64,000 nt of DNA from Lachnospiraceae bacterium. GTDB lineage: Bacteria > Bacillota > Clostridia > Lachnospirales > Lachnospiraceae. The stretch covers positions 62,001 to 126,000 of the forward strand of contig JAGANL010000002.1 of the NCBI GenBank assembly GCA_017624235.1. The letters are read 5' to 3'. Numbering within the stretch: position 1 is the first letter of the stretch; each line of letters opens with the position of its first letter. Below the pieces are notes generated by a model. The model made no database searches. It was not told the origin of the DNA and saw only the letters and a program-made list of their open reading frames with translations. Of this stretch, positions 1 to 64,000 are shown piece after piece. The position numbers were made by a program, and so were the translations under genes.

Positions 1-1010
1 TGGTACATGAGAGCGTATCGGAGGAAGAAATTGCCCGGATTATTTCCAGATGGACAGGAATTCCGGTATCCAAGCTGACAGAGAGTGAACGCAATAAGAC
101 TCTGCATCTGGATGAAGAGCTTCATAAGAGAGTCATCGGACAGGATGAAGGTGTAACAAAGGTGACGGAGGCAATCATTCGCTCCAAGGCAGGCATCAAA
201 GACCCGACCAAGCCAATCGGTTCCTTCCTGTTCCTCGGACCTACCGGTGTCGGCAAAACAGAGCTTGCAAAAGCACTGGCCGCAGCACTGTTCGATGATG
301 AAAACAATATGGTGCGTATCGATATGAGTGAGTACATGGAGAAGTATTCCGTGTCCCGCTTAATCGGAGCGCCTCCTGGATATGTAGGCTATGAAGAGGG
401 AGGCCAGCTGACAGAAGCTGTCCGCAGAAAACCCTATTCGGTTGTTCTGTTTGATGAAATTGAGAAGGCCCATCCGGATGTATTCAATGTACTTTTGCAG
501 GTATTGGATGACGGGCGGATTACCGATTCTCAGGGCCGTACGGTAGACTTTAAAAATACCATTCTGATCATGACCTCCAATATCGGCGCAGGCTATCTGC
601 TGGAGGGTATTGATGAATCAGGCCATATCAATGCGGATGCGGAAAAGAATGTTATGGAGGAATTGAGGGCGCATTTCAGACCGGAATTTTTGAATCGGCT
701 GGATGAGACTATTTTGTTCAAGCCGTTAACAAAATCCAACATCGGCGGTATCATTCATTTGATTATTGCAGATTTGAACAGACGTCTGGAAGACCGTGAA
801 ATTGCCATTGAGTTGACGCAGACAGCGGAGGATTTTATTGTAGAACATGCTTATGATCCGGTTTATGGTGCAAGGCCGTTAAAGAGGTATATACAGAAAT
901 ATGTCGAGACACTTTCGGCAAAACTGATTCTGGCAGATGCAGTCGGCCCAAAGGATGTGATTCTGATTGATGTGGCAGACGGAGAGCTTGTAGCCAGGAA
1001 AAGGGTATAA
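1..1010 (+). CDS. clpB: ATP-dependent chaperone ClpB, C-terminal part (5' truncated by window edge)
   Basis: Cytosolic Hsp100 disaggregase that extracts polypeptides from aggregates together with DnaK. The reading frame is open from base 3 and carries the end of the middle domain and the second nucleotide-binding domain: WTGIPVSKL linker, Walker [13 protein letters not shown], Walker [14 protein letters not shown], sensor SNIGA and the C-terminal [10 protein letters not shown] region. No ClpX/ClpP-loop is visible in the part seen, and the end matches ClpB rather than ClpC. Only about 335 of the expected ~860 residues are present because the window begins inside the gene. A strong bidirectional terminator follows. 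Confidence 0.95.
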
Positions 1011-1084
1011 GGAAATCAGTTTATCAAACCTCCTGTAGACGGTCAGAAATAGCTGTTTTATATTTGAACATGCAAGGTTGAGGT

Positions 1085-1148
1085 AAAAAGGATAGGAGAA
1101 ATATCATTTATGCTGGTTACAGCTGGATGTATTTCTCTTATCCTTTTT
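1085..1148. terminator. Bidirectional intrinsic terminator between clpB and hxlR-type gene
   Basis: A 19-bp stem (1085-1103 with 1130-1148, one G-U pair) starts with five A and ends with five T, so it can stop transcription from clpB and from the convergent HxlR-type gene. The loop is 26 nt. Confidence 0.85.
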
Positions 1149-1167
1149 GGCTTCGTCCTTTTTGTTC

Positions 1168-1488
1168 CTACATTTTTTTGTAAGCATTTCTCCATTCAAC
1201 CATGGAATCAAGGATCGGCTTAAGGGTTTTACCTAAATCACTTAATGCATATTCTACGCGGGGAGGAACTTCAGGATATACAGTTCGTGTAATGATACCA
1301 TCTTCTTCCATTGATCTGAGACTGTCTGTAAGTACCTTTTGGCTGATGCCTTCTAAATCTTTCTTGAGCTCATTAAAACGCCAAGGCCGCTGTAAAAGAT
1401 TTCTGATAATGAGTAATTTCCATTTACTACCTATAAGAGCAACTGTTGTAGCTACAGGGCATTCTGGTAATTTTTCCCTGGTTAACAT
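1168..1488 (-). CDS. HxlR-family winged-helix transcriptional regulator
   Basis: A 106-residue MarR/HxlR-type DNA-binding protein. The family hallmark is visible: CPV near residue 10, IGSKWKLLI, the recognition region RFNELKKDLEGISQKVL and the wing ending in VEYALSDLGK. The Cys at position 10 sits where redox-sensing family members (YodB/HypR type) keep their sensor Cys, so electrophile or redox sensing is possible but not shown. I start at 1488 because AAGGAG lies 9 nt upstream; the longer start at 1497 abuts the ribosome site. It is divergent from the ferredoxin-macrodomain-sirtuin cluster, with two palindromes in between, so it probably controls that cluster and itself. Confidence 0.9.
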   Translation of the reverse strand: MLTREKLPECPVATTVALIGSKWKLLIIRNLLQRPWRFNELKKDLEGISQKVLTDSLRSMEEDGIITRTVYPEVPPRVEYALSDLGKTLKPILDSMVEWRNAYKKM

Positions 1489-1569
1489 TAGTATCATCTC
1501 CTTTTATTAGATTAAAATCTGTTGTTGCATCAAATTATAATGTAACATTCATGGAGTCGTCAATTAGTT

Positions 1570-1599
1570 ACAAAAAAGTAACCTGGGTTACTTTTTTGT
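1570..1599. promoter_or_regulatory. 30-bp perfect palindrome, candidate HxlR operator 1
   Basis: Arms ACAAAAAAGTAACC and its exact reverse complement are separated by TG. It lies in the divergent region between the HxlR-type gene and the macrodomain/sirtuin cluster. The inner GTAAC/GTTAC half-sites are of the kind seen at HxlR-family operators. It could also fold in RNA, but there is no terminator-like GC content. Confidence 0.65.
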
Positions 1600-1610
1600 G
1601 CCTAAGTAAT

Positions 1611-1630
1611 AAAAAAGTGCGTACTTTTTT
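1611..1630. promoter_or_regulatory. 20-bp palindrome, candidate HxlR operator 2
   Basis: AAAAAAGT and ACTTTTTT flank GCGT. The outer arms are the same as those of the palindrome at 1570-1599, so the two look like a pair of sites for one dimeric regulator. It lies immediately before the truncated ferredoxin reading frame. Confidence 0.55.
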
Positions 1631-1635
1631 TTTAA

Positions 1636-1884
1636 GGTTGGTTTTGCTATTCTAAAGATGCAACAGGGCATAAGCCCACAAAAATTTTTATCATAGGAGA
1701 TGTTAAGATTAAAGAGAAAGGGTATTTTATAACAGAAAGGTGCATCTCCTGTGGTACCTGCAGGAAAAAGTGTCCACAGAGGTGTATAGAGGAAGGCTCG
1801 CCTTTCACAATCAGACAGAAATCTTGTCTTCATTGTGGAAACTGTTATGAAAACTGTCCGGTAAAAGCCATTGAAAGAAGATGA
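1636..1884 (+). pseudogene. 5'-truncated 4Fe-4S ferredoxin-domain gene (C-terminal fragment)
   Basis: The frame after the stop at 1633-1635 stays open to TGA at 1882-1884 and encodes two [4Fe-4S] motifs, CISCGTCRKKCP and CLHCGNCYENCP, preceded by about 35 residues including CYSKDATGHKPTKIF. That preceding stretch resembles the end of pyridoxamine-5'-phosphate-oxidase-like flavoproteins with a C-terminal ferredoxin domain, which is inference. No ATG, GTG or TTG start lies in frame; AGGAG at 1695-1700 leads into an ATG in another frame that stops after ten codons. Most of the N-terminal domain is therefore missing, as if deleted between the operator and the domain end. It ends 4 nt before the macrodomain ATG. 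Confidence 0.6.
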
Positions 1885-1888
1885 AGAA

Positions 1889-2662
1889 ATGAACCAGAAT
1901 GAAAAACGATTGTTTCTGATTAAAAGATTATTAAAAGAACAGCCAAGATACAACAAGATACAGATTCCTGTTGATATTGAAGAACAGAAAACTATGCTCC
2001 GTTCTCTTATGAATATTAGAATGCCTGACACAGTTGATGATGAATTTTTAAATGTTCAGGATGAATATTTAATTCAGGTTAATTCAGAAAAAGGTGTTGT
2101 TACACTTTCGGATATGGAAGAGATACAACCAGATGTATACATCTGGAAGGGGGATATTACAAGGCTTAAGGTTGGAGCAATTGTAAATGCTGCGAATAGC
2201 GGTATGACAGGATGCTATCAGCCGTGTCACAATTGTATTGATAATTGTATTCATACATATGCCGGAATCCAGTTAAGGCTTACATGTGCCAGAATCATGG
2301 AAGAACAGGGGGATGAAGAACCAACCGGTCAGGCAAAGATTACTCCGGCATATAATCTTCCCTGTGATTATGTGATTCATACGGTAGGACCGATTGTGCA
2401 GGGAAAACTGACTAAGGAGCATGAGGAGTTGCTGGCATCCTGCTATCGTTCATGCCTTGAAATTGCGAATGAAAATGGAGTGGAGACCATTGCATTTTGC
2501 TGTATTTCAACAGGGATATTCAGGTTCCCAAATGAAAGAGCAGCAGAGATTGCTGTGAAGACAATGAAAGATTATAAAGAGAAAACAGGCAGTTCTATCA
2601 AGGTGATTTTTAATGTGTTTAAGGATTTGGATGAAGAAATCTATAGGGAAATGTTAAGATAG
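1889..2662 (+). CDS. Zinc-dependent macrodomain protein-ADP-ribose hydrolase
   Basis: Expected to remove mono-ADP-ribose from proteins modified by the partner sirtuin. The 257-residue protein has an N-terminal helical extension, then the macro fold: GDITRLKVGAIVNAANS, the metal-binding cluster GCYQPCHNCIDNCIH with Cys/His ligands, IHTVGPIV, and the late loop CISTGIFRFP. The Cys-x-His-x-Cys cluster is the mark of the Zn-macrodomains linked to SirTM sirtuins (known in Staphylococcus and Streptococcus). I chose ATG 1889; the TTG at 1871 has no ribosome site. The sirtuin gene follows after 12 nt, so the pair is co-transcribed. Codon use is more AT-rich than in clpB or feoB. Confidence 0.9.
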   Translation: MNQNEKRLFLIKRLLKEQPRYNKIQIPVDIEEQKTMLRSLMNIRMPDTVDDEFLNVQDEYLIQVNSEKGVVTLSDMEEIQPDVYIWKGDITRLKVGAIVNAANSGMTGCYQPCHNCIDNCIHTYAGIQLRLTCARIMEEQGDEEPTGQAKITPAYNLPCDYVIHTVGPIVQGKLTKEHEELLASCYRSCLEIANENGVETIAFCCISTGIFRFPNERAAEIAVKTMKDYKEKTGSSIKVIFNVFKDLDEEIYREMLR

Positions 2663-2674
2663 AAGGTGATGAGT

Positions 2675-3628
2675 GTGAAATTGAGAAAGTTTCCAAATCA
2701 GAAAATAACATTGGAATCTTTTCTTTGCGGGACACCTGCAAGAGATTATATTTATCAGGACACCGATTATGATAAGCAGATAGGAAATGCTGCCAAAATG
2801 ATACACAATGCAGATTATGTGCTGATTGGCGCGGGTGCCGGAATGAGTACGGCTGCCGGAGCACAGTATGGTGGGAAATTCTTTGAAGAAAACTTTGGAG
2901 AGTTTCAGAAGAAATATGGCAAGGGGCCGTATATGCAGGATATGTATTATGCGGGCTTTTATCCCTTTCCTGATGAAGAAAGCTATTGGGGATACTGGTC
3001 GAAACAGGCTTTGCTTGGCGGAATAAATCTTGATGTAACTCCATTGCATAGATTGCTTCTTAATGCATTATCAGATAAGAAGATATTTGTATTAAGCACC
3101 AATGCAGATGCCCAGTTTGTAAAAGCAGGGCTGCCGGGTGAAAAGATTTTCTGTACGCAGGGAGATTATTTTCATATTCAATGTGGCAGAGGCTGCCATG
3201 ATAAAATATATGATGCAGTTGACTTGTTTTATCAGATGGATCAGGCTAGAATTGACTGCAGGATTCCATCATTTATGGTGCCAAGATGTCCAGTCTGCGG
3301 TGGAACAATGGACATGAATCTTCGTAAGGATAATTACTTTGTCCAGAATGCTGGTTGGTATGAGTCAGAAGAAAGGTTCTCTGATTATCTGTCTGAAGCG
3401 ATAGATAAAAAGCTGGTTCTTCTGGAACTGGGGGTAGGATTTAATACACCGACAATTATCCGGTTTCCATTTGAAAAACTTGTAAGAGAGCATGATAATA
3501 TAAGTTTGATAAGATTGAATCTTGAACAGGCAATCGTACCGGAAAGTTTTGGGAAGAGAGCAGTAGGTATCAATGCGGATATGGCAGAGAGCATCAAAGA
3601 TATTGTGGAGGAAGTGAAACGTAAGTGA
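2675..3628 (+). CDS. SirTM-class sirtuin, protein ADP-ribosyltransferase
   Basis: Class M sirtuins transfer ADP-ribose from NAD+ to proteins instead of deacetylating them. Seen here: the Rossmann NAD motif IGAGAGMSTAAGAQYGG, STNADAQF at the usual TQNID position, and TQGDY (Gln codon 3158-3160) where deacetylases have the catalytic His of the HG motif; then a zinc site CGRGC plus CPVCGG. The Gln for His change and the macrodomain partner identify the class. The best ribosome match, AGAAGGTGAT, overlaps GTG 2666 and ATG 2669 and is 8 nt from GTG 2675, which I take as the start (317 residues). The lipoyl carrier GcvH-L and ligase LplA2 that accompany SirTM in Staphylococcus are not here, so the substrate is open. 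Confidence 0.88.
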   Translation: MKLRKFPNQKITLESFLCGTPARDYIYQDTDYDKQIGNAAKMIHNADYVLIGAGAGMSTAAGAQYGGKFFEENFGEFQKKYGKGPYMQDMYYAGFYPFPDEESYWGYWSKQALLGGINLDVTPLHRLLLNALSDKKIFVLSTNADAQFVKAGLPGEKIFCTQGDYFHIQCGRGCHDKIYDAVDLFYQMDQARIDCRIPSFMVPRCPVCGGTMDMNLRKDNYFVQNAGWYESEERFSDYLSEAIDKKLVLLELGVGFNTPTIIRFPFEKLVREHDNISLIRLNLEQAIVPESFGKRAVGINADMAESIKDIVEEVKRK

Positions 3629-3901
3629 TTATAGGGATGAAGTTAAGGCTATCAACGTTTTGCTTAAAAAAGATAATGAGGACAGGGAAAACTTGGGATG
3701 CGGCGAGAAGGTATCTTTAAAGAGTTTGTATCTTTTGTTAATAATCCTGATGGCACACCCCGTTATGAGAATACTGTGCAGTATGCTATTAAAAAAAGGA
3801 ATGGCATAGGTAGTAGCTTCGGAATTTGTCCCGTTTTCAAAGTAACAAACAGGAAAATAGAGGGAACACGACATACAGGTGTCGTGTTTGATTTGCTATG
3901 A
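3629..3901 (+). pseudogene. Frame-broken remnant of an unrecognised gene downstream of the sirtuin
   Basis: No single frame spans this 370-nt gap, but two frames look protein-like in succession. The first, from 3624, reads SDYRDEVKAINVLLKK followed by an acidic stretch. The second, from about 3698, reads GIFKEFVSFVNNPDGTPRYE and continues to a TGA at 3899-3901 (67 residues from ATG 3698, with no ribosome site). The switch lies near 3700, consistent with one frameshift in a roughly 90-residue gene. I do not recognise the family. The rest of the gap (3902-3998) holds the leader of the next gene. Confidence 0.35.
3865..3888 (+). terminator. Weak hairpin after the sirtuin module
   Basis: AACACGACA and TGTCGTGTT form a 9-bp stem with a 6-nt loop, followed by TGATTTG rather than a clean T run. 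It may end the macrodomain-sirtuin transcript, with low certainty. Confidence 0.4.
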
Positions 3902-3998
3902 TACAAGAAGTAAGGGTGCACAACATCCGGTGGACGTCAGTTCTGCGGAAACCGGAGGGGCATCTGTATCATGTAAGGTAATGGAAGGAGAGCATATT

Positions 3999-4586
3999 AT
4001 GCCAAGACCGCGAAACAAAGAAGATCTGCTGAAAGCGGCAGAAGAAAATTATGAAAAACTGAATCAGTTGATTGATTCACTCAGCGAGACTGAGATGAAT
4101 ATACTATTTGATTTCAGTGCAGATGAGAAAAAAACGGAAGCTCATTGGAAAAGGGATAAAAATGTACGGGATGTGCTTGTACATCTGTATGAATGGCATC
4201 AGCTGATGATTCATTTTGTAGACGAGAACACCAATGGAAATCAGGTACAGTTTTTGCCGAAAATCTATACCTGGCGAACAATTGCACCTATGAATCAGAT
4301 GTTTTGGAAAAAGCATCAGGAGACAGGCTTTGAGGAAGCCAGAGAACTGCTTGCAGGCTCTCATGCAGAGGTTTTGAAAAGGATCCGTCACTTTTCAAAC
4401 GAAGAGTTGTTTTTAACGAAGGCATTTCCGGCTGTGGGAGGTTCGACGTTGGGTTCTTATTTTGTGAGCAGTACTTCCAGTCATTATGATTGGGCAATCA
4501 AGAAGATCAAAGCACATCGGAAGAATTGTAGGAATGACGGAGCAACGGTGATCTGGAAAACATTGGCGGCAGCGGAAAATATGTAA
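3999..4586 (+). CDS. ClbS/DfsB family four-helix-bundle protein
   Basis: This 195-residue protein matches the ClbS/DfsB (DUF1706) family: start MPRPRNKEDLL, the DKNVRDVLVHLYEWHQL helix, FLPKIYTWRTIAPMNQMFWKKH and the end GSTLGSYFVSSTSSHYDWA are characteristic blocks. ClbS of colibactin producers hydrolyses the colibactin cyclopropane and protects the host; most members in gut Clostridia have no assigned substrate. The ATG at 3999 is 8 nt after GGAAGGAGA; longer in-frame starts lack a site. No polyketide or NRPS genes are in the window, so a role in protection from toxins made by neighbours is only inference. Confidence 0.88.
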   Translation: MPRPRNKEDLLKAAEENYEKLNQLIDSLSETEMNILFDFSADEKKTEAHWKRDKNVRDVLVHLYEWHQLMIHFVDENTNGNQVQFLPKIYTWRTIAPMNQMFWKKHQETGFEEARELLAGSHAEVLKRIRHFSNEELFLTKAFPAVGGSTLGSYFVSSTSSHYDWAIKKIKAHRKNCRNDGATVIWKTLAAAENM

Positions 4587-4777
4587 AGGATATCATTTGT
4601 CCGGATGGATGTGTGATGCTCCCCTCTAATGCTTTTTGATGGCCAGTGTCCAGTTACAACATTCAGATGTTTATTCGCAACATTCCCAAACTTTTCTGGG
4701 CAAATCTGCCGATAACATAAGTAAACAGAAAGTGCGGATTACGGTTATGCTGTAGTAGAAGGAAAGGGTGATATACG

Positions 4778-5350
4778 ATGAATATCAAATTTCAGGGTAC
4801 AGGGAGCCTGCTTCAGGGAAGCGAAGGTTTGGGATTAAAAAGTGTGAAAGAGAGGAAAAAACGGCAGGAAAAGTGCGAGAGTCAGATAGCCTTCTATGAA
4901 AATCAGATTGATAATCTGAAAAATATGGAATGCGACAGCTTGGAGGAGATTGCAAGAAAGCTGGATATGTTTCACGCTTATGAGGATCAGATCACTGCAG
5001 TAAAAGCAGCCTATAATCAGGAGCAGATGATGCACACTTTGGATGAAGCAAGAGAAAAGGGCGAGAAGATTGCAGAGAAGGCTGAGGAGCTGGATCCAAA
5101 GACAGCAGAGGAAAGAAAGGAAGAGCTTGTAGAAGAAGCACTTGGAACCGAAGAAAACGAAGGCATTTTGGAGGAGGTTCTGGAAGAGACCGAAGAGATC
5201 ATCGAAAAAGCGGCTGAAAATCTGGAGGAGACGACAGAAGATGTAACTGAAGCAGCGTTAGAGGAAGCCGACAAAATGGCAGAAGCGGCTGAAGCATCGA
5301 AAGAGCAGTGGAAGAAACAGATGGATGCGCACATCGATATAAAGGTATAG
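4778..5350 (+). CDS. Glu-rich coiled-coil protein of unknown function
   Basis: A 190-residue soluble protein I do not recognise. Residues 20-90 look like a charged coiled coil (KERKKRQEKCESQ, LDMFHAYEDQITAVKAAYNQ), and 90-175 is extremely acidic with repeated EE and AEE/EEA patterns. There is no signal peptide or membrane segment. A good ribosome site, AAAGGGTGAT, precedes ATG 4778 and a terminator follows, so it is a single-gene unit. The 190-nt upstream region contains a GCCGATAA at 4708-4715 that resembles a sigma-28 -10 element but without a properly spaced -35. Short helical N-terminal blocks resemble those in motility or cytoskeletal accessory proteins, which is not enough for a function. 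Confidence 0.7.
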   Translation: MNIKFQGTGSLLQGSEGLGLKSVKERKKRQEKCESQIAFYENQIDNLKNMECDSLEEIARKLDMFHAYEDQITAVKAAYNQEQMMHTLDEAREKGEKIAEKAEELDPKTAEERKEELVEEALGTEENEGILEEVLEETEEIIEKAAENLEETTEDVTEAALEEADKMAEAAEASKEQWKKQMDAHIDIKV

Positions 5351-5377
5351 CACTGGCTGTTAAAGCCGGAAAAGCGG

Positions 5378-5408
5378 AAACGGGGGCAGAGTATGCCTCC
5401 GTTTTTTT
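5378..5408 (+). terminator. Intrinsic terminator
   Basis: AAACGGGGGCA pairs with TGCCTCCGTTT (one G-U) across a GAGTA loop, then a run of T. It ends the coiled-coil gene. Confidence 0.9.
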
Positions 5409-5446
5409 CGGGAAATAGAAAACACAGGAAATCTTTGCCCGGAAAA

Positions 5447-5476
5447 TTGACAGCATAATCCATCTGGTACTATAAT
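5447..5476 (+). promoter_or_regulatory. Promoter of feoAB
   Basis: TTGACA (5447-5452) and TATAAT (5471-5476) are consensus sigma-A hexamers spaced by 18 bp, 46 nt before feoA. I see no convincing Fur box around them. Confidence 0.8.
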
Positions 5477-5521
5477 TCAAATGAAAAAGTTGAAAAATAT
5501 GAAAAAAAGGAAGCGGTATCG

Positions 5522-5788
5522 ATGACATTATATGATGGACAAAAGGATGGACAGTATACGGTAAACGGCCTTTATCTGGAAGAGGGAATTACCAGACGTC
5601 TGCAGGCGCTTGGCTTAAATGACGGAACGACAGTGAAGGTGTTGAACCGCAGGAAGAAGGGTGCGATGATTATACAGGTGCGCGGCACAAGACTGGCACT
5701 TGGAAAGCATATTGCTGCCGGTATTGAAGTTGTAAGCGGTTCGAAAGAGGAGGCAGGGAAAGAAGGCAGAAGCTATGACGCAAATTAA
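5522..5788 (+). CDS. feoA: Ferrous iron transport accessory protein FeoA
   Basis: A small SH3-like cytoplasmic protein (88 residues) needed for FeoB-driven Fe2+ uptake. The family pattern is clear: GLYLEEGITRRLQALGLNDGTTVKV followed by the strands GAMIIQVRGTRLALGKHIAAGIEV (given in part; the last strand ends near residue 75). An acidic tail follows. AAAGGAAG precedes the ATG. The stop lies inside the feoB start region (14-nt overlap), so feoA and feoB are translationally coupled and driven by the promoter at 5447. Confidence 0.93.
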   Translation: MTLYDGQKDGQYTVNGLYLEEGITRRLQALGLNDGTTVKVLNRRKKGAMIIQVRGTRLALGKHIAAGIEVVSGSKEEAGKEGRSYDAN

Positions 5789-7784
5789 TGGAAAAGGGCC
5801 GATTCATGTGGCATTTGTCGGGAATCCGAACTGTGGGAAAACAACGTTATTTAATGCAGTGACCGGCTCCAAATTAAAGGTGGCCAACTGGCCGGGCGTT
5901 ACCGTGGAAAAAAAGGAAGGACATGCAGAATACGAGGGTGAACAGCTAATCTGTATCGATACTCCCGGAATCTATTCCCTGACCTGTTATACGATTGAGG
6001 AAAAGGTGACCAGGCAGTGTGTCATGGACGATGAGATTGATGTCATTGTCAATGTGGTGGATGCGTCCAGTATGGAGAGGAACCTCTATCTGACGCTGCA
6101 GCTTTTAGAGCTGGGGAAGCCTATGGTATTGGCCTTGAATATGATGGATATTGTGCAGGAGAGAGGCATGGAGATCGACCAGCACAGACTGCCGGAAATG
6201 CTGGGAGATATTGCGGTCATTCCGGTGTCGGCAGCAAAGCGAAGCGGTATTACGACGCTTTTGCATGCTGTGGTGCATCATTACAAGGAAGGGCCTAAGG
6301 GAGACATCCTGCATTACAGCGAAGAAATCGAAAATAAGATTGCCAAGCTGGAGGTTATGATGCAGGCCCACTATCCGAAGCACTCCTCGGTGCGCTGGCA
6401 TGCGATAAAGCTTTTGGAGAATGATGAAGAGGTGCGCAAGGAGCATCCCATCGAGATTATCAATGTAGCAGAGCGAAGCTATGAAAAGGAAATTATTAAA
6501 CGTAAGTATGAATACATAGAGCAGATAGTAGGAGAGGTACTGTTCCATAAGGAGAAAAAAGCAGCCTCTACAGACCGTGTCGACAGGCTCTTAACGCATC
6601 CGGTACTGGGTATGCCGATGTTTCTGCTGATTATGGGACTGGTCTTTTTCCTGACCTTTACAGTAGGGGATGCCTTAAAGGGCATATTTGAAGCAGCCCT
6701 GTCCGTTTTTTCCGATGCCGTCCAGACAGGACTTACGGCAATTGGGGTGGCAGAGTGGTTAAAGTCTCTTATTGTAGACGGAATCATCGCCGGAGTAGGC
6801 GGGATATTGACCTTTATTCCGAATATTTTTATCCTGTTTCTGGCGTTGGCTGTTTTAGAGGATTCCGGCTACATGTCCCGAGTAGCCTATGTGATGGATT
6901 CACTGATGGGCAGGGTAGGATTATCGGGAAAAGCATTTTTACCGATGATTCTGGGCTTTGGCTGTACCGTGCCGGCTATTATGGCAACCAGAGCTTTGGA
7001 AACGGAGCATGACAGGAGAAAGACCATGCTGGTGACACCCTTTATGTCCTGTTCGGCCAGACTGCCGATCTATGTACTCTTTTCGGAAATGTTTTTCCCG
7101 GATTGTGCCGGACTTGTGGCATTTTCCATGTATGTCATCGGCATGGTCATGGCAATTTTGGTAGCTCTCGTGATCAATCGTATGGAAAAGGGGAAGGTCA
7201 ATGATTCTCTTCTGATTGAACTGCCCGAGTATAAGAGGCCGAATGGCAGAACCATCCGTATCTATGTGTGGAATAAGCTGAAGGATTATCTGACGAAGGC
7301 TGGAACGACGATTTTCATCGCTTCCATCATCATCTGGTTTGTATTAAACTTTGGCTGGAACGGCAGGGTAGTGAGTCCGGCGGACAGCTTCGGTGCCATG
7401 ATAGGGCATGTACTGGCGCCTCTTTTAGTACCGGCGGGACTTGGCATGTGGCAGATTGTCGTTGCCCTGATTTCCGGTATTTCGGCAAAAGAGGTGGTGG
7501 TATCCAGCTTTGCGGTACTGTTTGGAGTATCCAATGCAAATTCGGCAGCAGGAATGCACACCATCGTGGAGAATATTCATGCAATCAATCCGGATTTCGG
7601 GCCGTTAAATGCCTATGCACTGATGGTATTCTGCCTGCTGTATGTACCGTGTGCGGCAACCATTGCAACCATCAGGAAGGAAAGCGGTTCCTGGAAATTC
7701 ACCGGAGGAATGGCAGTCTTTCAGATCATTTTTGCATGGCTGATGTCGGTTTTGGTCTATCAGGTCGGACATCTTTTCCTGTAA
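5775..7784 (+). CDS. feoB: Ferrous iron transporter FeoB
   Basis: Membrane GTPase that imports Fe2+. The N-terminal G domain has G1 GNPNCGKTT at residues 16-24, the G2 threonine near GVTVEKKEG, G3 DTPGIYSL and G4 NMMD; a helical GDI domain spans about 170-265; then the membrane part with two Gate motifs (ILTFIPNIFILFLALAVLED and the second around GISAKEVVVSS). CysxGly near GFGCTVPAIMATR is a conserved Gate segment. At 669 residues it is of normal length for the Clostridia type without a C-terminal FeoC fusion. Start ATG 5775 overlaps feoA. In an anaerobe this is the main iron entry and it lies just ahead of an iron-rich hydrogenase gene. Confidence 0.96.
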   Translation: MTQINGKGPIHVAFVGNPNCGKTTLFNAVTGSKLKVANWPGVTVEKKEGHAEYEGEQLICIDTPGIYSLTCYTIEEKVTRQCVMDDEIDVIVNVVDASSMERNLYLTLQLLELGKPMVLALNMMDIVQERGMEIDQHRLPEMLGDIAVIPVSAAKRSGITTLLHAVVHHYKEGPKGDILHYSEEIENKIAKLEVMMQAHYPKHSSVRWHAIKLLENDEEVRKEHPIEIINVAERSYEKEIIKRKYEYIEQIVGEVLFHKEKKAASTDRVDRLLTHPVLGMPMFLLIMGLVFFLTFTVGDALKGIFEAALSVFSDAVQTGLTAIGVAEWLKSLIVDGIIAGVGGILTFIPNIFILFLALAVLEDSGYMSRVAYVMDSLMGRVGLSGKAFLPMILGFGCTVPAIMATRALETEHDRRKTMLVTPFMSCSARLPIYVLFSEMFFPDCAGLVAFSMYVIGMVMAILVALVINRMEKGKVNDSLLIELPEYKRPNGRTIRIYVWNKLKDYLTKAGTTIFIASIIIWFVLNFGWNGRVVSPADSFGAMIGHVLAPLLVPAGLGMWQIVVALISGISAKEVVVSSFAVLFGVSNANSAAGMHTIVENIHAINPDFGPLNAYALMVFCLLYVPCAATIATIRKESGSWKFTGGMAVFQIIFAWLMSVLVYQVGHLFL

Positions 7785-7849
7785 GGAAGCTGTTTCTGTT
7801 TATCCGGCAGCCTGCTTGATAAAAAAATAACAATTTCGTGGAAAAGTCC

Positions 7850-7878
7850 TTGATTTCCCTGTCTGTTTGTGTGAAAAT
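7850..7878 (+). promoter_or_regulatory. Possible promoter of the hydrogenase gene
   Basis: TTGATT (7850-7855) and GAAAAT (7873-7878) are 17 bp apart, 58 nt before the start codon. The -10 is poor, so read-through from feoB is an alternative. Confidence 0.4.
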
Positions 7879-7936
7879 AGGAAAGGATAAACAGTGGATT
7901 TGGATGCTGCAGTGAGGAAAGGTTAGGGAGGAATAT

Positions 7937-9430
7937 ATGAGAGGAATTGAAACACAGGTTCGGAAAATGCGCCGCAGAGTCTTTAAGGAAGTGGCGAAGC
8001 TGGCCTATGAATCAAAGAATCTGATTGATGACATGGAAGCGCTTCCATATAAAATTGTGGATTATGATGAGTCCGTCTATCGTGAGAGTATTTACAGGGA
8101 ACGTGCGATTGTGCGTGAAAGGCTGCGTCTGGCAATGGGAATGAGCCTTAGACCGGAAAATCAGCCGGTGCATGTAACGCAGGGGCTGGAGGAGAGTAAT
8201 ATTTCCGAAAAATATTATGAGCCGCCGCTGATGCAGGTTATTCCGTCGGCATGTAATTCCTGTCCGGAAAATAAATATGAAGTGACCAACAAATGTATGG
8301 GCTGTGTGGCGCATCCGTGCAGAGAGGTGTGTCCGCGCGGCGCAATCAGTATGGTAAACGGCAAATCCTATATTGATCAGGAAAAATGTATCAAATGCGG
8401 TAAGTGTAAGGCCATCTGTCCTTACGATGCCATTTCCCATCAGGTAAGGCCCTGTGCGGCTGCCTGTGGTGTGGGAGCCATCAAAACAGATGAAAAGGGC
8501 AGAGCCTATATAGATAATGAGAAATGTGTATCTTGTGGCCAGTGTATGGTGAACTGTCCGTTTGGAGCCATTGCGGATAAGTCACAGATTTTCCAGCTCA
8601 TTCGTGCGATGCAGTCCGGGCGAGAGATCATTGCGCAGGTGGCACCGGCCTTTGCGGGACAGTTTGGACCGAAGGTGACACCGGATATGTTAAAGACGGC
8701 ACTAAAGGAGTTAGGCTTTGCAGATGTTTATGAGACGGCAATCGGAGCCGATTTGGGAGCAATGGCAGAAGCGGAGCACTATGTACATGAGGTAGCGACT
8801 GGTAAGCTGCCGTTTCTTCTGACCTCCTGTTGTCCGTCATGGTCTGTGCTGGCAAAGAAGTTTTTCCCGGAAACGATTGATAATATTTCCAATGCCCTGA
8901 CACCGATGGTTGCAACGGCCAGGATTATCAAGAAGGAGCATCCGGATGCAGCGGTGGTATTTATCGGGCCGTGCGCATCCAAGAAGCTGGAAGCCTCCAG
9001 AAGAACCGTCCGTTCGGATGTGGATTTTGTCATTACCTTTGAGGAACTGGTCGGAATGTTTGAGGCAAAGAATATTTTACTGGAAGAGATTCAGGCCATG
9101 GATGAGCTGCGTGGGGCTACTGCGGCAGGACGTGGCTATGGTGTGGCCGGAGGTGTGGCAAGTGCCATTGAGAACTGTATCCGGGAATATTACCCGGATG
9201 TAGAGGTCAATATCGAGCATGCAGAGAGCCTTGCAGAATGTAAGAAGATGCTGATGCTTGCCAAGGCGGGAAAAAAGAACGGCTGTCTGATTGAAGGTAT
9301 GGCATGTCCTGGCGGCTGTATTGCCGGGGCCGGCACGAATATTCCGATTATGCAGGCTCAGAAGGAAGTCAAGGGCTTTATGAATGCCGCAGAGGAAAAG
9401 CTGCCCCATATGCAGCAGGAAGAAAAATAA
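7937..9430 (+). CDS. Monomeric [FeFe] hydrogenase, group-B-like
   Basis: Iron hydrogenase that interconverts protons and H2 with electrons from ferredoxin. An N-terminal helical region (1-90) is followed by four-cysteine clusters [30 protein letters not shown] and [12 protein letters not shown], then the H-cluster domain: L1 TSCCPSW at 296-302, L2 GPCASKK at 344-350 and L3 EGMACPGGC at 453-461. GPC in place of MPC in L2 and EGMAC...AGAG in L3 differ from classic group A enzymes and match the group B type found in gut Clostridia and in the third hydrogenase of Clostridium pasteurianum. The second Cys pair in L1 keeps the proton-relay Cys. 497 residues, no maturase genes (HydEFG) in the window. 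Confidence 0.9.
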
Positions 9431-9464
9431 CAGAAGGAAAGACAGGAAAGAGCAGGATAGAACG

Positions 9465-10919
9465 ATGACAAAGATTAGAACACGTTTTGCACCGAGTCCG
9501 ACAGGACGCATGCATGTAGGAAATTTAAGAACAGCGTTATATGCTTATTTGATTACCAAACATGAGGGTGGAGATTTCATTCTGCGTATAGAGGATACCG
9601 ATCAGGAGCGTTATGTGGAGGGAGCCGTAGATATTATTTATCGTACCCTGCAGAAAACAGGACTGCTTCATGACGAAGGACCGGACAAGGACGGCGGAGT
9701 CGGCCCCTATGTACAGAGTGAGAGACAGGCTCAGGGCATTTATCTGGAATATGCCAAAAAGCTGATCGAAAAGGGAGAGGCTTATTACTGCTTTTGTGAT
9801 AAGGAGCGTCTGGCCAGTCTGACGCAGGAAGTGGCAGGAAAAGAGATTACAGTATATGACAAGCACTGCCTGCATCTGCCGAAAGAGGAGATTGAGGCAA
9901 AATTAAAAGCCGGAGTGCCGTATGTGATTCGTCAGAACAATCCGAAGGAAGGAACGACGACCTTCCACGATGATATTTATGGTGATATTACGGTGGAAAA
10001 TGCAGAACTGGACGATATGATTTTGATCAAGTCCGACGGATATCCGACTTATAATTTTGCAAACGTTGTGGATGATCATCTGATGGGAATTACCCATGTG
10101 GTAAGAGGAAATGAGTATCTTTCTTCTTCCCCACGTTACAATCGTCTGTATGAGGCATTTGGATGGGAAGTACCGACCTATGTGCACTGTCCGCTCATTA
10201 CGGATGAAGAGCATCATAAGCTTTCCAAGCGCTGCGGACATTCCTCCTATGAAGACCTGATTGAACAGGGATTTTTGACGGAAGCAATCGTAAACTTTGT
10301 GGCGCTGCTTGGATGGAGTCCGGCAGGCACAGAGGAGATATTTTCTCTGGAGGAACTGATTGAACAGTTTGATTATCATCATATCAATAAGTCCCCGGCA
10401 GTATTTGATTATACAAAGCTGCGCTGGATGAATGGAGAATATATCAAACGCATGGATTTTGAACGATTCTATGAGATGGCGCTTCCGGTGATGCAGGAAG
10501 TCATCCATAAGGATCTGGATTTTAGAAAAATTGCCGGGATGGTAAAGACACGTATTGAAGTATTCCCGGATATTAAGGAGCATATCGACTTTTTTGAAGC
10601 ACTGCCGGAGTATGATACTGCAATGTATACACATAAAAAGATGAAAACAACAGCGGAGTCTTCTCTGGAGGTATTAAAGGAGCTTCTGCCTCGTCTGGAG
10701 GCTCAGGAGGATTACAGCAATGATGCGCTGTACAAACTGTTGACCGATTATGTGGCAGAAAAGGGCTGCAAGAACGGTTATGTGATGTGGCCGGTCAGAA
10801 CAGCGGTATCCGGTAAGCAGATGACACCTGCCGGTGCGACGGAAATCATGGAAGTGCTCGGAAAAGAAGAGTCCGTCAAACGAATTCAAAAAGGAATTGA
10901 ACTGTTAGAAAATGCCTGA
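9465..10919 (+). CDS. gltX: Glutamyl-tRNA synthetase
   Basis: Class Ib synthetase charging tRNA-Glu (and possibly tRNA-Gln in organisms using GatCAB). The HIGH-type signature is HVGN at residues 17-20 after [10 protein letters not shown], and the KMSKS loop is KLSKR at 252-256. 484 residues is the standard length; the C-terminal anticodon-binding helical domain is intact. I start at ATG 9465 next to the conserved [11 protein letters not shown]; the longer frame from 9384 is only the out-of-frame end of the hydrogenase gene. The end overlaps the helicase start by 8 nt. Confidence 0.96.
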
Positions 10920-12783
10920 AACATCTGAAAACAAATCTCAGTCTATGGCAATCCGTCATTTTCGGGGACCTGCGCTTATACTGGCAGGCCCCGGAAGCGG
11001 AAAGACCTTCACGATTACCAAAAGAATCCAGTTTTTAATTGAACAATGCAGTGTGGAGCCGGGACATATTCTGGTGGTGACCTTTACACGTGCTGCTGCG
11101 GCGGAAATGCAGGAGCGTGCTTTTTCGATGATGGGAGAAGCATGTGGTGCGGTGAGTTTCGGAACCTTTCATGCCTGCTTTTATTCCATTTTGCGAAGAG
11201 CCTGTTATCCGACACAGCTAAAGCTTTTGGATGAGCAGGAAAAACGCATACAGGTCAGAGAAGCAGTTCGCCGCTACGAAAGAGAAAAGCAGGAATGGAA
11301 TCAGGATACCGGAAACGGGAAAAGGCAGTTTCAGACAGAACTGTCACCGGAGCTGGAAGAGAATATTTTGCAGGATCTTTCCCGCTATAAAAACAGCGGG
11401 CAGAAGATGTCCAAATATGAGCCGCTTCATGCCGATAAGGGGATGCTTGCGTATGTCTGGCAGACTCTGGAGCAGTACAAACAGAAGGTGCATAAGATTG
11501 ATTTTGATGATATGGCGCTCCAGTGTTATATGCTTTTTCAGAATCAACCTGAACTTTTAAGAAGGTGGCAGGATAAATTTCAGTATATTCTGGTGGATGA
11601 GTTTCAGGATATCAATGAATTGCAGTACCGGGTGATGAAGCAGCTTGCAGGAGAGAGGAAGAATCTGTTTGTTGTCGGAGATGATGACCAGTCGATTTAT
11701 GGCTTCCGGGGTGCAAAGCCGGAAATGATGCAGAGAATGCTGAAGGATTTTAGCGGCTGTCGGAAGCTGGTATTGGATCGTAATTACCGAAGCAGCGGAA
11801 ATATTTTACGGGCAGCAGACTGCGTCATCCGGGAAAACAAGAACCGCCTGACTAAGGAGGTACATGCGGTACGTCCGGCCGGGACGGCGGTCAGAATACG
11901 GGAATTTGCAAGCAGGCAGGAGGAAACGGCCTTTTTACTGCAGGAATTTGAGGCAGACAGACAGAGGCTTTCCGAGACAGCGGTCATTTTTCGGACAAAC
12001 CGGGAAATGGCAGATTTTGCAGGCTGTCTGGTCAAGCATCATCTGCCCTTTTCCATGAGGGAAACCGGACATAATATGTTTGATTCGGCGATTGCCAGAG
12101 ACATCCGTACCTACCTCAGATTTGCACAGGGTGAGCGTTACCGGAATGATTTTTATCAAATCATGAACCGGCCGCTTCGTTATATACCGAGGGACGTTGT
12201 CAAAGAGCATATCGTACATCTGGGCAGGCTTCTGCATGATTGTGAACGGTACTATCCGGGATTGGTGGAAGAGGTGGAGAAGCTGAATGAGGACATGGAA
12301 CGGATAAGTACCATGCAGCCTTATGCAGCCATTGTGTATTTGCGCAGAGGGGTGGGGTATGATGATTATATCCGTTCTCTGCCGGACGCAGGAGATAAGC
12401 TGGAGCTGGCTGACCAGATACAGGAAAGTGCACGGGGATATGTGACTCTGGCAGAGTGGGAGCAGTATATCGGACAGTATGCGGCAGAACTGGCAGCGGC
12501 ATCCAGGGACAACCACGCGGCTGATGATTTACAGAGACAAAAAGAAGGCTTGCAGCTTATGACGATGCATGCTTCGAAGGGTCTGGAATATGAAAAGGTT
12601 TATCTGCCGCACTTAAATGAGGGATGTATTCCGCATAAACGTTCCGTGGAAGGAGCAGAGCTTGAGGAAGAGCGCAGAATGCTCTATGTAAGCATGACAC
12701 GGGCAAAGGATGAGCTTTGCATGACGTATGTGAAGGACAAACAAAAAGCAGCCTCCAGATTTCTGGCGCCGCTTTTGCAATAG
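10912..12783 (+). CDS. UvrD/Rep-type superfamily 1 DNA helicase
   Basis: ATP-dependent 3'-5' DNA unwinding, probably in repair or replication restart. Motifs in order: Q-like AIRHFRGP, Walker [13 protein letters not shown], Ia [18 protein letters not shown], Walker [54 protein letters not shown] and [17 protein letters not shown]. With 623 residues it is shorter than PcrA/UvrD (~720-750), lacking the C-terminal tail. The ATG at 10912 lies inside the end of gltX (ATGCCTGA), suggesting coupled translation; ATG 10945 is an alternative. It converges on the DUF1292 gene with an 11-nt gap. Confidence 0.92.
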
Positions 12784-12794
12784 CATTATTCTTC

Positions 12795-13118
12795 TTACTC
12801 AACCAGTTCGTCAAATTCTGCATTGTCCAGATATTCATCGAAGGCGTCGGAAACCATTTCGTACTCATCGTCGTCTTCGATATATTCCAGAACCGGTTCT
12901 GCGTTGACATCCTTCTCATCCTCGTAGTAGCGGTAAAACCATACTTCACCGTCTTCATTCTTTCCATCCTCGTTCAATGGAAGAAGTACGATATAATCCT
13001 GATCCTGTACGGTCAGAATTGTGATGATACCGCAAGTTACATTGGTGCCGTCCTCGAGCTCCAGAGAGACTGTCATTTCTTCATCCGTAAACTCAATGTC
13101 GTTATTCTTGTTCTCCAT
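12795..13118 (-). CDS. DUF1292 family acidic protein
   Basis: A 107-residue, strongly acidic cytoplasmic protein. FTDEEMTVSLELEDGTNVTC, DQDYIVLLPLNED and VWFYRYYED are the beta-strand blocks of DUF1292 (YrzB-like), a widespread Firmicutes family often near the mreB-like/yrvF-yrrK genes; no function is established. The C-terminal third is an Asp/Glu-rich helix that is longer than in minimal members. Its own promoter is at 13188-13216. Confidence 0.85.
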   Translation of the reverse strand: MENKNNDIEFTDEEMTVSLELEDGTNVTCGIITILTVQDQDYIVLLPLNEDGKNEDGEVWFYRYYEDEKDVNAEPVLEYIEDDDEYEMVSDAFDEYLDNAEFDELVE

Positions 13119-13187
13119 ATCAAACCATACCTTTCCGTAACCTGTTTGTCCCTGCCACAGGCTGCTGTATTATCCAGTGATGCTTTT

Positions 13188-13216
13188 ATTGTATCGGATA
13201 TTGGAAAAGAGTGCAA
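13188..13216 (-). promoter_or_regulatory. Promoter of the DUF1292 gene
   Basis: On the minus strand TTGCAC (13211-13216) and TACAAT (13188-13193) are spaced by 17 bp, about 70 nt ahead of the gene. Confidence 0.65.
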
Positions 13217-13320
13217 TATAATATGTAAACTATTCTTGGGAAAGGCATTCCCTTTGGGACTGTTTGTGTGTTAAAATAACCCTATATGGGCTAGGATAAA
13301 ATGAGGAAAGGCGGAACAAA

Positions 13321-15297
13321 ATGCAAAAAACATTCAGCTTGAAGAAAGGTACGCCATATCCACTTGGTGTTATTGCGCTTGGATCGAAGGTCAATTTTGC
13401 GGCGGTCATGAATACAAAGGAGCAGAACGGAATCTTGCTGTATGAGCGCAGTACAAAGCGGCTGGCAGCCAAAATCCCGTTTCGGCCAGAGGATAGCACG
13501 GGAAATATCTGCTGTGGCGTCCTGGAAGATTTTCAACCAGAGAAGTATCTGTATAATTTTTACAGCGGAAACAGAGAGTATACAGATCCTTATGCAAGGG
13601 CGGTGTGCGGTAACAGGAAAACCTATGGAGAGTTTCGGCTGCAGGATGATTATGACTGGCAGAATGATGTACTGCCAAAGCTTCCTTATGAAGACAGCAT
13701 TTTTTATTTGCTGCATGTCAAGGGCTTTACAATGCACCGGTCTTCCGGGGTGGAGCATAGAGGGACTTTCCGCGGCATTCAGGAGAAAATTCCCTATATG
13801 AAGGAACTTGGAATTACAACGATAGAACTGATGCCGGCATATGAGTTTGAGGAAAAGGAACGGATGGATGAACGGGAGGAAACGTCAGTTCCGGATTATA
13901 TGATGGAGCGTTATAAAAATGCCAGAGAGGTCATGAAGGCCGCAGTTCAGGCACCGGAGGAGAGTGGCAGAAAGGAAGCTGTACGGATCAATTACTGGGG
14001 ATATAAGAGCGGATATTATTTTGCTCCCAAACGTTCCTATGCAGCAGGAGAACGGCCGGATACAGAGCTAAAGGATCTGATCAGAGAACTGCATAAAAAC
14101 GGAATGGAGATCATTCTTCAGTTTTATTTTCCCAGGGAAATCAAACAGGGACATATTGTTGAGGTCTTAAAATACTGGATTTTACAATATCATATTGACG
14201 GTGTTCATGTGAAGGGGGAGAGAATTCCGATTACTCTGCTTGCCACGGATCCCCTGATGGTCAACCGGAAGATTTTATACCATGACATACCCCTGCAGGA
14301 AATTTATGAGTTCGGGGAACAGCCGGCTTATCGGAATCTGGCATTTTATCGGGATGATTTTATGTATGACATGCGTAAATTCCTAAAAGGGGATGATAAT
14401 ATGCTGCCGGCATTTGTGGAATACATGAAACGGAATCCGCAGAAGGCCGGTGTCATCAATTATATGACGAATTATTACGGCTTTACGCTGGAGGATCTGG
14501 TATCCTATGACAGAAAGCACAATGAGGCAAATGGAGAGGAGAATCGGGACGGTACGGAGTTTAATTTTAGCTGGAATTGTGGAGCGGAAGGAAAGACCAG
14601 AAAAAAACAGGTATTGGAGCTTCGTTTCAGACAGAAAAGGAATGCCATGGTTTTTCTGCTTCTGGCGCAGGGTACACCACTGCTGCGTGCAGGAGATGAG
14701 TTTGGACATTCCCAGAAGGGAAACAATAATCCCTACTGTCAGGACAATGATATTTCCTGGCTGCATTGGGAACGGATGGAGAAGGAAAAGGATTTTTTCA
14801 GCTTTGTAAAGGCATTGATCCATTTCCGAAAGGAACATGCAGTGTTTCATCAGGAAACAGCGCTTCAGATGGCGGATTATCGTTCGGTCGGCTGTCCGGA
14901 TCTGTCTCTGCATGGGGAAGAAGCATGGAAGGCCCAAATGCTTGGCTATGAGCATCACGTCGGAATGATGTACTGTGGAAAGTACGCTTCATCGGAGAAA
15001 GATGAGCCATGGCTTTATGTGGCCTATAATATGCACTGGCAAAGGCACAGATTTGCGCTTCCGACGCTGCCGGATGGGAAAAACTGGGAGGTCGTTTTCG
15101 GGACAGGAGAGAGTCTGCCTGTTCTGAACGGAGAAGTACCGGAAGGCGGAGCAGGATGCTGCGTATGGATGGAGCCACGTACCATCTGCCTGTTTCAGAG
15201 CGTCAAAAAGCCGGATGAAAAGGCTGGCGGGGGAGGAAAGAAGAACCAGAGAAAGCGAAGAGAGAAGGAAGCATCGGAGAGGAAGGCAGAAGCATGA
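13321..15297 (+). CDS. GlgX-like GH13 protein lacking all catalytic carboxylates (pseudoenzyme)
   Basis: The 658-residue protein follows the glycogen-debranching (GlgX/isoamylase) layout: N-terminal beta domain (1-130), a GH13 barrel with GITTIELMPAYEFEE, and the strongly conserved late blocks HNEANGEENRDG and GDEFGHSQKGNNNPYCQDN. The catalytic regions are degenerate. In region II the nucleophile Asp of GFRFD is Lys298 (DGVHVKG). Region III, normally IAEPW, reads ILYHDIP with His321 for the acid/base Glu. In region IV the AHD of TAHDGFT is NYY (residues 384-386). The barrel between regions II and III is also shortened. Hydrolysis is unlikely; glycogen binding or scaffolding is an inference. 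The C-terminus is a Lys/Arg/Glu-rich tail. It overlaps the next gene by 4 nt. Confidence 0.85.
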   Translation: MQKTFSLKKGTPYPLGVIALGSKVNFAAVMNTKEQNGILLYERSTKRLAAKIPFRPEDSTGNICCGVLEDFQPEKYLYNFYSGNREYTDPYARAVCGNRKTYGEFRLQDDYDWQNDVLPKLPYEDSIFYLLHVKGFTMHRSSGVEHRGTFRGIQEKIPYMKELGITTIELMPAYEFEEKERMDEREETSVPDYMMERYKNAREVMKAAVQAPEESGRKEAVRINYWGYKSGYYFAPKRSYAAGERPDTELKDLIRELHKNGMEIILQFYFPREIKQGHIVEVLKYWILQYHIDGVHVKGERIPITLLATDPLMVNRKILYHDIPLQEIYEFGEQPAYRNLAFYRDDFMYDMRKFLKGDDNMLPAFVEYMKRNPQKAGVINYMTNYYGFTLEDLVSYDRKHNEANGEENRDGTEFNFSWNCGAEGKTRKKQVLELRFRQKRNAMVFLLLAQGTPLLRAGDEFGHSQKGNNNPYCQDNDISWLHWERMEKEKDFFSFVKALIHFRKEHAVFHQETALQMADYRSVGCPDLSLHGEEAWKAQMLGYEHHVGMMYCGKYASSEKDEPWLYVAYNMHWQRHRFALPTLPDGKNWEVVFGTGESLPVLNGEVPEGGAGCCVWMEPRTICLFQSVKKPDEKAGGGGKKNQRKRREKEASERKAEA

Positions 15298-15833
15298 AAT
15301 GGTGGAAGCATTTTAAGACCATCACATATCATAAATATCTGGTTATGAAAGGGTGTTTTGCAGTCGGATTGTACAGGCAGGGATTGTGTCATGATTTGTC
15401 CAAATATTCACCCAGCGAATTTCTGGTAGGAGCCAGATACTTTCAGGGAAACAGGAGTCCGAATAATGCAGAGAGAGAGGATATAGGATATTCCAGCTCC
15501 TGGCTGCATCATAAAGGACGTAACAAGCATCATTATGAGTATTGGATTGACTATTGCATCTCTGATCCGGACAGGGCAATGGCGCCGGTGCGTATGCCTG
15601 AAAAGTATGTGATTGAGATGTTTATGGACCGGATTGCCGCTTCGAAGGTTTACAATAGGGGCAAGTATACGGATGCGGATCCGTTAACCTACTATCAGGG
15701 TAGTCTGGAAAGGGCGCCGGAATTTTTACATGAGGATACCAGAAAGGAACTGGAGCAGCTGCTTCATATGCTGGCAGAACGTGGAGAGAGGGAAACCTTT
15801 CGTTATATCCGAAATCATATATTGAAGAAGTAA
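15294..15833 (+). CDS. DUF5662 family protein
   Basis: A 179-residue protein matching DUF5662: KHFKTITYHKYLVMKGCF, HDLSKYSPSEF, SPNNAEREDIGYSSSWLHHKGRNKHHYEYW are the conserved blocks. The several conserved His and Asp residues (HDLSKY, LHHKGRNKHH) look like a metal-dependent HD-phosphohydrolase-like helical enzyme, but no activity is known to me. The start ATG overlaps the GH13-like stop (ATGA), so the two are translationally coupled, which ties this family to the GH13-like pseudoenzyme here. Confidence 0.85.
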   Translation: MKWWKHFKTITYHKYLVMKGCFAVGLYRQGLCHDLSKYSPSEFLVGARYFQGNRSPNNAEREDIGYSSSWLHHKGRNKHHYEYWIDYCISDPDRAMAPVRMPEKYVIEMFMDRIAASKVYNRGKYTDADPLTYYQGSLERAPEFLHEDTRKELEQLLHMLAERGERETFRYIRNHILKK

Positions 15834-15895
15834 GAGGCATACACCATATCATTCCTTCTAACATATATTAGAGTATAAAAGAAGGAGTGAAAAAG

Positions 15896-16180
15896 ATGAT
15901 GAATTGTTTATGGTGGTTATTGATTCTTTTATGCTGCGGAGGAAACGGAAGCTGTAGATGCTGTGACGGCAGAGATGACCGGGATAAGGACTGCGACTGC
16001 AGACGAGATGAGAGAAGAAACGATAGGGACAAAGACTGCGGCTGTGGACGTGAGGAAGGAAGAAATGACCGGGACAATGACTGCGGCTGCAGAACGGACA
16101 GAATTATGCCTCCGCCGCCAATGCCAAGACCTTTCTCCGGTTTCCCGGGAAGTGGAAATACATGCGGCTGTGAAGAATAA
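15896..16180 (+). CDS. Small Cys-rich repeat protein with N-terminal hydrophobic segment
   Basis: A 94-residue protein of unknown function. Residues 4-14 are hydrophobic (Leu/Trp-rich), then Cys pairs, then three tandem 15-residue units at 28-42, 43-57 and 58-72 with the pattern D-R-D-x-D-C-x-C (DNA units 15977-16021, 16022-16066, 16067-16111), then a Pro-rich stretch and a CGC end. The regular Cys-x-Cys plus alternating Asp/Arg suggests metal binding or disulfide-linked surface protein; neither is shown. AAGGAG precedes ATG 15896 by 9 nt; GTG 15887 is unlikely. It converges on the pseudouridine synthase with a 3-nt gap. Confidence 0.75.
   Translation: MMNCLWWLLILLCCGGNGSCRCCDGRDDRDKDCDCRRDERRNDRDKDCGCGREEGRNDRDNDCGCRTDRIMPPPPMPRPFSGFPGSGNTCGCEE
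15977..16111 (+). repeat. Three tandem 45-bp repeats in the Cys-rich gene
   Basis: Three in-frame 45-nt units encode the DRDxDCxC module. The copies are diverged at the DNA level but constant in length, so they are maintained as protein repeats rather than being a recent slippage event. Confidence 0.75.
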
Positions 16181-16183
16181 TCT

Positions 16184-17077
16184 TTAGAGGACAGATAAAA
16201 GGTCCTGCATATCCTTTGGCAAAGGTGCAAGAAATTCCATGGGTACACCGGTAATCGGATGATGGAATGAAAGCCGGAAGGAATGCAGGGCCTGTCTTTG
16301 TATTCTGGAAAAATCAGGATAATAGAGAAAGTCTCCCAAAAGAGGATGACCGATATATTTCATATGAACCCGAATCTGATGGGTTCGTCCGGTCTCCAAT
16401 TTGATAGACAGCAGTGCATATTCCTTTTTCTGGCAAAGGACAGTATAATGGGTGACGGCATGCTCTCCGTGCTCAAAGTCAACAGTGCGTTCAATACAGG
16501 AACCGGAGACACGACCGATGGGAGCGTCTATCCTGCCGCATGGCTCTGTAAAGTAACCGGAGGCAATCGCCAGATATTCGCGATGGATTTTTCTTTCGGC
16601 TGTCATACGGGAGAGAATGCTGCCGCTGACCATATGCTTTGCCAAAATGGTAAGGCCTGTAGTATCCCGGTCGAGCCGGTTGATACAGCGGAAAACATAG
16701 GGGATTCCACGTGAGGAAAAATAGTATGCAGCTGCATTGGCAAGCGTATGTTCGTAATGATTCATGGAAGGATGGACAGGCATGTCCGCTGGCTTATTGA
16801 TTACCAGCAGGTCTTCATCTTCATAGAGAATGTCAAGCGGTGCATAGACCGGAAGGATGTTAGCGGAGCTTTCTGATTCGGTCAGATGGATTTCCAACAG
16901 GTCACCTCCTGAGAGCCTGCAGGTCACATATTCCCACCGACCGTTTACAAGGATACTCTCCGGCAGCTTTTTCAGGGCAACAATATTCTGATGGGAGAAG
17001 CCCTTTGTTTTTAAAAATTGCTCGATGCTTAGCCCTTCGTCAGCTTGTGAGAGGGTATAGGTAAAATCCCGTTTCAT
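16184..17077 (-). CDS. RluA-family RNA pseudouridine synthase
   Basis: Isomerises uridine to pseudouridine in rRNA or tRNA. The 297-residue protein has an S4-like N-terminal RNA-binding region (LSIEQFLKTKGFS), then the catalytic core: DEDLLVINKPADMPVHPS, the motif NRLDRDTTGL with catalytic Asp136, and ETGRTHQIRVHMKYIGHPLLGD near the C-terminus (given in part). The RNA target (RluC, RluD or a Firmicutes-specific paralogue) cannot be decided. AAAGGAAG precedes the ATG by 9 nt. The gene lies just downstream of the pot operon on the same strand, behind that operon's terminator. Confidence 0.92.
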   Translation of the reverse strand: MKRDFTYTLSQADEGLSIEQFLKTKGFSHQNIVALKKLPESILVNGRWEYVTCRLSGGDLLEIHLTESESSANILPVYAPLDILYEDEDLLVINKPADMPVHPSMNHYEHTLANAAAYYFSSRGIPYVFRCINRLDRDTTGLTILAKHMVSGSILSRMTAERKIHREYLAIASGYFTEPCGRIDAPIGRVSGSCIERTVDFEHGEHAVTHYTVLCQKKEYALLSIKLETGRTHQIRVHMKYIGHPLLGDFLYYPDFSRIQRQALHSFRLSFHHPITGVPMEFLAPLPKDMQDLLSVL

Positions 17078-17116
17078 GTCAGAGGCTTCCTTTCTGGATG
17101 AAAATCAAATCTGGAT

Positions 17117-17155
17117 GAAAAAGAAAAGCGGCAGGACAAAATCGTTCTGCCGCTT
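17117..17155 (-). terminator. Terminator of the pot operon
   Basis: On the minus strand AAGCGGCAG pairs with CTGCCGCTT (17126-17134 with 17147-17155), followed by TTCTTTTTC. It lies just after the potD stop. Confidence 0.88.
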
Positions 17156-17160
17156 GCTGA

Positions 17161-18225
17161 TTAATTGGATTTCACTTCTTTCCAAAGTTCGTTATAAAGA
17201 GCATCTCCCTCATCACCGAGATAGTGGAAGGTTTCCAGTCCTTTGTAATCGGAGAGGGTCGGGAAAGCGATTTCGGAATTACGGATATCCTCATCCTCAA
17301 TCAGCGCTCTTGCCGCATCGTTCGGCGTGGAGTAGGTAATGTACTCAAAGTTCTTCAATGCGATATCCTCGCGGCACATGAAATCAATGAATTTCTGTGC
17401 ATTTTCCATATGGGGTGCATTTTTGGGGATGACCCAGCAGTCCAGCCATACGTTGGTTCCTTCCTTCGGAATCACGTATTCCAAATCCGGGTTTTCACGC
17501 TGTGTATAAATAGCTTCGCCGGAATAGATTACACCGATGGCAGCTTCGTTTCCAATCATCTTATCCCGCACCTGATCGATGACGTATGCCTGTACAAGAG
17601 GTTTCTGTTCAACCAGAGCATTTTTGGCTTCTTCCAGCTCGGCCGGATCGGTAGAGTTCATGGAATAGCCTTTCAGCTTCAAGGCTACCATAAAGGCATC
17701 TCTGACGGAATCCTGCATCAGAATATTGTCGGCATATTTTTCATTCCACAGCACAGACCAGCTGTCAATCGGTTCATCAACCATGGTCTTATTGTAAAGA
17801 ATGCCGACCGTACCCCAGCAGTAAGGGACGGAATATTTGTTTTCCGGGTCAAATTCCTTAGCCTGTTCATAATACTGTGCTCCGATGTTGGCCTTTGCAT
17901 TGGGTACCTGATCAAAATCGATTTCAGCTAACAGATCGTTTTCAATCATCTTCTGGATCATATAATCGGACGGGCATACGACATCATAGGCAGAAGCACC
18001 GGCCTCAATTTTAGGATACATGATCTCATTGGTTTCAAATTCATCGTATACGACCTTGATTCCTGTTTCCTCTTCAAACTGGGTAATGGTGTCGGGATCA
18101 ATATATTCTCCCCAGTTGTAGACGATGACTTCACCGTTTTTGGCGCTGTCCGAGGATGCTCCGCAGCCGGTAAAGAGTGTAGAGACACCAAGGATCAGTG
18201 TCAGAAGCAGTGTACGTTTTTTCAT
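17161..18225 (-). CDS. potD: Spermidine/putrescine-binding lipoprotein PotD
   Basis: Extracellular substrate-binding component of the PotABCD polyamine importer. The start at 18225 gives MKKRT, a hydrophobic segment and lipobox LFTGCG, so the mature Cys is acylated. The binding-protein body (VIVYNWGEYIDPDTITQFEE, IVYDEFETNEIMYPKIEAG region, WGTVGILYNK, GVIYSGEA, NVWLDCWVIPKNAP) is typical of PotD/PotF. 354 residues. AGGAGGAGAAC sits ahead of the ATG; in-frame upstream codons overlap potC's end and are not coding. Last gene of xre-potABCD. Confidence 0.95.
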   Translation of the reverse strand: MKKRTLLLTLILGVSTLFTGCGASSDSAKNGEVIVYNWGEYIDPDTITQFEEETGIKVVYDEFETNEIMYPKIEAGASAYDVVCPSDYMIQKMIENDLLAEIDFDQVPNAKANIGAQYYEQAKEFDPENKYSVPYCWGTVGILYNKTMVDEPIDSWSVLWNEKYADNILMQDSVRDAFMVALKLKGYSMNSTDPAELEEAKNALVEQKPLVQAYVIDQVRDKMIGNEAAIGVIYSGEAIYTQRENPDLEYVIPKEGTNVWLDCWVIPKNAPHMENAQKFIDFMCREDIALKNFEYITYSTPNDAARALIEDEDIRNSEIAFPTLSDYKGLETFHYLGDEGDALYNELWKEVKSN

Positions 18226-18241
18226 AATAGTTCTCCTCCTT

Positions 18242-19042
18242 TTATGCCTGATTCTTCCGGGACTTCTTTTCTCCTGCCTGATTTTTGCTGTTCGGCAGGA
18301 AATTGACAAGTATCAGAAGAATGAGTACCGTAATAAAGATCAGTGTAGAAAGTGCATACATTTCAGGCTTGATGCCCTTGCGCACTTCTGTATAGATTTT
18401 GGTCGAAAGAGTATCAAACCCAGGCCCCTTTGTAAAATGTGTTATTATGAAATCATCCAGGGACATGGTAAATGCCATCAGGAAACCGGAGCATACACCG
18501 GGCAGGATATCCGGAAAAATGACCTTAAAAAACGCATAGAGCGGGGACGCCCCGAGATCCAGTGCGGCTTCATAGGTATTGGGATTTAACTGCTTTAAGC
18601 GAGGCATGATGCTTAAAATCACATAAGGAATGTTAAAGGTTATGTGAGAGAGCAGTACGGTGGTAAATCCGAGCCGCATTTTTAAGGTGATAAAGAGCAG
18701 CATCAGGGAGATACCGGTCACGATTTCGGCATTCAGCATCGGAATATTGGTGATGCCTAAAAGCAGAGTACGTCCGCGCTTTTTCATACCGGTCAGAGAG
18801 ATGGCGGCTACCGTGCCGATGATGGTAGCAATCAGCGCGGACAGCAGAGCCAAAAGCAGGGTATTCTGCAAGGCCTGTAAGATAATGGAATCATCAAGCA
18901 GAGAGAAATACCACTTTCCGGTAAAGCCGCCCCATTTGGCACGTGTCTTGCTCGCATTGAAGGAAAGCACCATCAGGGTAACAATGGGAGCATAGAGGAA
19001 AATAAAAATCAGAATGATATATATTCTTTTCAGGAGCTTCAT
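18242..19042 (-). CDS. potC: Spermidine/putrescine ABC transporter permease PotC
   Basis: Inner-membrane subunit with six predicted helices; 266 residues. The EAA loop for the ATPase contact is seen as EAALDLGASPLYAFFKVIFP, and the end is Lys-rich. The start overlaps potB by 4 nt (ATGA), showing coupled expression. ABC permease family membership is clear; polyamine specificity follows from PotA, PotB and PotD neighbours. Confidence 0.94.
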   Translation of the reverse strand: MKLLKRIYIILIFIFLYAPIVTLMVLSFNASKTRAKWGGFTGKWYFSLLDDSIILQALQNTLLLALLSALIATIIGTVAAISLTGMKKRGRTLLLGITNIPMLNAEIVTGISLMLLFITLKMRLGFTTVLLSHITFNIPYVILSIMPRLKQLNPNTYEAALDLGASPLYAFFKVIFPDILPGVCSGFLMAFTMSLDDFIITHFTKGPGFDTLSTKIYTEVRKGIKPEMYALSTLIFITVLILLILVNFLPNSKNQAGEKKSRKNQA

Positions 19043-19857
19043 AGCATGCTTCCCTCCCCGTCCTTATCAAAAATAGCGGATAATGCCATGTTGACGATAA
19101 TAAACAGCATCAGCACAATGGAGAGTCCGCTGCCCAGATGCCAGTTGGAAGCCTGCGTAAATTCCTGTTCGATGACATTGCCGATCAACAGAATCTTGCT
19201 TCCGCCCAACAGATTGCTGATGACAAAGGTAGTCAGAGCCGGTACGAATACCATGGTGATGCCGCTGATGACTCCCGGCAGGCTTAAGGGAAGGATGACC
19301 TTCCAAAAGGTCTGTACACCGTTTGCTCCCAGATCTCTGGCGGCATTTACCACATTGGTATCAATTTTGCCCAATACATTGTAGATGGGAAGTACCATGA
19401 AGGGCAGAAAGTTGTATACCATACCGAGCACGATGGCAGACGGTGTATTGATAATATTTAAGGCGGGCAGATGTAAAAAGCTCAGCACGCTGTTAATGAC
19501 ACCTGTTTTTTCCAGAAGAGTCTGCCAGGCGAGGGTACGCAGCAGAAAGTTCATCCACATGGGAAGAATGAAGATAAACACGATAAAGCTGTGCTGGCTG
19601 ACCTGCATACCATTTAAAATCATGGCAAGCGGATAGGCAAGCAGCAGACAGATCATGGTGCTGAGCAGAGAAAGCCCAAGAGACAGAAGCAGCGCTTTGC
19701 TGTGTTCTGCCGTGAGCATGGCACTGATGTTTTCCAGGGTAAAGGCACCGGTCTTATCCGTCAGGCCGTAGTAAAAAATCATACACAGCGGAATCAGGAT
19801 AAAGGACACTGCCCAGAATATATATGGAGTTGACAGATATTTGCTTTTACTGTTCAT
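19039..19857 (-). CDS. potB: Spermidine/putrescine ABC transporter permease PotB
   Basis: Membrane subunit, 272 residues, with first helix at [20 protein letters not shown] and EAA loop [20 protein letters not shown] take ATG 19857 ([14 protein letters not shown]), preceded 12 nt upstream by GAGGAGG that lies within the end of potA; the ATG at 19878 is the alternative start. The overlap with potA (11 nt) and with potC is typical of a tightly coupled operon. Confidence 0.93.
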
Positions 19858-20923
19858 CGATTCCGATTGCCTCCTCATCCTCTGAAGCAGGTTTATTCAT
19901 AATCTGAATGTTAAAGGGATCTACACGTATGCCGACTTTTTCTCCGACCGGGTGCATGACTGTGGAATGAACAAGCCATTCAAAGCCGTTTGCCATGACC
20001 TCCATTTCGTAATGTACACCTTTGAAGATCAGATGGGAAACGGTTCCTTCGATCGTTCCGGCAGAGGGGGCGGTCAGCTCCACATCCTCCGGACGGATGA
20101 CCACATCCACCGGTTGATTGTCGCCAAAGCCCTTGTCTACGCAGGCAAATCGGGCGCCCAGAATATTGACAAGCTCATCATGCACCATAATGGAGGGGAT
20201 GATGTTGCTGTCACCGATAAAATCGGCCACAAAAGCATTTTCCGGTTCGTTGTAGATGCTTTCCGGTGTACCGATCTGCTGGATATAACCCTGGTTCATA
20301 ACGACAATGGTGTCGGACATGGTGAGGGCTTCCTCCTGATCATGCGTGACATAGATGAAGGTAATGCCAAGCTCGTTTTTTAAACGAATCAGTTCATACT
20401 GCATATCCTGACGCAGCTTCAGATCCAGTGCACCGAGCGGCTCATCCAGTAAAAGTACCTTGGGTTCATTGACAATGGCGCGGGCAATAGCGATACGCTG
20501 CTGCTGGCCGCCGCTTAAGGAATCCGGCATACGTTTTTCATAGCCGTCCAGATTGACAAGCTTCAGAGCATATTTGATTTTGTCATCGATATAGGCTTTG
20601 CTCTTATTTTTGATCTTTAAACCAAAAGCAATATTTTCTGCAATATTCATATGCGGAAAGAGGGCGTATTTTTGGAAGACCGTATTTAACTGCCTTTTGT
20701 TAGGCGGCAGTTTGGTGATGTCTTTGCCACCGGAAAGAACCTGCCCCTTATCCGGTGTTTCAAAACCGCCGATGATACGCAGGGTAGTCGTCTTTCCGCA
20801 GCCGCTTGGCCCAAGCAAGGTCAGAAATTCATTTTCCCGAATATAGAGGTTCAGGTCATCCAGTACGATGTTATCTCCATAGGATTTGGTAATACCGACT
20901 AAGTCAATCAGTTTTTCTTTCAT
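19847..20923 (-). CDS. potA: Spermidine/putrescine ABC transporter ATP-binding protein PotA
   Basis: Cytoplasmic ATPase, 358 residues: Walker [11 protein letters not shown]-loop QKYALFPH, signature [14 protein letters not shown], Walker [13 protein letters not shown], switch His in YVTHDQEEA, and a C-terminal TOBE/regulatory domain (residues ~240-350) as in PotA/MalK. Start ATG 20923 follows AAAGG by 7 nt; the ATG at 20938 gives five extra residues. First transport gene, 42 nt after the regulator. Confidence 0.95.
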
Positions 20924-20965
20924 GGTCGTGCCTTTCATATGTAAAATAATATAAGGATATTAGTT

Positions 20966-21505
20966 TCAGAAGCTTGGTGGACTGCTGATCCAGAGCAGGG
21001 TTGCACCAGTCTTTGCGTGTGCTTCAATATAGTGAGTGGTGGATGACGTAAAATAGAAGGATTCTCCCTTCTTTGCCCGATAACGGTTCTTGCCCAGATG
21101 AATGGTAATGCTTCCGGACAGGACATAGCCAAATTCCTCCCCTTCATGGGGATTGTCCGGGTAGGTGGAGCCGCCGGGAGCAAGGGTCAGCCGAATGGGC
21201 TCCATCATATTTTTCTGTGCATTGGGGATGATCCATTCGATTTTGTTGTGCAGGTCTTCATCCACCTTTTCAAAGTAGTCTGTATCGCGGAACACAATCT
21301 GTTCCTCCGAGTCTTCACTGAAAAATTCCTTCAGGTCAGAGCCAAGACATTGCAGGATATCTACGAGGGTGGCAATGGAAGGTGATGTCAGATCCCGTTC
21401 CACCTGTGAGATAAACCCTTTGGACAGCTCGGCACGATCTGCCAGCTCCTCCTGGGTCAGTCCCTTCTGGACACGCAGCTCCTTTAACTTCATTCCGATT
21501 TTCAT
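20966..21505 (-). CDS. XRE-cupin regulator of the polyamine operon
   Basis: A 179-residue regulator with an N-terminal helix-turn-helix (LKELRVQKGLTQEELADRAE, SKGFISQVERDLTSPSIATL) and a C-terminal cupin domain (GEEFGYVLSGSITIHLG, KKGESFYFTS), the arrangement of PuuR-like polyamine sensors. Start ATG 21505 follows AAGGA; the longer frame from 21556 has no site. It is the first gene of a unit with potABCD, so it probably autoregulates through the operator at 21526-21554. The ligand is inferred, not shown. Confidence 0.9.
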   Translation of the reverse strand: MKIGMKLKELRVQKGLTQEELADRAELSKGFISQVERDLTSPSIATLVDILQCLGSDLKEFFSEDSEEQIVFRDTDYFEKVDEDLHNKIEWIIPNAQKNMMEPIRLTLAPGGSTYPDNPHEGEEFGYVLSGSITIHLGKNRYRAKKGESFYFTSSTTHYIEAHAKTGATLLWISSPPSF

Positions 21506-21525
21506 TTGCAGTCCTTCTTCCAATA

Positions 21526-21554
21526 TGTAAACAAAAAGTTTACTTTTGCTAAAC
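21526..21554. promoter_or_regulatory. Candidate operator of the XRE-cupin regulator (three half-sites)
   Basis: GTAAACAAAAAGTTTAC (21526-21542) is a palindrome; the right arm also pairs with CTAAAC at 21549-21554 through TTTTG. That gives three half-sites about 11 bp apart, located just downstream of the predicted minus-strand start and before the regulator ATG, where a bound protein would block transcription. Confidence 0.6.
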
Positions 21555-21568
21555 AAACACTAGAATTT

Positions 21569-21596
21569 ATTATACAGGGAAGTGTGGGAAAGTCAA
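21569..21596 (-). promoter_or_regulatory. Promoter of xre-potABCD
   Basis: On the minus strand TTGACT (21591-21596) and TATAAT (21569-21574) are 16 bp apart, with the operator immediately downstream. Confidence 0.7.
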
Positions 21597-21616
21597 TGTA
21601 AAAATTGTAAAATATA

Positions 21617-21645
21617 TTAACAAAATGGTGAGGGTATGGTAAAAT
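21617..21645 (+). promoter_or_regulatory. Promoter of the lactonase-family gene
   Basis: TTAACA (21617-21622) and TAAAAT (21640-21645) are 17 bp apart, 30 nt ahead of the ATG at 21676. Confidence 0.6.
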
Positions 21646-21675
21646 AATAAAAGTACGCGAAACGGAGGAATCCAA

Positions 21676-22743
21676 ATGAAGAATGATAAGTATGTAGCTT
21701 ATGTTTCCACTTATACGACAAAGGGAGACAAGCATGGAATTAAAATCTATGATGTAGACTTAAAGCACGGAAGGCTGACAGAAAAGGATCAGGTGGAGAT
21801 TACCAATTCTTCGTATGTTACGATTTCCCATAATCGGAAATATCTCTATTCCATTACTGATTTTGGTGTGGAGGCTTATGAAATTCAGGCAGATGGCTCC
21901 TTGAATGTAATCAATCACGCATCCATTAATGGTATGAGGGGATGCTATCTGTCCACGGATTATGAGGACAGATATTTGTTCGTTGCCGGATATCATGATG
22001 GCAAGATTACGGTTCTTAGAGTGAAGGAAAACGGTGAGATTGGTGAGATTACGGATGAGGTGTTTCACAAGGGGCTTGGAAGCATTGCAGAACGGAATTT
22101 CCGGCCGCATGTAAGCTGTGTGAAAATGATCAGAGATAATAAATATCTGCTGGCAGCGGATCTGGGGATGGATCACGTGAATGTCTATCGCCTGAATCAC
22201 GAAACGGGAAAGATCAAGCAGGCCGATGTCATTCGGAGTGAACAGGAATCGGCGCCGAGACATGTGAAGATTTCCAAGGATGGTCGGTTTGTGTATATTG
22301 TTCATGAACTGAAAAATTATATTGATGTCTATACTTATAAAGAAGTGAATGATAATCCGTTTTTTGACAAGATACAGACGATTTCCACATTGAATAATTA
22401 TCATGCAGGCGGCTCGGCAGCAAGTGCGCTGAACTTTTCGGATGATGATGAATATGTAATCAGTTCCAATGCAGGTGATAACAGTGTGATTGTTTATAAG
22501 ATGGATCGCCGGGATGGCATGCTGACCAAGCTGTTCTGTCTGCCAATCAGCGGTGATTATCCGAAGGATGCGACGCTGTTCCCGGATAACAAGCATCTGG
22601 TGTCTTTAAATCATGAATCCAATACGATGACCTTCTTTAATGTGGATCTGAAAAAAGGGCTGATCGTTATGAATGGAAAAGAAATGTCGGTAGACCGTCC
22701 GAACTGTATTATTTTCCATAAGCTTATGTCGGAAGAGGGATAA
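21676..22743 (+). CDS. Lactonase-family beta-propeller protein
   Basis: A 355-residue seven-bladed propeller related to 6-phosphogluconolactonase (Pgl/YkgB, COG2706): blade motifs such as YLYSITDFGVEAYEI, YLFVAGYHDGKITVLRV, RHVKISKDGRFVYIVHE, VISSNAGDNSVIVYKMD and the final IIFHK. Start ATG 21676 follows ACGGAGGA. There is no pentose-phosphate gene next to it, so the lactonase reaction is only an assignment by family; divergent-promoter neighbours are the polyamine genes. Single-gene unit with its own promoter and terminator. Confidence 0.8.
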   Translation: MKNDKYVAYVSTYTTKGDKHGIKIYDVDLKHGRLTEKDQVEITNSSYVTISHNRKYLYSITDFGVEAYEIQADGSLNVINHASINGMRGCYLSTDYEDRYLFVAGYHDGKITVLRVKENGEIGEITDEVFHKGLGSIAERNFRPHVSCVKMIRDNKYLLAADLGMDHVNVYRLNHETGKIKQADVIRSEQESAPRHVKISKDGRFVYIVHELKNYIDVYTYKEVNDNPFFDKIQTISTLNNYHAGGSAASALNFSDDDEYVISSNAGDNSVIVYKMDRRDGMLTKLFCLPISGDYPKDATLFPDNKHLVSLNHESNTMTFFNVDLKKGLIVMNGKEMSVDRPNCIIFHKLMSEEG

Positions 22744-22782
22744 GCGGTCATAGAATCGGAGCGATGGAAAAGAAGTAAATCG

Positions 22783-22835
22783 AAAAGGAGTGCCGTAAAA
22801 TAACGGAAATATGGTTATTTTACAGCACTCCTTTT
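22783..22835. terminator. Bidirectional terminator between the lactonase gene and aroC
   Basis: A long stem, AAAAGGAGTGC...GTAAAATAAC with GTTATTTTAC...GCACTCCTTTT (about 22 bp with one mismatch), ends in T runs on both strands. Confidence 0.9.
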
Positions 22836-22858
22836 GTATGTTATATCAGCAGATTTTT

Positions 22859-23956
22859 TTACTGATATAATTCCATGATCCTGTCCAGCCGGGAGCTCAT
22901 GTTTACCAGAAGAGCATCTGCCAGCGTAATGGCGGCCATGGATTCTACGACAACGACTGCACGGGGAACGATGACCGGATCATGTCTGCCTTTGATTTGT
23001 ACCTGAATTTCCTCGCCGTTTTTATTTACGGTATTTTGACTGCTGAAAATAGAGGGTGTCGGTTTGATATGAGCACGCAGCAGGATAGGAGAACCGTCAC
23101 TGATACCGCCCAGGATGCCACCGGCATGATTGGTCTGTTTGGCAATCTGACCGTCCCTGATACAGAAAGCGTCATTGTTGGCGGAACCGGTAGTCTGGGA
23201 ACAAAGCGTTCCGTCACCGATTTCTACTGCTTTTACGGCACCGATGGACATAATGGCCTTGGCAAGAGAAGCATCCAGCTTTTCAAAGACAGGTTCGCCA
23301 AGACCGGCAGGTACGTGAAGCATCCGGCACTCGATCACACCTCCGGCAGAATCGAGATTTTTCATACACTGCTCCAGATATTTTTCGGCTTGTAAGGAGG
23401 CCTCACGGTCCGGCATTGCGGTCGGTGTATCCAGAATAGCGGAGGCATCAAAATGCGCGGGATCTATAGAGACAGGGCCAATCGAACGGGTATAGGCCTG
23501 CACTTCGATTCCCATGGTTTTCAACAGCTTTGCGGCAATGGCACCGGCAGCCACACGGCCAATGGTCTCCCGGCCGGAGGAACGTCCGCCGCCTCTGTAA
23601 TCCCGAAAACCGTATTTGGCATCAAAGGTATAATCCGCATGACCGGGGCGATAATAGGATGCAATTTCACTGTAGTCATGCGATTTCTGTGAGGTATTGG
23701 GAACCATCATGGAAATGGGGGTTCCGGTGGTATGTCCTTCAAATACACCGGAGAGGATTTCCACGCAGTCATCCTCTTTACGGGGAGTGGCAAAACGCGA
23801 CTGTCCGGGTTTGCGTCTGTTTAAATAGAGCTGGATATCTTCCTCGGTAAGAGGAAGTCCGGCGGGGCAGCCGTCGACGACTACGCCAAGAGCCTTCCCA
23901 TGGGATTCTCCCCAGGTGGTAAGCTTAAATATTGTTCCAAATGATGAACCGGCCAT
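22859..23956 (-). CDS. aroC: Chorismate synthase
   Basis: Last step of the shikimate pathway: converts 5-enolpyruvylshikimate-3-phosphate to chorismate using reduced FMN. Signatures are TTWGESHG at the N-terminus, GFRDYRGGGRSSGRETIGRV (residues ~95-115) and SNDAFCIRDG-type and KPTPSI blocks later; 365 residues is standard. I start at 23956 (AGSSFGTIFKLTTWGESHG), after GGAG 9 nt upstream; the 24067 start is upstream extension without a site. No other aro genes are adjacent. Confidence 0.95.
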   Translation of the reverse strand: MAGSSFGTIFKLTTWGESHGKALGVVVDGCPAGLPLTEEDIQLYLNRRKPGQSRFATPRKEDDCVEILSGVFEGHTTGTPISMMVPNTSQKSHDYSEIASYYRPGHADYTFDAKYGFRDYRGGGRSSGRETIGRVAAGAIAAKLLKTMGIEVQAYTRSIGPVSIDPAHFDASAILDTPTAMPDREASLQAEKYLEQCMKNLDSAGGVIECRMLHVPAGLGEPVFEKLDASLAKAIMSIGAVKAVEIGDGTLCSQTTGSANNDAFCIRDGQIAKQTNHAGGILGGISDGSPILLRAHIKPTPSIFSSQNTVNKNGEEIQVQIKGRHDPVIVPRAVVVVESMAAITLADALLVNMSSRLDRIMELYQ

Positions 23957-24226
23957 GCAAGTACATCTCCTTTTCCTGATAAATGTGTCGTGTATGATGT
24001 GTACACTGGTGCTCTTTATTATAGCGAAAAGAGAATGTGGGTTCAAGCGGAAAGTCGGGTTTGCCACCCAAAATGTCAGTATTTGTAAAAAGTGTTGGAA
24101 TATTCGTAAAAAAAGGTGTACATTTGAAAAAAATGTGTTAACATAAAGTCATATATATGGGCAGAAAGTACGAGAAACATGCCTGACACAAAAATCAGAA
24201 AATTTAGACAAAAGGAATTTCCATAC

Positions 24227-25294
24227 ATGCTGCAGAAAACGTGGTCTGAAAGAAGTGTTTCAAGACTTCTTCAATTTGGAAAAAAGCATAAATATATGAA
24301 GCTGCCGGTCATTCTGGCAATTTTGATTGTATTATGTACGGCAAAAGCAGGGGCATATTTTGCGTCCAACGGAAAAAAATATGCGTCGGTTGCAGTGGTG
24401 CTGTTGTTTTATGCAATGAGCAGCAGCTTTTCGTTCCCGGCTCTTGCGGGAGAAAATCATGCCGGGCTGTCTCTTACTGAAACGGTGCCGGTTCCAGAAG
24501 CGTATGCTGCATGGAATGTGGAAAGGGAAGAGCAGGTGGAGCTTCTGGATGACAGCGATGTGCTGGACGGTTATGAGGATGCAGAACTGGATAAACTGGA
24601 GGATGTGGATAAATATACGGTGGATGAAATTCTGGCTGAAAATAAAGAACTCGGCATTTCGCCGTCGGTACCACGGGAGGACAGCAGGAATCTGACGGAG
24701 GAGGGTGCTTTGGGTGAGGTGGTATTTGATAAGAATGACTGGAGGCTTCTGTTGATCAATAAGCAGCATCCGATACCGGAGGACTATACCTTTGAGCTGG
24801 GAACCATCAAGGGTGCCATGAAATGTGATAAGCGGATTCTGGAGGATCTGCTTTCCATGCTACAGGGTGCCAAGGAGGATGGAGTCAGTCTGGTAATCTG
24901 TTCGCCCTATCGTGATTTGAATCGTCAGGAGGTTCTTTTTAACCGTAAGATCAAGGCTTATATGGGCAGAGGCATGAGCTATATGGATGCCTATAAAACG
25001 GCTTCTCAGGCTGTAACGGTTCCGGGAGCCAGTGAACACCAGATTGGGCTGGCACTGGATATTATTACGAACGGTTATTCGACGCTGGATGAAGGCTTCG
25101 GAGAGACAGAGGCCGGTAAATGGCTTGCGGAGCATAGCTGTGAATATGGCTTTATCCTGCGATATCCGCAGGGAAAGGAATATATTACAAGTATCGAGTA
25201 TGAGCCGTGGCATTTCCGTTATGTGGGAAAGGATGCGGCAATGGTCATTACACAGAAGGGCATTACGCTGGAGGAGTTTGTGGAAAATCTTTAA
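24227..25294 (+). CDS. VanY-family D-alanyl-D-alanine carboxypeptidase, membrane-anchored
   Basis: Trims the terminal D-Ala of peptidoglycan stem peptides outside the membrane. Two hydrophobic segments (about residues 25-45 and 52-72) precede an acidic linker and the zinc peptidase domain: CSPYRDLNRQEVLF, SEHQIGLALD with His271 and Asp278, and EPWHFRYVG with His329. The first segment may be a signal anchor. AAGGA lies 10 nt before ATG 24227; ATG 24179 gives 16 more residues but has a poor site. VanY/VanX can be distinguished only by assay; general PG maturation is likely, not vancomycin resistance as no van genes are near. Confidence 0.88.
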   Translation: MLQKTWSERSVSRLLQFGKKHKYMKLPVILAILIVLCTAKAGAYFASNGKKYASVAVVLLFYAMSSSFSFPALAGENHAGLSLTETVPVPEAYAAWNVEREEQVELLDDSDVLDGYEDAELDKLEDVDKYTVDEILAENKELGISPSVPREDSRNLTEEGALGEVVFDKNDWRLLLINKQHPIPEDYTFELGTIKGAMKCDKRILEDLLSMLQGAKEDGVSLVICSPYRDLNRQEVLFNRKIKAYMGRGMSYMDAYKTASQAVTVPGASEHQIGLALDIITNGYSTLDEGFGETEAGKWLAEHSCEYGFILRYPQGKEYITSIEYEPWHFRYVGKDAAMVITQKGITLEEFVENL

Positions 25295-25360
25295 GGAACT
25301 GCCTTCGGGAACGTGAGATCAAAAAATGTAGCAGACAGAAAGGCATGGTTATCGGATAGA

Positions 25361-26503
25361 ATGGAAAAAAGCGGAACCTATAAATTGTTAAAAAGAGAAG
25401 GCCTTGCAAAACGCGGGGAATTTCATACGGTACACGGGGTGATTCAGACACCGGTATTTATGAATGTAGGAACAGCAGCGGCCATTAAAGGAGCGGTTTC
25501 TACCGAAGATTTAGAGCGAATCGGTACGCAGGTAGAACTGTCCAATACGTATCATCTGCATGTAAGACCGGGCGATGAGGTCATAAAAAAGCTGGGCGGT
25601 CTGCACAGGTTTATGGTATGGGATAAGCCGATTTTGACAGATTCGGGTGGATTTCAGGTGTTTTCTCTGGCAGGACTCCGTAAAATCAGGGAAGAGGGAG
25701 TTTATTTCAATTCCCATATAGACGGGCGTAAAATTTTTATGGGACCGGAGGAGAGTATGCGGATTCAGTCCAATCTGGCATCGACAATCGCCATGGCGTT
25801 TGATGAGTGTCCGTCCAGCCGGGCGGATCGGACATACGTGCAAAATTCGGTAGAGAGGACGACCCGGTGGCTGGAACGCTGCAAAAAGGAGATGCAGCGT
25901 CTGAACGGATTGGAAGATACGATCAATCCAAATCAGCTTCTGTTTGGAATCAATCAGGGAGCCGTGTTTGCAGATATCCGAATAGAACATGCGAAGCGTA
26001 TTGCGGAGATGGAGCTGGATGGTTATGCCATCGGCGGTCTTGCGGTAGGGGAATCGCATGAGGAGATGTATCATATTATTGAAGAGACAGTACCTTATCT
26101 TCCGAAGGAAAAGCCGACCTATCTGATGGGAGTGGGAACTCCGGCTAATATTCTCGAGGCAGTAGAACGGGGGGTGGATTTCTTTGATTGCGTTTATCCG
26201 ACCAGAAACGGCAGGCATGCGCATTTGTATACCAATCAGGGTAAAATCAATCTGCTGAATGCCAGATATGAGCTGGATGAGAGGCCTATTGAAGAGGGAT
26301 GTCAGTGTCCGACCTGCAGACGCTACTCCAGAGCCTATATCCGGCATCTGTTAAAAGCAAAAGAAATGCTTGGAATGCGGTTGTGCGTACTTCATAATCT
26401 GTATTTTTACAATAAAATGATGGAAGAAATCCGTGACGCATTGGATGAAGGAAGATTTGCAGAGTATAAGAAACAGAAGCTGGCCGGTATGGAAGCGGAT
26501 TGA
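25361..26503 (+). CDS. tgt: tRNA-guanine(34) transglycosylase
   Basis: Exchanges guanine 34 for preQ1 in tRNAs with GUN anticodons, the key insertion step of queuosine. Signatures: SGGFQVFSLAGLRKI, GGLAVGESHEEM, FFDCVYPTRNGRHAH with the nucleophilic Asp in the preceding FFDC segment, and the zinc site CQCPTCRRYS plus the late His in VLHN. 380 residues. Start ATG 25361 is 5 codons before the conserved GLAKRGEFHTVHG; longer starts are not supported. No queCDEF genes here. Confidence 0.94.
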   Translation: MEKSGTYKLLKREGLAKRGEFHTVHGVIQTPVFMNVGTAAAIKGAVSTEDLERIGTQVELSNTYHLHVRPGDEVIKKLGGLHRFMVWDKPILTDSGGFQVFSLAGLRKIREEGVYFNSHIDGRKIFMGPEESMRIQSNLASTIAMAFDECPSSRADRTYVQNSVERTTRWLERCKKEMQRLNGLEDTINPNQLLFGINQGAVFADIRIEHAKRIAEMELDGYAIGGLAVGESHEEMYHIIEETVPYLPKEKPTYLMGVGTPANILEAVERGVDFFDCVYPTRNGRHAHLYTNQGKINLLNARYELDERPIEEGCQCPTCRRYSRAYIRHLLKAKEMLGMRLCVLHNLYFYNKMMEEIRDALDEGRFAEYKKQKLAGMEAD

Positions 26504-26553
26504 GCGTTTCCCTTATGATTGGAACATTCAAATATAAAATCTTTCAAAAGTCC

Positions 26554-26582
26554 TTGCGGGAATGGCAAAATTTGTGTATGAT
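26554..26582 (+). promoter_or_regulatory. Promoter of yajC
   Basis: TTGCGG (26554-26559) and TATGAT (26577-26582), 17-bp spacing, 44 nt ahead of the ATG. Confidence 0.65.
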
Positions 26583-26626
26583 ACTTTTTGTTGAATACAA
26601 TTAGACTCTAGGAGGAAATGAGAAAA

Positions 26627-26938
26627 ATGGGTATCTTGATGAGTGCAGATGCAGCAGCGGCAACAGGAACAGGAGCTTTCATGCTGATTTACATTGTGGT
26701 AATCGTAGCATTTATTTACTTTTTAATGATTCGTCCGCAGAAGAAGGAACAGAAGAGAATGGGAGCTATGCTTTCAGCTTTGGAAATTGGTGACAGCATT
26801 CTGACGAACAGTGGATTTTACGGTATTGTCATTGATATTACAGATGACACGGTCATTGTAGAGTTTGGCAATAACAAAAATTGTCGTATCCCGATGCAGA
26901 AGACAGCCATTGCGCAGGTTGAGAAGGCGGGAGAATAA
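26627..26938 (+). CDS. yajC: Preprotein translocase subunit YajC
   Basis: Small single-span membrane protein associated with SecDF. An N-terminal helix (TGAFMLIYIVVIVAFIYFLM, residues ~16-36) is followed by the conserved IRPQKKEQKRMGAMLSALEIGD and an OB-like cytoplasmic domain with DSILTNSGFYGIV. The ribosome site GGAGG precedes two ATGs; 26627 (11 nt spacing, 103 residues) is favoured over 26618 (2 nt). It follows tgt, the usual tgt-yajC order; secDF is not adjacent here. Confidence 0.93.
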   Translation: MGILMSADAAAATGTGAFMLIYIVVIVAFIYFLMIRPQKKEQKRMGAMLSALEIGDSILTNSGFYGIVIDITDDTVIVEFGNNKNCRIPMQKTAIAQVEKAGE

Positions 26939-26992
26939 AAAGGATAAAGTTCTGAAGGCGGTATTGCCAGAAAGCATCATAAAACAGAAGGA

Positions 26993-27025
26993 AAATCCGG
27001 TCAGAGGAGTCTGATCGGATTTTTT
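26993..27025 (+). terminator. Terminator of yajC
   Basis: A 12-bp stem (26993-27004 with 27011-27022, one G-U) with AGGAGT loop, followed by TTTTTTA. Confidence 0.88.
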
Positions 27026-27057
27026 ATATGGGGTGATGCCATAACCTATATTCATAC

Positions 27058-27087
27058 TTGATATTACCAGCTATTCCCTGTTATAAT
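27058..27087 (+). promoter_or_regulatory. Promoter of leuB-ilvD-ilvB
   Basis: TTGATA (27058-27063) and TATAAT (27082-27087), 18-bp spacing. The ~70-nt leader has no T-box signature and no attenuator, so leucine or isoleucine control, if any, is by a protein. Confidence 0.65.
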
Positions 27088-27159
27088 TATACCCAAGCGC
27101 AGGATAAAGGCAGTATCGAGATTCTGACGTATAGAAAAAGAAACAGTCGGAGGGAAACT

Positions 27160-28242
27160 ATGAATTTGAATATTACCTGTATTCCGGGGGATGGAATCGG
27201 ACCGGAAATCGTAAGAGAAGCAAAAAAAGTACTGGATAAGGTTGCAGTGAAATTTGGTCATACCATTACATATACAGATATTTTGATGGGAGGAGCATCC
27301 ATTGATGTGCATGGTGTACCGCTTACCGAGAAAGCGGTTGCGACAGCGAAGGCGGCAGATGCGGTGCTGATGGGATCCATCGGTGGAGATACCAGTACCT
27401 CTCCATGGTATAAGCTGGCTCCGAATTTAAGGCCGGAGGCTGGCCTTCTTGCATTGAGAAAGGCGCTGAACCTGTTTGCCAATCTGAGACCTGCAGTGTT
27501 ATATGATGAGCTGGCAGGTGCCTGTCCGTTAAAGGAAGAGATCAGCAGTGCCGGATTTGATATGATGATTATGCGTGAGCTGACCGGAGGACTTTATTTC
27601 GGAGAGCGTAAGACCGTGGAGGAGAATGGTGTCAGGAAAGCTATTGATACCCTTACCTATGATGAGAATGAGATCCGCCGTATTGCCATTAAGGGCTTTG
27701 ACATTGCCATGAAACGTAAAAAGAAGGTGACCAGTGTGGATAAAGCCAATGTACTGGATTCCTCCAGACTCTGGCGAGCTGTGGTAAACGAGGTCGCAAA
27801 GGATTACCCGGAGGTCACATTGGAGCATATGCTGGTAGATAACTGTGCAATGCAGTTAGTCAAGGATCCGGCACAGTTTGATGTCATCCTGACAGAGAAC
27901 ATGTTCGGAGATATTCTTTCCGATGAAGCCAGCATGGTGACCGGATCGATTGGAATGCTTGCCAGCGCTTCTTTAAATGATACCAAATTCGGACTCTATG
28001 AGCCGAGCCATGGTTCGGCACCGGATATTGCAGGCAAGGATATTGCCAATCCGATTGCCACGGTTCTGTCCGCATCCATGATGCTGCGTTACAGCTTTGA
28101 TCTGGATAAAGAAGCGGATGCCATCGATCAGGCGGTCAGGAAGGTATTGCAGGACGGCTATCGTACCGGAGATATTATGTCAGAGGGATGTACACAGGTA
28201 GGATGCAGCCGGATGGGAGATCTGTTAGCAGAAAGAATCTAG
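27160..28242 (+). CDS. leuB: 3-isopropylmalate dehydrogenase
   Basis: Oxidative decarboxylation of 3-isopropylmalate to the 2-ketoisocaproate precursor with NAD+, in leucine synthesis. Visible: [44 protein letters not shown], the Lys/Asp active-site block [25 protein letters not shown] and [32 protein letters not shown]. 360 residues. ATG 27160 follows GGAGGG by 7 nt; the earlier in-frame start has no site. leuA, leuC and leuD are not in the window. Confidence 0.95.
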
Positions 28243-28266
28243 GAGAAAGGGTAAGGAGAAAAAGAA

Positions 28267-29937
28267 ATGAGAAGTGATTCCGTAACGAAGGGCACCGGAC
28301 AGGCGCCGCACAGAAGCTTATTTAATGCACTCGGATTTACCGAGGAGGAGCGTAACAGACCGTTAATCGGTATTGTAAGCTCCTATAATGAAATTGTACC
28401 GGGGCATATGAATCTGGATAAAATTGTGGAAGCAGTCAAGATGGGAGTAGCCATGGCAGGTGGTACACCGATTGTTTTTCCGGCAATTGCAGTTTGTGAC
28501 GGTATTGCCATGGGACATGTGGGAATGAAATATTCTCTGGTAACCCGTGACCTGATTGCAGATTCTACAGAATGTATGGCAATGGCACACGGATTTGACG
28601 GACTGGTATGTGTGCCGAACTGTGATAAGAATGTACCAGGCCTTTTGATGGCGGCGGCAAGACTGAATATACCGACCATCTTTGTATCCGGTGGCCCGAT
28701 GTTAGCAGGACATGTACATGGACAGAAAAGAAGCCTTTCTTCTATGTTCGAGGCAGTTGGAAGCGTAGCAGCCGGTACGATGACGATGGAAGAACTGTCA
28801 GAGTTTGAAGAAAAGGTCTGCCCGACCTGCGGTTCCTGTTCCGGTATGTATACTGCTAACTCCATGAACTGTCTGACGGAAGCACTGGGTATGGGATTGA
28901 AAGGCAACGGAACGATTCCGGCAGTTTATTCCGAAAGAATCCGTCTGGCAAAGCATGCCGGCATGAAAATCATGGAGCTGGTGGAAAAGGATATCAAGCC
29001 GAGAGATATCATGAGTGAAAAGGCATTTTTAAATGCACTGACCGTGGATATGGCACTTGGCTGTTCTACCAATTCCATGCTGCATCTTCCTGCAATCGCG
29101 CATGAGGCGGGAGTGGAGCTGAATCTGGATATCGCAAATGAACTGTCTACAAAGACTCCGAACCTGTGCCATCTGGCACCGGCAGGCCCGACCTATATGG
29201 AGGACTTGAACGAAGCGGGCGGTGTTTATGCGGTCATGAATGAACTGACGAAGAAAAACCTGTTATATACCGATCTGATTACGGTAACCGGAAAGACGGT
29301 AGGAGAAAATATTGCAGGCTGTGTCAATAAAAATCCGGAGGTGATCCGTCCGGTGGAAAATCCGTATTCCGAGACCGGAGGAATCGCTGTCTTAAAGGGC
29401 AATCTGGCTCCGGATTCCGGTGTGGTAAAACGTTCTGCTGTCGTACCGGAAATGATGGTACATGAAGGTCCTGCCAGAGTATTTGATTGTGAAGAAGATG
29501 CGATTGCCGCTATCAAGGGTGGTAAGATTGTGGCAGGGGACGTTGTAGTCATCCGATATGAAGGACCTAAGGGTGGCCCTGGCATGAGGGAGATGCTGAA
29601 TCCGACCTCTGCAATCGCGGGCATGGGACTTGGCTCCAGCGTGGCGCTGATTACAGACGGACGTTTTTCCGGTGCATCCAGAGGCGCATCCATTGGCCAT
29701 GTGTCACCGGAAGCGGCAGTGGGAGGCCCGATTGCTCTTGTTGAGGAAGGTGATATCATCAGCATCAACATCCCGGAAAATACATTGAATGTAAAAATTT
29801 CAGAAGAAGAAATGGAAGCGAGACGGGCAAAATGGCAGCCAAGAGAGCCGAAGGTTACGACGGGATATCTGAGCAGATATCGTGAACTGGTAACAAGCGG
29901 CAACAGAGGAGCTATTCTGGAAGTACCGAAAGCATAA
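28267..29937 (+). CDS. ilvD: Dihydroxy-acid dehydratase
   Basis: Fe-S enzyme converting dihydroxyisovalerate and dihydroxymethylvalerate to the 2-keto acids of valine/leucine and isoleucine. Signatures: RSDSVTKG start, [23 protein letters not shown] and [13 protein letters not shown] (cluster Cys), [13 protein letters not shown] and [33 protein letters not shown]. 556 residues, full length. Starts 24 nt after leuB; transcribed with it. Confidence 0.96.
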
Positions 29938-29955
29938 TATACGGAGGGAAAAGCA

Positions 29956-31632
29956 ATGCAGCTGACAGGGGCAGAAATTGTTATAGAATGTTTAAAGGAA
30001 CAGGGAGTTGATACCGTATTCGGTTATCCGGGAGGTACGATTCTGAATGTATATGATGCACTGTATAAGCATCAGGGAGAGATTAACCATATCCTGACTT
30101 CTCATGAGCAGGGAGCGGCTCATGCGGCAGACGGTTATGCCAGAGCAACGGGTAAGGTCGGCGTTTGTCTGGCTACTAGTGGACCGGGTGCGACCAACCT
30201 CGTAACCGGTATTGCGACAGCCTATATGGATTCCGTACCGATGGTAGCCATCACGGCAAATGTAAACCTGCCGCTTCTTGGCAAGGATACCTTTCAGGAG
30301 GTGGACATTGCGGGTGTAACGATGCCGATTACGAAGCACGGTTATATTGTAAAGGATGTCAATATTCTGGCAGATACCATCCGAAAGGCATTTCATATTG
30401 CACGCAGCGGACGTCCGGGACCGGTTCTGGTGGACATTACCAAGGATGTCACAGCCAATACGTGTGAATATGAAAGAAAGGAGCCGCTGCCGTTAGAACG
30501 TGTGAACCGTTATACACCGGAGGATATTGATACGGCAGTGGAGCTGATTGAACAGGCAAAGAAACCGTTTATCTATCTGGGCGGCGGAGCCATTCTATCG
30601 GGAGCTTCAGAGGAGGTCAAGAAATTTGCAAAGCGAATCGATGCGCCGGTATGTGACACCCTGATGGGTAAAGGCGCTTTTGACGGGCATGATGAGCTGT
30701 ATACCGGAATGATCGGTATGCACGGCACCAAGACCTCCAATCTCGGAGTCAATGAATGCGATCTGTTGATTGCACTGGGTGCGCGCTTTTCAGATCGTGT
30801 GGTCAGCAATGCAGCAAAATTTGCATCAGGCGCCAGGGTATTACATATCGATATTGATGCCGCTGAAATCAATAAAAACATCCGTACCACGGCATCCGTT
30901 GTAGGTGATTTGAAAACGGTACTGTCGGAGCTGAACGGTAAAGTAAAGGAGCAGAGCCATCCTGAGTGGATTGCGCATATTAAGGAGCTGAAGGAAAAGT
31001 ATCCGCTGCGCTATGATGACAGTAAGCTTTCCTGCCCATATATTATTGAAGAGCTGGACCGCGTGACCGAAGGAAAAGCGGTGATCAGTACGGATGTCGG
31101 ACAGCACCAGATGTGGACGGCACAGTATTATAAATATTCAGAGCCGAGAACCTTCCTATCCTCCGGAGGACTTGGAACAATGGGTTACGGTCTGGGGGCA
31201 TGTATCGGAGCCAAAATGAGCAGACCGGATAAAATATGTGTCAATGTGGCAGGTGACGGCTGTTTCCGCATGAATATGAACGAACTGGCGACTGCATCAC
31301 GCTATAATATTCCGATTATTGAAATTGTAATCAATAACCATGTACTCGGCATGGTCAGACAGTGGCAGACACTGTTTTACGGACAACGCTATTCACAGAC
31401 CGTGTTAAATGACGGGGTAGACTTCTGCAAGGTAGCGGAGGCTCTTGGCTGTGAAGCAATCCGGGTAACAACAAAGGAAGAGGTAGGTCCTGCATTGGAA
31501 AAGGCAATTGCCATGAAACGTCCGGTATTGATTGATTGTATCATACCGGAGGATGATAAGGTATTCCCAATGGTTTCTCCGGGAGGCCCGATCAGTGAGG
31601 CGTTTGACGAACAGGATCTGCGTGAGAGATAA
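29956..31632 (+). CDS. ilvB: Acetolactate synthase, large subunit
   Basis: ThDP enzyme joining two pyruvates (or pyruvate and 2-ketobutyrate) to acetohydroxy acids. Signatures: GYPGGTILNVYD, the ThDP glutamate in SHEQGAAHAADGYARATG, DVGQHQMWTAQYY, GGLGTMGYGLGACIGAK and the ThDP motif GDGCFRMNMNELATA. 558 residues. No small regulatory subunit (ilvN) follows: the next gene is an L,D-transpeptidase, so either the small subunit is elsewhere or the enzyme works alone. Confidence 0.94.
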   Translation: MQLTGAEIVIECLKEQGVDTVFGYPGGTILNVYDALYKHQGEINHILTSHEQGAAHAADGYARATGKVGVCLATSGPGATNLVTGIATAYMDSVPMVAITANVNLPLLGKDTFQEVDIAGVTMPITKHGYIVKDVNILADTIRKAFHIARSGRPGPVLVDITKDVTANTCEYERKEPLPLERVNRYTPEDIDTAVELIEQAKKPFIYLGGGAILSGASEEVKKFAKRIDAPVCDTLMGKGAFDGHDELYTGMIGMHGTKTSNLGVNECDLLIALGARFSDRVVSNAAKFASGARVLHIDIDAAEINKNIRTTASVVGDLKTVLSELNGKVKEQSHPEWIAHIKELKEKYPLRYDDSKLSCPYIIEELDRVTEGKAVISTDVGQHQMWTAQYYKYSEPRTFLSSGGLGTMGYGLGACIGAKMSRPDKICVNVAGDGCFRMNMNELATASRYNIPIIEIVINNHVLGMVRQWQTLFYGQRYSQTVLNDGVDFCKVAEALGCEAIRVTTKEEVGPALEKAIAMKRPVLIDCIIPEDDKVFPMVSPGGPISEAFDEQDLRER

Positions 31633-31644
31633 GCAAAGGTCAAT

Positions 31645-33075
31645 ATGAAAGATAATTTGCCAAAGAAAAAGCATCCGGTTCTGATATACAGTTTGATAGT
31701 CTTAATGGTTGCCTGTCTTCTGACAGGCGGCTATTTTGCTATGTGTCATTATTATGAACAGGCAGATTTTATCTGCGGAACCTGGATCAATGGAAGCTAT
31801 TGTGCCGGAAAGACAGTCGAGGAAGTGGAAGCAGAGCTTTTGTCACAGGAAATGGAAAGAACACTGGCTGTACTGGATAGAAACGGCAGGGAGCAGGTAC
31901 TTGATCTGAGTGAATACGGTTCGGAAGCATTGGTCTGTCATTATCGGTCACAGCTTGAGAATATTAGTGCCGGACAGTCTGCAGGAAATTGGATTGCAGA
32001 TACCTTTCACAGCGTTCATTATGAGGTGAAGCCAAAGATTAGCGTATCAAGAGTCGCTTCGGACCAGGCTGTGGACGGCTTAAAGTGTGTCATGCAGGCC
32101 AGACAGCTGAAGCATCCTGAGGTCTCCATCCAGAAAACCGGAAATGGGTATGTACTGGAGGATGAAAAGGCTTTTATTCTGGATGTGGAGAAAACAAAGG
32201 CTGCCGTTTATGATGCCTTTTGCAGTCAGGAGCAGTGTCTGGATTTGGAGGCAGCCGGTTGTTATCGCTCGGAGCCTTATGATCAGGAGGATCGGGATAC
32301 CATGGCTCTCTGGAAGAAGATCGAGGCTTTTCAGGATTGCGGGATCGTGTATCTGTTCGGAAAAGACAGGGAAACGGTGGATGCTTCCGTGGTGTGTGAC
32401 TGGATTACGGTGGATGAAAACAGGCAGTTTGTGCTGGATCAGGAGGACAATCTGATTCTGGATGCAGAGAAAGTCAAAGAATACATAGCTTTTCTGGCAG
32501 AGAAATATGATACCTATGGAGCAGTCCGTGAATTTCAGACGACCAGAGGGGATGTCGTTACGATTGAGGGCGGTACCTATGGGAACAAGCTGGATCAGCG
32601 GGCAGAAGTAAAATATCTGACGGAGAGCTTCTTGAACAATGTCAGAGAGGAGCATGAACCTGCCTATGAGCGAAAGGCGTGGGCACAGGGCAAAGACGAT
32701 ATCGGAGATACCTACATTGAGGTCGATATGGGGGAACAGCTCCTGTACTATTACGAAAAGGGAACCTGTCTTATAAAGACGCCAATCGTAACCGGTAATA
32801 TGATGCGCAGGAGAGACACTCCCGCGGCAGTCTGTTTTGTCTATGGCAAGCAGAAAAACCGCGTGCTGAAGGGGCCGGGATATGCGGCCAGAGTCAAATT
32901 CTGGATGCCGGTTAAAGGCGGTATCGGAATCCATGATGCGTCCTGGCGAAAGGAATTTGGCGGTGAGATCTATAAGACGGATGGCTCTCATGGCTGTATC
33001 AATACACCGTATGAGGCGATGGAGAAGCTGTATGATAGAGTAGAGATTGGGACTCCGGTTGTGATGTTTTATTGA
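31645..33075 (+). CDS. L,D-transpeptidase (YkuD domain) with N-terminal anchor
   Basis: Makes 3-3 cross-links or anchors proteins in peptidoglycan outside the cell. An N-terminal transmembrane segment (residues ~10-32) is followed by a long PG-binding-type alpha/beta region (about 50-330) and a YkuD domain: YIEVDMGEQLLYYYEKG, GIGIHDASWRKEFG, and HGCINTP with catalytic Cys451. 476 residues. ATG 31645 is 12 nt after the ilvB stop, with AAAGG, so it is in the same transcript; the functional link to branched-chain synthesis is not apparent. Confidence 0.88.
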   Translation: MKDNLPKKKHPVLIYSLIVLMVACLLTGGYFAMCHYYEQADFICGTWINGSYCAGKTVEEVEAELLSQEMERTLAVLDRNGREQVLDLSEYGSEALVCHYRSQLENISAGQSAGNWIADTFHSVHYEVKPKISVSRVASDQAVDGLKCVMQARQLKHPEVSIQKTGNGYVLEDEKAFILDVEKTKAAVYDAFCSQEQCLDLEAAGCYRSEPYDQEDRDTMALWKKIEAFQDCGIVYLFGKDRETVDASVVCDWITVDENRQFVLDQEDNLILDAEKVKEYIAFLAEKYDTYGAVREFQTTRGDVVTIEGGTYGNKLDQRAEVKYLTESFLNNVREEHEPAYERKAWAQGKDDIGDTYIEVDMGEQLLYYYEKGTCLIKTPIVTGNMMRRRDTPAAVCFVYGKQKNRVLKGPGYAARVKFWMPVKGGIGIHDASWRKEFGGEIYKTDGSHGCINTPYEAMEKLYDRVEIGTPVVMFY

Positions 33076-33081
33076 AACTGA

Positions 33082-33107
33082 TTTCTGACAGAAATTTCTG
33101 ACAGAAA
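33082..33107. repeat. Tandem perfect 13-bp palindromes upstream of serC
   Basis: TTTCTGACAGAAA occurs twice, back to back (33082-33094 and 33095-33107), each a perfect palindrome around a central A. They end 12 nt before the serC -35, making them a candidate activator or repressor site. Confidence 0.7.
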
Positions 33108-33118
33108 TACGAAAAAAA

Positions 33119-33147
33119 TTGACAATCCTTGTCAAATGTGTTATTAC
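33119..33147 (+). promoter_or_regulatory. Promoter of serC-serA
   Basis: TTGACA (33119-33124) and TATTAC (33142-33147) with 17-bp spacing, 58 nt before the GTG start. Confidence 0.6.
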
Positions 33148-33204
33148 AGTAAAGTGGTAAAGCAGTAGAAAAACAGGCTGCTTCCAAAACAGGAGGGAAT
33201 CAAA

Positions 33205-34287
33205 GTGTCCAGAGTATACAATTTTTCAGCAGGTCCGGCAGTTTTACCTGAAGAAGTATTAAAAGAAGCTGCAGAAGAGATGTTAGATTATAAGGGAACC
33301 GGAATGTCCGTTATGGAAATGAGTCACCGTTCTAAGGCTTATGATCAGATTATTAAGGAAGCAGAAGCGGATTTACGGGAACTGATGAATATTCCGGATA
33401 ATTATAAGGTATTATTTTTGCAGGGTGGAGCAAGCCTGCAGTTTGCCATGATTCCGATGAATCTGATGAAAAATAAGGTGGCTGATTACATTGTAACCGG
33501 ACAGTGGGCCAAGAAAGCATATCAGGAGGCATCCAAATACGGAAAGGCAAATAAGATTGCATCCAGTGAGGATCAGACCTTCTCTTACATACCGGATTGT
33601 TCAGATCTTCCGATTTCCGAGGATGCTGACTATGTCTATATTTGTGAGAATAATACCATTTACGGTACGAAGTTTAAAACCCTGCCGAATACGAAAGGAA
33701 AGACGCTGGTAGCAGATGTATCCTCCTGCTTTTTATCAGAACCGGTGGATGTAACCAAATATGGCGTCATCTATGGCGGCGTACAGAAAAATATCGGACC
33801 GGCTGGAGTGGTCATTGTTATCATCCGTGAGGATCTGATTAGCGAGGATGTCCTTCCGGGCACACCGACCATGATGCAGTATAAGATACATGCAGATGCA
33901 CAGTCCTTATACAATACACCGCCTGCATATGGCATTTATATCTGCGGCAAGGTATTCAAGTGGCTGAAGAAGATGGGCGGCCTTGAGGTGATGAAGGAGC
34001 GCAATGAGAAAAAGGCGAAGATTCTTTATGATTTCCTGGATGAAAGCAGGCTTTTCAAGGGGACAGTCAGAAAAGAGGACCGTTCTCTGATGAATGTACC
34101 GTTCGTAACAGGAAACGAGGAGCTGGATGCCAAGTTTGTAAAAGAGGCAAAGGAAGCCGGATTTGAGAATTTGAAGGGACATAGAACGGTAGGCGGCATG
34201 AGAGCCAGCATTTACAATGCAATGCCGATCGAGGGTGTTGAGAAGTTAGTAGAATTTATGAGAAAATTTGAAGCAGAGAACGCTTAA
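33205..34287 (+). CDS. serC: Phosphoserine aminotransferase
   Basis: PLP enzyme making 3-phosphoserine from 3-phosphohydroxypyruvate. Starts at GTG 33205, 9 nt after AGGAGGG: VSRVYNFSAGPAVLPEEVL. Conserved blocks: GTGMSVMEMSHRSKAYD, LQGGASLQFAMIPMN, the PLP lysine region VDVTKYGVIYGGVQKNIGPAG and GTPTMMQYKI. 360 residues, normal length. Followed 52 nt later by serA: together the two first steps from 3-phosphoglycerate to serine; serB is not here. Confidence 0.96.
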   Translation: MSRVYNFSAGPAVLPEEVLKEAAEEMLDYKGTGMSVMEMSHRSKAYDQIIKEAEADLRELMNIPDNYKVLFLQGGASLQFAMIPMNLMKNKVADYIVTGQWAKKAYQEASKYGKANKIASSEDQTFSYIPDCSDLPISEDADYVYICENNTIYGTKFKTLPNTKGKTLVADVSSCFLSEPVDVTKYGVIYGGVQKNIGPAGVVIVIIREDLISEDVLPGTPTMMQYKIHADAQSLYNTPPAYGIYICGKVFKWLKKMGGLEVMKERNEKKAKILYDFLDESRLFKGTVRKEDRSLMNVPFVTGNEELDAKFVKEAKEAGFENLKGHRTVGGMRASIYNAMPIEGVEKLVEFMRKFEAENA

Positions 34288-34339
34288 GCGGATCGTGCGG
34301 ATATAGAATGTTTAATAATTTAGAAAGAGGGATAGAAAC

Positions 34340-35503
34340 ATGTTTAAATATCATTGCCTGAATCCAATTTCCAGAGTTGGATTGGAAGGTTTTACAGATC
34401 AGTATGTCATGACAGAGGATGTGGCAGAGGCAGAGGGGATTTTAGTCCGCAGTGCGGCAATGCACGATATGGAGCTGCCGGATGGGCTGCTTGCCATTGC
34501 CAGAGCCGGTGCCGGAGTCAATAATATTCCACTTGACAAGTGTGCACAGAAGGGTATTGTAGTGTTTAATACACCGGGAGCAAATGCAAATGGTGTTAAG
34601 GAGCTTGTGATTGCAGGTATGCTGCTTGCATCCCGTGATATCGTAGGCGGTATCAGCTGGGTGAAGAGTGACAGTGCAGATGAGAATATTGCCAAGGCAG
34701 CAGAAAAGGAAAAGAAAAAATTTGCCGGTACGGAAATTTCGGGTAAGAAGCTTGGTATTATCGGTCTGGGAGCCATTGGCGTCAAGGTGGCGAACGTAGC
34801 CAGACATCTCGGAATGGAGGTATATGGATATGACCCATACGTATCGGTGGATGCAGCATGGAATCTGAGCCGGGATGTAAAGCATGTTCTGAATGTAGAT
34901 GAAATTTATGAGAACTGTGATATCATTACGATTCATGTGCCGCTTCTGGATTCTACAAAAGGTATGATTGATAAAGAAGCGGTTGCAAAGATGAAGGACG
35001 GTGTCATTCTGTTAAACTTTGCGAGAGATTTGCTTGTAAATGAGGCGGATGTACTGGAGGGAATCAAGGCGGGCAAGGTTCGCAAATATGTTTCGGATTT
35101 CCCGAATCCTACTACAGCAGGACAGGATGGCTGCATCGTGATTCCGCATCTGGGAGCTTCCACAGAAGAGTCCGAGGATAACTGTGCGAAGATGGCAGTG
35201 AAGGAACTGATGAATTATCTGGAGAATGGTAATATCGTAAACAGTGTGAATTATCCGAACTGTGATATGGGCATCTGCAATCAGGCCGGCCGCGTGGCTA
35301 TCTTCCATGCAAACACAGCCAATATGATTACGAAGTTCACAGCCTGCTTTGGTGACAATAACATCAATATTTCCGATATGATGAACAAGTCCAGAGGTGA
35401 GGTCGCTTACACGATGATTGATATTGAAGCACCGGCAACTCCGGAAATCATTGAGAAATTGAGTGGTATTGAAGGGGTTTACCGTGTCAGAGTCGTAAAA
35501 TAA
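34340..35503 (+). CDS. serA: D-3-phosphoglycerate dehydrogenase, short ACT-type
   Basis: NAD-dependent first enzyme of serine synthesis; 387 residues, the short form with an ACT domain but no intervening domain. Visible: RAGAGVNNIPLDKCAQKGIV, TPGANANGVKELV, NAD motif GLGAIGVKVANVARHLGMEV, catalytic Arg in NFARDLLVNEADV, Glu in the following DCIVIPHLGASTEESE with active-site His. The C-terminal ACT (about 315-387) gives serine feedback control in relatives. Co-transcribed after serC; closed by the terminator at 35508. Confidence 0.95.
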   Translation: MFKYHCLNPISRVGLEGFTDQYVMTEDVAEAEGILVRSAAMHDMELPDGLLAIARAGAGVNNIPLDKCAQKGIVVFNTPGANANGVKELVIAGMLLASRDIVGGISWVKSDSADENIAKAAEKEKKKFAGTEISGKKLGIIGLGAIGVKVANVARHLGMEVYGYDPYVSVDAAWNLSRDVKHVLNVDEIYENCDIITIHVPLLDSTKGMIDKEAVAKMKDGVILLNFARDLLVNEADVLEGIKAGKVRKYVSDFPNPTTAGQDGCIVIPHLGASTEESEDNCAKMAVKELMNYLENGNIVNSVNYPNCDMGICNQAGRVAIFHANTANMITKFTACFGDNNINISDMMNKSRGEVAYTMIDIEAPATPEIIEKLSGIEGVYRVRVVK

Positions 35504-35507
35504 TGTA

Positions 35508-35548
35508 CAGCCTGCGGGAAAGGATATGGACCGCAGGCTGCTTTTTTT
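35508..35548 (+). terminator. Terminator of serC-serA
   Basis: CAGCCTGCGG pairs with CCGCAGGCTG (10 bp) and is followed by CTTTTTTT. Confidence 0.95.
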
Positions 35549-35567
35549 AGTATTCAGTTTTAGGACA

Positions 35568-35837
35568 TTACGGCATCACATCACCGTATGTATTCATATT
35601 GCCCATCGTAGATTGAAATTTTTTCTCACGCTCTACAGAAGCTTCACTTGCCAGATCCATATAAAGCATAAAAATATCCTCTACAGGACAGCCCTCCTCT
35701 TTGGCAATTTCTTCCATAACAGGTTTTAGCTTCTCCAGCTGATAGGAGATCTGTACCTTCTGGGGATCGATCCCTTCCAGTACCTGATCGGCATACTCAT
35801 TGATTCTGGTCAGAATTTTTCGATTTTTATCTGTCAT
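35568..35837 (-). CDS. Small helical protein of unknown function
   Basis: An 89-residue cytoplasmic protein, alpha-helical and rich in Glu/Lys, for example RKILTRINEYADQVLEG and LEKLKPVMEEIAKEEG. I do not recognise the family. Start ATG 35837 is 7 nt after GAAGGGA; the ATG at 35858 has no site. It faces the serC-serA terminator and stands alone between serA and glgB. Confidence 0.7.
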   Translation of the reverse strand: MTDKNRKILTRINEYADQVLEGIDPQKVQISYQLEKLKPVMEEIAKEEGCPVEDIFMLYMDLASEASVEREKKFQSTMGNMNTYGDVMP

Positions 35838-35908
35838 AGTATGATCCCTTCCATTCAAAAATTTTCTTAAATTTTATTTTAACACCGGGGAACATTTCCT
35901 GCAAGTGC

Positions 35909-35937
35909 TTGTATAAGAGTGGTGTTTTTGTTATGAT
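35909..35937 (+). promoter_or_regulatory. Promoter of glgB-mscS-deoC
   Basis: TTGTAT (35909-35914) and TATGAT (35932-35937), 17-bp spacing, 53 nt before the glgB ATG. Confidence 0.65.
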
Positions 35938-35990
35938 AAAAGATAACAGATACCATCATAAGGTATAGAATCTCACAGGGGGACGACAGC

Positions 35991-38387
35991 ATGAATGATA
36001 AATTATATAAACTGATGGATTGGCCGGAGATTGAGGCAGTAGTTTATTCGGAGGAGGATGACCCACATCATATTCTGGGACCTCACGTAGTCGGAAGCGG
36101 TGTACTGGTACAGGCATTTGTGCCGGGAGCAGAAAGCATCCGGCTGCAGGTGAAGGGCGGCAAGAGCTATAAGATGGAGCTGGCGGATGAAGCAGGGTAT
36201 TTTGCCTGCCTGCTTCCCGGAAAGAAAATACCGGAATATACATTTCTGGTAGGAGAAAAGGGCGGAAGCGAGAGAGAGATAGAAGATCCGTATCGTTTTG
36301 CTCCGATCATAAGCAAAAAGGATACCCAAAAGTTTAATGCCGGAACACATTATGAGGCTTATCGTATGCTGGGAGCACACCTCATGACAGTGGATGGGGT
36401 GGCAGGAGTTCATTTTGCTGTATGGGCTCCGAATGCGCAGCGTGTCAGTGTGGTAGGCGATTTCAATGATTGGGATGGACGTGCACATCAGATGCGCAGA
36501 TTATGGGATTCCGGTATTTTTGAATTATTCATTCCGGGGATAACGGAAGGAAGTATTTACAAATTTGAAATTAAAGTAAAAGGCGGCTTGACCTATCTGA
36601 AAGCAGATCCATACGCTTTCGGTCAGCAGCTTAGGCCGGATACGGCTTCTGTGGTACGTGATATTGACAGCTTTGCCTGGGAGGATCAGGAGTGGATCAG
36701 AACAAGAGAGCAGTATCAGGGTGTCAGACAGCCGCTCAGCGTCTACGAGATGCATCTGGCTTCCTTTGCCAAACCGCAGACGGAGGATGGGAAAAAGGAG
36801 GGCTTCTGCAATTACAGAGAGCTTGCTCCTAAGATTATTTCGTATGTCAAGGAAATGGGATATACCCATATTGAATTGATGCCGGTTATGGAACATCCTT
36901 TTGATGCCTCCTGGGGGTATCAGGTCATCGGCTATTATGCGCCGACTGCAAGATACGGCACGCCGGAGGATTTTATGTATTTTGTCAATGAAATGCACAA
37001 GGCAGGAATCGGTGTCATTTTAGACTGGGTACCGGCTCATTTCCCAAGAGATACGTATGGTCTTTCCAATTTTGACGGAACCTGTTTATACGAGCACCAG
37101 GACCCAAGAAAAGGAAGCCATCCGCATTGGGGAACACTGATTTATAATTATGGCAGACCGGAGGTATCCAATTATCTGATTGCCAATGCGCTTTACTGGG
37201 TGGAACAGTTCCATGCAGACGGCATTCGTATGGATGCGGTAGCCAGCATGCTGTATCTGGACTATGGTAAAAATGATGGAGAATGGGTTGCCAATATATA
37301 CGGCGGTAACGAGAATCTGGAAGCAATTGAATTTTTGAAGCATTTGAATTCTGTTCTGCACAAGAGGGATAAGGGAGCCATTACGATTGCAGAAGAATCG
37401 ACGGCATGGCCGAGGGTGACCGGCGAGCTGAAGGAGAATGGACTGGGCTTTGATTATAAGTGGAATATGGGGTGGATGAATGACTATTTGCAGTATATTA
37501 AGTATGACCCGTATTTCAGGGCACATCATCATGGAGAACTGACCTTCAGCATGATTTATGCTTACAGTGAGAAGTTCATGCTTGTATTTTCGCATGATGA
37601 GGTGGTACATGGAAAGGCTACCATGATTGGCAAAATGCCGGGCAGGAGAAAGGATCAGTTTGCAAATCTTCGCGCAACCTATGCTTATATGATGATGCAT
37701 CCGGGCAAAAAGCTGTTGTTCATGGGACAGGATCTGGCGGAATATGATGAATGGAATGAGGAACGGGAGCTGGAGTGGAATCTGCTTGAGGTGGAAGAGC
37801 ATAGGCAGATTAATGATCTGGTTAAGACACTCAACCATTTTTACAGAGAACAGCCGGCATTGTATGCGATGGATGATCAGGCAGAGGGCTTTGAATGGAT
37901 CAACGGCATGAATGCACAGGATTGTGTTCTGACCTTCCTGAGAAAGACAAAGCAGACAAAGGATATGCTGTTAGTGGTAGTCAATTTTGCGAATGTGGAG
38001 AGGAAGGGCTATCGAATCGGCGTACCGTTTGCAGGAAAATATAAAGAGGTGCTGAATACGGATGCAGAATGCTACGGTGGAACCGGAGTCGTCAATAAGA
38101 GACAATGCTGCTCAGACGAGAAGGAGTGGGACGGCCGCGAAAATTCGGTAGAGATCAATATAGGGCCGCTGAGTGTTACAGTCTTTACCTGTACGCCATA
38201 TACTGAGGAAGAACTAAAAGAAATGATATGGAAGGCCGCCGTAAAGGAAAAGGAAGAAGCTCTGAGGATTGCCAGACTGGCAGAGGAGAGGGCTAAAAAG
38301 GCAGAAGAGGAGTTGGAAAAGGTCAGAAAAGCCAAAGCTGCCGGAAGAGGAAGAAGAAAGGAAGCTAAGGAATGCAAAACCAAATAA
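35991..38387 (+). CDS. glgB: 1,4-alpha-glucan branching enzyme with charged C-terminal tail
   Basis: Makes alpha-1,6 branches in glycogen. 798 residues: N1 and CBM48 domain (ISLLQGMCGVHFAVWAPN region), GH13 barrel with all catalytic residues: nucleophile Asp in GIRMDAVASMLYLDYG, acid/base Glu in ITIAEESTAWP, and Asp in SHDEVVHGK. The normal length is about 640-730; the extra ~70 residues at the end are a Glu/Lys/Arg-rich coiled coil after TPYTEEELKEM. The intact triad contrasts with the dead GH13 at 13321. ATG 35991; overlap of 16 nt with mscS. Confidence 0.95.
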   Translation: MNDKLYKLMDWPEIEAVVYSEEDDPHHILGPHVVGSGVLVQAFVPGAESIRLQVKGGKSYKMELADEAGYFACLLPGKKIPEYTFLVGEKGGSEREIEDPYRFAPIISKKDTQKFNAGTHYEAYRMLGAHLMTVDGVAGVHFAVWAPNAQRVSVVGDFNDWDGRAHQMRRLWDSGIFELFIPGITEGSIYKFEIKVKGGLTYLKADPYAFGQQLRPDTASVVRDIDSFAWEDQEWIRTREQYQGVRQPLSVYEMHLASFAKPQTEDGKKEGFCNYRELAPKIISYVKEMGYTHIELMPVMEHPFDASWGYQVIGYYAPTARYGTPEDFMYFVNEMHKAGIGVILDWVPAHFPRDTYGLSNFDGTCLYEHQDPRKGSHPHWGTLIYNYGRPEVSNYLIANALYWVEQFHADGIRMDAVASMLYLDYGKNDGEWVANIYGGNENLEAIEFLKHLNSVLHKRDKGAITIAEESTAWPRVTGELKENGLGFDYKWNMGWMNDYLQYIKYDPYFRAHHHGELTFSMIYAYSEKFMLVFSHDEVVHGKATMIGKMPGRRKDQFANLRATYAYMMMHPGKKLLFMGQDLAEYDEWNEERELEWNLLEVEEHRQINDLVKTLNHFYREQPALYAMDDQAEGFEWINGMNAQDCVLTFLRKTKQTKDMLLVVVNFANVERKGYRIGVPFAGKYKEVLNTDAECYGGTGVVNKRQCCSDEKEWDGRENSVEINIGPLSVTVFTCTPYTEEELKEMIWKAAVKEKEEALRIARLAEERAKKAEEELEKVRKAKAAGRGRRKEAKECKTK

Positions 38388-39250
38388 TCGGCTCGACCGG
38401 GTTAGAGGATATCAATCCGGGGGTGATTGAACAGTTTTTGCGTGAATTGCCGGATAAGGCACTGCGTCTGGGAATCCGTGTTCTGCTTGCCGTTGTATTT
38501 TTTGCAATCGGTGTGCAGCTGATTAAGGCCATTCGGAAAATTGTGAAAAAGTCATTGCAGAGAACCAATGCGGATACCGGTCTTGTACAGTTTATGGATT
38601 CCTTTATCAAGGCATCCCTGTATATTGTACTGATTTTTATGATAGCAGAGAGCTTTGGAGTGGATGCCACAAGTATTGTGGCGCTGCTCGGTTCTGCCGG
38701 TGTGGCAATCGGTCTGGCGATTCAGGGAAGCCTGTCCAACTTTGCGGGTGGAATACTGATCCTTTTGCTGAAGCCTTTTAAGGTCGGGGATTATATTATT
38801 GAGGACTCGAAGGGCAATGAGGGAACGGTGCTGGAAATTCAACTGTTTTATACAAAACTGGTAACACCGGACGACAAGGTCATTATCCTGCCCAATGGTA
38901 CACTGGCCAACACCAGTCTGACCAATGTTACGGCTACGGAAGTGCGCAGAGCAGAAGTGAAGGTCGGTATATCCTACGATGCGGATATTAAGCAGGCTAA
39001 GCAGGTGCTTTCTTCGGTATTGCAAACCGATGAGTCGGTCTTAAAGAATCAGGAAAGGGTAGTCTATGTGGATGAGCTGGGAGACAGCGCGGTCGTTCTG
39101 GTGCTGCGTTGCTGGTTTAAAAATGAGGACTATTGGGAAGGAAAATGGCGTGTTACAGAAAACGCAAAGCTGGCGCTGGATGCAAATCAAATTTCCATTC
39201 CTTATCCGCAGATGGATGTGCATATCCGTAAAACGGAAATAGAGAGATAG
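38372..39250 (+). CDS. MscS-family small-conductance mechanosensitive channel
   Basis: Membrane pore that opens on osmotic down-shock. 292 residues: three helices (about 27-50, 66-88 and 95-125, the last containing GLAIQGSLSNFAGGILILLL), then the beta domain with KPFKVGDYI, ILPNGTLANTSLTNVTATEVRR and the cytoplasmic C-terminal domain. ATG 38372 lies within the 3' end of glgB in another frame, so the pair is coupled, an unusual partner for glycogen synthesis. Confidence 0.92.
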   Translation: MQNQIIGSTGLEDINPGVIEQFLRELPDKALRLGIRVLLAVVFFAIGVQLIKAIRKIVKKSLQRTNADTGLVQFMDSFIKASLYIVLIFMIAESFGVDATSIVALLGSAGVAIGLAIQGSLSNFAGGILILLLKPFKVGDYIIEDSKGNEGTVLEIQLFYTKLVTPDDKVIILPNGTLANTSLTNVTATEVRRAEVKVGISYDADIKQAKQVLSSVLQTDESVLKNQERVVYVDELGDSAVVLVLRCWFKNEDYWEGKWRVTENAKLALDANQISIPYPQMDVHIRKTEIER

Positions 39251-39265
39251 ATGGAGAAACAGACT

Positions 39266-39931
39266 ATGGACAGAAAAGAAATATTTGCAAAGGTAGATCA
39301 CACCCTGCTATTGCAGAATGCGACATGGGAGGAAATCAGACAAATCTGTGATGATGCTGTTGCATATCAGACCGCATCTGTCTGTATTCCACCGTCCTAT
39401 GTAAAACAGGCCAGGGAATATGTCGGAGACAAAATGGCGGTATGTACCGTGATTGGATTCCCGAATGGGTATCATACAACGGCCGTAAAGGAATTTGAGA
39501 CGAAGGATGCCATTGCAAACGGAGCTTCGGAAATCGATATGGTCATTAACATTGGCTGGGTTAAGGATGGAAAATATGATCAGGTGGAGGAAGAAATCCG
39601 TACACTGAAAAAGGCGTGTGGGGATTTGATTCTGAAGGTGATTGTAGAGACCTGTCTGTTGACGGAAGAGGAAAAGGTGAAGCTGTGTGAAATCGTGACC
39701 AGGGCAGGGGCAGATTATATTAAGACATCCACCGGTTTTTCTACGGGAGGAGCAACGTTTGCGGATGTCGCATTGTTTGCGGAGCATGTAGGAAATGGTG
39801 TAAAGATTAAGGCGGCAGGAGGAATTTCTTCCTTTGCGGATGCGGAGCATTTTATAGAACTCGGAGCAGACCGGTTGGGAACAAGCCGCATTGTGAAGCT
39901 GGCTAAGAACGAGCAGGCGGGCGGATATTGA
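39266..39931 (+). CDS. deoC: Deoxyribose-phosphate aldolase
   Basis: Class I aldolase cleaving 2-deoxyribose-5-phosphate to glyceraldehyde-3-phosphate and acetaldehyde. 221 residues with [34 protein letters not shown], the Schiff-base Lys153 in [14 protein letters not shown], and [15 protein letters not shown]. Start 39266 has GGAGA 8 nt upstream; the ATG at 39251 adds 5 residues. Nucleoside phosphorylase genes of the deo pathway are not in the window. Closed by the hairpin at 39941. Confidence 0.93.
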
Positions 39932-39940
39932 TTCGGAACA

Positions 39941-39980
39941 AAACAGGCGCATGAGCACTTTGTTGCTCATGCGCCTGTTT
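39941..39980 (-). terminator. Terminator of tRNA-Thr (may serve deoC as well)
   Basis: AAACAGGCGCATGAGCA pairs perfectly with TGCTCATGCGCCTGTTT (17 bp), followed on the minus strand by TTGTT after TTT; a hairpin this strong also stops read-through from deoC. Confidence 0.88.
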
Positions 39981-39984
39981 GAAA

Positions 39985-40057
39985 AGCTGAAAATGGGACT
40001 CGAACCCACGACCCCTTCATTACGAGTGAAGTGCTCTACCAACTGAGCTATTTCAGC
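39985..40057 (-). tRNA. tRNA-Thr (anticodon CGT)
   Basis: On the minus strand GCTGAAA pairs with TTTCAGC as a 7-bp acceptor stem. D-arm GCTC...GAGC, anticodon arm CTTCA-CTCGTAA-TGAAG giving CGT, a 5-nt variable loop, and T-arm GTGGG-TTCGAGT-CCCAT make a complete 73-nt cloverleaf with the discriminator. CCA is not encoded. It is a single tRNA between deoC and the HPr-like gene. Confidence 0.97.
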
Positions 40058-40092
40058 CTGTCGAAACAGCCTTTTGTTTCGTGACAAATGCT

Positions 40093-40121
40093 ATTATATC
40101 TATTTCTGCTATTTTTTGCAA
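40093..40121 (-). promoter_or_regulatory. Promoter of tRNA-Thr
   Basis: On the minus strand TTGCAA (40116-40121) and TATAAT (40093-40098), 17-bp spacing, about 35 nt before the tRNA. Confidence 0.8.
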
Positions 40122-40227
40122 GGGTTTTTCCTAAAATAAGTCTATGTGGATGAAAAGGAAGAATAGTCGAACAAATTTAAACTTGAAAAACAAATAATCT
40201 GGAAAAACAAAAATATTTACAAAGAAG

Positions 40228-40256
40228 TTGCAAAATATAACAGCTTATAGTATAAT
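40228..40256 (+). promoter_or_regulatory. Promoter of the HPr-like gene
   Basis: TTGCAA (40228-40233) and TATAAT (40251-40256), 17-bp spacing, 51 nt before the ATG. It shares hexamers with the tRNA promoter on the other strand. Confidence 0.8.
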
Positions 40257-40307
40257 AAATATAGTAAAAAAGACTTATAGTCCATACATCGAAAGGCAGG
40301 GGATTTT

Positions 40308-40541
40308 ATGACATCGGTATCTATTTTACTGAATACGACTGAAAAAGCAATTACTTTTATTAAGGATGTCTCAAAATACTCTGAAAACATGGACATGGAG
40401 GCAGGAAGAACTTTTATCGATGCCAAGTCCATGTTGGGAATTTTCAGTCTGGATTTGAAACATCCCGTTACTCTTCATATTCATGCCGAGGGAGAACGGG
40501 CAGACGAAATTGTGAATGGACTGAACAAATATCGGTGCTGA
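40308..40541 (+). CDS. Crh-like HPr protein without the phosphotransfer histidine
   Basis: A 77-residue HPr-fold protein. The conserved parts SKYSENMDM, AKSMLGIFSLDL and ITLHIHAEGE-type strands align gaplessly with HPr, including the regulatory Ser41 (equivalent to Ser46 phosphorylated by HPr kinase). The active-site region, normally TGLHARPA, reads LLNTTEKAITF, with Thr10 at the His15 position and no Arg17 equivalent. It therefore cannot pass phosphate from PEP through His. Keeping the Ser while losing the His is the pattern of Bacillus Crh, which acts only in catabolite control with CcpA. That role here is inferred; hprK and ccpA are not in the window. Confidence 0.85.
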   Translation: MTSVSILLNTTEKAITFIKDVSKYSENMDMEAGRTFIDAKSMLGIFSLDLKHPVTLHIHAEGERADEIVNGLNKYRC

Positions 40542-40616
40542 TAAAATACGCATCCAAGGAGGGAGATTGCTAAGGCTTACGGAGAAGACAGTATTTTAAG
40601 AGTAGCATCTGTTTTT

Positions 40617-40814
40617 ATGATTCCGGGGCTTCGTTATGAAAACCGGAGTAGTCAGGGCAGAGAGGAGGAAACGAAAAAGGAAAAGTCTTTTCAGAGCATT
40701 CTGAATCAGACATTGGAAAAAGGAAAGGAAATAGAGAATTGTATGACACAGGGATATACAAGGAACGGCGGAAGATGTGAATTTGTATATGCCAAGCGGG
40801 AATATCACCGATGA
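40617..40814 (+). CDS. Small hypothetical protein, annotated start doubtful
   Basis: The frame is open from 40545 and encodes a charged protein; from ATG 40617 it is 65 residues with a KKEKSFQSILNQTLEKGKEI helix and a Cys-containing C-terminus, no recognised domain. ATG 40617 has no ribosome site. A strong AAGGAGGG at 40557-40563 is followed 9 nt later, in this same frame, by AAG (40572-40574), where an ATG would be expected. The true gene may begin there, giving 80 residues, with the start codon changed ATG to AAG. It lies 75 nt after the HPr-like gene in the same direction. Confidence 0.5.
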   Translation: MIPGLRYENRSSQGREEETKKEKSFQSILNQTLEKGKEIENCMTQGYTRNGGRCEFVYAKREYHR

Positions 40815-40845
40815 GGAATCCTACGCATCACGTAGGATTCCTTTC
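40814..40845 (+). terminator. Terminator after the small gene
   Basis: AGGAATCCTACG and CGTAGGATTCCT make a 12-bp stem around CATCA, followed by TTCT; it overlaps the small gene's stop. Confidence 0.85.
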
Positions 40846-40885
40846 TATGCGGTTCGTATCATAAAATAGAAATGGACAAAGAAAA

Positions 40886-41812
40886 ATGAGTATAGGAAAA
40901 AGAATAGGATATGTTTGTCTTTCATTTTTGCCGTTTGTAGGGATGATTCTTCTCCAGAACGGCATTATGTTTGGCTGTATCACGGGATTGGTGTTATCTA
41001 TGCTGCAGCAGGGCAAAGGAGGAAATCTGTTTTCCATGGCAGCATCAGCCATTTTAACGGAGCATTATATGGAACTGATGATTTTGATTCAAATCCTCAC
41101 TTTGCTGGTATTTGGACTTTGGTATTATTTGACTTGTGTGCATGGGAGCGAAGGAGGGAAGAACAGGACGTGTATGACAGTTCGAAAGGCGGCAGCCATT
41201 CCGGCAGCCAGTTTAGGATTGTACCTTCTGATCTCTGTATACATGGTAATCATGCAGTGGGCAGCACCAACGCTGACCGCGCAATATGAGAAGCTCATCG
41301 ATGTAAGAGGAATAGCTGATCTGACAATTCTGTCTACGCTGGCTAGTCTGCTTTTGGCGCCGTTAGGGGAGGAGATCATTTTCAGGGGACTGACCTTTCA
41401 GTATCTGAGAAAGGCCGGTGCAGGATTCTGGTTTGCCAATATTCTGCAGGCGGCCTTGTTCGGAGCAGCGCATTTGAATTGGATACAGAGCAGCTATACC
41501 TTTGTCATGGGAATGATACTCGGATGTATTCTGAGACGGTTTCGGACGCTGGCTGCTCCGATCCTCTTCCATATGTTCTTTAATTTTTGGGGGACTTACC
41601 TTGCCAGTGCGATTTCGGGTATACCGGCTTATCGATGGTTTCCTTTGGCAGAGGCGGGAATCGGCATTCTGGCATTGGTATTTGCAGGCAGGCTGCTAAA
41701 GGGAGGTGTGTCAGAGCCGCTTGCGGTACCAGTGCTCAGCCCATTGGATACATTGGTAGAGCAGCATGGCGATGATGCAGAGGATCAGTATGGAAGTGAT
41801 GACCAGATTTAA
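40886..41812 (+). CDS. CPBP-family intramembrane metalloprotease (Abi-type)
   Basis: Multi-span membrane protein (about eight helices) with the CAAX-protease/bacteriocin-processing motifs: GEEIIFRG (EExxxR), FGAAHLN, and HMFFNFWG carrying the metal-binding His. Family members include prenyl-protein proteases and bacteriocin self-immunity proteins; the target here is unknown. 308 residues. The last 34 codons (41711-41812) lie antisense to the ABC permease gene's 3' end, so the C-terminal acidic tail is probably a recently gained extension. Start ATG 40886 has only a weak purine-rich site. Confidence 0.82.
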   Translation: MSIGKRIGYVCLSFLPFVGMILLQNGIMFGCITGLVLSMLQQGKGGNLFSMAASAILTEHYMELMILIQILTLLVFGLWYYLTCVHGSEGGKNRTCMTVRKAAAIPAASLGLYLLISVYMVIMQWAAPTLTAQYEKLIDVRGIADLTILSTLASLLLAPLGEEIIFRGLTFQYLRKAGAGFWFANILQAALFGAAHLNWIQSSYTFVMGMILGCILRRFRTLAAPILFHMFFNFWGTYLASAISGIPAYRWFPLAEAGIGILALVFAGRLLKGGVSEPLAVPVLSPLDTLVEQHGDDAEDQYGSDDQI

Positions 41813-42562
41813 CTGGAATACCTGGCTTCCATAGATGATCAGGTAACCAAGACCTCTTCTGGCAGCCAGAAATTCACCAATGATGACGCCAACTAAAGCA
41901 AGGCCGATATTCACCTTCATGGTACTCAGGATGGTGGGAATGCTGCCGGGAAGGATGACCTTCCGGTAGACATCGATTTTGTTTCCACCCAGCGTGTAGA
42001 TCAGTTTGATCTTTTCTTCATCGACTTGTTTAAAGCCGGTATACAGGCTGATAATACATCCGAATAGTGCGACAGAGATGCCGGCAACAATGATGGTGGT
42101 CATACCTGTACCGAGCCAGACGATGAAGAGCGGAGCCAGTGCGGATTTGGGCAGGCTGTTCAAAACGACCAGATAAGGCTCCAGAATTTCGGAAGCACTG
42201 TGGGAATACCATAAAAGGGTAGCGCAAAAAATACCGATCAGGATGACCAGAAGGAAGCTGAATACGGTCTCGCATAGAGTAATGCCGAGATTGGCAGCCA
42301 GAGAACCGTCCTGCAGCATGGAAAGAAAACAGGAGGCAATGCGGCTGGGGCTGCTGAAGAAAAAGCCATCAATCCAATGAAAGGAAACGCTGATTTCCCA
42401 GAGCGCAAGAAAGGCGGCCAGAAGCAAAGCACGGGACAGACGGATGGAAGTGTGATGCTTTTTATGGGCGAGCAGGAAGGCCTCCTGCGCGGTCAGGCAT
42501 GGTGTCTCCTTCCGGAAAAAGGGAGCAGAGGGTATGTCAGATTCAGAGTGCTGCTTTTTCAT
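41711..42562 (-). CDS. ABC transporter permease, SsuC/TauC/ThiX type
   Basis: 283-residue membrane subunit with six helices: hydrophobic segments near 52-72, 110-130, and the EAA-type loop (KQVDEEKIKLIYTLGGNKID, then VYRKVILPGSIPTIL). The family imports sulfonates, nitrate, riboflavin or thiamine precursors; substrate unknown. GGAGG precedes the ATG, which overlaps the ATPase end by 20 nt. No substrate-binding protein gene adjoins, so the third component is missing or distant. Its 3' end overlaps the CPBP gene by 102 nt on the other strand. Confidence 0.85.
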   Translation of the reverse strand: MKKQHSESDIPSAPFFRKETPCLTAQEAFLLAHKKHHTSIRLSRALLLAAFLALWEISVSFHWIDGFFFSSPSRIASCFLSMLQDGSLAANLGITLCETVFSFLLVILIGIFCATLLWYSHSASEILEPYLVVLNSLPKSALAPLFIVWLGTGMTTIIVAGISVALFGCIISLYTGFKQVDEEKIKLIYTLGGNKIDVYRKVILPGSIPTILSTMKVNIGLALVGVIIGEFLAARRGLGYLIIYGSQVFQLNLVITSILILCIIAMLLYQCIQWAEHWYRKRL

Positions 42563-43322
42563 CGGCTAATTCCTCCCATAACTGATTAAAATAGGAACCG
42601 AATTCCGGCGCTTTTCTGGCAGCCAGTAGGGAATCGTCAGCAAGCGTAAGGTGTATGGGAATCTCTGCTTTAATGGTCGCGGGGCGGGCTGAAAGCACCA
42701 GGATACGGTCGGCAATACTGACTGCTTCGGATAGATCATGTGTGATCAAAATAGCTGTTTTTCCTGATTTGCGTATAATACGGCAGATGTCGGCAGAAAC
42801 GGTCAGGCGGGTTTGATAGTCCAATGCACTGAAGGGTTCGTCCAGAAGCAGGATTTCCGGATCCAGTGCAAGGGTACGGATCAAAGCGGCTCGCTGCCGC
42901 ATACCTCCGGAAAGCTCACTTGGTCTTTTGTGGCGAAAAGAATAAAGACCGTAATCCTGTAGGAGCCTGTTGACCCGCTCTTTCTGTTCGGGAGTCAGCT
43001 TCTTTTGGATTTCCAGTCCCAGAGTGACATTCTGATAGATGCTTCGCCATTCAAAAAGATGATCGTGCTGCAGCATATAGCCGATGCGAGGATAGTGGAT
43101 GGAGCCGTCAGGATTTTGAAAGGAAATGGTACCGCCTTCCGGTTCCATGAGCTGTGCGATAATATTTAAAAGAGTGGATTTGCCGCAGCCGCTGGGGCCG
43201 ACCAGTGCCAGAAATTCGCCGTTTTTTACCTGAAAGGAGATATCCTTCAGGGCGGGGATCTCACCGGTTAAGCTATGATAGGAATAGCGGATGCCTTTTA
43301 AGGTCAGGATAGGTTCGCTCAT
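42543..43322 (-). CDS. ABC transporter ATP-binding protein, SsuB/TauB type
   Basis: 259-residue ATPase: Walker A LVGPSGCGKSTLL, Q-loop LQHDHLFEW, signature LSGGMRQRAALIRT, Walker B ILLLDEPFSALD, switch His in LITHDLSEAVSIAD. Length and the C-terminus fit nitrate/sulfonate/taurine-type importers. Upstream gene of the permease in this two-gene unit. Confidence 0.88.
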   Translation of the reverse strand: MSEPILTLKGIRYSYHSLTGEIPALKDISFQVKNGEFLALVGPSGCGKSTLLNIIAQLMEPEGGTISFQNPDGSIHYPRIGYMLQHDHLFEWRSIYQNVTLGLEIQKKLTPEQKERVNRLLQDYGLYSFRHKRPSELSGGMRQRAALIRTLALDPEILLLDEPFSALDYQTRLTVSADICRIIRKSGKTAILITHDLSEAVSIADRILVLSARPATIKAEIPIHLTLADDSLLAARKAPEFGSYFNQLWEELADEKAAL

Positions 43323-43406
43323 GGCTTCCCCCTTAGGATGAATATATCTTATAATATGTCATTTTATGCTTTTTCGTGTGCAGTTTCATATTTTTTATTT
43401 CCTTTA

Positions 43407-43435
43407 TTGCATGGAAGTGTAAGATATGTTAATAT
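43407..43435 (+). promoter_or_regulatory. Promoter of argH
   Basis: TTGCAT (43407-43412) and TAATAT (43430-43435), 17-bp spacing, 35 nt before the ATG. No ArgR box is evident. Confidence 0.65.
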
Positions 43436-43470
43436 CAAGTTCAGATTTAATAAATTTGGAGGAAAACTTC

Positions 43471-44871
43471 ATGGCACAACTTTGGGGAGGACGCTTTACA
43501 AAAGAAACGGACAAGCTGGTCTATCATTTTAATGCGTCTATTTCGTTTGATCAAAAATTTTACAGGCAGGATATAGAGGGAAGTATTGCACATGTGACTA
43601 TGCTGGCAAAGCAGGGGATTCTGACGGAGCAGGAGAGAGATTCCATTATTGCAGGCTTAAAAGGTATTCTGGCTGACGTAGAGAGCGGAAGACTGGAGAT
43701 TACGGAGGAATATGAGGATATTCACAGCTTTGTGGAGGCCAATCTGATTGAACGCATCGGAGATGCGGGTAAGAAGCTGCATACCGGCAGAAGCAGAAAC
43801 GATCAGGTCGCTTTGGATATGAAGCTTTATACAAGAGAGGAAGTACAGGAGACAGAGAAACTGCTGGAGGAGCTTTTAGAGGTTCTGATTTCCATGATGG
43901 AGGAGCATCTGGATACCTACATGCCGGGCTTCACCCATTTGCAGAAGGCACAGCCGATTACGCTGGCACACCATCTGGGAGCCTATTTTGAGATGTTCAA
44001 GCGGGATGTGCTTCGTCTGGAGGATATCTATGAGAGGATGAATTACTGTCCGTTGGGAGCGGGGGCACTGGCCGGGACGACCTATCCGTTAGACAGAGAG
44101 TATACTGCAGAGCTGTTAGGCTTTGCAGGGCCGACCTTGAACAGCATGGATTCCGTATCAGACAGAGATTATCTTATAGAATTTTTGGCTGCGCTTTCCA
44201 CCATTATGATGCATCTGAGCCGCTTTTGTGAGGAAATTATTATCTGGAATTCCAATGAATATCGGTTTGTGGAAATTGATGATGCCTATTCGACCGGAAG
44301 CAGTATCATGCCTCAGAAGAAAAACCCGGATATTGCAGAGCTGGTTCGCGGTAAGACCGGAAGGGTATATGGGGCGTTGATGTCCATCCTTACTACGATG
44401 AAGGGGATTCCGCTTGCTTACAATAAGGACATGCAGGAGGACAAGGAGCTTTCCTTTGATGCCATGGATACCGTGAAAGGGTGTCTTGCATTGTTTACCG
44501 GTATGCTCCGTACGATGAAATTCCGCAGTGACGTTATGGCAAGGAGTGCGATGAACGGATTTACCAATGCAACGGATGCAGCAGATTATCTGGTCGGGAA
44601 GGGTGTTCCATTTCGGGATGCACATAGCATTATCGGCAGACTTGTGTTATACTGTATTGATAAGAATACAAGCATCGATTCACTCAGTCTGGAAGAACTG
44701 AAAAGTATCTGTCCGATGTTTGAAGAGGATCTGTATGATGCCATCAGTCTAAAAACCTGTGTGGAAAAGCGTCTGACCATTGGAGCGCCGGGGCAGGAAA
44801 TGATGAAAAGGGCTATACGGGAGGGAAAAGACTTCCTGGAGCATATAAATGCAGAAAGAAAAAAGATATGA
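43471..44871 (+). CDS. argH: Argininosuccinate lyase
   Basis: Final arginine step: argininosuccinate to arginine and fumarate. Signatures: QLWGGRFTKETD near the start, HTGRSRNDQVALD, TPGFTHLQKAQPITLAHHLG-type block (residues ~155-172), and the superfamily loop GSSIMPQKKNPDIAELVRGK. 466 residues. ATG 43471 follows GGAGG by 8 nt; the 43426 start has no site. argG is not adjacent; asd follows after 15 nt. Confidence 0.95.
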   Translation: MAQLWGGRFTKETDKLVYHFNASISFDQKFYRQDIEGSIAHVTMLAKQGILTEQERDSIIAGLKGILADVESGRLEITEEYEDIHSFVEANLIERIGDAGKKLHTGRSRNDQVALDMKLYTREEVQETEKLLEELLEVLISMMEEHLDTYMPGFTHLQKAQPITLAHHLGAYFEMFKRDVLRLEDIYERMNYCPLGAGALAGTTYPLDREYTAELLGFAGPTLNSMDSVSDRDYLIEFLAALSTIMMHLSRFCEEIIIWNSNEYRFVEIDDAYSTGSSIMPQKKNPDIAELVRGKTGRVYGALMSILTTMKGIPLAYNKDMQEDKELSFDAMDTVKGCLALFTGMLRTMKFRSDVMARSAMNGFTNATDAADYLVGKGVPFRDAHSIIGRLVLYCIDKNTSIDSLSLEELKSICPMFEEDLYDAISLKTCVEKRLTIGAPGQEMMKRAIREGKDFLEHINAERKKI

Positions 44872-44886
44872 GGAGAAAGGTGAAAA

Positions 44887-45972
44887 ATGAGTGAGAAACT
44901 GAAAGTTGGTATTTTAGGCGGTACAGGTATGGTAGGACAGAGATTCATTTCTCTGTTAGAGAATCATCCGTGGTTTGAGGTGACGACGATTGCAGCAAGC
45001 CCGCGTTCTGCCGGAAAGACCTATGAGGAAGCCGTAGGCGGCAGATGGAAAATGGATACCCCGATGCCGGAGGCGGTAAAGAACATCGTAGTAATGAATG
45101 TGAATGAGGTAGAGAAGGTTGCCTCTGAAGTGGATTTTGTATTCAGTGCAGTGGATATGACCAAGGAAGAAATCAAGAAGATTGAAGAAGACTATGCAAA
45201 GACAGAAACTCCTGTCGTATCCAATAACAGCGCACATAGATGGACACCGGATGTGCCGATGGTAGTACCGGAAATCAATCCGGAGCATATGAAAGTCATC
45301 GAGTTCCAGAAGAAGCGTCTGGGCACAAAGAGAGGATTTGTAGCGGTAAAGCCGAACTGTTCGATTCAGTCCTATGCACCGGTACTGACTGCATGGAAGG
45401 AATTTGAGCCATATGAGGTCGTTGCTACAACTTATCAGGCGATTTCCGGAGCCGGAAAGACCTTTAAGGACTGGCCGGAGATGGAAGGAAATATCATTCC
45501 GTATATTGGTGGAGAAGAGGAAAAGAGCGAGAAGGAGCCGCTTCGTATTTGGGGTGAAATTAAGGATGGAGTGATCGTACCGGCAGAGAGCCCGGTTATT
45601 ACGTGCCAGTGCATTCGTGTTCCGGTGTTGAACGGACATACGGCAGCTGTATTCGTTAAGTTTAGAAAGAAACCGACCAAAGAGCAGCTGATTGAGAAGC
45701 TGGTAAGCTTCAAGGGAGTACCGCAGGAGCTGGAGCTTCCGAGTGCACCGAAGCAGTTTATCCGTTATCTGGAAGAGGATAATCGTCCGCAGGTAACTTT
45801 GGATGTCAACTACGAAAACGGTATGGGTATCAATGTCGGCCGTTTGAGAGAGGATACGGTATATGACTGGAAATTCGTAGGACTTTCCCACAATACCGTC
45901 AGAGGCGCTGCAGGAGGAGCCGTGCTTTGTGCGGAGCTGTTAAAGGCACAGGGATATATTACGAAGAAATAA
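44887..45972 (+). CDS. asd: Aspartate-semialdehyde dehydrogenase
   Basis: NADP-linked reduction of aspartyl-phosphate to aspartate semialdehyde, branchpoint for Lys, Thr, Met and diaminopimelate. 361 residues of the archaeal/fungal-like type: NADP motif GILGGTGMVGQRF, NNSAHRWTPDVP, catalytic Cys158 in KPNCSIQ, His251 in VLNGHTAA, and NTVRGAAGGAVL near the end. Cotranscribed after argH (15-nt gap); GGAGAAAGG precedes the ATG. Confidence 0.95.
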   Translation: MSEKLKVGILGGTGMVGQRFISLLENHPWFEVTTIAASPRSAGKTYEEAVGGRWKMDTPMPEAVKNIVVMNVNEVEKVASEVDFVFSAVDMTKEEIKKIEEDYAKTETPVVSNNSAHRWTPDVPMVVPEINPEHMKVIEFQKKRLGTKRGFVAVKPNCSIQSYAPVLTAWKEFEPYEVVATTYQAISGAGKTFKDWPEMEGNIIPYIGGEEEKSEKEPLRIWGEIKDGVIVPAESPVITCQCIRVPVLNGHTAAVFVKFRKKPTKEQLIEKLVSFKGVPQELELPSAPKQFIRYLEEDNRPQVTLDVNYENGMGINVGRLREDTVYDWKFVGLSHNTVRGAAGGAVLCAELLKAQGYITKK

Positions 45973-46067
45973 GCAGAGAATCATGGGGGAGTACCGGACG
46001 GAGAGACAAAACGGGAAAGCGGAAAGTTCAATAATGTATGGGATAGGGTTATGGAGGAAGGTATAAC

Positions 46068-47825
46068 ATGGATGAGCTGCACTACCAGATTGATTTATTG
46101 TCGGCAATGAATGAGAAACTTGGCAGTAATGAGAAGATGTATCGCGCAATCTGCGATACCTCCATGAATGCCTTCCTCTATTATAATTTTGAGGAAGACA
46201 GACTGGAGCTATTAGGCAACTGGGAACATTTTTTTGATATGAAAATCTCAGAATGGAAGGACGTTGCCAAAATATATGACAGAGTAGAGGAAAAGTATGT
46301 ATTTCCGTTGAGAGATACGATTTTTCTGGAAAAGTCCGGAAAGGAAAGACGTGTACAGGAATGTCGCAGTGCAGACCAAAGAATCTGGATGGACTGCGAG
46401 GTGACTGTCACTTACAATGAGGATCGAAAACCTATTGAAAAGGTTATCCGGTTCTGCGATATTACGAAGTTTAAAAGACAGAACGACGAGCTTTCCTATC
46501 TTGCTTATTATGATATTCTGACGGGACTCTACAATCGTAATTATTTTGTAAGAATCCTGAGTGACTGGATAGGAAAGGCAAAACAGGAAAATGCAATCAT
46601 CAGTGTCCTGTTTGTGGATATTGATGATTTTCGGAAAATAAATGACGGTATGGGCATGATCATAGGTGATGATCTGGTTCAGCAGGTTGGACAGTTTTTA
46701 GGCGAGCTGCGGGAGGACAAGGTCATCGTGTCGCATTTTAACAGTGATCTGTACTGTATTGCCATCTACAATCCATGTGGAACAAGGAGTGTAGAACATA
46801 TTTACCACACGATAAAGGAACGGATGAAAACCCCGTTTGTACTGGCTGAGGGCGGAGAATTGAATATTTCCATCAGCGTTGGTGTAGCGGAGTATCCGGA
46901 GGCAGGAAGCAGTGCGATTGAATTGATCAATTGTGCTGAAATTGTCATGTTCAAAGCAAAGAATAAGGGCAAAGCCAGAATACAGTATTTTGATGCGCCG
47001 ATTTTGAATGAGTTTTTAAAAAATGTGGAAATGGAAACCAAATTGAAAAATGCGGTTGCCGGAGACAGCTTTATGCTCTTTTACCAGCCGCAGTTCGATG
47101 TCAAGAGCGGCAGGATGCGTGGAGTGGAGGCGCTTGTTCGCTGGAAGGATGAAGAAGGACATATGATCAGTCCGGCGGAGTTCATTCCGATTGCGGAGAA
47201 GAGCGGTCTGATCGTACAGATTGGAAACTGGGTATTGAAAAAGAGCATATCCAGCTTTGCATTCTGGCGCGAAAAATATGATTACGATATGATTCTGTCA
47301 ATCAATATTTCTGCAATCCAGTATAAGAAGCAGGATTTTGTAGGCAGACTGATGGAACTTCTGAGAGAGTATAATGTTCCGCCTTCCAAAATTGAATTGG
47401 AGATTACAGAGAGTATCCTGATAGATGATTTTGAAGAAATTACGCAGAAGATGCATGCTCTCAGAGAATACGGAATCCGGGTATCGATGGACGATTTTGG
47501 AACAGGCTTTTCGTCCCTGTCCTATTTGAAGGGTCTGCCGATTGACACTTTGAAAATTGACAAGTCCTTTATTGATACGCTGACGACGGATGAAGCAACC
47601 AAGACGATTACAGAGGCTATGATCGGCATGGTGAAGAAGCTGGGTCTTGAAACAGTAGCAGAAGGTGTTGAGACGGCAGATCAGTTAGCATATTTAAAGT
47701 CAATAGATTGTGATAATATTCAGGGATTTTTACTGGGAAAACCGATGCCGGAGAAAGAATTGATCCAAGTGATTGAAGCACAGGCAGAAATGGTACAAAA
47801 GGATTTTGAGAGGACAATGATGTGA
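46068..47825 (+). CDS. c-di-GMP phosphodiesterase with PAS-like, degenerate GGDEF and EAL domains
   Basis: Intracellular signalling protein, 585 residues: PAS-like N-terminus (20-140), GGDEF domain in which the GGDEF signature is NSDLY (225-229), hence no cyclase activity, and EAL domain with the active residues intact: EAL at 354-356, the metal-binding Glu in [16 protein letters not shown] (Asp475-476) and VAEGVE. So it should degrade c-di-GMP; the degenerate GGDEF may bind GTP and regulate it. AAGGTATAAC precedes the ATG (GGAGG site). Overlaps the ATPase gene by 4 nt. Confidence 0.9.
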
Positions 47826-49198
47826 TAAGCCGTAATGCACAGAGAGAGTATCTCGAACAGTTTTACAAAAGAGCAGACAGTCAGCTGATTGTGATGTATG
47901 GTGCGAGGGGGGCAGGTAAGACCAGACTCTTAAAAGAATTTATACAGAATAAGGCATATTGCTACTATCAGGCACGCCCCTGTTCGGACAGAGAGCAGGC
48001 TCATTTGTGGAGCATGGAGTGTCGGGAAAACGGAATGCAGCCGGCAGAGTATCCGGAATATGATGAACTGGCAGAAGGTCTGTTGCAGACAGGACATACG
48101 AAAGAAAAGCTGGTAGTGGTCATTGATGAGTTTCAGCATATGGTAAGAGGCGGTAAAAGCTTTATTCAGAGTATGGTAAAGCTTTTGCATCATACCTGGG
48201 ATGCCAGGGAGGTTCTGATTATTTTGTGTAGCTCCTGCATCGGCTGGGTGGAAAACAGCATGGTGACCAGAATGGGGGAAGCCGCTTTTGAAATTTCCGG
48301 GTTTTTAAAAATACGGGATTTGGGCTTTACGGAGCTGTTACGTTATTTTGAAGGAAGCTATACGGCAGAGGAATGCCTTGGATTTTACAGTATATTAGGT
48401 GGAATTCCGGGCTTGTGGAAGTATGTGGACCGGAAACAGTCCATCAGGGACAATATATGCAGACTGCTTTTGGAAGATGAAGGTATTCTGCAAAGAGAAG
48501 CCAGGGAAATGGTGGACGGACAGCTGAGAGAATCGAGCGTGTATCATGCGATTCTGGCAGCCATTGCAGCAGGCAGCATTAAGCTCAACGATTTGTATCA
48601 TGATACTGGCTTTTCCAGAGCCAAAATTAGTGTTTATCTGAAAAATCTGATGGAGCTTGAGATTGTGGAAAAGGTCTTTTCCTTTGACAGTGAAGGAAGG
48701 GAGAATACCCAAAAGGGAATTTACCGCATTTCCAATCATTTGGTGCGTTTTTATTTCCGCTTTTTATATCCGCATTTGAGCGCGTTGTCCATGCTGGAGC
48801 CGGAGGTATATTATGATCGATATATTGCCGGAGAGATTGCAGAGTATGCAGCAGGCTTTTTTGGAAAGGTCTGTACCCAGTATATCGAGCAGGAAAACCA
48901 GAAGGGAAACCTTCCAATCCGATTTGAGCGGAGCGGGGAGTGGGTCGGCAAAAAGGGAAGTCTGGATCTGGTGGCGCAGAATGAAGAAGGCCGGACACTG
49001 ATCTGTGGGTGTGATTATGGAATGGCTCCCATGACTTATGAAAGATTCGAGGAATGGATGGATTGTGTCAGGGCTGCCAGATTGTCCGCTGATGAAATAT
49101 ATCTGTTTGCCAGAGAAAAATTTGAGGAACGTCTGCAATTGCTGGCAAAGGAAAATGAAAAGGTACATTTAGTTGCATGGAAAAATCTTTATATATAG
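47822..49198 (+). CDS. DUF234-type AAA ATPase (archaeal ATPase family)
   Basis: 458 residues starting at GTG 47822 inside the end of the preceding gene. Walker [14 protein letters not shown] and Walker [11 protein letters not shown] place it in the archaeal-type AAA family; the C-terminal ~120 residues ([26 protein letters not shown]) are the DUF234 restriction-nuclease-like region found in this family. Function of these proteins in bacteria is not established. Coupled start with the phosphodiesterase and overlap of 22 nt with topoisomerase III suggest one transcript. Confidence 0.82.
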
Positions 49199-51189
49199 CA
49201 GAGAAGCCGAGCGTCGCAAAGGAATTTGCCAAAGCACTGAAATTCCAAATGAAGAGCCGTGACGGTTATCTGGAGTCCGAGGAGGCTATCGTAACGTGGT
49301 GTGTTGGACATCTGGTCACGATGAGCTATCCGGAGGCTTATGATGAAAAGTATAAACGCTGGTCTCTGAATACGATCCCTTTTATTCCGAAGGAATTTAA
49401 GTATGAGGTGATAGACAGCGTAAAGAAGCAGTTTACGATAGTCAACGGACTGTTAAACCGGGAAGACGTAAAAACCATCTATGTCTGCACGGACTCAGGA
49501 CGTGAGGGAGAATATATATACCGGCTGGTAGAACAGCAGGCCGGGGTGACCAGGAAAGAGAGAAGAAGGGTTTGGATCGATTCCCAGACAGAGGAGGAAA
49601 TCCTTCGTGGTATTCGCGAAGCAAAGGATCTTTCTGCCTATGACAATCTGGCTGATGCCGCCTACCTTCGGGCAAAGGAAGATTACCTGATGGGAATCAA
49701 TTTCTCCAGGGCTCTTACCTTAAAGTACAGCCAGTCTATTAAGAATTATTTAAAGACAGACCGGGCGGTTGTTTCCGTGGGCCGTGTCATGACCTGTGTG
49801 CTTGGTATGGTTGTGAACAGAGAAAGGGAAATCCGAAACTTTGTCAAGACACCTTTTTATCGGGTCATGGGAAAATTTCATGTTTCAGGACATGATTTTG
49901 ACGGTGAGTGGAGAGCGGTGGAAGGATCCAGATACTATGAATCACCGCTTTTATATAAAGAGAACGGGTTTTTGAAGGAAGAGGATGCCCAGGCTTTCAT
50001 CGGGGAGCTTCAGGCAGAACCGGCAGAACAACCCGTCATTGAAAAGCTGGAAAAAAAGAAGGAAACCAAAAATCCACCGCTTTTATACAATCTGGCTGAG
50101 CTGCAGAATGACTGCTCCAAATTTTTTAAGATCAGTCCGGATGAAACGCTTCGCATCGTGCAGGAATTGTATGAAAAGAAGATGACGACCTATCCCCGTA
50201 CCGATGCACGTGTGCTTTCCACGGCGGTGGCGAAGGAAATCCATAAGAATATCGGCGGTCTGAAGACATATGCTCCGGTGGCGGAATTTGCCAGCACCAT
50301 TCTGCAGGAGGGAAGCTATAGAAATATTGCTAAGACCCGGTATGTCAATGATAAACAGATTACAGATCATTATGCAATCATTCCGACCGGCCAGGGGCTT
50401 GGGAATCTGAATACCCTGCATCCTACGGCGGCGAAGGTATATGAGATTATTACCAGAAGGTTTTTGAGTATTTTCTATCCCCCTGCGGTTTATCAGAAAA
50501 TAGCGCTGCAGACCTCTTTGAAAGGAGAAAGATTTTTCTCCAGCTTCAAGGTACTGGCAGAACATGGTTATCTGGTGTTGCAGCAGTTTTCCTTTTCCAG
50601 GAAAAAGGCAGAAAAGGAAGAGGAGAGCAATAAGACGGAGGAAATGGAAGAAAGCTGTGACACCTCTTTTATGGAGGTACTAAGCCGGTTAAAAAAGGGG
50701 ATGCCGGTTGAAAGCAAAGAGCTTACCGTAAAGGAGGGAGAGACATCACCTCCGAAACGATATAATTCCGGTACGATGATTTTAACGATGGAAAATGCCG
50801 GGCAGTTCATTGAGGATGAAGAGCTGCGTGCCCAAATCAAAGGAAGCGGCATCGGTACGAGTGCGACCAGAGCGGAAATTTTAAAAAAGCTGGTGAATAT
50901 TAAGTATCTGGCACTCAATAAGAAGACTCAGATTATCACTCCTACACTGCTTGGTGAAATTGTATATGATGTGGTGAAGAATGCCATTCGTCCGCTGTTA
51001 GATCCGGCGCTTACCGCAAGCTGGGAAAAGGGGCTTACGATGGTGGCACAGGGCGAGATTACGGCGGATGAATATATGATCAAGCTGGATGATTTTGTGA
51101 CCAGAAGAACCAATATCGTAAAGCAGCTCGGCAATCAGACTGCTCTTTATCGTCAGTTTGATGAAGCCGCTCAAAATTATAAAAGGTAG
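49177..51189 (+). CDS. topB: Type IA DNA topoisomerase III
   Basis: Relaxes/decatenates single-stranded regions of DNA, often with a RecQ partner. 670 residues: Toprim [17 protein letters not shown] with DSGREGEYIYRLV, DNA-gate blocks (AAYLRAKEDYLMGINFSRAL), and catalytic Tyr in TYPRTDARVLS; late RAEILKKLVNIKYL and a WEKGLTMVAQGE end. No C-terminal zinc fingers. The DSG in Toprim, rather than DxD, is shared by other Firmicutes TopB. The ATG overlaps the ATPase gene by 22 nt. Confidence 0.92.
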   Translation: MEKSLYIAEKPSVAKEFAKALKFQMKSRDGYLESEEAIVTWCVGHLVTMSYPEAYDEKYKRWSLNTIPFIPKEFKYEVIDSVKKQFTIVNGLLNREDVKTIYVCTDSGREGEYIYRLVEQQAGVTRKERRRVWIDSQTEEEILRGIREAKDLSAYDNLADAAYLRAKEDYLMGINFSRALTLKYSQSIKNYLKTDRAVVSVGRVMTCVLGMVVNREREIRNFVKTPFYRVMGKFHVSGHDFDGEWRAVEGSRYYESPLLYKENGFLKEEDAQAFIGELQAEPAEQPVIEKLEKKKETKNPPLLYNLAELQNDCSKFFKISPDETLRIVQELYEKKMTTYPRTDARVLSTAVAKEIHKNIGGLKTYAPVAEFASTILQEGSYRNIAKTRYVNDKQITDHYAIIPTGQGLGNLNTLHPTAAKVYEIITRRFLSIFYPPAVYQKIALQTSLKGERFFSSFKVLAEHGYLVLQQFSFSRKKAEKEEESNKTEEMEESCDTSFMEVLSRLKKGMPVESKELTVKEGETSPPKRYNSGTMILTMENAGQFIEDEELRAQIKGSGIGTSATRAEILKKLVNIKYLALNKKTQIITPTLLGEIVYDVVKNAIRPLLDPALTASWEKGLTMVAQGEITADEYMIKLDDFVTRRTNIVKQLGNQTALYRQFDEAAQNYKR

Positions 51190-51203
51190 AAAAGAGGCAG
51201 AAA

Positions 51204-51875
51204 ATGGAACAGTTTACAATTAAACAGCTTTATACGTTGGAAGAGACAATTGCAGCAGAGATTTTTGAAGGCTGTATCTATCCGTGGGAAGTGCTCTCGA
51301 AGATAAGCGGGTTTATCTGTCGTCTGGGTGAAACACTCCCGGCTGACCGTTATGAAAAGCGTGGGGAAAATGTCTGGATTGCAAAATCCGCGAAGGTTTT
51401 TGCAAGTGCCTATATCAACGGGCCTGCTATCATTGATGAGGATGCGGAGGTCAGACATTGTGCCTTTATCCGGGGAAATGCTATTGTCGGAAAAGGCGCT
51501 GTAGTAGGCAATTCCACGGAACTGAAAAATGTGATTCTGTTCAATAAGGTGCAGGTTCCACACTACAATTATGTTGGGGATAGTATTTTGGGATTTAAAG
51601 CGCATATGGGTGCAGGTTCCATTACATCGAATGTGAAAAGTGATAAAACGCTTGTGGTAGTAAAGGAAGCAGGCGGGGAACAAATAGAAACCGGATTAAA
51701 AAAATTCGGTGCCATGTTAGGCGATTGTGTAGAAGTAGGCTGTAACAGCGTACTGAATCCGGGAACTGTGATTGGAAGGTATACGAATGTATATCCGACC
51801 TCCTGTGTTAGAGGCTGTATTCCGGAAAAATCCATTTATAAGGACGGGGAGCATATTGTTCCCAAGCAGGAATAG
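51204..51875 (+). CDS. Left-handed beta-helix acyltransferase-like protein
   Basis: 223 residues. The central part is built of hexapeptide repeats (IIDEDAEVRHCAFIRGNAI, VGKGAVVGNSTELKNVI, NYVGDSILG) typical of the LbH family, which includes GlmU/UDP-GlcNAc and serine acetyltransferases. The N-terminal helical part and a C-terminal end with VEVGCNSVLNPGTVIGRYTN indicate a nucleotide-sugar or acyl-CoA ligand, not identified. AAGAGGC precedes the ATG; 14 nt after topB. Confidence 0.78.
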   Translation: MEQFTIKQLYTLEETIAAEIFEGCIYPWEVLSKISGFICRLGETLPADRYEKRGENVWIAKSAKVFASAYINGPAIIDEDAEVRHCAFIRGNAIVGKGAVVGNSTELKNVILFNKVQVPHYNYVGDSILGFKAHMGAGSITSNVKSDKTLVVVKEAGGEQIETGLKKFGAMLGDCVEVGCNSVLNPGTVIGRYTNVYPTSCVRGCIPEKSIYKDGEHIVPKQE

Positions 51876-51930
51876 GAAGAAGAATTACAGAGAAAGAGAT
51901 CATAAGCTTGGAAAATAGTGGGGAGAAAAG

Positions 51931-54138
51931 ATGGCAAGAGAACTGGATTTTGAAAATTTGTTTTCCATGGTTGAAAATATCATTACCGGAGTGGGAGTAT
52001 TTGAACTGGAAAATGAAAAGCTCACACCGATTTATTTGAATGAAGGATGCTTCCGTATGCTGGGATATCCCAGAACAGAGGGTATGAAGTATGTAAAAAA
52101 TATGCTGGCTACGATTCTGGTAGAGGACAGGGAGACCTTCTGGCAGGGTATTCACGATATTCTGAAGGATGACGGTGTGGTGGAATTTGAATTCAGAACC
52201 GTTACGGCGCAGGGAGCGCTCCGCTGGCTGCAGGTGAGGGGGAATCTGTATTCCAGAGAAGGGGATCGATACATTCTTGTCGGAGTCATCATTGATGCTA
52301 CAGAACGAAAAAACGTCGAAGCCGAGCTGCAGGAGCAGGCAGAGCGGTTGAACATTCTTTCTCAATCCGGTGGAGAATTGATTTTTGACTATAATGCCAA
52401 AACGGATGTCATGACCATCAAAGCGAACCATAAGAGAGGCTTCTATCAGGATATCATTATTGAAAAATATATGGCCGAATTCCGATGCAGCAATATATAT
52501 GAAGAGGATCTGGAAAGATATTATGAGGTGATGCATGGAGCGCTGAAATCGGCAAAAAGGGATTCACTGGACGTACGTGCCAACTATATGCAGGAGGACG
52601 GCTTTATCTGGTATCGGGTAGATTTGACTTCCATGACCGGAATAGAGGGTTATGTGACCCGCATCATCGGCCGTATGACAGACATTCATGAGAAAAAGCT
52701 GAAGGAACTGGAGCTGGAGATCAGGGCGGAAAAGGATTCCATGACCAAGCTCTACAATAAGGGAGCAACCAGACAGCTGATCGAGCAGGTGTTGGCGGAA
52801 GAGGAAACGGCAAATCAGATTCACGCTCTGATGATTGTAGATTTGGATAATTTCAAGCAGGTCAATGACCTGTTCGGTCATGCCAAAGGAGACGAGGTCA
52901 TTCAGTATGCTGCGGAACAGATGACCAATACCTTTAAACGGAGAGATATTATCGGCCGTGTCGGCGGCGATGAATTTGTCGTATTCATTACGGATATATC
53001 CATGATTACCAATGCGGATCTGCTTGCCATGCGTTTGTGCAAGCTGTTGGATCAGAGGGTGGAATGTGACGGACAGTGTGTAAGAGTGACCAGCAGCATC
53101 GGTATAGCGGTTGCTCCGTATCACGGTAAAACATATGATGAGCTGTTTCAGAAGGCGGATAAGGCATTGTATTCGGCCAAAGCAAACGGCAAGAATGGCT
53201 ATCGTATTTTTGATGGTGTAGCTACCATTACCTATCACAGCAGCAGAGAAGCGTCTTACCATCCGGATGAGCAAAGTGATGTCAGAAGAGATCTGATTGA
53301 TAAGGTCTTTCAGATTCTATTCGAGGACAGAAACAGATCCAGTGCAATACGTTCCGTGCTGGAGCTTCTTGCAGAGCATTACGGTATGCAGAGAGGATAT
53401 ATGGACTCGGCGGAGCTGGAGCGGAAGTTTCCCGAGGAGAATCTGCAGTTTTCGGTTTCGGGCTATGAAATCGGGCGTGAAACCGAAAAAAGCAGACAGG
53501 ATAAATGGAATGTGCTGAAGGAATGCTTTGAAAAGTATGGATCCTTTGCGGTGATACATAATTATGACGACATTTCGGATGAGGTACGTGCTTTCATGCA
53601 GCAAAGAGGCATTCGTATGATGATTCTCCAGGCTGTTACATTGGAAGGCGGTTATATCGGTTCGATTGTGCTGGAGAGCCATAACGGCGAAACAGAACCT
53701 GACAAAGAGCAGCTGGATGAATTAAGATGTATCTTCCGCATTTTGAATATGTATGCACTGGAGCCGAATGAAAAAGAGGGTGTCAGAAATAATATTGCAC
53801 GTATTGAGATGCTGGATAATTTTGACAGCTACGCATATGCAGTGGATGCGGATACCTATCGTTTCTATTTCCTGAATAAGAAGGCGCTGCTCAGTATGCC
53901 GAATGTGCAGATCGGTGATCTGTGCTATAAGGCACTGCAGGGAAGGGAAAGTCCGTGTGAAGACTGCATTATGCACAAGCTCGACCGGAAAAAGCAGCAT
54001 GACAGTATTTCAGAGGAATATTTCAATTATGCGCTGCGTGTCTGGACCAGAAATATGGCTTCCTGGCTGGAATGCCGGAGCGAGCATCCAATCTGCCTGA
54101 TGAACTGTGTGGATATCTCGGAATATTTTATAGGTTGA
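51931..54138 (+). CDS. Diguanylate cyclase with PAS domains and GGDEF
   Basis: 735 residues. Two N-terminal PAS domains (~10-130 and ~135-250, the second with a DATERKNVEAEL-type linker), then an intact GGDEF domain with GGDEF at 345-349 and DLDNFKQVNDLFGH, thus an active c-di-GMP synthase; the inhibitory RxxD site is KRRD, not consensus, so feedback may be absent. The C-terminal 250 residues contain a GAF/PAS-like sensory part (Cys in CYKALQGRESPCEDCIM). It pairs functionally with the EAL protein at 46068. Its stop overlaps the -35 of the next operon. Confidence 0.9.
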   Translation: MARELDFENLFSMVENIITGVGVFELENEKLTPIYLNEGCFRMLGYPRTEGMKYVKNMLATILVEDRETFWQGIHDILKDDGVVEFEFRTVTAQGALRWLQVRGNLYSREGDRYILVGVIIDATERKNVEAELQEQAERLNILSQSGGELIFDYNAKTDVMTIKANHKRGFYQDIIIEKYMAEFRCSNIYEEDLERYYEVMHGALKSAKRDSLDVRANYMQEDGFIWYRVDLTSMTGIEGYVTRIIGRMTDIHEKKLKELELEIRAEKDSMTKLYNKGATRQLIEQVLAEEETANQIHALMIVDLDNFKQVNDLFGHAKGDEVIQYAAEQMTNTFKRRDIIGRVGGDEFVVFITDISMITNADLLAMRLCKLLDQRVECDGQCVRVTSSIGIAVAPYHGKTYDELFQKADKALYSAKANGKNGYRIFDGVATITYHSSREASYHPDEQSDVRRDLIDKVFQILFEDRNRSSAIRSVLELLAEHYGMQRGYMDSAELERKFPEENLQFSVSGYEIGRETEKSRQDKWNVLKECFEKYGSFAVIHNYDDISDEVRAFMQQRGIRMMILQAVTLEGGYIGSIVLESHNGETEPDKEQLDELRCIFRILNMYALEPNEKEGVRNNIARIEMLDNFDSYAYAVDADTYRFYFLNKKALLSMPNVQIGDLCYKALQGRESPCEDCIMHKLDRKKQHDSISEEYFNYALRVWTRNMASWLECRSEHPICLMNCVDISEYFIG

Positions 54139-54163
54139 CGAAAAGAAATATTTGGTGTATATT
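54135..54163 (+). promoter_or_regulatory. Promoter of the TrpXYZ-like operon
   Basis: TTGACG (54135-54140) and TATATT (54158-54163), 17-bp spacing, overlapping the cyclase stop codon and 66 nt before the binding protein. Confidence 0.65.
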
Positions 54164-54228
54164 TGTAGTTGTGTTTAGCGCTTTTATGCGTTAAAGTACT
54201 AACGAAACACCTATAAGGAGAGATTATC

Positions 54229-55287
54229 ATGAAAAAGTTATTGGCAATGTCCATGGTTTTAGCCATGACGATGGGAATGCTTACAGGCTGTGGTTCCTCC
54301 GCTGCACCGGCAGATGAGGCAGTGGCTGAGACAACAGCAGCAGAAGCAGCTACAGAAAATGCTGCAGAGACAGTGGAAACAGAAGGTGCAGCGGAAGATC
54401 AGGCTGCAGCAGATGGGAAGACTTATAAGATTGGTGTCATCCAGCTGGTAGAGCATGCAGCTTTGGATCAGTCCAATAAGGGCTTCATCGATGCTTTGAA
54501 TGAAGCAGGACTGAACTACGAGGTGGATCAGCAGAATGCACAGGGTGATCAGTCTGCATGTCAGACCATTGCTGAAAAACTGGTAAATGATCAGAATGAT
54601 TTGATTCTTGCTATTGCAACTCCGGCAGCACAGGCTGTTGCAGGTGCTACAACAGAGATTCCGATTCTGGTGACCGCAGTAACAGATCCGGCTGATGCAG
54701 GTCTGGTAGAAAGCAATGAAGTACCGGGCGGCAATGTATCCGGTACCTCCGATTTGACACCGGTAAAAGAGCAGATCGAACTGCTTCAGAAGCTTCTGCC
54801 GGATGCAAAAAAGGTAGGTATCCTTTATTGCTCTGCAGAGTCTAACTCTGAGTTCCAGGCTAATATGGCAGTAGAGGCATGCGATGCAGCAGGTCTTGAG
54901 CATGAAATCTTCACAGTTTCCAGCTCCAACGAGATTCAGTCTGTAGTAGAGTCCATGACCTCTAAGGTAGATGTTATTTATGCACCGACCGATAACACGA
55001 TTGCAGCAGGAATGGCAACGGTTGCCATGGTAGCAAATGAAAACGGCATCCCGACCATCTGCGGTGAAGAAGGAATGGTAGAGGCAGGCGGAATGGCAAC
55101 CTACGGAATTGACTATTATCAGTTAGGTTATATGGCCGGCAAACAGGCAGTAGATATTCTGGTAAATGGTGCTGATATTTCCAAGATGCCGATCGGATAC
55201 TTGTCTGCAGAAGAATGTACTCTGGCAACCAATGAAGAGACAGCAGAAACGCTGGGCGTGGATCTGTCTGTTCTGGACGCAGAATAA
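54229..55287 (+). CDS. ABC substrate-binding lipoprotein (TrpX-like)
   Basis: 352-residue lipoprotein: MKKLLAMSMVLAMTMGMLTGCG with Cys22 as the lipid anchor (short segment shown), an acidic/Ala-rich linker, then the DUF534-type binding fold: YKIGVIQLVEHAALDQSNKG, IATPAAQAVAGAT, GTSDLTPVKEQIELLQ, KVGILYCSAESNSEFQ and APTDNTIAAGMATV. Family members bind tryptophan or tyrosine-like amino acids; here inferred from the fold and the operon. Strong ribosome site. Confidence 0.9.
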   Translation: MKKLLAMSMVLAMTMGMLTGCGSSAAPADEAVAETTAAEAATENAAETVETEGAAEDQAAADGKTYKIGVIQLVEHAALDQSNKGFIDALNEAGLNYEVDQQNAQGDQSACQTIAEKLVNDQNDLILAIATPAAQAVAGATTEIPILVTAVTDPADAGLVESNEVPGGNVSGTSDLTPVKEQIELLQKLLPDAKKVGILYCSAESNSEFQANMAVEACDAAGLEHEIFTVSSSNEIQSVVESMTSKVDVIYAPTDNTIAAGMATVAMVANENGIPTICGEEGMVEAGGMATYGIDYYQLGYMAGKQAVDILVNGADISKMPIGYLSAEECTLATNEETAETLGVDLSVLDAE

Positions 55288-55321
55288 AAAGAAATCACAT
55301 TTGAACAAGACGAAATAAGAG

Positions 55322-55374
55322 ACAGGGTGAAATGTAATTTTCAAAGGGCGAAATGCACATTTCATCCTGTTTTC
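55322..55374 (+). promoter_or_regulatory. Intercistronic hairpin, possible attenuator
   Basis: ACAGGGTGAAATGT and ACATTTCATCCTGT form a 14-bp stem (one G-U) with a 21-nt loop, followed by TTTTC. It sits between the binding-protein and permease genes, where partial termination would keep binding-protein mRNA in excess. Confidence 0.7.
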
Positions 55375-55422
55375 GGACGTTACAAAACTACAAAAATATG
55401 GTTTGAGAAAGGTATAGGATTT

Positions 55423-56349
55423 ATGGAAAACATAGGAGGACTGTTTCAGGCGCTTCCCGGAGCAGTTTCCCAGGGTGTGCTCTGGGGAATTATGGTATTG
55501 GGGGTATACATCACTTTTAAAATACTGGATATCGCGGATCTTACTGTAGATGGCAGCTTTGCACTCGGTGGATGTGTCTGTGCGTTATTGGTGGTAGAAA
55601 AGGGCTGGGGGCCGATTGAAGCGCTGCTTGCAGCAACGCTTGCAGGCTTCGTGGCAGGAGCAGTTACCGGTATACTTCATACACTTTGTGATATACCGGC
55701 GATTTTAGCAGGTATTTTGACGCAGATTGCCCTCTGGTCTGTCAATCTGCGTGTCATGGGAAAGAGCAACACTCCCCTCTTAAAGGTGGATACCATTTTC
55801 TCCAAGCTGGTGGAGGCTCTGGGAATGCCGCAGTCTACGATAGCGATGATCACAGGTATTCTGATTGCAGTTCTTCTGATTGCGTTCCTGTACTGGTTGT
55901 TTGGAACAGAACTTGGCTGTACCCTGCGTGCTACCGGTAACAACGAGGATATGATTCGTGCTCTCGGTCGGAATACCAAAACGGCTAAGCTGATTGCACT
56001 GGCTATCAGCAATGCGCTGGTAGGACTTTCCGGAGCATTGGTTTGTCAGAGCCAGAAATATGCGGATATCGGCATGGGAACCGGAGCCATTGTCATCGGT
56101 CTTGCAGCCATCGTCATAGGTGATGTCCTGTTCGGATGGGTCAGAAGCTTTGGAAGCAAGCTGATGGCTGCCGTAGTTGGTTCGGTCGTTTATTTTGTCA
56201 TCCGGGCATTCGTATTATGGCTTGGTATGGATGCTAACGATATGAAGCTGATTTCGGCGGTGATTGTTGCACTGGCGCTTTGCGTTCCTGTATTTATCAA
56301 CAAGTGGAAGAATAATCGCGCATATTCAGAGGAGGGACCGAAATGCTGA
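55423..56349 (+). CDS. ABC transporter permease (TrpY-like)
   Basis: 308-residue membrane subunit with nine to ten hydrophobic segments (ITFKILDIADLTVDGSFALGG; GAVTGILHTLCDIPAILAG; IIGDVLFGWVRSFGS). It is of the branched-chain/TrpY permease type, with no EAA motif as in the maltose family. ATG 55423 is 10 nt after AGAAAGG; the frame from 55327 is open but lies over the hairpin. It overlaps the ATPase by 7 nt. Confidence 0.9.
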   Translation: MENIGGLFQALPGAVSQGVLWGIMVLGVYITFKILDIADLTVDGSFALGGCVCALLVVEKGWGPIEALLAATLAGFVAGAVTGILHTLCDIPAILAGILTQIALWSVNLRVMGKSNTPLLKVDTIFSKLVEALGMPQSTIAMITGILIAVLLIAFLYWLFGTELGCTLRATGNNEDMIRALGRNTKTAKLIALAISNALVGLSGALVCQSQKYADIGMGTGAIVIGLAAIVIGDVLFGWVRSFGSKLMAAVVGSVVYFVIRAFVLWLGMDANDMKLISAVIVALALCVPVFINKWKNNRAYSEEGPKC

Positions 56350-57191
56350 CATTAACCAATGTACATAAGACCTTTAATAAGGGTACGATCAATGAAAAGA
56401 AGGCATTGAACGGACTGAATCTGCATCTGGAGGATGGGGATTTTGTCACGATCATTGGCGGAAACGGTGCAGGTAAATCCACTATGCTCAATATGATTGC
56501 CGGAGTGTATCCGATTGACTGCGGAAAGATTACCATTGAGGATAAGGATGAGGAAAGTGGAGAAATCAATATCATTAATCTTTCCCGTATGCCGGAGTAT
56601 AAAAGGGCTGCTTACATCGGAAGAGTCTTTCAGGACCCGATGAAGGGAACGGCTGCCGGTATGGAAATTCAGGAAAATCTGGCGCTGGCTTACAGACGCA
56701 GCAACAGCAGGGGCTTGAAATGGGCGCTGACCCGTTCTTATCGCTGGGGCATTACCAAAAAGGAAAAGGAACTCTATCACGAAAAATTAAAGACGCTTGG
56801 ACTGGGACTGGAGGATCGCATGACCTCAAAGGTCGGGCTTTTGTCCGGTGGGCAGCGACAGGCGCTTACCCTGCTGATGGCGACTCTGGAAAAGCCGAAG
56901 CTGCTTTTGCTGGATGAGCATACCGCTGCACTGGATCCTAAAACTGCCAAAACCGTACTGGAGCTGACCGAGAAGATTGTAACAGAAAACTGTCTGACGG
57001 CTATGATGGTCACTCATAACATGAAGGATGCTATCCGCCTTGGCAACCGTCTGATTATGATGCACGAGGGAAAAATCATCTATGATGTTTCCGGAGAAGA
57101 AAAGAAAAATCTGAAGGTGTCGGATCTGCTGGCTAAATTTGAAGAGGTCAGCGGTGGAGAGTTTGCGAATGACCGAATGATGTTATCCTAA
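56343..57191 (+). CDS. ABC transporter ATP-binding protein (TrpZ-like)
   Basis: 282 residues: Walker A GGNGAGKST, signature LSGGQRQALTLLMA, Walker B LLLLDEHTAALDPKT (His in place of Pro/Glu in the D-E-P motif), and His in MVTHNMKDA. The LLDEH variant is usual for this importer family. Third subunit of the operon. Confidence 0.9.
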   Translation: MLTLTNVHKTFNKGTINEKKALNGLNLHLEDGDFVTIIGGNGAGKSTMLNMIAGVYPIDCGKITIEDKDEESGEINIINLSRMPEYKRAAYIGRVFQDPMKGTAAGMEIQENLALAYRRSNSRGLKWALTRSYRWGITKKEKELYHEKLKTLGLGLEDRMTSKVGLLSGGQRQALTLLMATLEKPKLLLLDEHTAALDPKTAKTVLELTEKIVTENCLTAMMVTHNMKDAIRLGNRLIMMHEGKIIYDVSGEEKKNLKVSDLLAKFEEVSGGEFANDRMMLS

Positions 57192-57316
57192 AGCAGAAAT
57201 GAAAAAATTTAGAAATTCATAAAAACGACTGGATTTTTTCATCAAAATGTGCGAAAATGAAAACAGATTATGACAAATTATTCACGAAGTATCTTTTGCT
57301 TCTGAATGATTTGTTA

Positions 57317-57331
57317 GTAAATATCATTTAC
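57317..57331. repeat. Perfect palindrome in the leader of the Fe-S scaffold-like gene
   Basis: GTAAATATCATTTAC is a perfect 15-bp palindrome (centre ATC) ending just before the ribosome site of the NifU-like gene at 57353. It does not match Fur or IscR sites that I know. Confidence 0.5.
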
Positions 57332-57352
57332 ATAATTGAAAGGAGTTTTCAC

Positions 57353-58045
57353 ATGATTTATTCAAAGGAAGTTGAAGAAATGTGTCCAGTAGCACAAGGC
57401 GTTGCTCACGGCTGTGCTCCTATCCCAGAAGAAGCAAAATGGGTAAAAGCAAAAGAAATCAAAGATATTTCCGGTTTAACACACGGTGTAGGCTGGTGTG
57501 CACCTCAGCAGGGTGCCTGCAAGCTGACCTTAAATGTTAAGGAAGGTATCATTCAGGAAGCTCTTGTAGAGACAATCGGCTGCTCCGGTATGACTCATTC
57601 CGCAGCTATGGCATCTGAAATTCTGCCGGGCAGAACTCTGTTAGAGGCTTTAAATACAGACCTTGTATGTGATGCTATCAACACAGCTATGAGAGAGCTG
57701 TTCTTACAGATTGTCTATGGTAGAACACAGAGTGCATTCTCTGAAGAAGGACTTCCGGTTGGCGCTGGTCTGGAGGATCTTGGAAAGGGACTCAGAAGCC
57801 AGGTTGGTACCATGTATGGTACTCTGAAAAAAGGCCCTCGTTATCTGGAAATGGCAGAAGGCTATGTAACAGGTATCGCTTTGGATGCTGAGGATCAGAT
57901 TATTGGTTATCAGTTCGTAAGCCTTGGAAAAATGACAGATTTCATCAAAAAAGGTGATGATCCGAATACCGCATGGGAGAAGGCAAAAGGTCAGTATGGC
58001 CGTGTAGCTGATGCAGTGAAGATCATTGACCCGAGACAAGAGTAA
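57353..58045 (+). CDS. Iron-sulfur cluster assembly scaffold-like protein (NifU_N type)
   Basis: 230 residues, partner of the downstream GGGtGRT protein. Cys11, Cys21, Cys49, Cys56 and Cys77 fit a NifU/IscU-like pattern (GWCAPQQGACKLTL, TIGCSGMTHSAAMASEI). The middle GRTLLEALNTDLVCDAIN and C-terminal half are specific to this gut-Clostridia family; NCBI labels it an Fe-S scaffold-type protein, but the target cluster acceptor is unknown. AAAGGAG is 8 nt ahead of ATG 57353. Codon use in this and the next gene is strongly biased toward favoured codons, suggesting high expression. Confidence 0.8.
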   Translation: MIYSKEVEEMCPVAQGVAHGCAPIPEEAKWVKAKEIKDISGLTHGVGWCAPQQGACKLTLNVKEGIIQEALVETIGCSGMTHSAAMASEILPGRTLLEALNTDLVCDAINTAMRELFLQIVYGRTQSAFSEEGLPVGAGLEDLGKGLRSQVGTMYGTLKKGPRYLEMAEGYVTGIALDAEDQIIGYQFVSLGKMTDFIKKGDDPNTAWEKAKGQYGRVADAVKIIDPRQE

Positions 58046-58063
58046 GATAGGAGGATAGAGACA

Positions 58064-59074
58064 ATGGCATTATTTGAATCATATGAAAGAAGAATTGATA
58101 AGATCAATTCCGTATTAAACAGCTATGGCATTTCTTCTATCGAAGAAGCTGAGAAAATTACAAAAGACGCAGGTCTTAATGTTTACGATCAGGTAAAAGG
58201 CATTCAGCCAATCTGCTTTGAGAACGCTTGCTGGGCATACATCGTAGGTGCAGCTATCGCAATCAAGAAGGACTGCCGCAAGGCTGCTGACGCAGCAGCT
58301 GCTATCGGTGAAGGACTTCAGGCATTTTGTATTCCGGGTTCTGTTGCTGATACACGTAAGGTAGGTCTTGGTCATGGTAACCTTGGCAAGATGTTACTGG
58401 AAGAAGAGACAGAGTGTTTCTGCTTCTTAGCCGGACATGAGTCCTTTGCAGCAGCAGAAGGTGCAATCGGTATCGCAGAGAAGGCTAATAAGGTTCGTAA
58501 GAAACCGTTAAGAGTTATCTTAAATGGTCTTGGAAAAGATGCAGCACAGATTATTTCCAGAATCAACGGCTTTACTTTTGTTGAGACAGAATACGATCCG
58601 TATACCAATACTGTTAAGGAAGTATTCCGTAAATCCTATTCTGAGGGACTTCGTGCAAAGGTTAACTGCTACGGTGCAAACGATGTTTGTGAAGGTGTAG
58701 CAATCATGCACAAGGAAGGTGTAGACGTTTCTATTACTGGTAACTCTACCAACCCGACCAGATTCCAGCACCCGGTTGCAGGTACATACAAGAAAGAATG
58801 TATCGAGCAGGGTAAGAAATATTTCTCCGTTGCTTCCGGTGGTGGTACAGGACGTACACTTCACCCGGACAACATGGCTGCAGGTCCTGCTTCCTACGGT
58901 ATGACAGATACTATGGGACGTATGCACTCTGATGCACAGTTCGCAGGTTCTTCTTCCGTTCCGGCTCACGTAGAAATGATGGGTCTGATCGGTGCAGGTA
59001 ACAACCCGATGGTTGGTATGACTGTAGCAGTTGCTGTTTCGATTGAGGAAGCTGCAGCAGCTGGTAAATTCTAA
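58064..59074 (+). CDS. GGGtGRT protein (glycine-rich, function unknown)
   Basis: 336 residues named for GGGTGRT at 259-265. Other conserved parts: LGHGNLGKMLL, FLAGHESFAAAEGAIGIAEK, GLGKDAAQII, TEYDPYTNTVKEVF and the Gly/Ala-rich C-terminus AGPASYGMTDTMGRMHSDAQ. The family recurs next to the NifU-like gene, but no biochemical role is known to me. Its compositional bias (Gly, Ala) and codon bias differ from neighbours. 18 nt after the scaffold gene. Confidence 0.85.
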   Translation: MALFESYERRIDKINSVLNSYGISSIEEAEKITKDAGLNVYDQVKGIQPICFENACWAYIVGAAIAIKKDCRKAADAAAAIGEGLQAFCIPGSVADTRKVGLGHGNLGKMLLEEETECFCFLAGHESFAAAEGAIGIAEKANKVRKKPLRVILNGLGKDAAQIISRINGFTFVETEYDPYTNTVKEVFRKSYSEGLRAKVNCYGANDVCEGVAIMHKEGVDVSITGNSTNPTRFQHPVAGTYKKECIEQGKKYFSVASGGGTGRTLHPDNMAAGPASYGMTDTMGRMHSDAQFAGSSSVPAHVEMMGLIGAGNNPMVGMTVAVAVSIEEAAAAGKF

Positions 59075-59114
59075 GATTTACCACAGAAGAGTTTATATAG
59101 AAAATAACAAATAG

Positions 59115-59158
59115 ATACAGCCGGCTATAAATAAATCTTATAGCTGGCTGTATTTTTT
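59115..59158 (+). terminator. Terminator of the NifU-like/GGGtGRT operon
   Basis: ATACAGCCGGCTATAA pairs with TTATAGCTGGCTGTAT (16 bp, one G-U), loop ATAAATC, then TTTTTT. Confidence 0.92.
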
Positions 59159-59227
59159 ATGTATTAGATGAAACTCCTCCTGTATGGTATAGTTTGTACA
59201 GGAAAAAGAAGAGGAAGTAGTGAACGA

Positions 59228-60442
59228 ATGGCAGAAAGAAATCTGGAGTTTGATCGGATAATCGATCGGAAAAATACAAATAGTTTAAAGTATGATTTTG
59301 CAGGAAAGAGAGGAAAACCGGAAAATATCCTGCCACTGTGGGTAGCGGATATGGATTTTCAGGTATCCTCCTATATTCAGGATGCGCTGCTCCGACAGGC
59401 AGAACATGGTATCTATGGCTATAGCGAAGCGGGTGATGGGTATTTTCAGGCGCTTCATGACTGGATGAAAAAGCAGCATAATTGGGAAGTAGAAGAGGAA
59501 TGGCTGATCAAGACGCCGGGCATCGTATTTGCATTGGCTATGGCAGTCAAAGCCTTTACCAGAGAAGGCGATGCTGTTTTGATACAAAAGCCGGTTTATT
59601 ATCCATTTGATGAGGTCATAAGGGACAATGGACGGAGAGTGATTGACAATACGCTGGTTCAGGGAGAGGATGGAGTTTATCGGATGGATACAGCGGATTT
59701 TGAAGAAAAAATAGTAAAGGAGCATGTCCGTCTGTTCTTTTTGTGTAATCCTCACAACCCGGTAGGAAGAGTGTGGAGTGCAGAAGAACTGGAAGAGATA
59801 GGTGAGATCTGCTGCAGACATAAGGTTCTGGTCATCAGTGATGAGATTCATGAGGACTTTGTATTTCGGGGAAAACATACGGTATTTGCCAATCTGAAGG
59901 AAAAGTATCGCGACCGGACGATTACCTGTACATCACCCAGCAAGACCTTTAATATTGCCGGGCTGCAGGTATCCAATATTTTTATTTCGAATCCGGAAAT
60001 CAGGAGACTGTTTCAGAAACAGATCAGTGCGGCAGGCTACAGCCAACTGAATGCGGCGGGGCTGGCAGCCTGTGAGGCAGCATATCGGTATGGAGCAGAA
60101 TGGCATCAGGGAGTTCTTCGGTATATCCGCCAGAATATTGCATATATTCATGATTTTGTAGATCAGAATTTACCCGGTGTAACCATGTATGAGTCGGAAG
60201 GAACTTATCTGGTATGGTTGGATTTTAGGTCAGGAAGGCTTTCGGAAAGAGAACTGGAAGAGCTGATCGTAAAGAAGGCGGGATTGTGGCTGGACAGGGG
60301 AAGTATGTTTGGAAGATCCGGCAGCGGATTTCAGCGCATCAATGCAGCCTGTCCACGAAGTGTTCTGAGAGAAGCCATGGAGAAGCTGCAGGCTGCATGG
60401 ATGGCAGTGGGGAAAGCCAATAAGGGAGAGTGTTGGGACTGA
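59228..60442 (+). CDS. MalY/PatB family PLP aminotransferase or cystathionine beta-lyase
   Basis: 404 residues of aminotransferase class I fold: WVADMDFQVSSYIQDAL, PGIVFALAMAVKAF, HNPVGRVWSAEELEEI, and the PLP lysine in SPSKTFNIAGLQVSNIFIS. MalY/PatB members are cystathionine beta-lyases and/or modulators of maltose genes. Here the nearby metH and asd make a beta-lyase in methionine synthesis the simplest guess. ATG 59228 has a modest site; the frame from 59168 is open but off-register. Converges with a tiny membrane gene. Confidence 0.88.
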   Translation: MAERNLEFDRIIDRKNTNSLKYDFAGKRGKPENILPLWVADMDFQVSSYIQDALLRQAEHGIYGYSEAGDGYFQALHDWMKKQHNWEVEEEWLIKTPGIVFALAMAVKAFTREGDAVLIQKPVYYPFDEVIRDNGRRVIDNTLVQGEDGVYRMDTADFEEKIVKEHVRLFFLCNPHNPVGRVWSAEELEEIGEICCRHKVLVISDEIHEDFVFRGKHTVFANLKEKYRDRTITCTSPSKTFNIAGLQVSNIFISNPEIRRLFQKQISAAGYSQLNAAGLAACEAAYRYGAEWHQGVLRYIRQNIAYIHDFVDQNLPGVTMYESEGTYLVWLDFRSGRLSERELEELIVKKAGLWLDRGSMFGRSGSGFQRINAACPRSVLREAMEKLQAAWMAVGKANKGECWD

Positions 60443-60444
60443 GG

Positions 60445-60588
60445 TTATTTTGTCATGGGGATATGAAAACGTACTCTTCGATAGAGCTTCCAGAGCAGTA
60501 CAGCCGGAAAGCCGATTGCGAGGTAAAGAGTAGAGAGCAGGCCGGCTGCACCTCCGATAATGGCGATGATCCAAAATCCAATATTCAT
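60445..60588 (-). CDS. 47-residue small membrane protein
   Basis: The minus strand encodes, from ATG 60588 (preceded by AAAGGATGTCTTAAC), a 47-residue protein. Residues 2-35 are hydrophobic (IGFWIIAIIGGAAGLLSTLY and on), ending in an Arg/His/Lys-rich tail RRVRFHIPMTK that should stay in the cytoplasm. No family recognised. It is shorter than the usual ORF cut-off, but the ribosome site, start, membrane pattern and 2-nt spacing from the aminotransferase stop support it. Confidence 0.72.
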   Translation of the reverse strand: MNIGFWIIAIIGGAAGLLSTLYLAIGFPAVLLWKLYRRVRFHIPMTK

Positions 60589-60628
60589 GTTAAGACATCC
60601 TTTCTTTTCTGTTTTCTTTTCTGAACTG

Positions 60629-60656
60629 GCTATATTTTAGCAAGTCTGGAGATCAA
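60629..60656 (-). promoter_or_regulatory. Promoter of the small membrane protein gene
   Basis: On the minus strand TTGATC (60651-60656) and TATAGC (60629-60634), 16-bp spacing, about 41 nt ahead of the ATG. Confidence 0.5.
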
Positions 60657-60677
60657 GTAAAGAAAAGAGAAGCTTTC

Positions 60678-60724
60678 TTAGCGGAATCTTAATAGAAAAT
60701 ATATGTTTTTTAGCGGAATCTTAA
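60678..60724. repeat. Two 15-bp direct repeats, possible response-regulator sites
   Basis: TTAGCGGAATCTTAA occurs at 60678-60692 and 60710-60724, 32 bp apart, upstream of the small membrane gene's promoter. As TTAAGATTCCGCTAA on the minus strand it resembles the paired half-sites of OmpR-type response regulators. Confidence 0.6.
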
Positions 60725-60746
60725 CAAGATGATTTTCGAGAGAATC

Positions 60747-60786
60747 AAAAAAGAGGATAAGCATACGAAACGGTATGTTTATCCTC
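60747..60786 (-). terminator. Terminator of the lipoprotein gene
   Basis: GAGGATAAGCATAC and GTATGTTTATCCTC form a 14-bp stem (one G-U) around GAAACG; on the minus strand TTTTTT follows. Confidence 0.85.
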
Positions 60787-60808
60787 TATCATTTTTTCGG
60801 ACAGGAAA

Positions 60809-61318
60809 TCAGGTATCCGGTTCGGTTTCGGCAGGAGCGTCATCTTCTCCTTCTGTGATTACCGTGACATTGGCATCGTCCGGAATCTCACCGTGGAAAA
60901 TATCTGCAATATAGGAGATACGCTTCATGGCACGTTCATAATTCTGTCTGGCAGCCTCTCCCACACTGTCATCATAGGAACCGTTGGCATAAGCCTCATG
61001 ATACAGGCGGTTGGCTTCATTCATGTAGGATGCGGCATCATCTGCCAGAGATTCAATGGAAGCAAACTGTTTGGGAACTTTCATTTCACCCAGTGCAGTA
61101 AATTCTGTATTGATATCATCCAGATAACCTAACAGCTCATCCACAGCAGTTTCAGATGTCGTATCAATCATATCAATGGCGTCGCTTTTTTCCTGAATGA
61201 CTTCATAAAAAGCGGTCATGTCTTCTTTATAGGTTTCCAGTTGTTCATCTTTGCCGCAGCCCGTCATGCTGAGGGTCAGCATCAGCAGAAGCGTACAAAG
61301 AGTTGTTTTCCTTTTCAC
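60809..61318 (-). CDS. Small helical lipoprotein of unknown function
   Basis: 169 residues, starting at GTG 61318 with GGGAGG 10 nt upstream. A signal with lipobox LSMTGCG (Cys22) precedes helical, acidic sequence (KEDMTAFYEVIQEKSDAIDM, DDAASYMNEANRLYHEAYAN). No family recognised; helical lipoproteins of this size are common surface proteins in Lachnospiraceae. Divergent from metH; ends in its own terminator. Confidence 0.8.
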   Translation of the reverse strand: MKRKTTLCTLLLMLTLSMTGCGKDEQLETYKEDMTAFYEVIQEKSDAIDMIDTTSETAVDELLGYLDDINTEFTALGEMKVPKQFASIESLADDAASYMNEANRLYHEAYANGSYDDSVGEAARQNYERAMKRISYIADIFHGEIPDDANVTVITEGEDDAPAETEPDT

Positions 61319-61366
61319 AAAATAGAACCTCCCTCATATTACTTGCAAGAAAATACCAATATTAAA

Positions 61367-61395
61367 AATTTATCATATTATGGCGGTGAAATCAA
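61367..61395 (-). promoter_or_regulatory. Promoter of the lipoprotein gene
   Basis: On the minus strand TTGATT (61390-61395) and TAAATT (61367-61372), 17-bp spacing, 49 nt before the GTG. Confidence 0.55.
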
Positions 61396-61426
61396 GGATA
61401 CAAAACAAAACAATTTCATATTTGAA

Positions 61427-61455
61427 TTGAGTATTTCCGGTTTTCATGATAAAAT
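61427..61455 (+). promoter_or_regulatory. Promoter of metH
   Basis: TTGAGT (61427-61432) and TAAAAT (61450-61455), 17-bp spacing, 62 nt before the ATG. The short leader excludes a SAM or cobalamin riboswitch. Confidence 0.6.
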
Positions 61456-61517
61456 TTGCTATGTATTTATTTTGATACAAAAAATGGATGATATGGAAAT
61501 AGATTGGAGCAGACAGA

Positions 61518-63995
61518 ATGACAAAGGCAGAATTTCAGAAATGGATACGGAACAGAATCGTTTATCTGGATGGCGCCACAGGATCGAATCTTCAAAGAAG
61601 AGGAATGCCCGCGGGTGTCTGTCCTGAAAAGTGGATTCTGGAAAACAGGGAGATCCTGATTGGATTGCAGAGGGAATATGTGGAGGCGGGAACCAATATT
61701 CTCTATGCGCCTACTTTTTCCGGTAATCGTATCAAGCTGCGGGAGTACGGGCTTTCTGCGGAAGCGGAACGGATGAACAGAGAACTGGTGGAACTGTCTA
61801 AAGAAGCCGCAGGAGGACGGGCACTGATTGCCGGGGATCTGACGATGACAGGAGAACAGATTGCCCCTCTTGGCAGAATGGACTTTGAAGAACTGGTTGA
61901 TATCTATAAAGAGCAGATTGGTTATCTGGTGGCTGCAGGTGTGGATCTTCTGGTGGTGGAGACTATGATGAGTCTGCAGGAATGCAGGGCTGCATTGATA
62001 GCAGCAAAGGAAACCTGCGGGCTTCCGGTGCTTGTCAGCATGACCTTTGAATCGGATGGCCGGAGTCTGTATGGTACGGATGCGGTAACGGCAGCGCTGA
62101 CGCTGGAAAGCCTGGGCGCGGATGCGGTAGGAGCAAACTGTTCAACCGGGCCGGATCAGATGCTTGAGCTGATACGCAGCATGGTAGAAAACGTACATAT
62201 TCCGGTGATTGCAAAGCCCAATGCCGGCCTGCCCACATTGGATGCACTGGGAAATACAGTCTATGATATGGATGCAGAAACCTTTGGATGTGAGATGCGG
62301 GGACTGGCAGAGGTCGGCGCGGTCATGCTGGGAGGCTGCTGCGGTACGACACCGGAGCACATCGCGTGTATGGTGCGGGAAACCGCAAAAATGCTTCCTG
62401 TGAGCGTGGAAAAGAAACAGGGACGTTTCCTGACCGCTGAGAGAAAGACGCTTCGCTTTGGTCTGAATGATCCCTTTCTGATTGTCGGCGAGAGAATCAA
62501 TCCTACCGGAAAGAAGAAGCTGCAGGCAGAGCTGAGAGAAGGCTCCCTGGAGCTGGTCAGACAGTTTGCAGAGGAGCAGGAGGAGAGGGGCGCAGCCATT
62601 CTGGATATCAATATGGGAATGAGCGGCATCGATGAAAAGGAGATGATGCTGCGTGTCCTGAATGAAGTGACCCAGATCGTGCAGCTGCCGCTTGCCGTGG
62701 ATTCGAGCCATGTAGATGTGCTGGAGGCAGCGTTGAGACGTTATCCCGGAAGGGCGCTCATCAATTCCATTTCACTGGAATCTGCTAAGTTTGAGCCGCT
62801 GCTTGAGATTGCCAAAAAATATGGTGCCATGTTTATTCTGCTTCCGCTGTCGGATGAAGGATTGCCGAAAAATCTGCAGGAGAAGAAGGAAATTATAGAA
62901 AAAATTGTAAATCGGGCGCTGGAACTTGGATTGAAAAAAGAGGATATCGTGGTAGACGGACTGGTAGCTACGGTGGGGGCAAACCCGCTTGCAGCAATGG
63001 AAACGCTGGAAACCATCCGGTATTGCAAGGAAAGGGGACTGGCAACCATCTGCGGTCTTTCCAATATTTCATTTGGACTGCCACAGAGAAGCATGGTCAA
63101 TACGGCATTTCTGACGATGGCGATTCAGGCGGGACTGACGATGGCGATTGCTAATCCCAGTCAGGAGCTTTTGGTAAACAGTGCTTATGCAGCAGATCTG
63201 CTTTTGAACAAGGAGGGAGCAGATATCCGTTACATTGAACGGATGAATGCTTTGACGGAGAAAGCCGGGATGGCGGATGTTTACACAGGTATTGGGACAG
63301 CCGGAGGAACCAACGGAGCTTCGGACAGTGGAAAAGCCAGCGTTTCGGGAGAACTCTCCCCGGCAGAAAAGGTTCGGGAAGCAGTTTTAAAAGGCAACAG
63401 AAAACAGATTACGGAGCGGACAAAGGCTGCCATAGAAAGCGGTATGGAGGCCAGAGTGCTTCTGGACGAGTATCTTCTCCCTGCAATCAATGAGGTGGGA
63501 GAACTGTTTGACAAGGGAAAGTATTTCCTGCCGCAGTTGATCGCCAGTGCAGAAACCATGAAACTGTCCATTGAATATCTGGAGCCTCTTCTGGCAGAGA
63601 AGACAGACGGAGCCTCCATGCCGGCCGTGGTCATTGCCACCGTAGAGGGAGATATCCATGACATTGGCAAGAATCTGGTTGCACTGATGTTAAAGAATTA
63701 TGGATTTCAGGTCTTTGATCTGGGCAAGGATGTCCCAAAGGAAAAAATCATAGAAGAGGCAGTCAGACATCAGGCAAAGCTGATTTGTCTGTCGGCGCTT
63801 ATGACAACAACGATGCAGGAGATGAAGCATGTCATTGAGTATAAAAAGGAACAGGGTGTAGATGCCCTTGTTATGGTAGGCGGTGCGGTCATTACACAGG
63901 ATTATGCGGATGAGATCGGCGCAGACGGTTATTCTACGGATGCGGCAGATGCGGTCAGGGTAGCCAAAAGGCTTTTGCATCTGGAAGAGTCCTGA
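61518..63995 (+). CDS. metH: Cobalamin-dependent methionine synthase, truncated-domain form
   Basis: Methyl transfer from methyltetrahydrofolate to homocysteine through B12. 825 residues: homocysteine-binding barrel (DGATGSNLQRRG, zinc Cys in GANCSTGP and GGCCGTTPEH), pterin-binding barrel (FLIVGERINPTGKKKLQAEL, SLESAKFEPLLEI), helical cap, and B12-binding domain with DIHDIGKN (Asp712, His714, Gly717). The C-terminal SAM-dependent reactivation domain of E. coli MetH is absent, as in many Clostridia, so reactivation must use another protein. Complete, ending 5 nt before the window edge. Confidence 0.94.
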   Translation: MTKAEFQKWIRNRIVYLDGATGSNLQRRGMPAGVCPEKWILENREILIGLQREYVEAGTNILYAPTFSGNRIKLREYGLSAEAERMNRELVELSKEAAGGRALIAGDLTMTGEQIAPLGRMDFEELVDIYKEQIGYLVAAGVDLLVVETMMSLQECRAALIAAKETCGLPVLVSMTFESDGRSLYGTDAVTAALTLESLGADAVGANCSTGPDQMLELIRSMVENVHIPVIAKPNAGLPTLDALGNTVYDMDAETFGCEMRGLAEVGAVMLGGCCGTTPEHIACMVRETAKMLPVSVEKKQGRFLTAERKTLRFGLNDPFLIVGERINPTGKKKLQAELREGSLELVRQFAEEQEERGAAILDINMGMSGIDEKEMMLRVLNEVTQIVQLPLAVDSSHVDVLEAALRRYPGRALINSISLESAKFEPLLEIAKKYGAMFILLPLSDEGLPKNLQEKKEIIEKIVNRALELGLKKEDIVVDGLVATVGANPLAAMETLETIRYCKERGLATICGLSNISFGLPQRSMVNTAFLTMAIQAGLTMAIANPSQELLVNSAYAADLLLNKEGADIRYIERMNALTEKAGMADVYTGIGTAGGTNGASDSGKASVSGELSPAEKVREAVLKGNRKQITERTKAAIESGMEARVLLDEYLLPAINEVGELFDKGKYFLPQLIASAETMKLSIEYLEPLLAEKTDGASMPAVVIATVEGDIHDIGKNLVALMLKNYGFQVFDLGKDVPKEKIIEEAVRHQAKLICLSALMTTTMQEMKHVIEYKKEQGVDALVMVGGAVITQDYADEIGADGYSTDAADAVRVAKRLLHLEES

Positions 63996-64000
63996 AAGCA

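Follow-up and report, generated by a model that had tools for sequence, protein, structure and literature searches.

On what does a class M sirtuin (SirTM) act when its lipoyl carrier is missing? According to a 2024 article (PMC11490716), GcvH-L is the only SirTM target known, and the targets of other SirTM/Zn-macrodomain systems are unknown. The question is raised by two adjacent genes of a gut Lachnospiraceae bacterium, lying in a stretch of 64,000 nucleotides (assembly GCA_017624235.1, contig JAGANL010000002.1, positions 62,001 to 126,000), hereafter the window (Table 1). Quite probably, this locus holds a complete SirTM/Zn-macrodomain pair that a deletion has moved right behind a promoter which belongs to an ancestral redox-stress cassette and is controlled by HxlR.

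Table 1. Features of the locus, in window coordinates
Feature	Position	Strand	Basis or remark
clpC-like gene, 3' part, left flank	162..1010	+	start outside the window; ORF
HxlR-family regulator, divergent, N-terminal ECPV cysteine	1168..1497	-	PF01638, E 1.2e-31
Promoter and leader region of the former acgA operon	1498..1684	+	homology to the L005 leader
Palindrome AAAGTGCGTACTTT, putative HxlR operator	1614..1627	.	recurs upstream of cassette HxlR genes
Deletion junction, 11 bases aligned to neither side	1685..1695	.	blastn against L005
Remnant of a PNPOx-ferredoxin fusion: its 2[4Fe-4S] ferredoxin end	1693..1884	+	tblastn, residues 141-203 at 86%
Zn-dependent macrodomain, predicted protein-ADP-ribose hydrolase	1889..2662	+	structure, Pfam/NCBIfam matches, motifs
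SirTM, class M sirtuin	2666..3628	+	GTG start; ATG at 2669 also possible
Terminator-like hairpin, 3' of SirTM	3864..3889	+	pattern match only
DUF1706 protein, right flank, outside the cassette	3999..4586	+	PF08020, E 1.1e-50 (ORF 3879-4586)

The sequence-only reading had described a sirtuin whose catalytic His is exchanged for Gln, next to a Zn-macrodomain with its Cys/His cluster, and both assignments hold. The closest solved relative of the sirtuin is SpySirTM (5a3a, E 1.3e-40), and the motif TQGDY displays the replacement of His by Gln. The aligned motifs TNAD, TQGDY, and NLR keep the equivalents of the catalytic Asn, Gln, and Arg, including those of SpySirTM Asn118 and Arg192, the latter assigned by alignment, whose roles are described in passages of Rack et al. 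2015 (PMC4518038). In addition, the GVGx[NT]TP motif occurs as GVGFNTP, and four zinc cysteines are found in QCGRGC and PRCPVC. The macrodomain matches the solved structures 8rsi (E 1.4e-75), 5kiv, and 8rsl (about 2e-73), and scores 364.7 bits against NCBIfam PRK04143 (cut-off 272). Of the diagnostic motifs given in a part of PMC11490716, it displays the zinc loop C-x4-H-x-C (C109, H114, C116), NAAN at 100-103, and D-x3-H (D118, H122). Its residues 1-256 align end to end with 8rsi, so that the N-terminal extension, a three-helix bundle, is present as judged by sequence. The two genes lie on the same strand with a 3-base gap, and their pairwise dN/dS against relatives is 0.08-0.18 for SirTM and 0.10-0.13 for the Zn-macrodomain, values that may reflect the time before the deletion. 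The pair is predicted, very probably, to be active.

The surroundings had been described as an AT-rich island, and G+C content at 1168-3628 is indeed 38.4% versus 45.7% in the whole window, with lower values in 0.5% of the sliding stretches of the same length. On the left, the clpC-like gene has a syntenic homologue in genome G274 of the same genus (92% protein identity, 876-aa frame), and DNA identity with this genome is 82% over window positions 3-1002, where similarity ends. On the right, the ORF at 3698-3901 gave no match in profile searches (Pfam, NCBIfam).

That the pair lacks a lipoyl carrier and ligase is borne out by profile searches of the locus and of the host genome, which is 80% complete. 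GcvH-L was found in neither, be it with the PF01597 (GCV_H) profile, which picks up real GcvH-L at 65.6 bits, or with a GcvH-L protein query, run without a control. Likewise, LplA2 is missing from the locus, and the LplA-B_cat model, which detects real LplA2 at 171.5 bits, has no match in the 80% complete genome. A GcvH under another name was considered and rejected, the sole Biotin_lipoyl match over the cut-off bearing the biotin motif AMKM. Neither LLM nor OYE is among the six ORFs adjoining the pair that were scanned with profiles at the locus.

In the family, GcvH was counted at 62 PF01597 places (60 genomes) with E of about 1e-28 or better. Any match at E<=1e-3 occurs in 177 genomes, the weaker ones being left out as probable biotin carriers; the listed matches below the 62 are one fragment of a counted gene, then matches of at most 27 bits, with none at 65 bits. 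None of the 62 places (0/62) lies within 20 kb of a listed SirTM, and the odds ratio for co-occurrence of GcvH with listed SirTM is 1.1 (p 0.66, kinship ignored). The genome search that had been proposed for gcvH-L and lplA2 thus found neither gene, and GcvH had no link to SirTM. Furthermore, 18 of the 23 best SirTM genomes, 17 of these 18 being at least 93% complete, have no match to the LplA/LipB catalytic domain, and the earlier suggestion that the substrate may differ is thereby well supported. The best-studied SirTMs do act on a lipoylated carrier (passages of PMC4518038), and a pair that works as in Staphylococcus and Streptococcus could draw on a carrier encoded outside the locus, whose genes an 80% complete genome may miss. 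In view of these searches such a carrier is nevertheless highly improbable here; besides, the presumed GcvH-L contact segment of the macrodomain has a net charge of -1, where those of Spy, Sau, and Aerococcus range from +1 to +3, a crude comparison with approximate segment placement. That lipoyl partners can be absent had been noted before: stand-alone SirTM/Zn-macrodomain pairs, with Lachnospiraceae among their carriers, already appear in part of Rack et al. 2015 (PMC4518038).

What, then, is the ferredoxin fragment that precedes the pair? A Pfam Fer4 match covers 1681-1884 on the plus strand in two stretches, and its frame contains no ATG, GTG, or TTG between the stop at 1633 and the frame end, so that in its present form it does not make up a regular gene. 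In L005 and L013, an intact PNPOx-2[4Fe-4S] fusion of about 203 aa, holding PNPOx_N and Fer4, directly precedes the Zn-macrodomain gene, in agreement with the suspicion that a redox protein had been deleted upstream. At the DNA level, the left part of the window locus stops at L005 position 2766 and the right part resumes at 5031 (blastn; window 1696-1898 aligns to L005 5031-5233), corresponding to a deletion of about 2.3 kb. The N-terminal two thirds of the PNPOx-ferredoxin are thus deleted and its last third is joined to the acgA leader, with the operator kept. The dN/dS of the remnant, 0.10-0.19, comes from 60-63 codons, which are few for judging selection. An out-of-frame stretch before the ferredoxin was tried as a remnant of the PNPOx N-terminus and discarded, as the same stretch occurs in the acgA leader of L087 and L005.

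Comparison with relatives points to an ancestral order of divergent HxlR, acgA (ACGX-repeat peptide), acgM (radical SAM/SPASM), nitroreductase, PNPOx-ferredoxin, Zn-macrodomain, and SirTM, which is the order observed in L005 and L087 (Frisingicoccus caecimuris). The annotation of a Roseburia sp. 831b plasmid likewise lists acgA, acgM, a nitroreductase, a 4Fe-4S protein, an ADP-ribose hydrolase, and Sir2. In the window, both acgA and acgM are absent from the alignment to L005, and TIGR04340 (acgM) has no match in the host genome at E<=1e-60; the locus has thus lost acgA, acgM, the nitroreductase, and the FMN half of the PNPOx-ferredoxin. The synteny comparison therefore upheld the loss of an upstream redox gene, whereas the cassette turned out larger than supposed, as the genes for the ACGX peptide, the radical SAM enzyme, and the nitroreductase have gone too. 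The idea that HxlR and ferredoxin replace the lipoyl genes functionally is ruled out by synteny, as they are instead the two ends of a different ancestral cassette. What is new is that the ferredoxin fragment is what remains, at the 3' end, of a gene for a PNPOx-[4Fe-4S] fusion, and the pair the surviving end of a larger cassette. L007 was not counted as a further cassette loss, its remnant lying 137 bases from a contig end.

The regulatory end of the cassette is better kept. The best NCBIfam matches of the HxlR protein are redox_TF_RrpB and RrpA, both under their cut-offs. Window positions 1498-1684 align to L005 2582-2766 at 84% over 187 bases, acgA of L005 starting at 2793, and G+C content is 30% across 1498-1692. 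The sequence AAGTNCGNACTT recurs upstream of HxlR genes at such cassettes in 20 of 40 stretches, where base shuffles expect 0.005, and GTGCGTACTT in 32 of the 40, shares that are not frequencies as the loci were partly picked for having cassette genes. The divergent HxlR with conserved operator and leader, a trait of the ACGX cassette, is hence present in the window; in L016, leader and operator are lost as well.

Within the window's family, the co-occurrence of AcgM and SirTM is strong, and four further families of the class also have the two lying together. The 397 family genomes contain 56 AcgM places, with SirTM within 6 kb at 33, PNPOx-ferredoxin within 6 kb at 28, and neither nearby at 16. 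SirTM is counted here among the matches listed, down to E of about 7e-49, which give at least 150 places (the window's own included) in at least 142 genomes; four SirTMs found by tblastn bring the places to 154. Among the matches listed, SirTM occurs in 44 of 54 AcgM genomes versus 102 of 343 others (odds ratio 10.4, kinship ignored). Elsewhere in the class, Zn-macrodomain and SirTM accompany AcgM at 12 of the 16 places over the cut-off, in four families. This recurrent linkage, in five families with the window's own, would fit AcgA as the ancestral substrate, SirTM modifying Asp/Glu or Cys of the matured peptide, which would play the part of the lipoyl dithiol carrier, and the Zn-macrodomain reversing the modification. 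In the same line, AcgA repeats (e.g. ACGSACGAGDKPEEKP in L162) place paired Cys beside acidic residues, and Zn-macrodomains act on Glu/Asp-linked ADP-ribose, Cys-linked cleavage being cited as observed in a part of PMC11490716. This reading is nonetheless unlikely: AcgM lies near only 33 of the 154 SirTM places among the matches listed, so that AcgA cannot be a universal target, and the full-length pair is kept without AcgA in the window, L004, and L006.

The PNPOx-ferredoxin, with its flavin and two [4Fe-4S] clusters, is the other neighbor that could be a target, electron transfer being gated by ADP-ribosylation, as the sequence-only reading had guessed. It lies within 5 kb of 48 of the 150 listed SirTM places, 47 times on the same strand, and is found in 74 of 142 genomes with a listed SirTM versus 21 of 255 others (odds ratio 12, kinship ignored). 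The Zn-macrodomain aside, no neighbor on the same strand is commoner within 2.5 kb: it occurs there at 37 of 118 loci, for the most part upstream. In the SirTM tree (150 of 152 rows, the other two being left out for want of a usable frame of 230 aa or more), 29 of the 150 rows have it with SirTM where AcgM is not seen, a share that is not a frequency, as the loci were partly chosen for cassette genes and contig ends may hide some AcgM. However, in L004, L006, L009, and L016/L018, where the Zn-macrodomain is complete, this gene either was not found or is shortened or frameshifted, and two of these close relatives, L004 and L006, have both SirTM and Zn-macrodomain at full length without an intact copy of it. 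Moreover, 57 of 106 PNPOx-ferredoxin places are not near a listed SirTM, yet a weaker SirTM was present at 5 of 18 such loci fetched. That this protein is the target is therefore quite improbable, and retention of the pair after loss of both AcgA and PNPOx-ferredoxin argues against either as the only target.

The pair could also be a decaying remnant, deprived of its target with the cassette core and on its way to loss. In L009, L016/L018, L020, and L022, SirTM is interrupted by a stop, a frameshift, or an internal deletion, with the Zn-macrodomain complete, and the core is broken differently among close relatives; together with the cassette-less pairs of the window, L004, and L006, the broken SirTMs indicate that the lineage may be losing the function. 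Such decay is possible but rather unlikely for the window itself, whose two genes are full length with low dN/dS and whose promoter region and operator are kept; besides, of the five relatives with a broken SirTM, four were assembled from metagenomes, where frameshifts can be errors. A rule whereby the eraser outlives the writer was discarded: the Zn-macrodomain is complete in the five loci with a broken SirTM (L009, L016, L018, L020, L022), but its ORF is shortened in L010, and 30 of the 150 SirTM tree rows, some at contig ends, have no Zn-macrodomain match within 3.5 kb. Anti-phage defence and phage origin were set aside as well, the pair having no PADLOC match and only two weak phage-collection matches, one of them on an unverified contig filed as Staphylococcus phage.

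Among known systems, the stand-alone SirTM/Zn-Macro operon, as described in passages of PMC4518038 and of the 2024 JBC article (PMC11490716), likewise has a class M sirtuin gene next to a Zn-macrodomain gene, with neither GcvH-L nor LplA2. Those passages do not mention acgA/acgM, nitroreductase, or PNPOx-ferredoxin neighbors, and the word "ferredoxin" is absent from the main text of PMC11490716. The extended SirTM operon of S. aureus and S. pyogenes (GcvH-L, LplA2, LLM, OYE), also observed on an Aerococcus plasmid (L266), has the Zn-macrodomain directly before SirTM, as in the window, and shares with the ancestral cassette flavin-dependent redox enzymes as neighbors. However, these belong to different families in the cassette, and the window has a divergent HxlR and no lipoyl carrier or ligase. 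Of the ACGX system (NCBI acgA/acgM, TIGR04340), the window keeps the divergent HxlR, leader and operator, PNPOx-ferredoxin tail, Zn-macrodomain, and SirTM; it lacks acgA, acgM, nitroreductase, and the FMN half by deletion, and is a remnant of that system only. The fungal Mfs1 fusion combines the macrodomain and sirtuin that are two separate genes in the window. In L013, the Zn-macrodomain and SirTM lie in one joined frame, possibly through an assembly error.

The most likely reading is that the pair functions as writer and eraser under HxlR control, with a target that is not lipoylated. As the family of the regulator suggests, HxlR would sense electrophile or oxidative stress through its N-terminal cysteine, and repression would be relieved. 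By the chemistry of its homologues, SirTM would then move ADP-ribose from NAD+ onto a side chain of the target, which in this lineage is probably not lipoylated, and the Zn-macrodomain would take the ADP-ribose off again. Where the cassette is complete, the candidates closest at hand would be AcgA, a peptide rich in Cys and Asp/Glu, and the PNPOx-ferredoxin with its flavin and Fe-S clusters; these two are candidate ancestral targets. Both being lost at the window locus, the pair of this strain would act on a target elsewhere, or be in early decay.

On a wider and distinctly speculative scale, which we consider doubtful, SirTM and Zn-macrodomain might serve the ACGX system of Clostridia as a switch based on reversible ADP-ribosylation, with the ribosomal, radical-SAM-matured, Cys-rich AcgA as a redox carrier that replaces the lipoyl dithiol of GcvH-L and is switched off and on by ADP-ribosylation at acidic or Cys residues. 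If true, a radical-SAM-processed peptide would be under reversible ADP-ribosylation and would be the first SirTM target outside lipoylation. The acgA/acgM linkage in five families and the near-complete genomes without lipoyl ligase separate SirTM from lipoylation and put forward two testable proteins, and the uncharacterised ACGX system gains a possible regulatory partner.

The sequence-only reading had named a SirTM sirtuin and a Zn-macrodomain in an AT-rich island, and both identities were borne out, the former aligning with SpySirTM (5a3a, E 1.3e-40) and the latter with the solved Zn-macros 8rsi, 5kiv and 8rsl (about 1e-75 to 1e-73). According to PMC4518038, Asn118, Gln137 and Arg192 of SpySirTM are needed for ADP-ribose transfer, and alignment finds their equivalents in the window's sirtuin; likewise, the C-x4-H-x-C, NAAN and D-x3-H motifs given for Zn-macros in PMC11490716 are all aligned in its neighbour. 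Neither gene is truncated, pairwise dN/dS is low for both (0.08-0.18 for SirTM and 0.10-0.13 for Zn-macro), and the island is indeed AT-rich, with 38.4% G+C in the locus vs 45.7% in the window. The hairpin listed after SirTM may mark the pair's own transcript end.

Coordinates of the features in the window and in the fetched comparison loci (L-numbers)
Feature	Source	Position	Remark
clpC-like gene	window	left edge	window starts inside gene
Locus	window	1168-3628	HxlR regulator (minus strand), intergenic leader, ferredoxin-domain stretch, Zn-macrodomain, SirTM sirtuin
First aligned block	window; L005	1498-1684; 2582-2766	84%, DNA alignment
acgA start	L005	2793	just past the first block
Palindrome AAAGTGCGTACTTT	window	1614-1627	within retained leader
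Second aligned block	window; L005	1696-1898; 5031-5233	87%, DNA alignment
Terminator-like hairpin	window	3864-3889	both strands, after SirTM; pattern match only
Stretches syntenic with G274	window	4970-5206; 5467-6200	the second presumably feoAB-like
SirTM-like paralogue	L002 (G000:C25)	1270-2052	260 aa, 25% identity, ~63 kb left of window's SirTM
Joined Zn-macro and SirTM	L013	1534-3252	single frame, 572 aa; assembly error possible
Interrupted SirTM	L022	6001-6443	~170 codons missing inside SirTM; Zn-macro beside it complete
Canonical extended SirTM operon	L266, Aerococcus tenax	1-6719	OYE-type, LLM, GcvH-L, Zn-macro, SirTM, LplA2; 592-kb plasmid-annotated replicon
Complete cassette	L268, Roseburia sp. 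831b	2539-6735	243-kb plasmid

A deleted redox protein, suspected earlier from the ferredoxin fragment, was confirmed by comparison with L005 (Frisingicoccus caecimuris), where a divergent HxlR gene is followed by an ACGX-repeat peptide gene (acgA), a radical SAM/SPASM gene (acgM; 582 bits against TIGR04340, cut-off 400, scored as G289:C4 on the same contig), a nitroreductase, PNPOx-ferredoxin, Zn-macro and SirTM. In L005 and L013, the gene preceding Zn-macro encodes an intact 203 aa product, in which Pfam recognizes, for L005, an N-terminal PNPOx domain (FMN-binding split barrel) and a C-terminal 2[4Fe-4S] ferredoxin; the window retains residues 141-203 only, at 86% identity to L005 and without a usable start. 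The two aligned blocks thus reveal a deletion of ~2.3 kb, which took out the FMN half of PNPOx-ferredoxin together with acgA, acgM and the nitroreductase, and spared the leader with its palindrome. Among 40 stretches upstream of HxlR genes, picked at such cassettes, AAGTNCGNACTT was found in 20 (0.005 expected from base shuffles) and GTGCGTACTT in 32.

Within the family, AcgM occurs in 54 of 397 genomes (50 over cut-off) and in 0 of 14 control genomes. Counting four SirTMs detected by tblastn in fetched loci, SirTM lies within 6 kb of 33 of the 56 AcgM places, PNPOx-ferredoxin of 28, both of 21 and neither of 16, and SirTM, among matches listed, is present in 44/54 AcgM genomes vs 102/343 without AcgM (Fisher p 5e-13, kinship ignored). 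Also among matches listed, 48 of 150 SirTM places have PNPOx-ferredoxin within 5 kb, in 47 cases on the SirTM strand, and 74/142 SirTM genomes vs 21/255 others contain it (p 5e-22). A class-wide sample yielded AcgM in 18 of 371 genomes, at 19 places. Three of these are distant (about 37% identity, below cut-off), with none of the searched cassette genes nearby. At each of the remaining 16, our own pattern picks out an ACGX peptide; Zn-macro and SirTM accompany it at 12, spread over four families other than that of the window, and PNPOx-ferredoxin is present at 10. Since the full set stands on the Roseburia sp. 831b plasmid, where NCBI names acgA and acgM, the cassette is plasmid-borne too. A DUF1848 gene comes after that cassette, and directly behind SirTM in L003 (Pfam) and, by resemblance, in L012.

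Within 2.5 kb of the SirTM ORF in 118 fetched family loci, the recurrent neighbour clusters (families checked on one representative each) were Zn-macro (88), PNPOx-ferredoxin (37), HxlR (33), radical SAM (21), Rrf2 (20), nitroreductase (19), a second PNPOx (13), NmrA-like (11) and one that we take to be ABC-transporter-like (11). Recurrent neighbours are thus mostly redox enzymes and redox-type regulators.

Breakage in close relatives bears on whether AcgA or PNPOx-ferredoxin could be the pair's only target. PNPOx-ferredoxin has an internal loss in L004 and is absent from L006; L009 lacks acgA and parts of the following genes; in L016/L018, HxlR adjoins a frameshifted PNPOx-ferredoxin, leader and operator being gone. 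Full-length pairs at loci with a disrupted core show that SirTM and Zn-macro can survive loss of the cassette; this speaks against either protein as their sole target. SirTM is broken in L009, L016/L018, L020 and L022, Zn-macro being complete in each; four of these five loci are metagenome assemblies, the exception being L009, from the named strain Faecalicatena contorta ET52. Decay of the pair thus seems to come next in some lines.

A lipoyl carrier as substrate finds little support here. Carrier and ligase had been read as absent, and the genome search agreed: neither GCV_H, nor LplA-B_cat, nor the real GcvH-L of the Aerococcus extended operon as query matched anything in the host genome (80% complete), while the two models do find the Aerococcus GcvH-L (65.6 bits) and LplA2 (171.5 bits). 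The host's sole Biotin_lipoyl protein over cut-off bears the biotin motif AMKM. In 24 scanned genomes (the best 23 by SirTM match, host included, and same-genus G274), LplA-B_cat was present in 5 and absent from 19; among the best 23 it was absent in 18, 17 of them at least 93% complete, so that most nearest SirTMs sit in cells without a detected lipoyl ligase. Nor does GcvH show a tie to SirTM: among matches listed, none of its 62 places has SirTM within 20 kb, and the two share genomes no more often than expected by chance (23/142 vs 37/255 genomes, p 0.66).

The proposed synteny comparison found that G274 (88% complete) shares clpC and parts of the downstream flank and lacks the SirTM locus, its gap holding another gene, presumably a dehydrogenase; its only SirTM match is weak (E 8e-13) and lies elsewhere. 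With syntenic flanks and a different gene between them, the locus is consistent with the acquisition of AT-rich DNA at a variable site. On the SirTM tree, the starred clade to which the window belongs has 15 rows and mixes ACGX, PNPOx-ferredoxin and other contexts; the ACGX label changes at least 10 times on starred branches, and the ACGX link to SirTM has therefore been gained or lost repeatedly.

Regarding other SirTM-related loci, the host's L002 paralogue, adjoining what we take to be a CheV-like gene, retains the zinc cysteines but neither the catalytic Asn and Gln nor the greater part of GVGxNTP, and is possibly a pseudo-enzyme. The L266 macrodomain has Gln at the expected His of D-x3-H. 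The joined frame of L013 resembles the fungal Mfs1 fusion.

A stand-alone SirTM/Zn-macro pair in Lachnospiraceae is already published (PMC4518038), and PMC11490716 states the targets of such pairs as an open question. NCBI curators know the ACGX system, as TIGR04340 and the acg names show; no paper on it or on an ACGX-SirTM link was found in a search that covered few subscription journals and no bioRxiv preprints, and we regard the link between the two as new. Thiol and electrophile sensors are found among HxlR-type regulators, and the top NCBIfam matches of the window's HxlR are redox_TF_RrpB and RrpA, both below cut-off. In the working that we propose, stress would induce SirTM, which would ADP-ribosylate a putative redox target, and Zn-macro would remove this modification.
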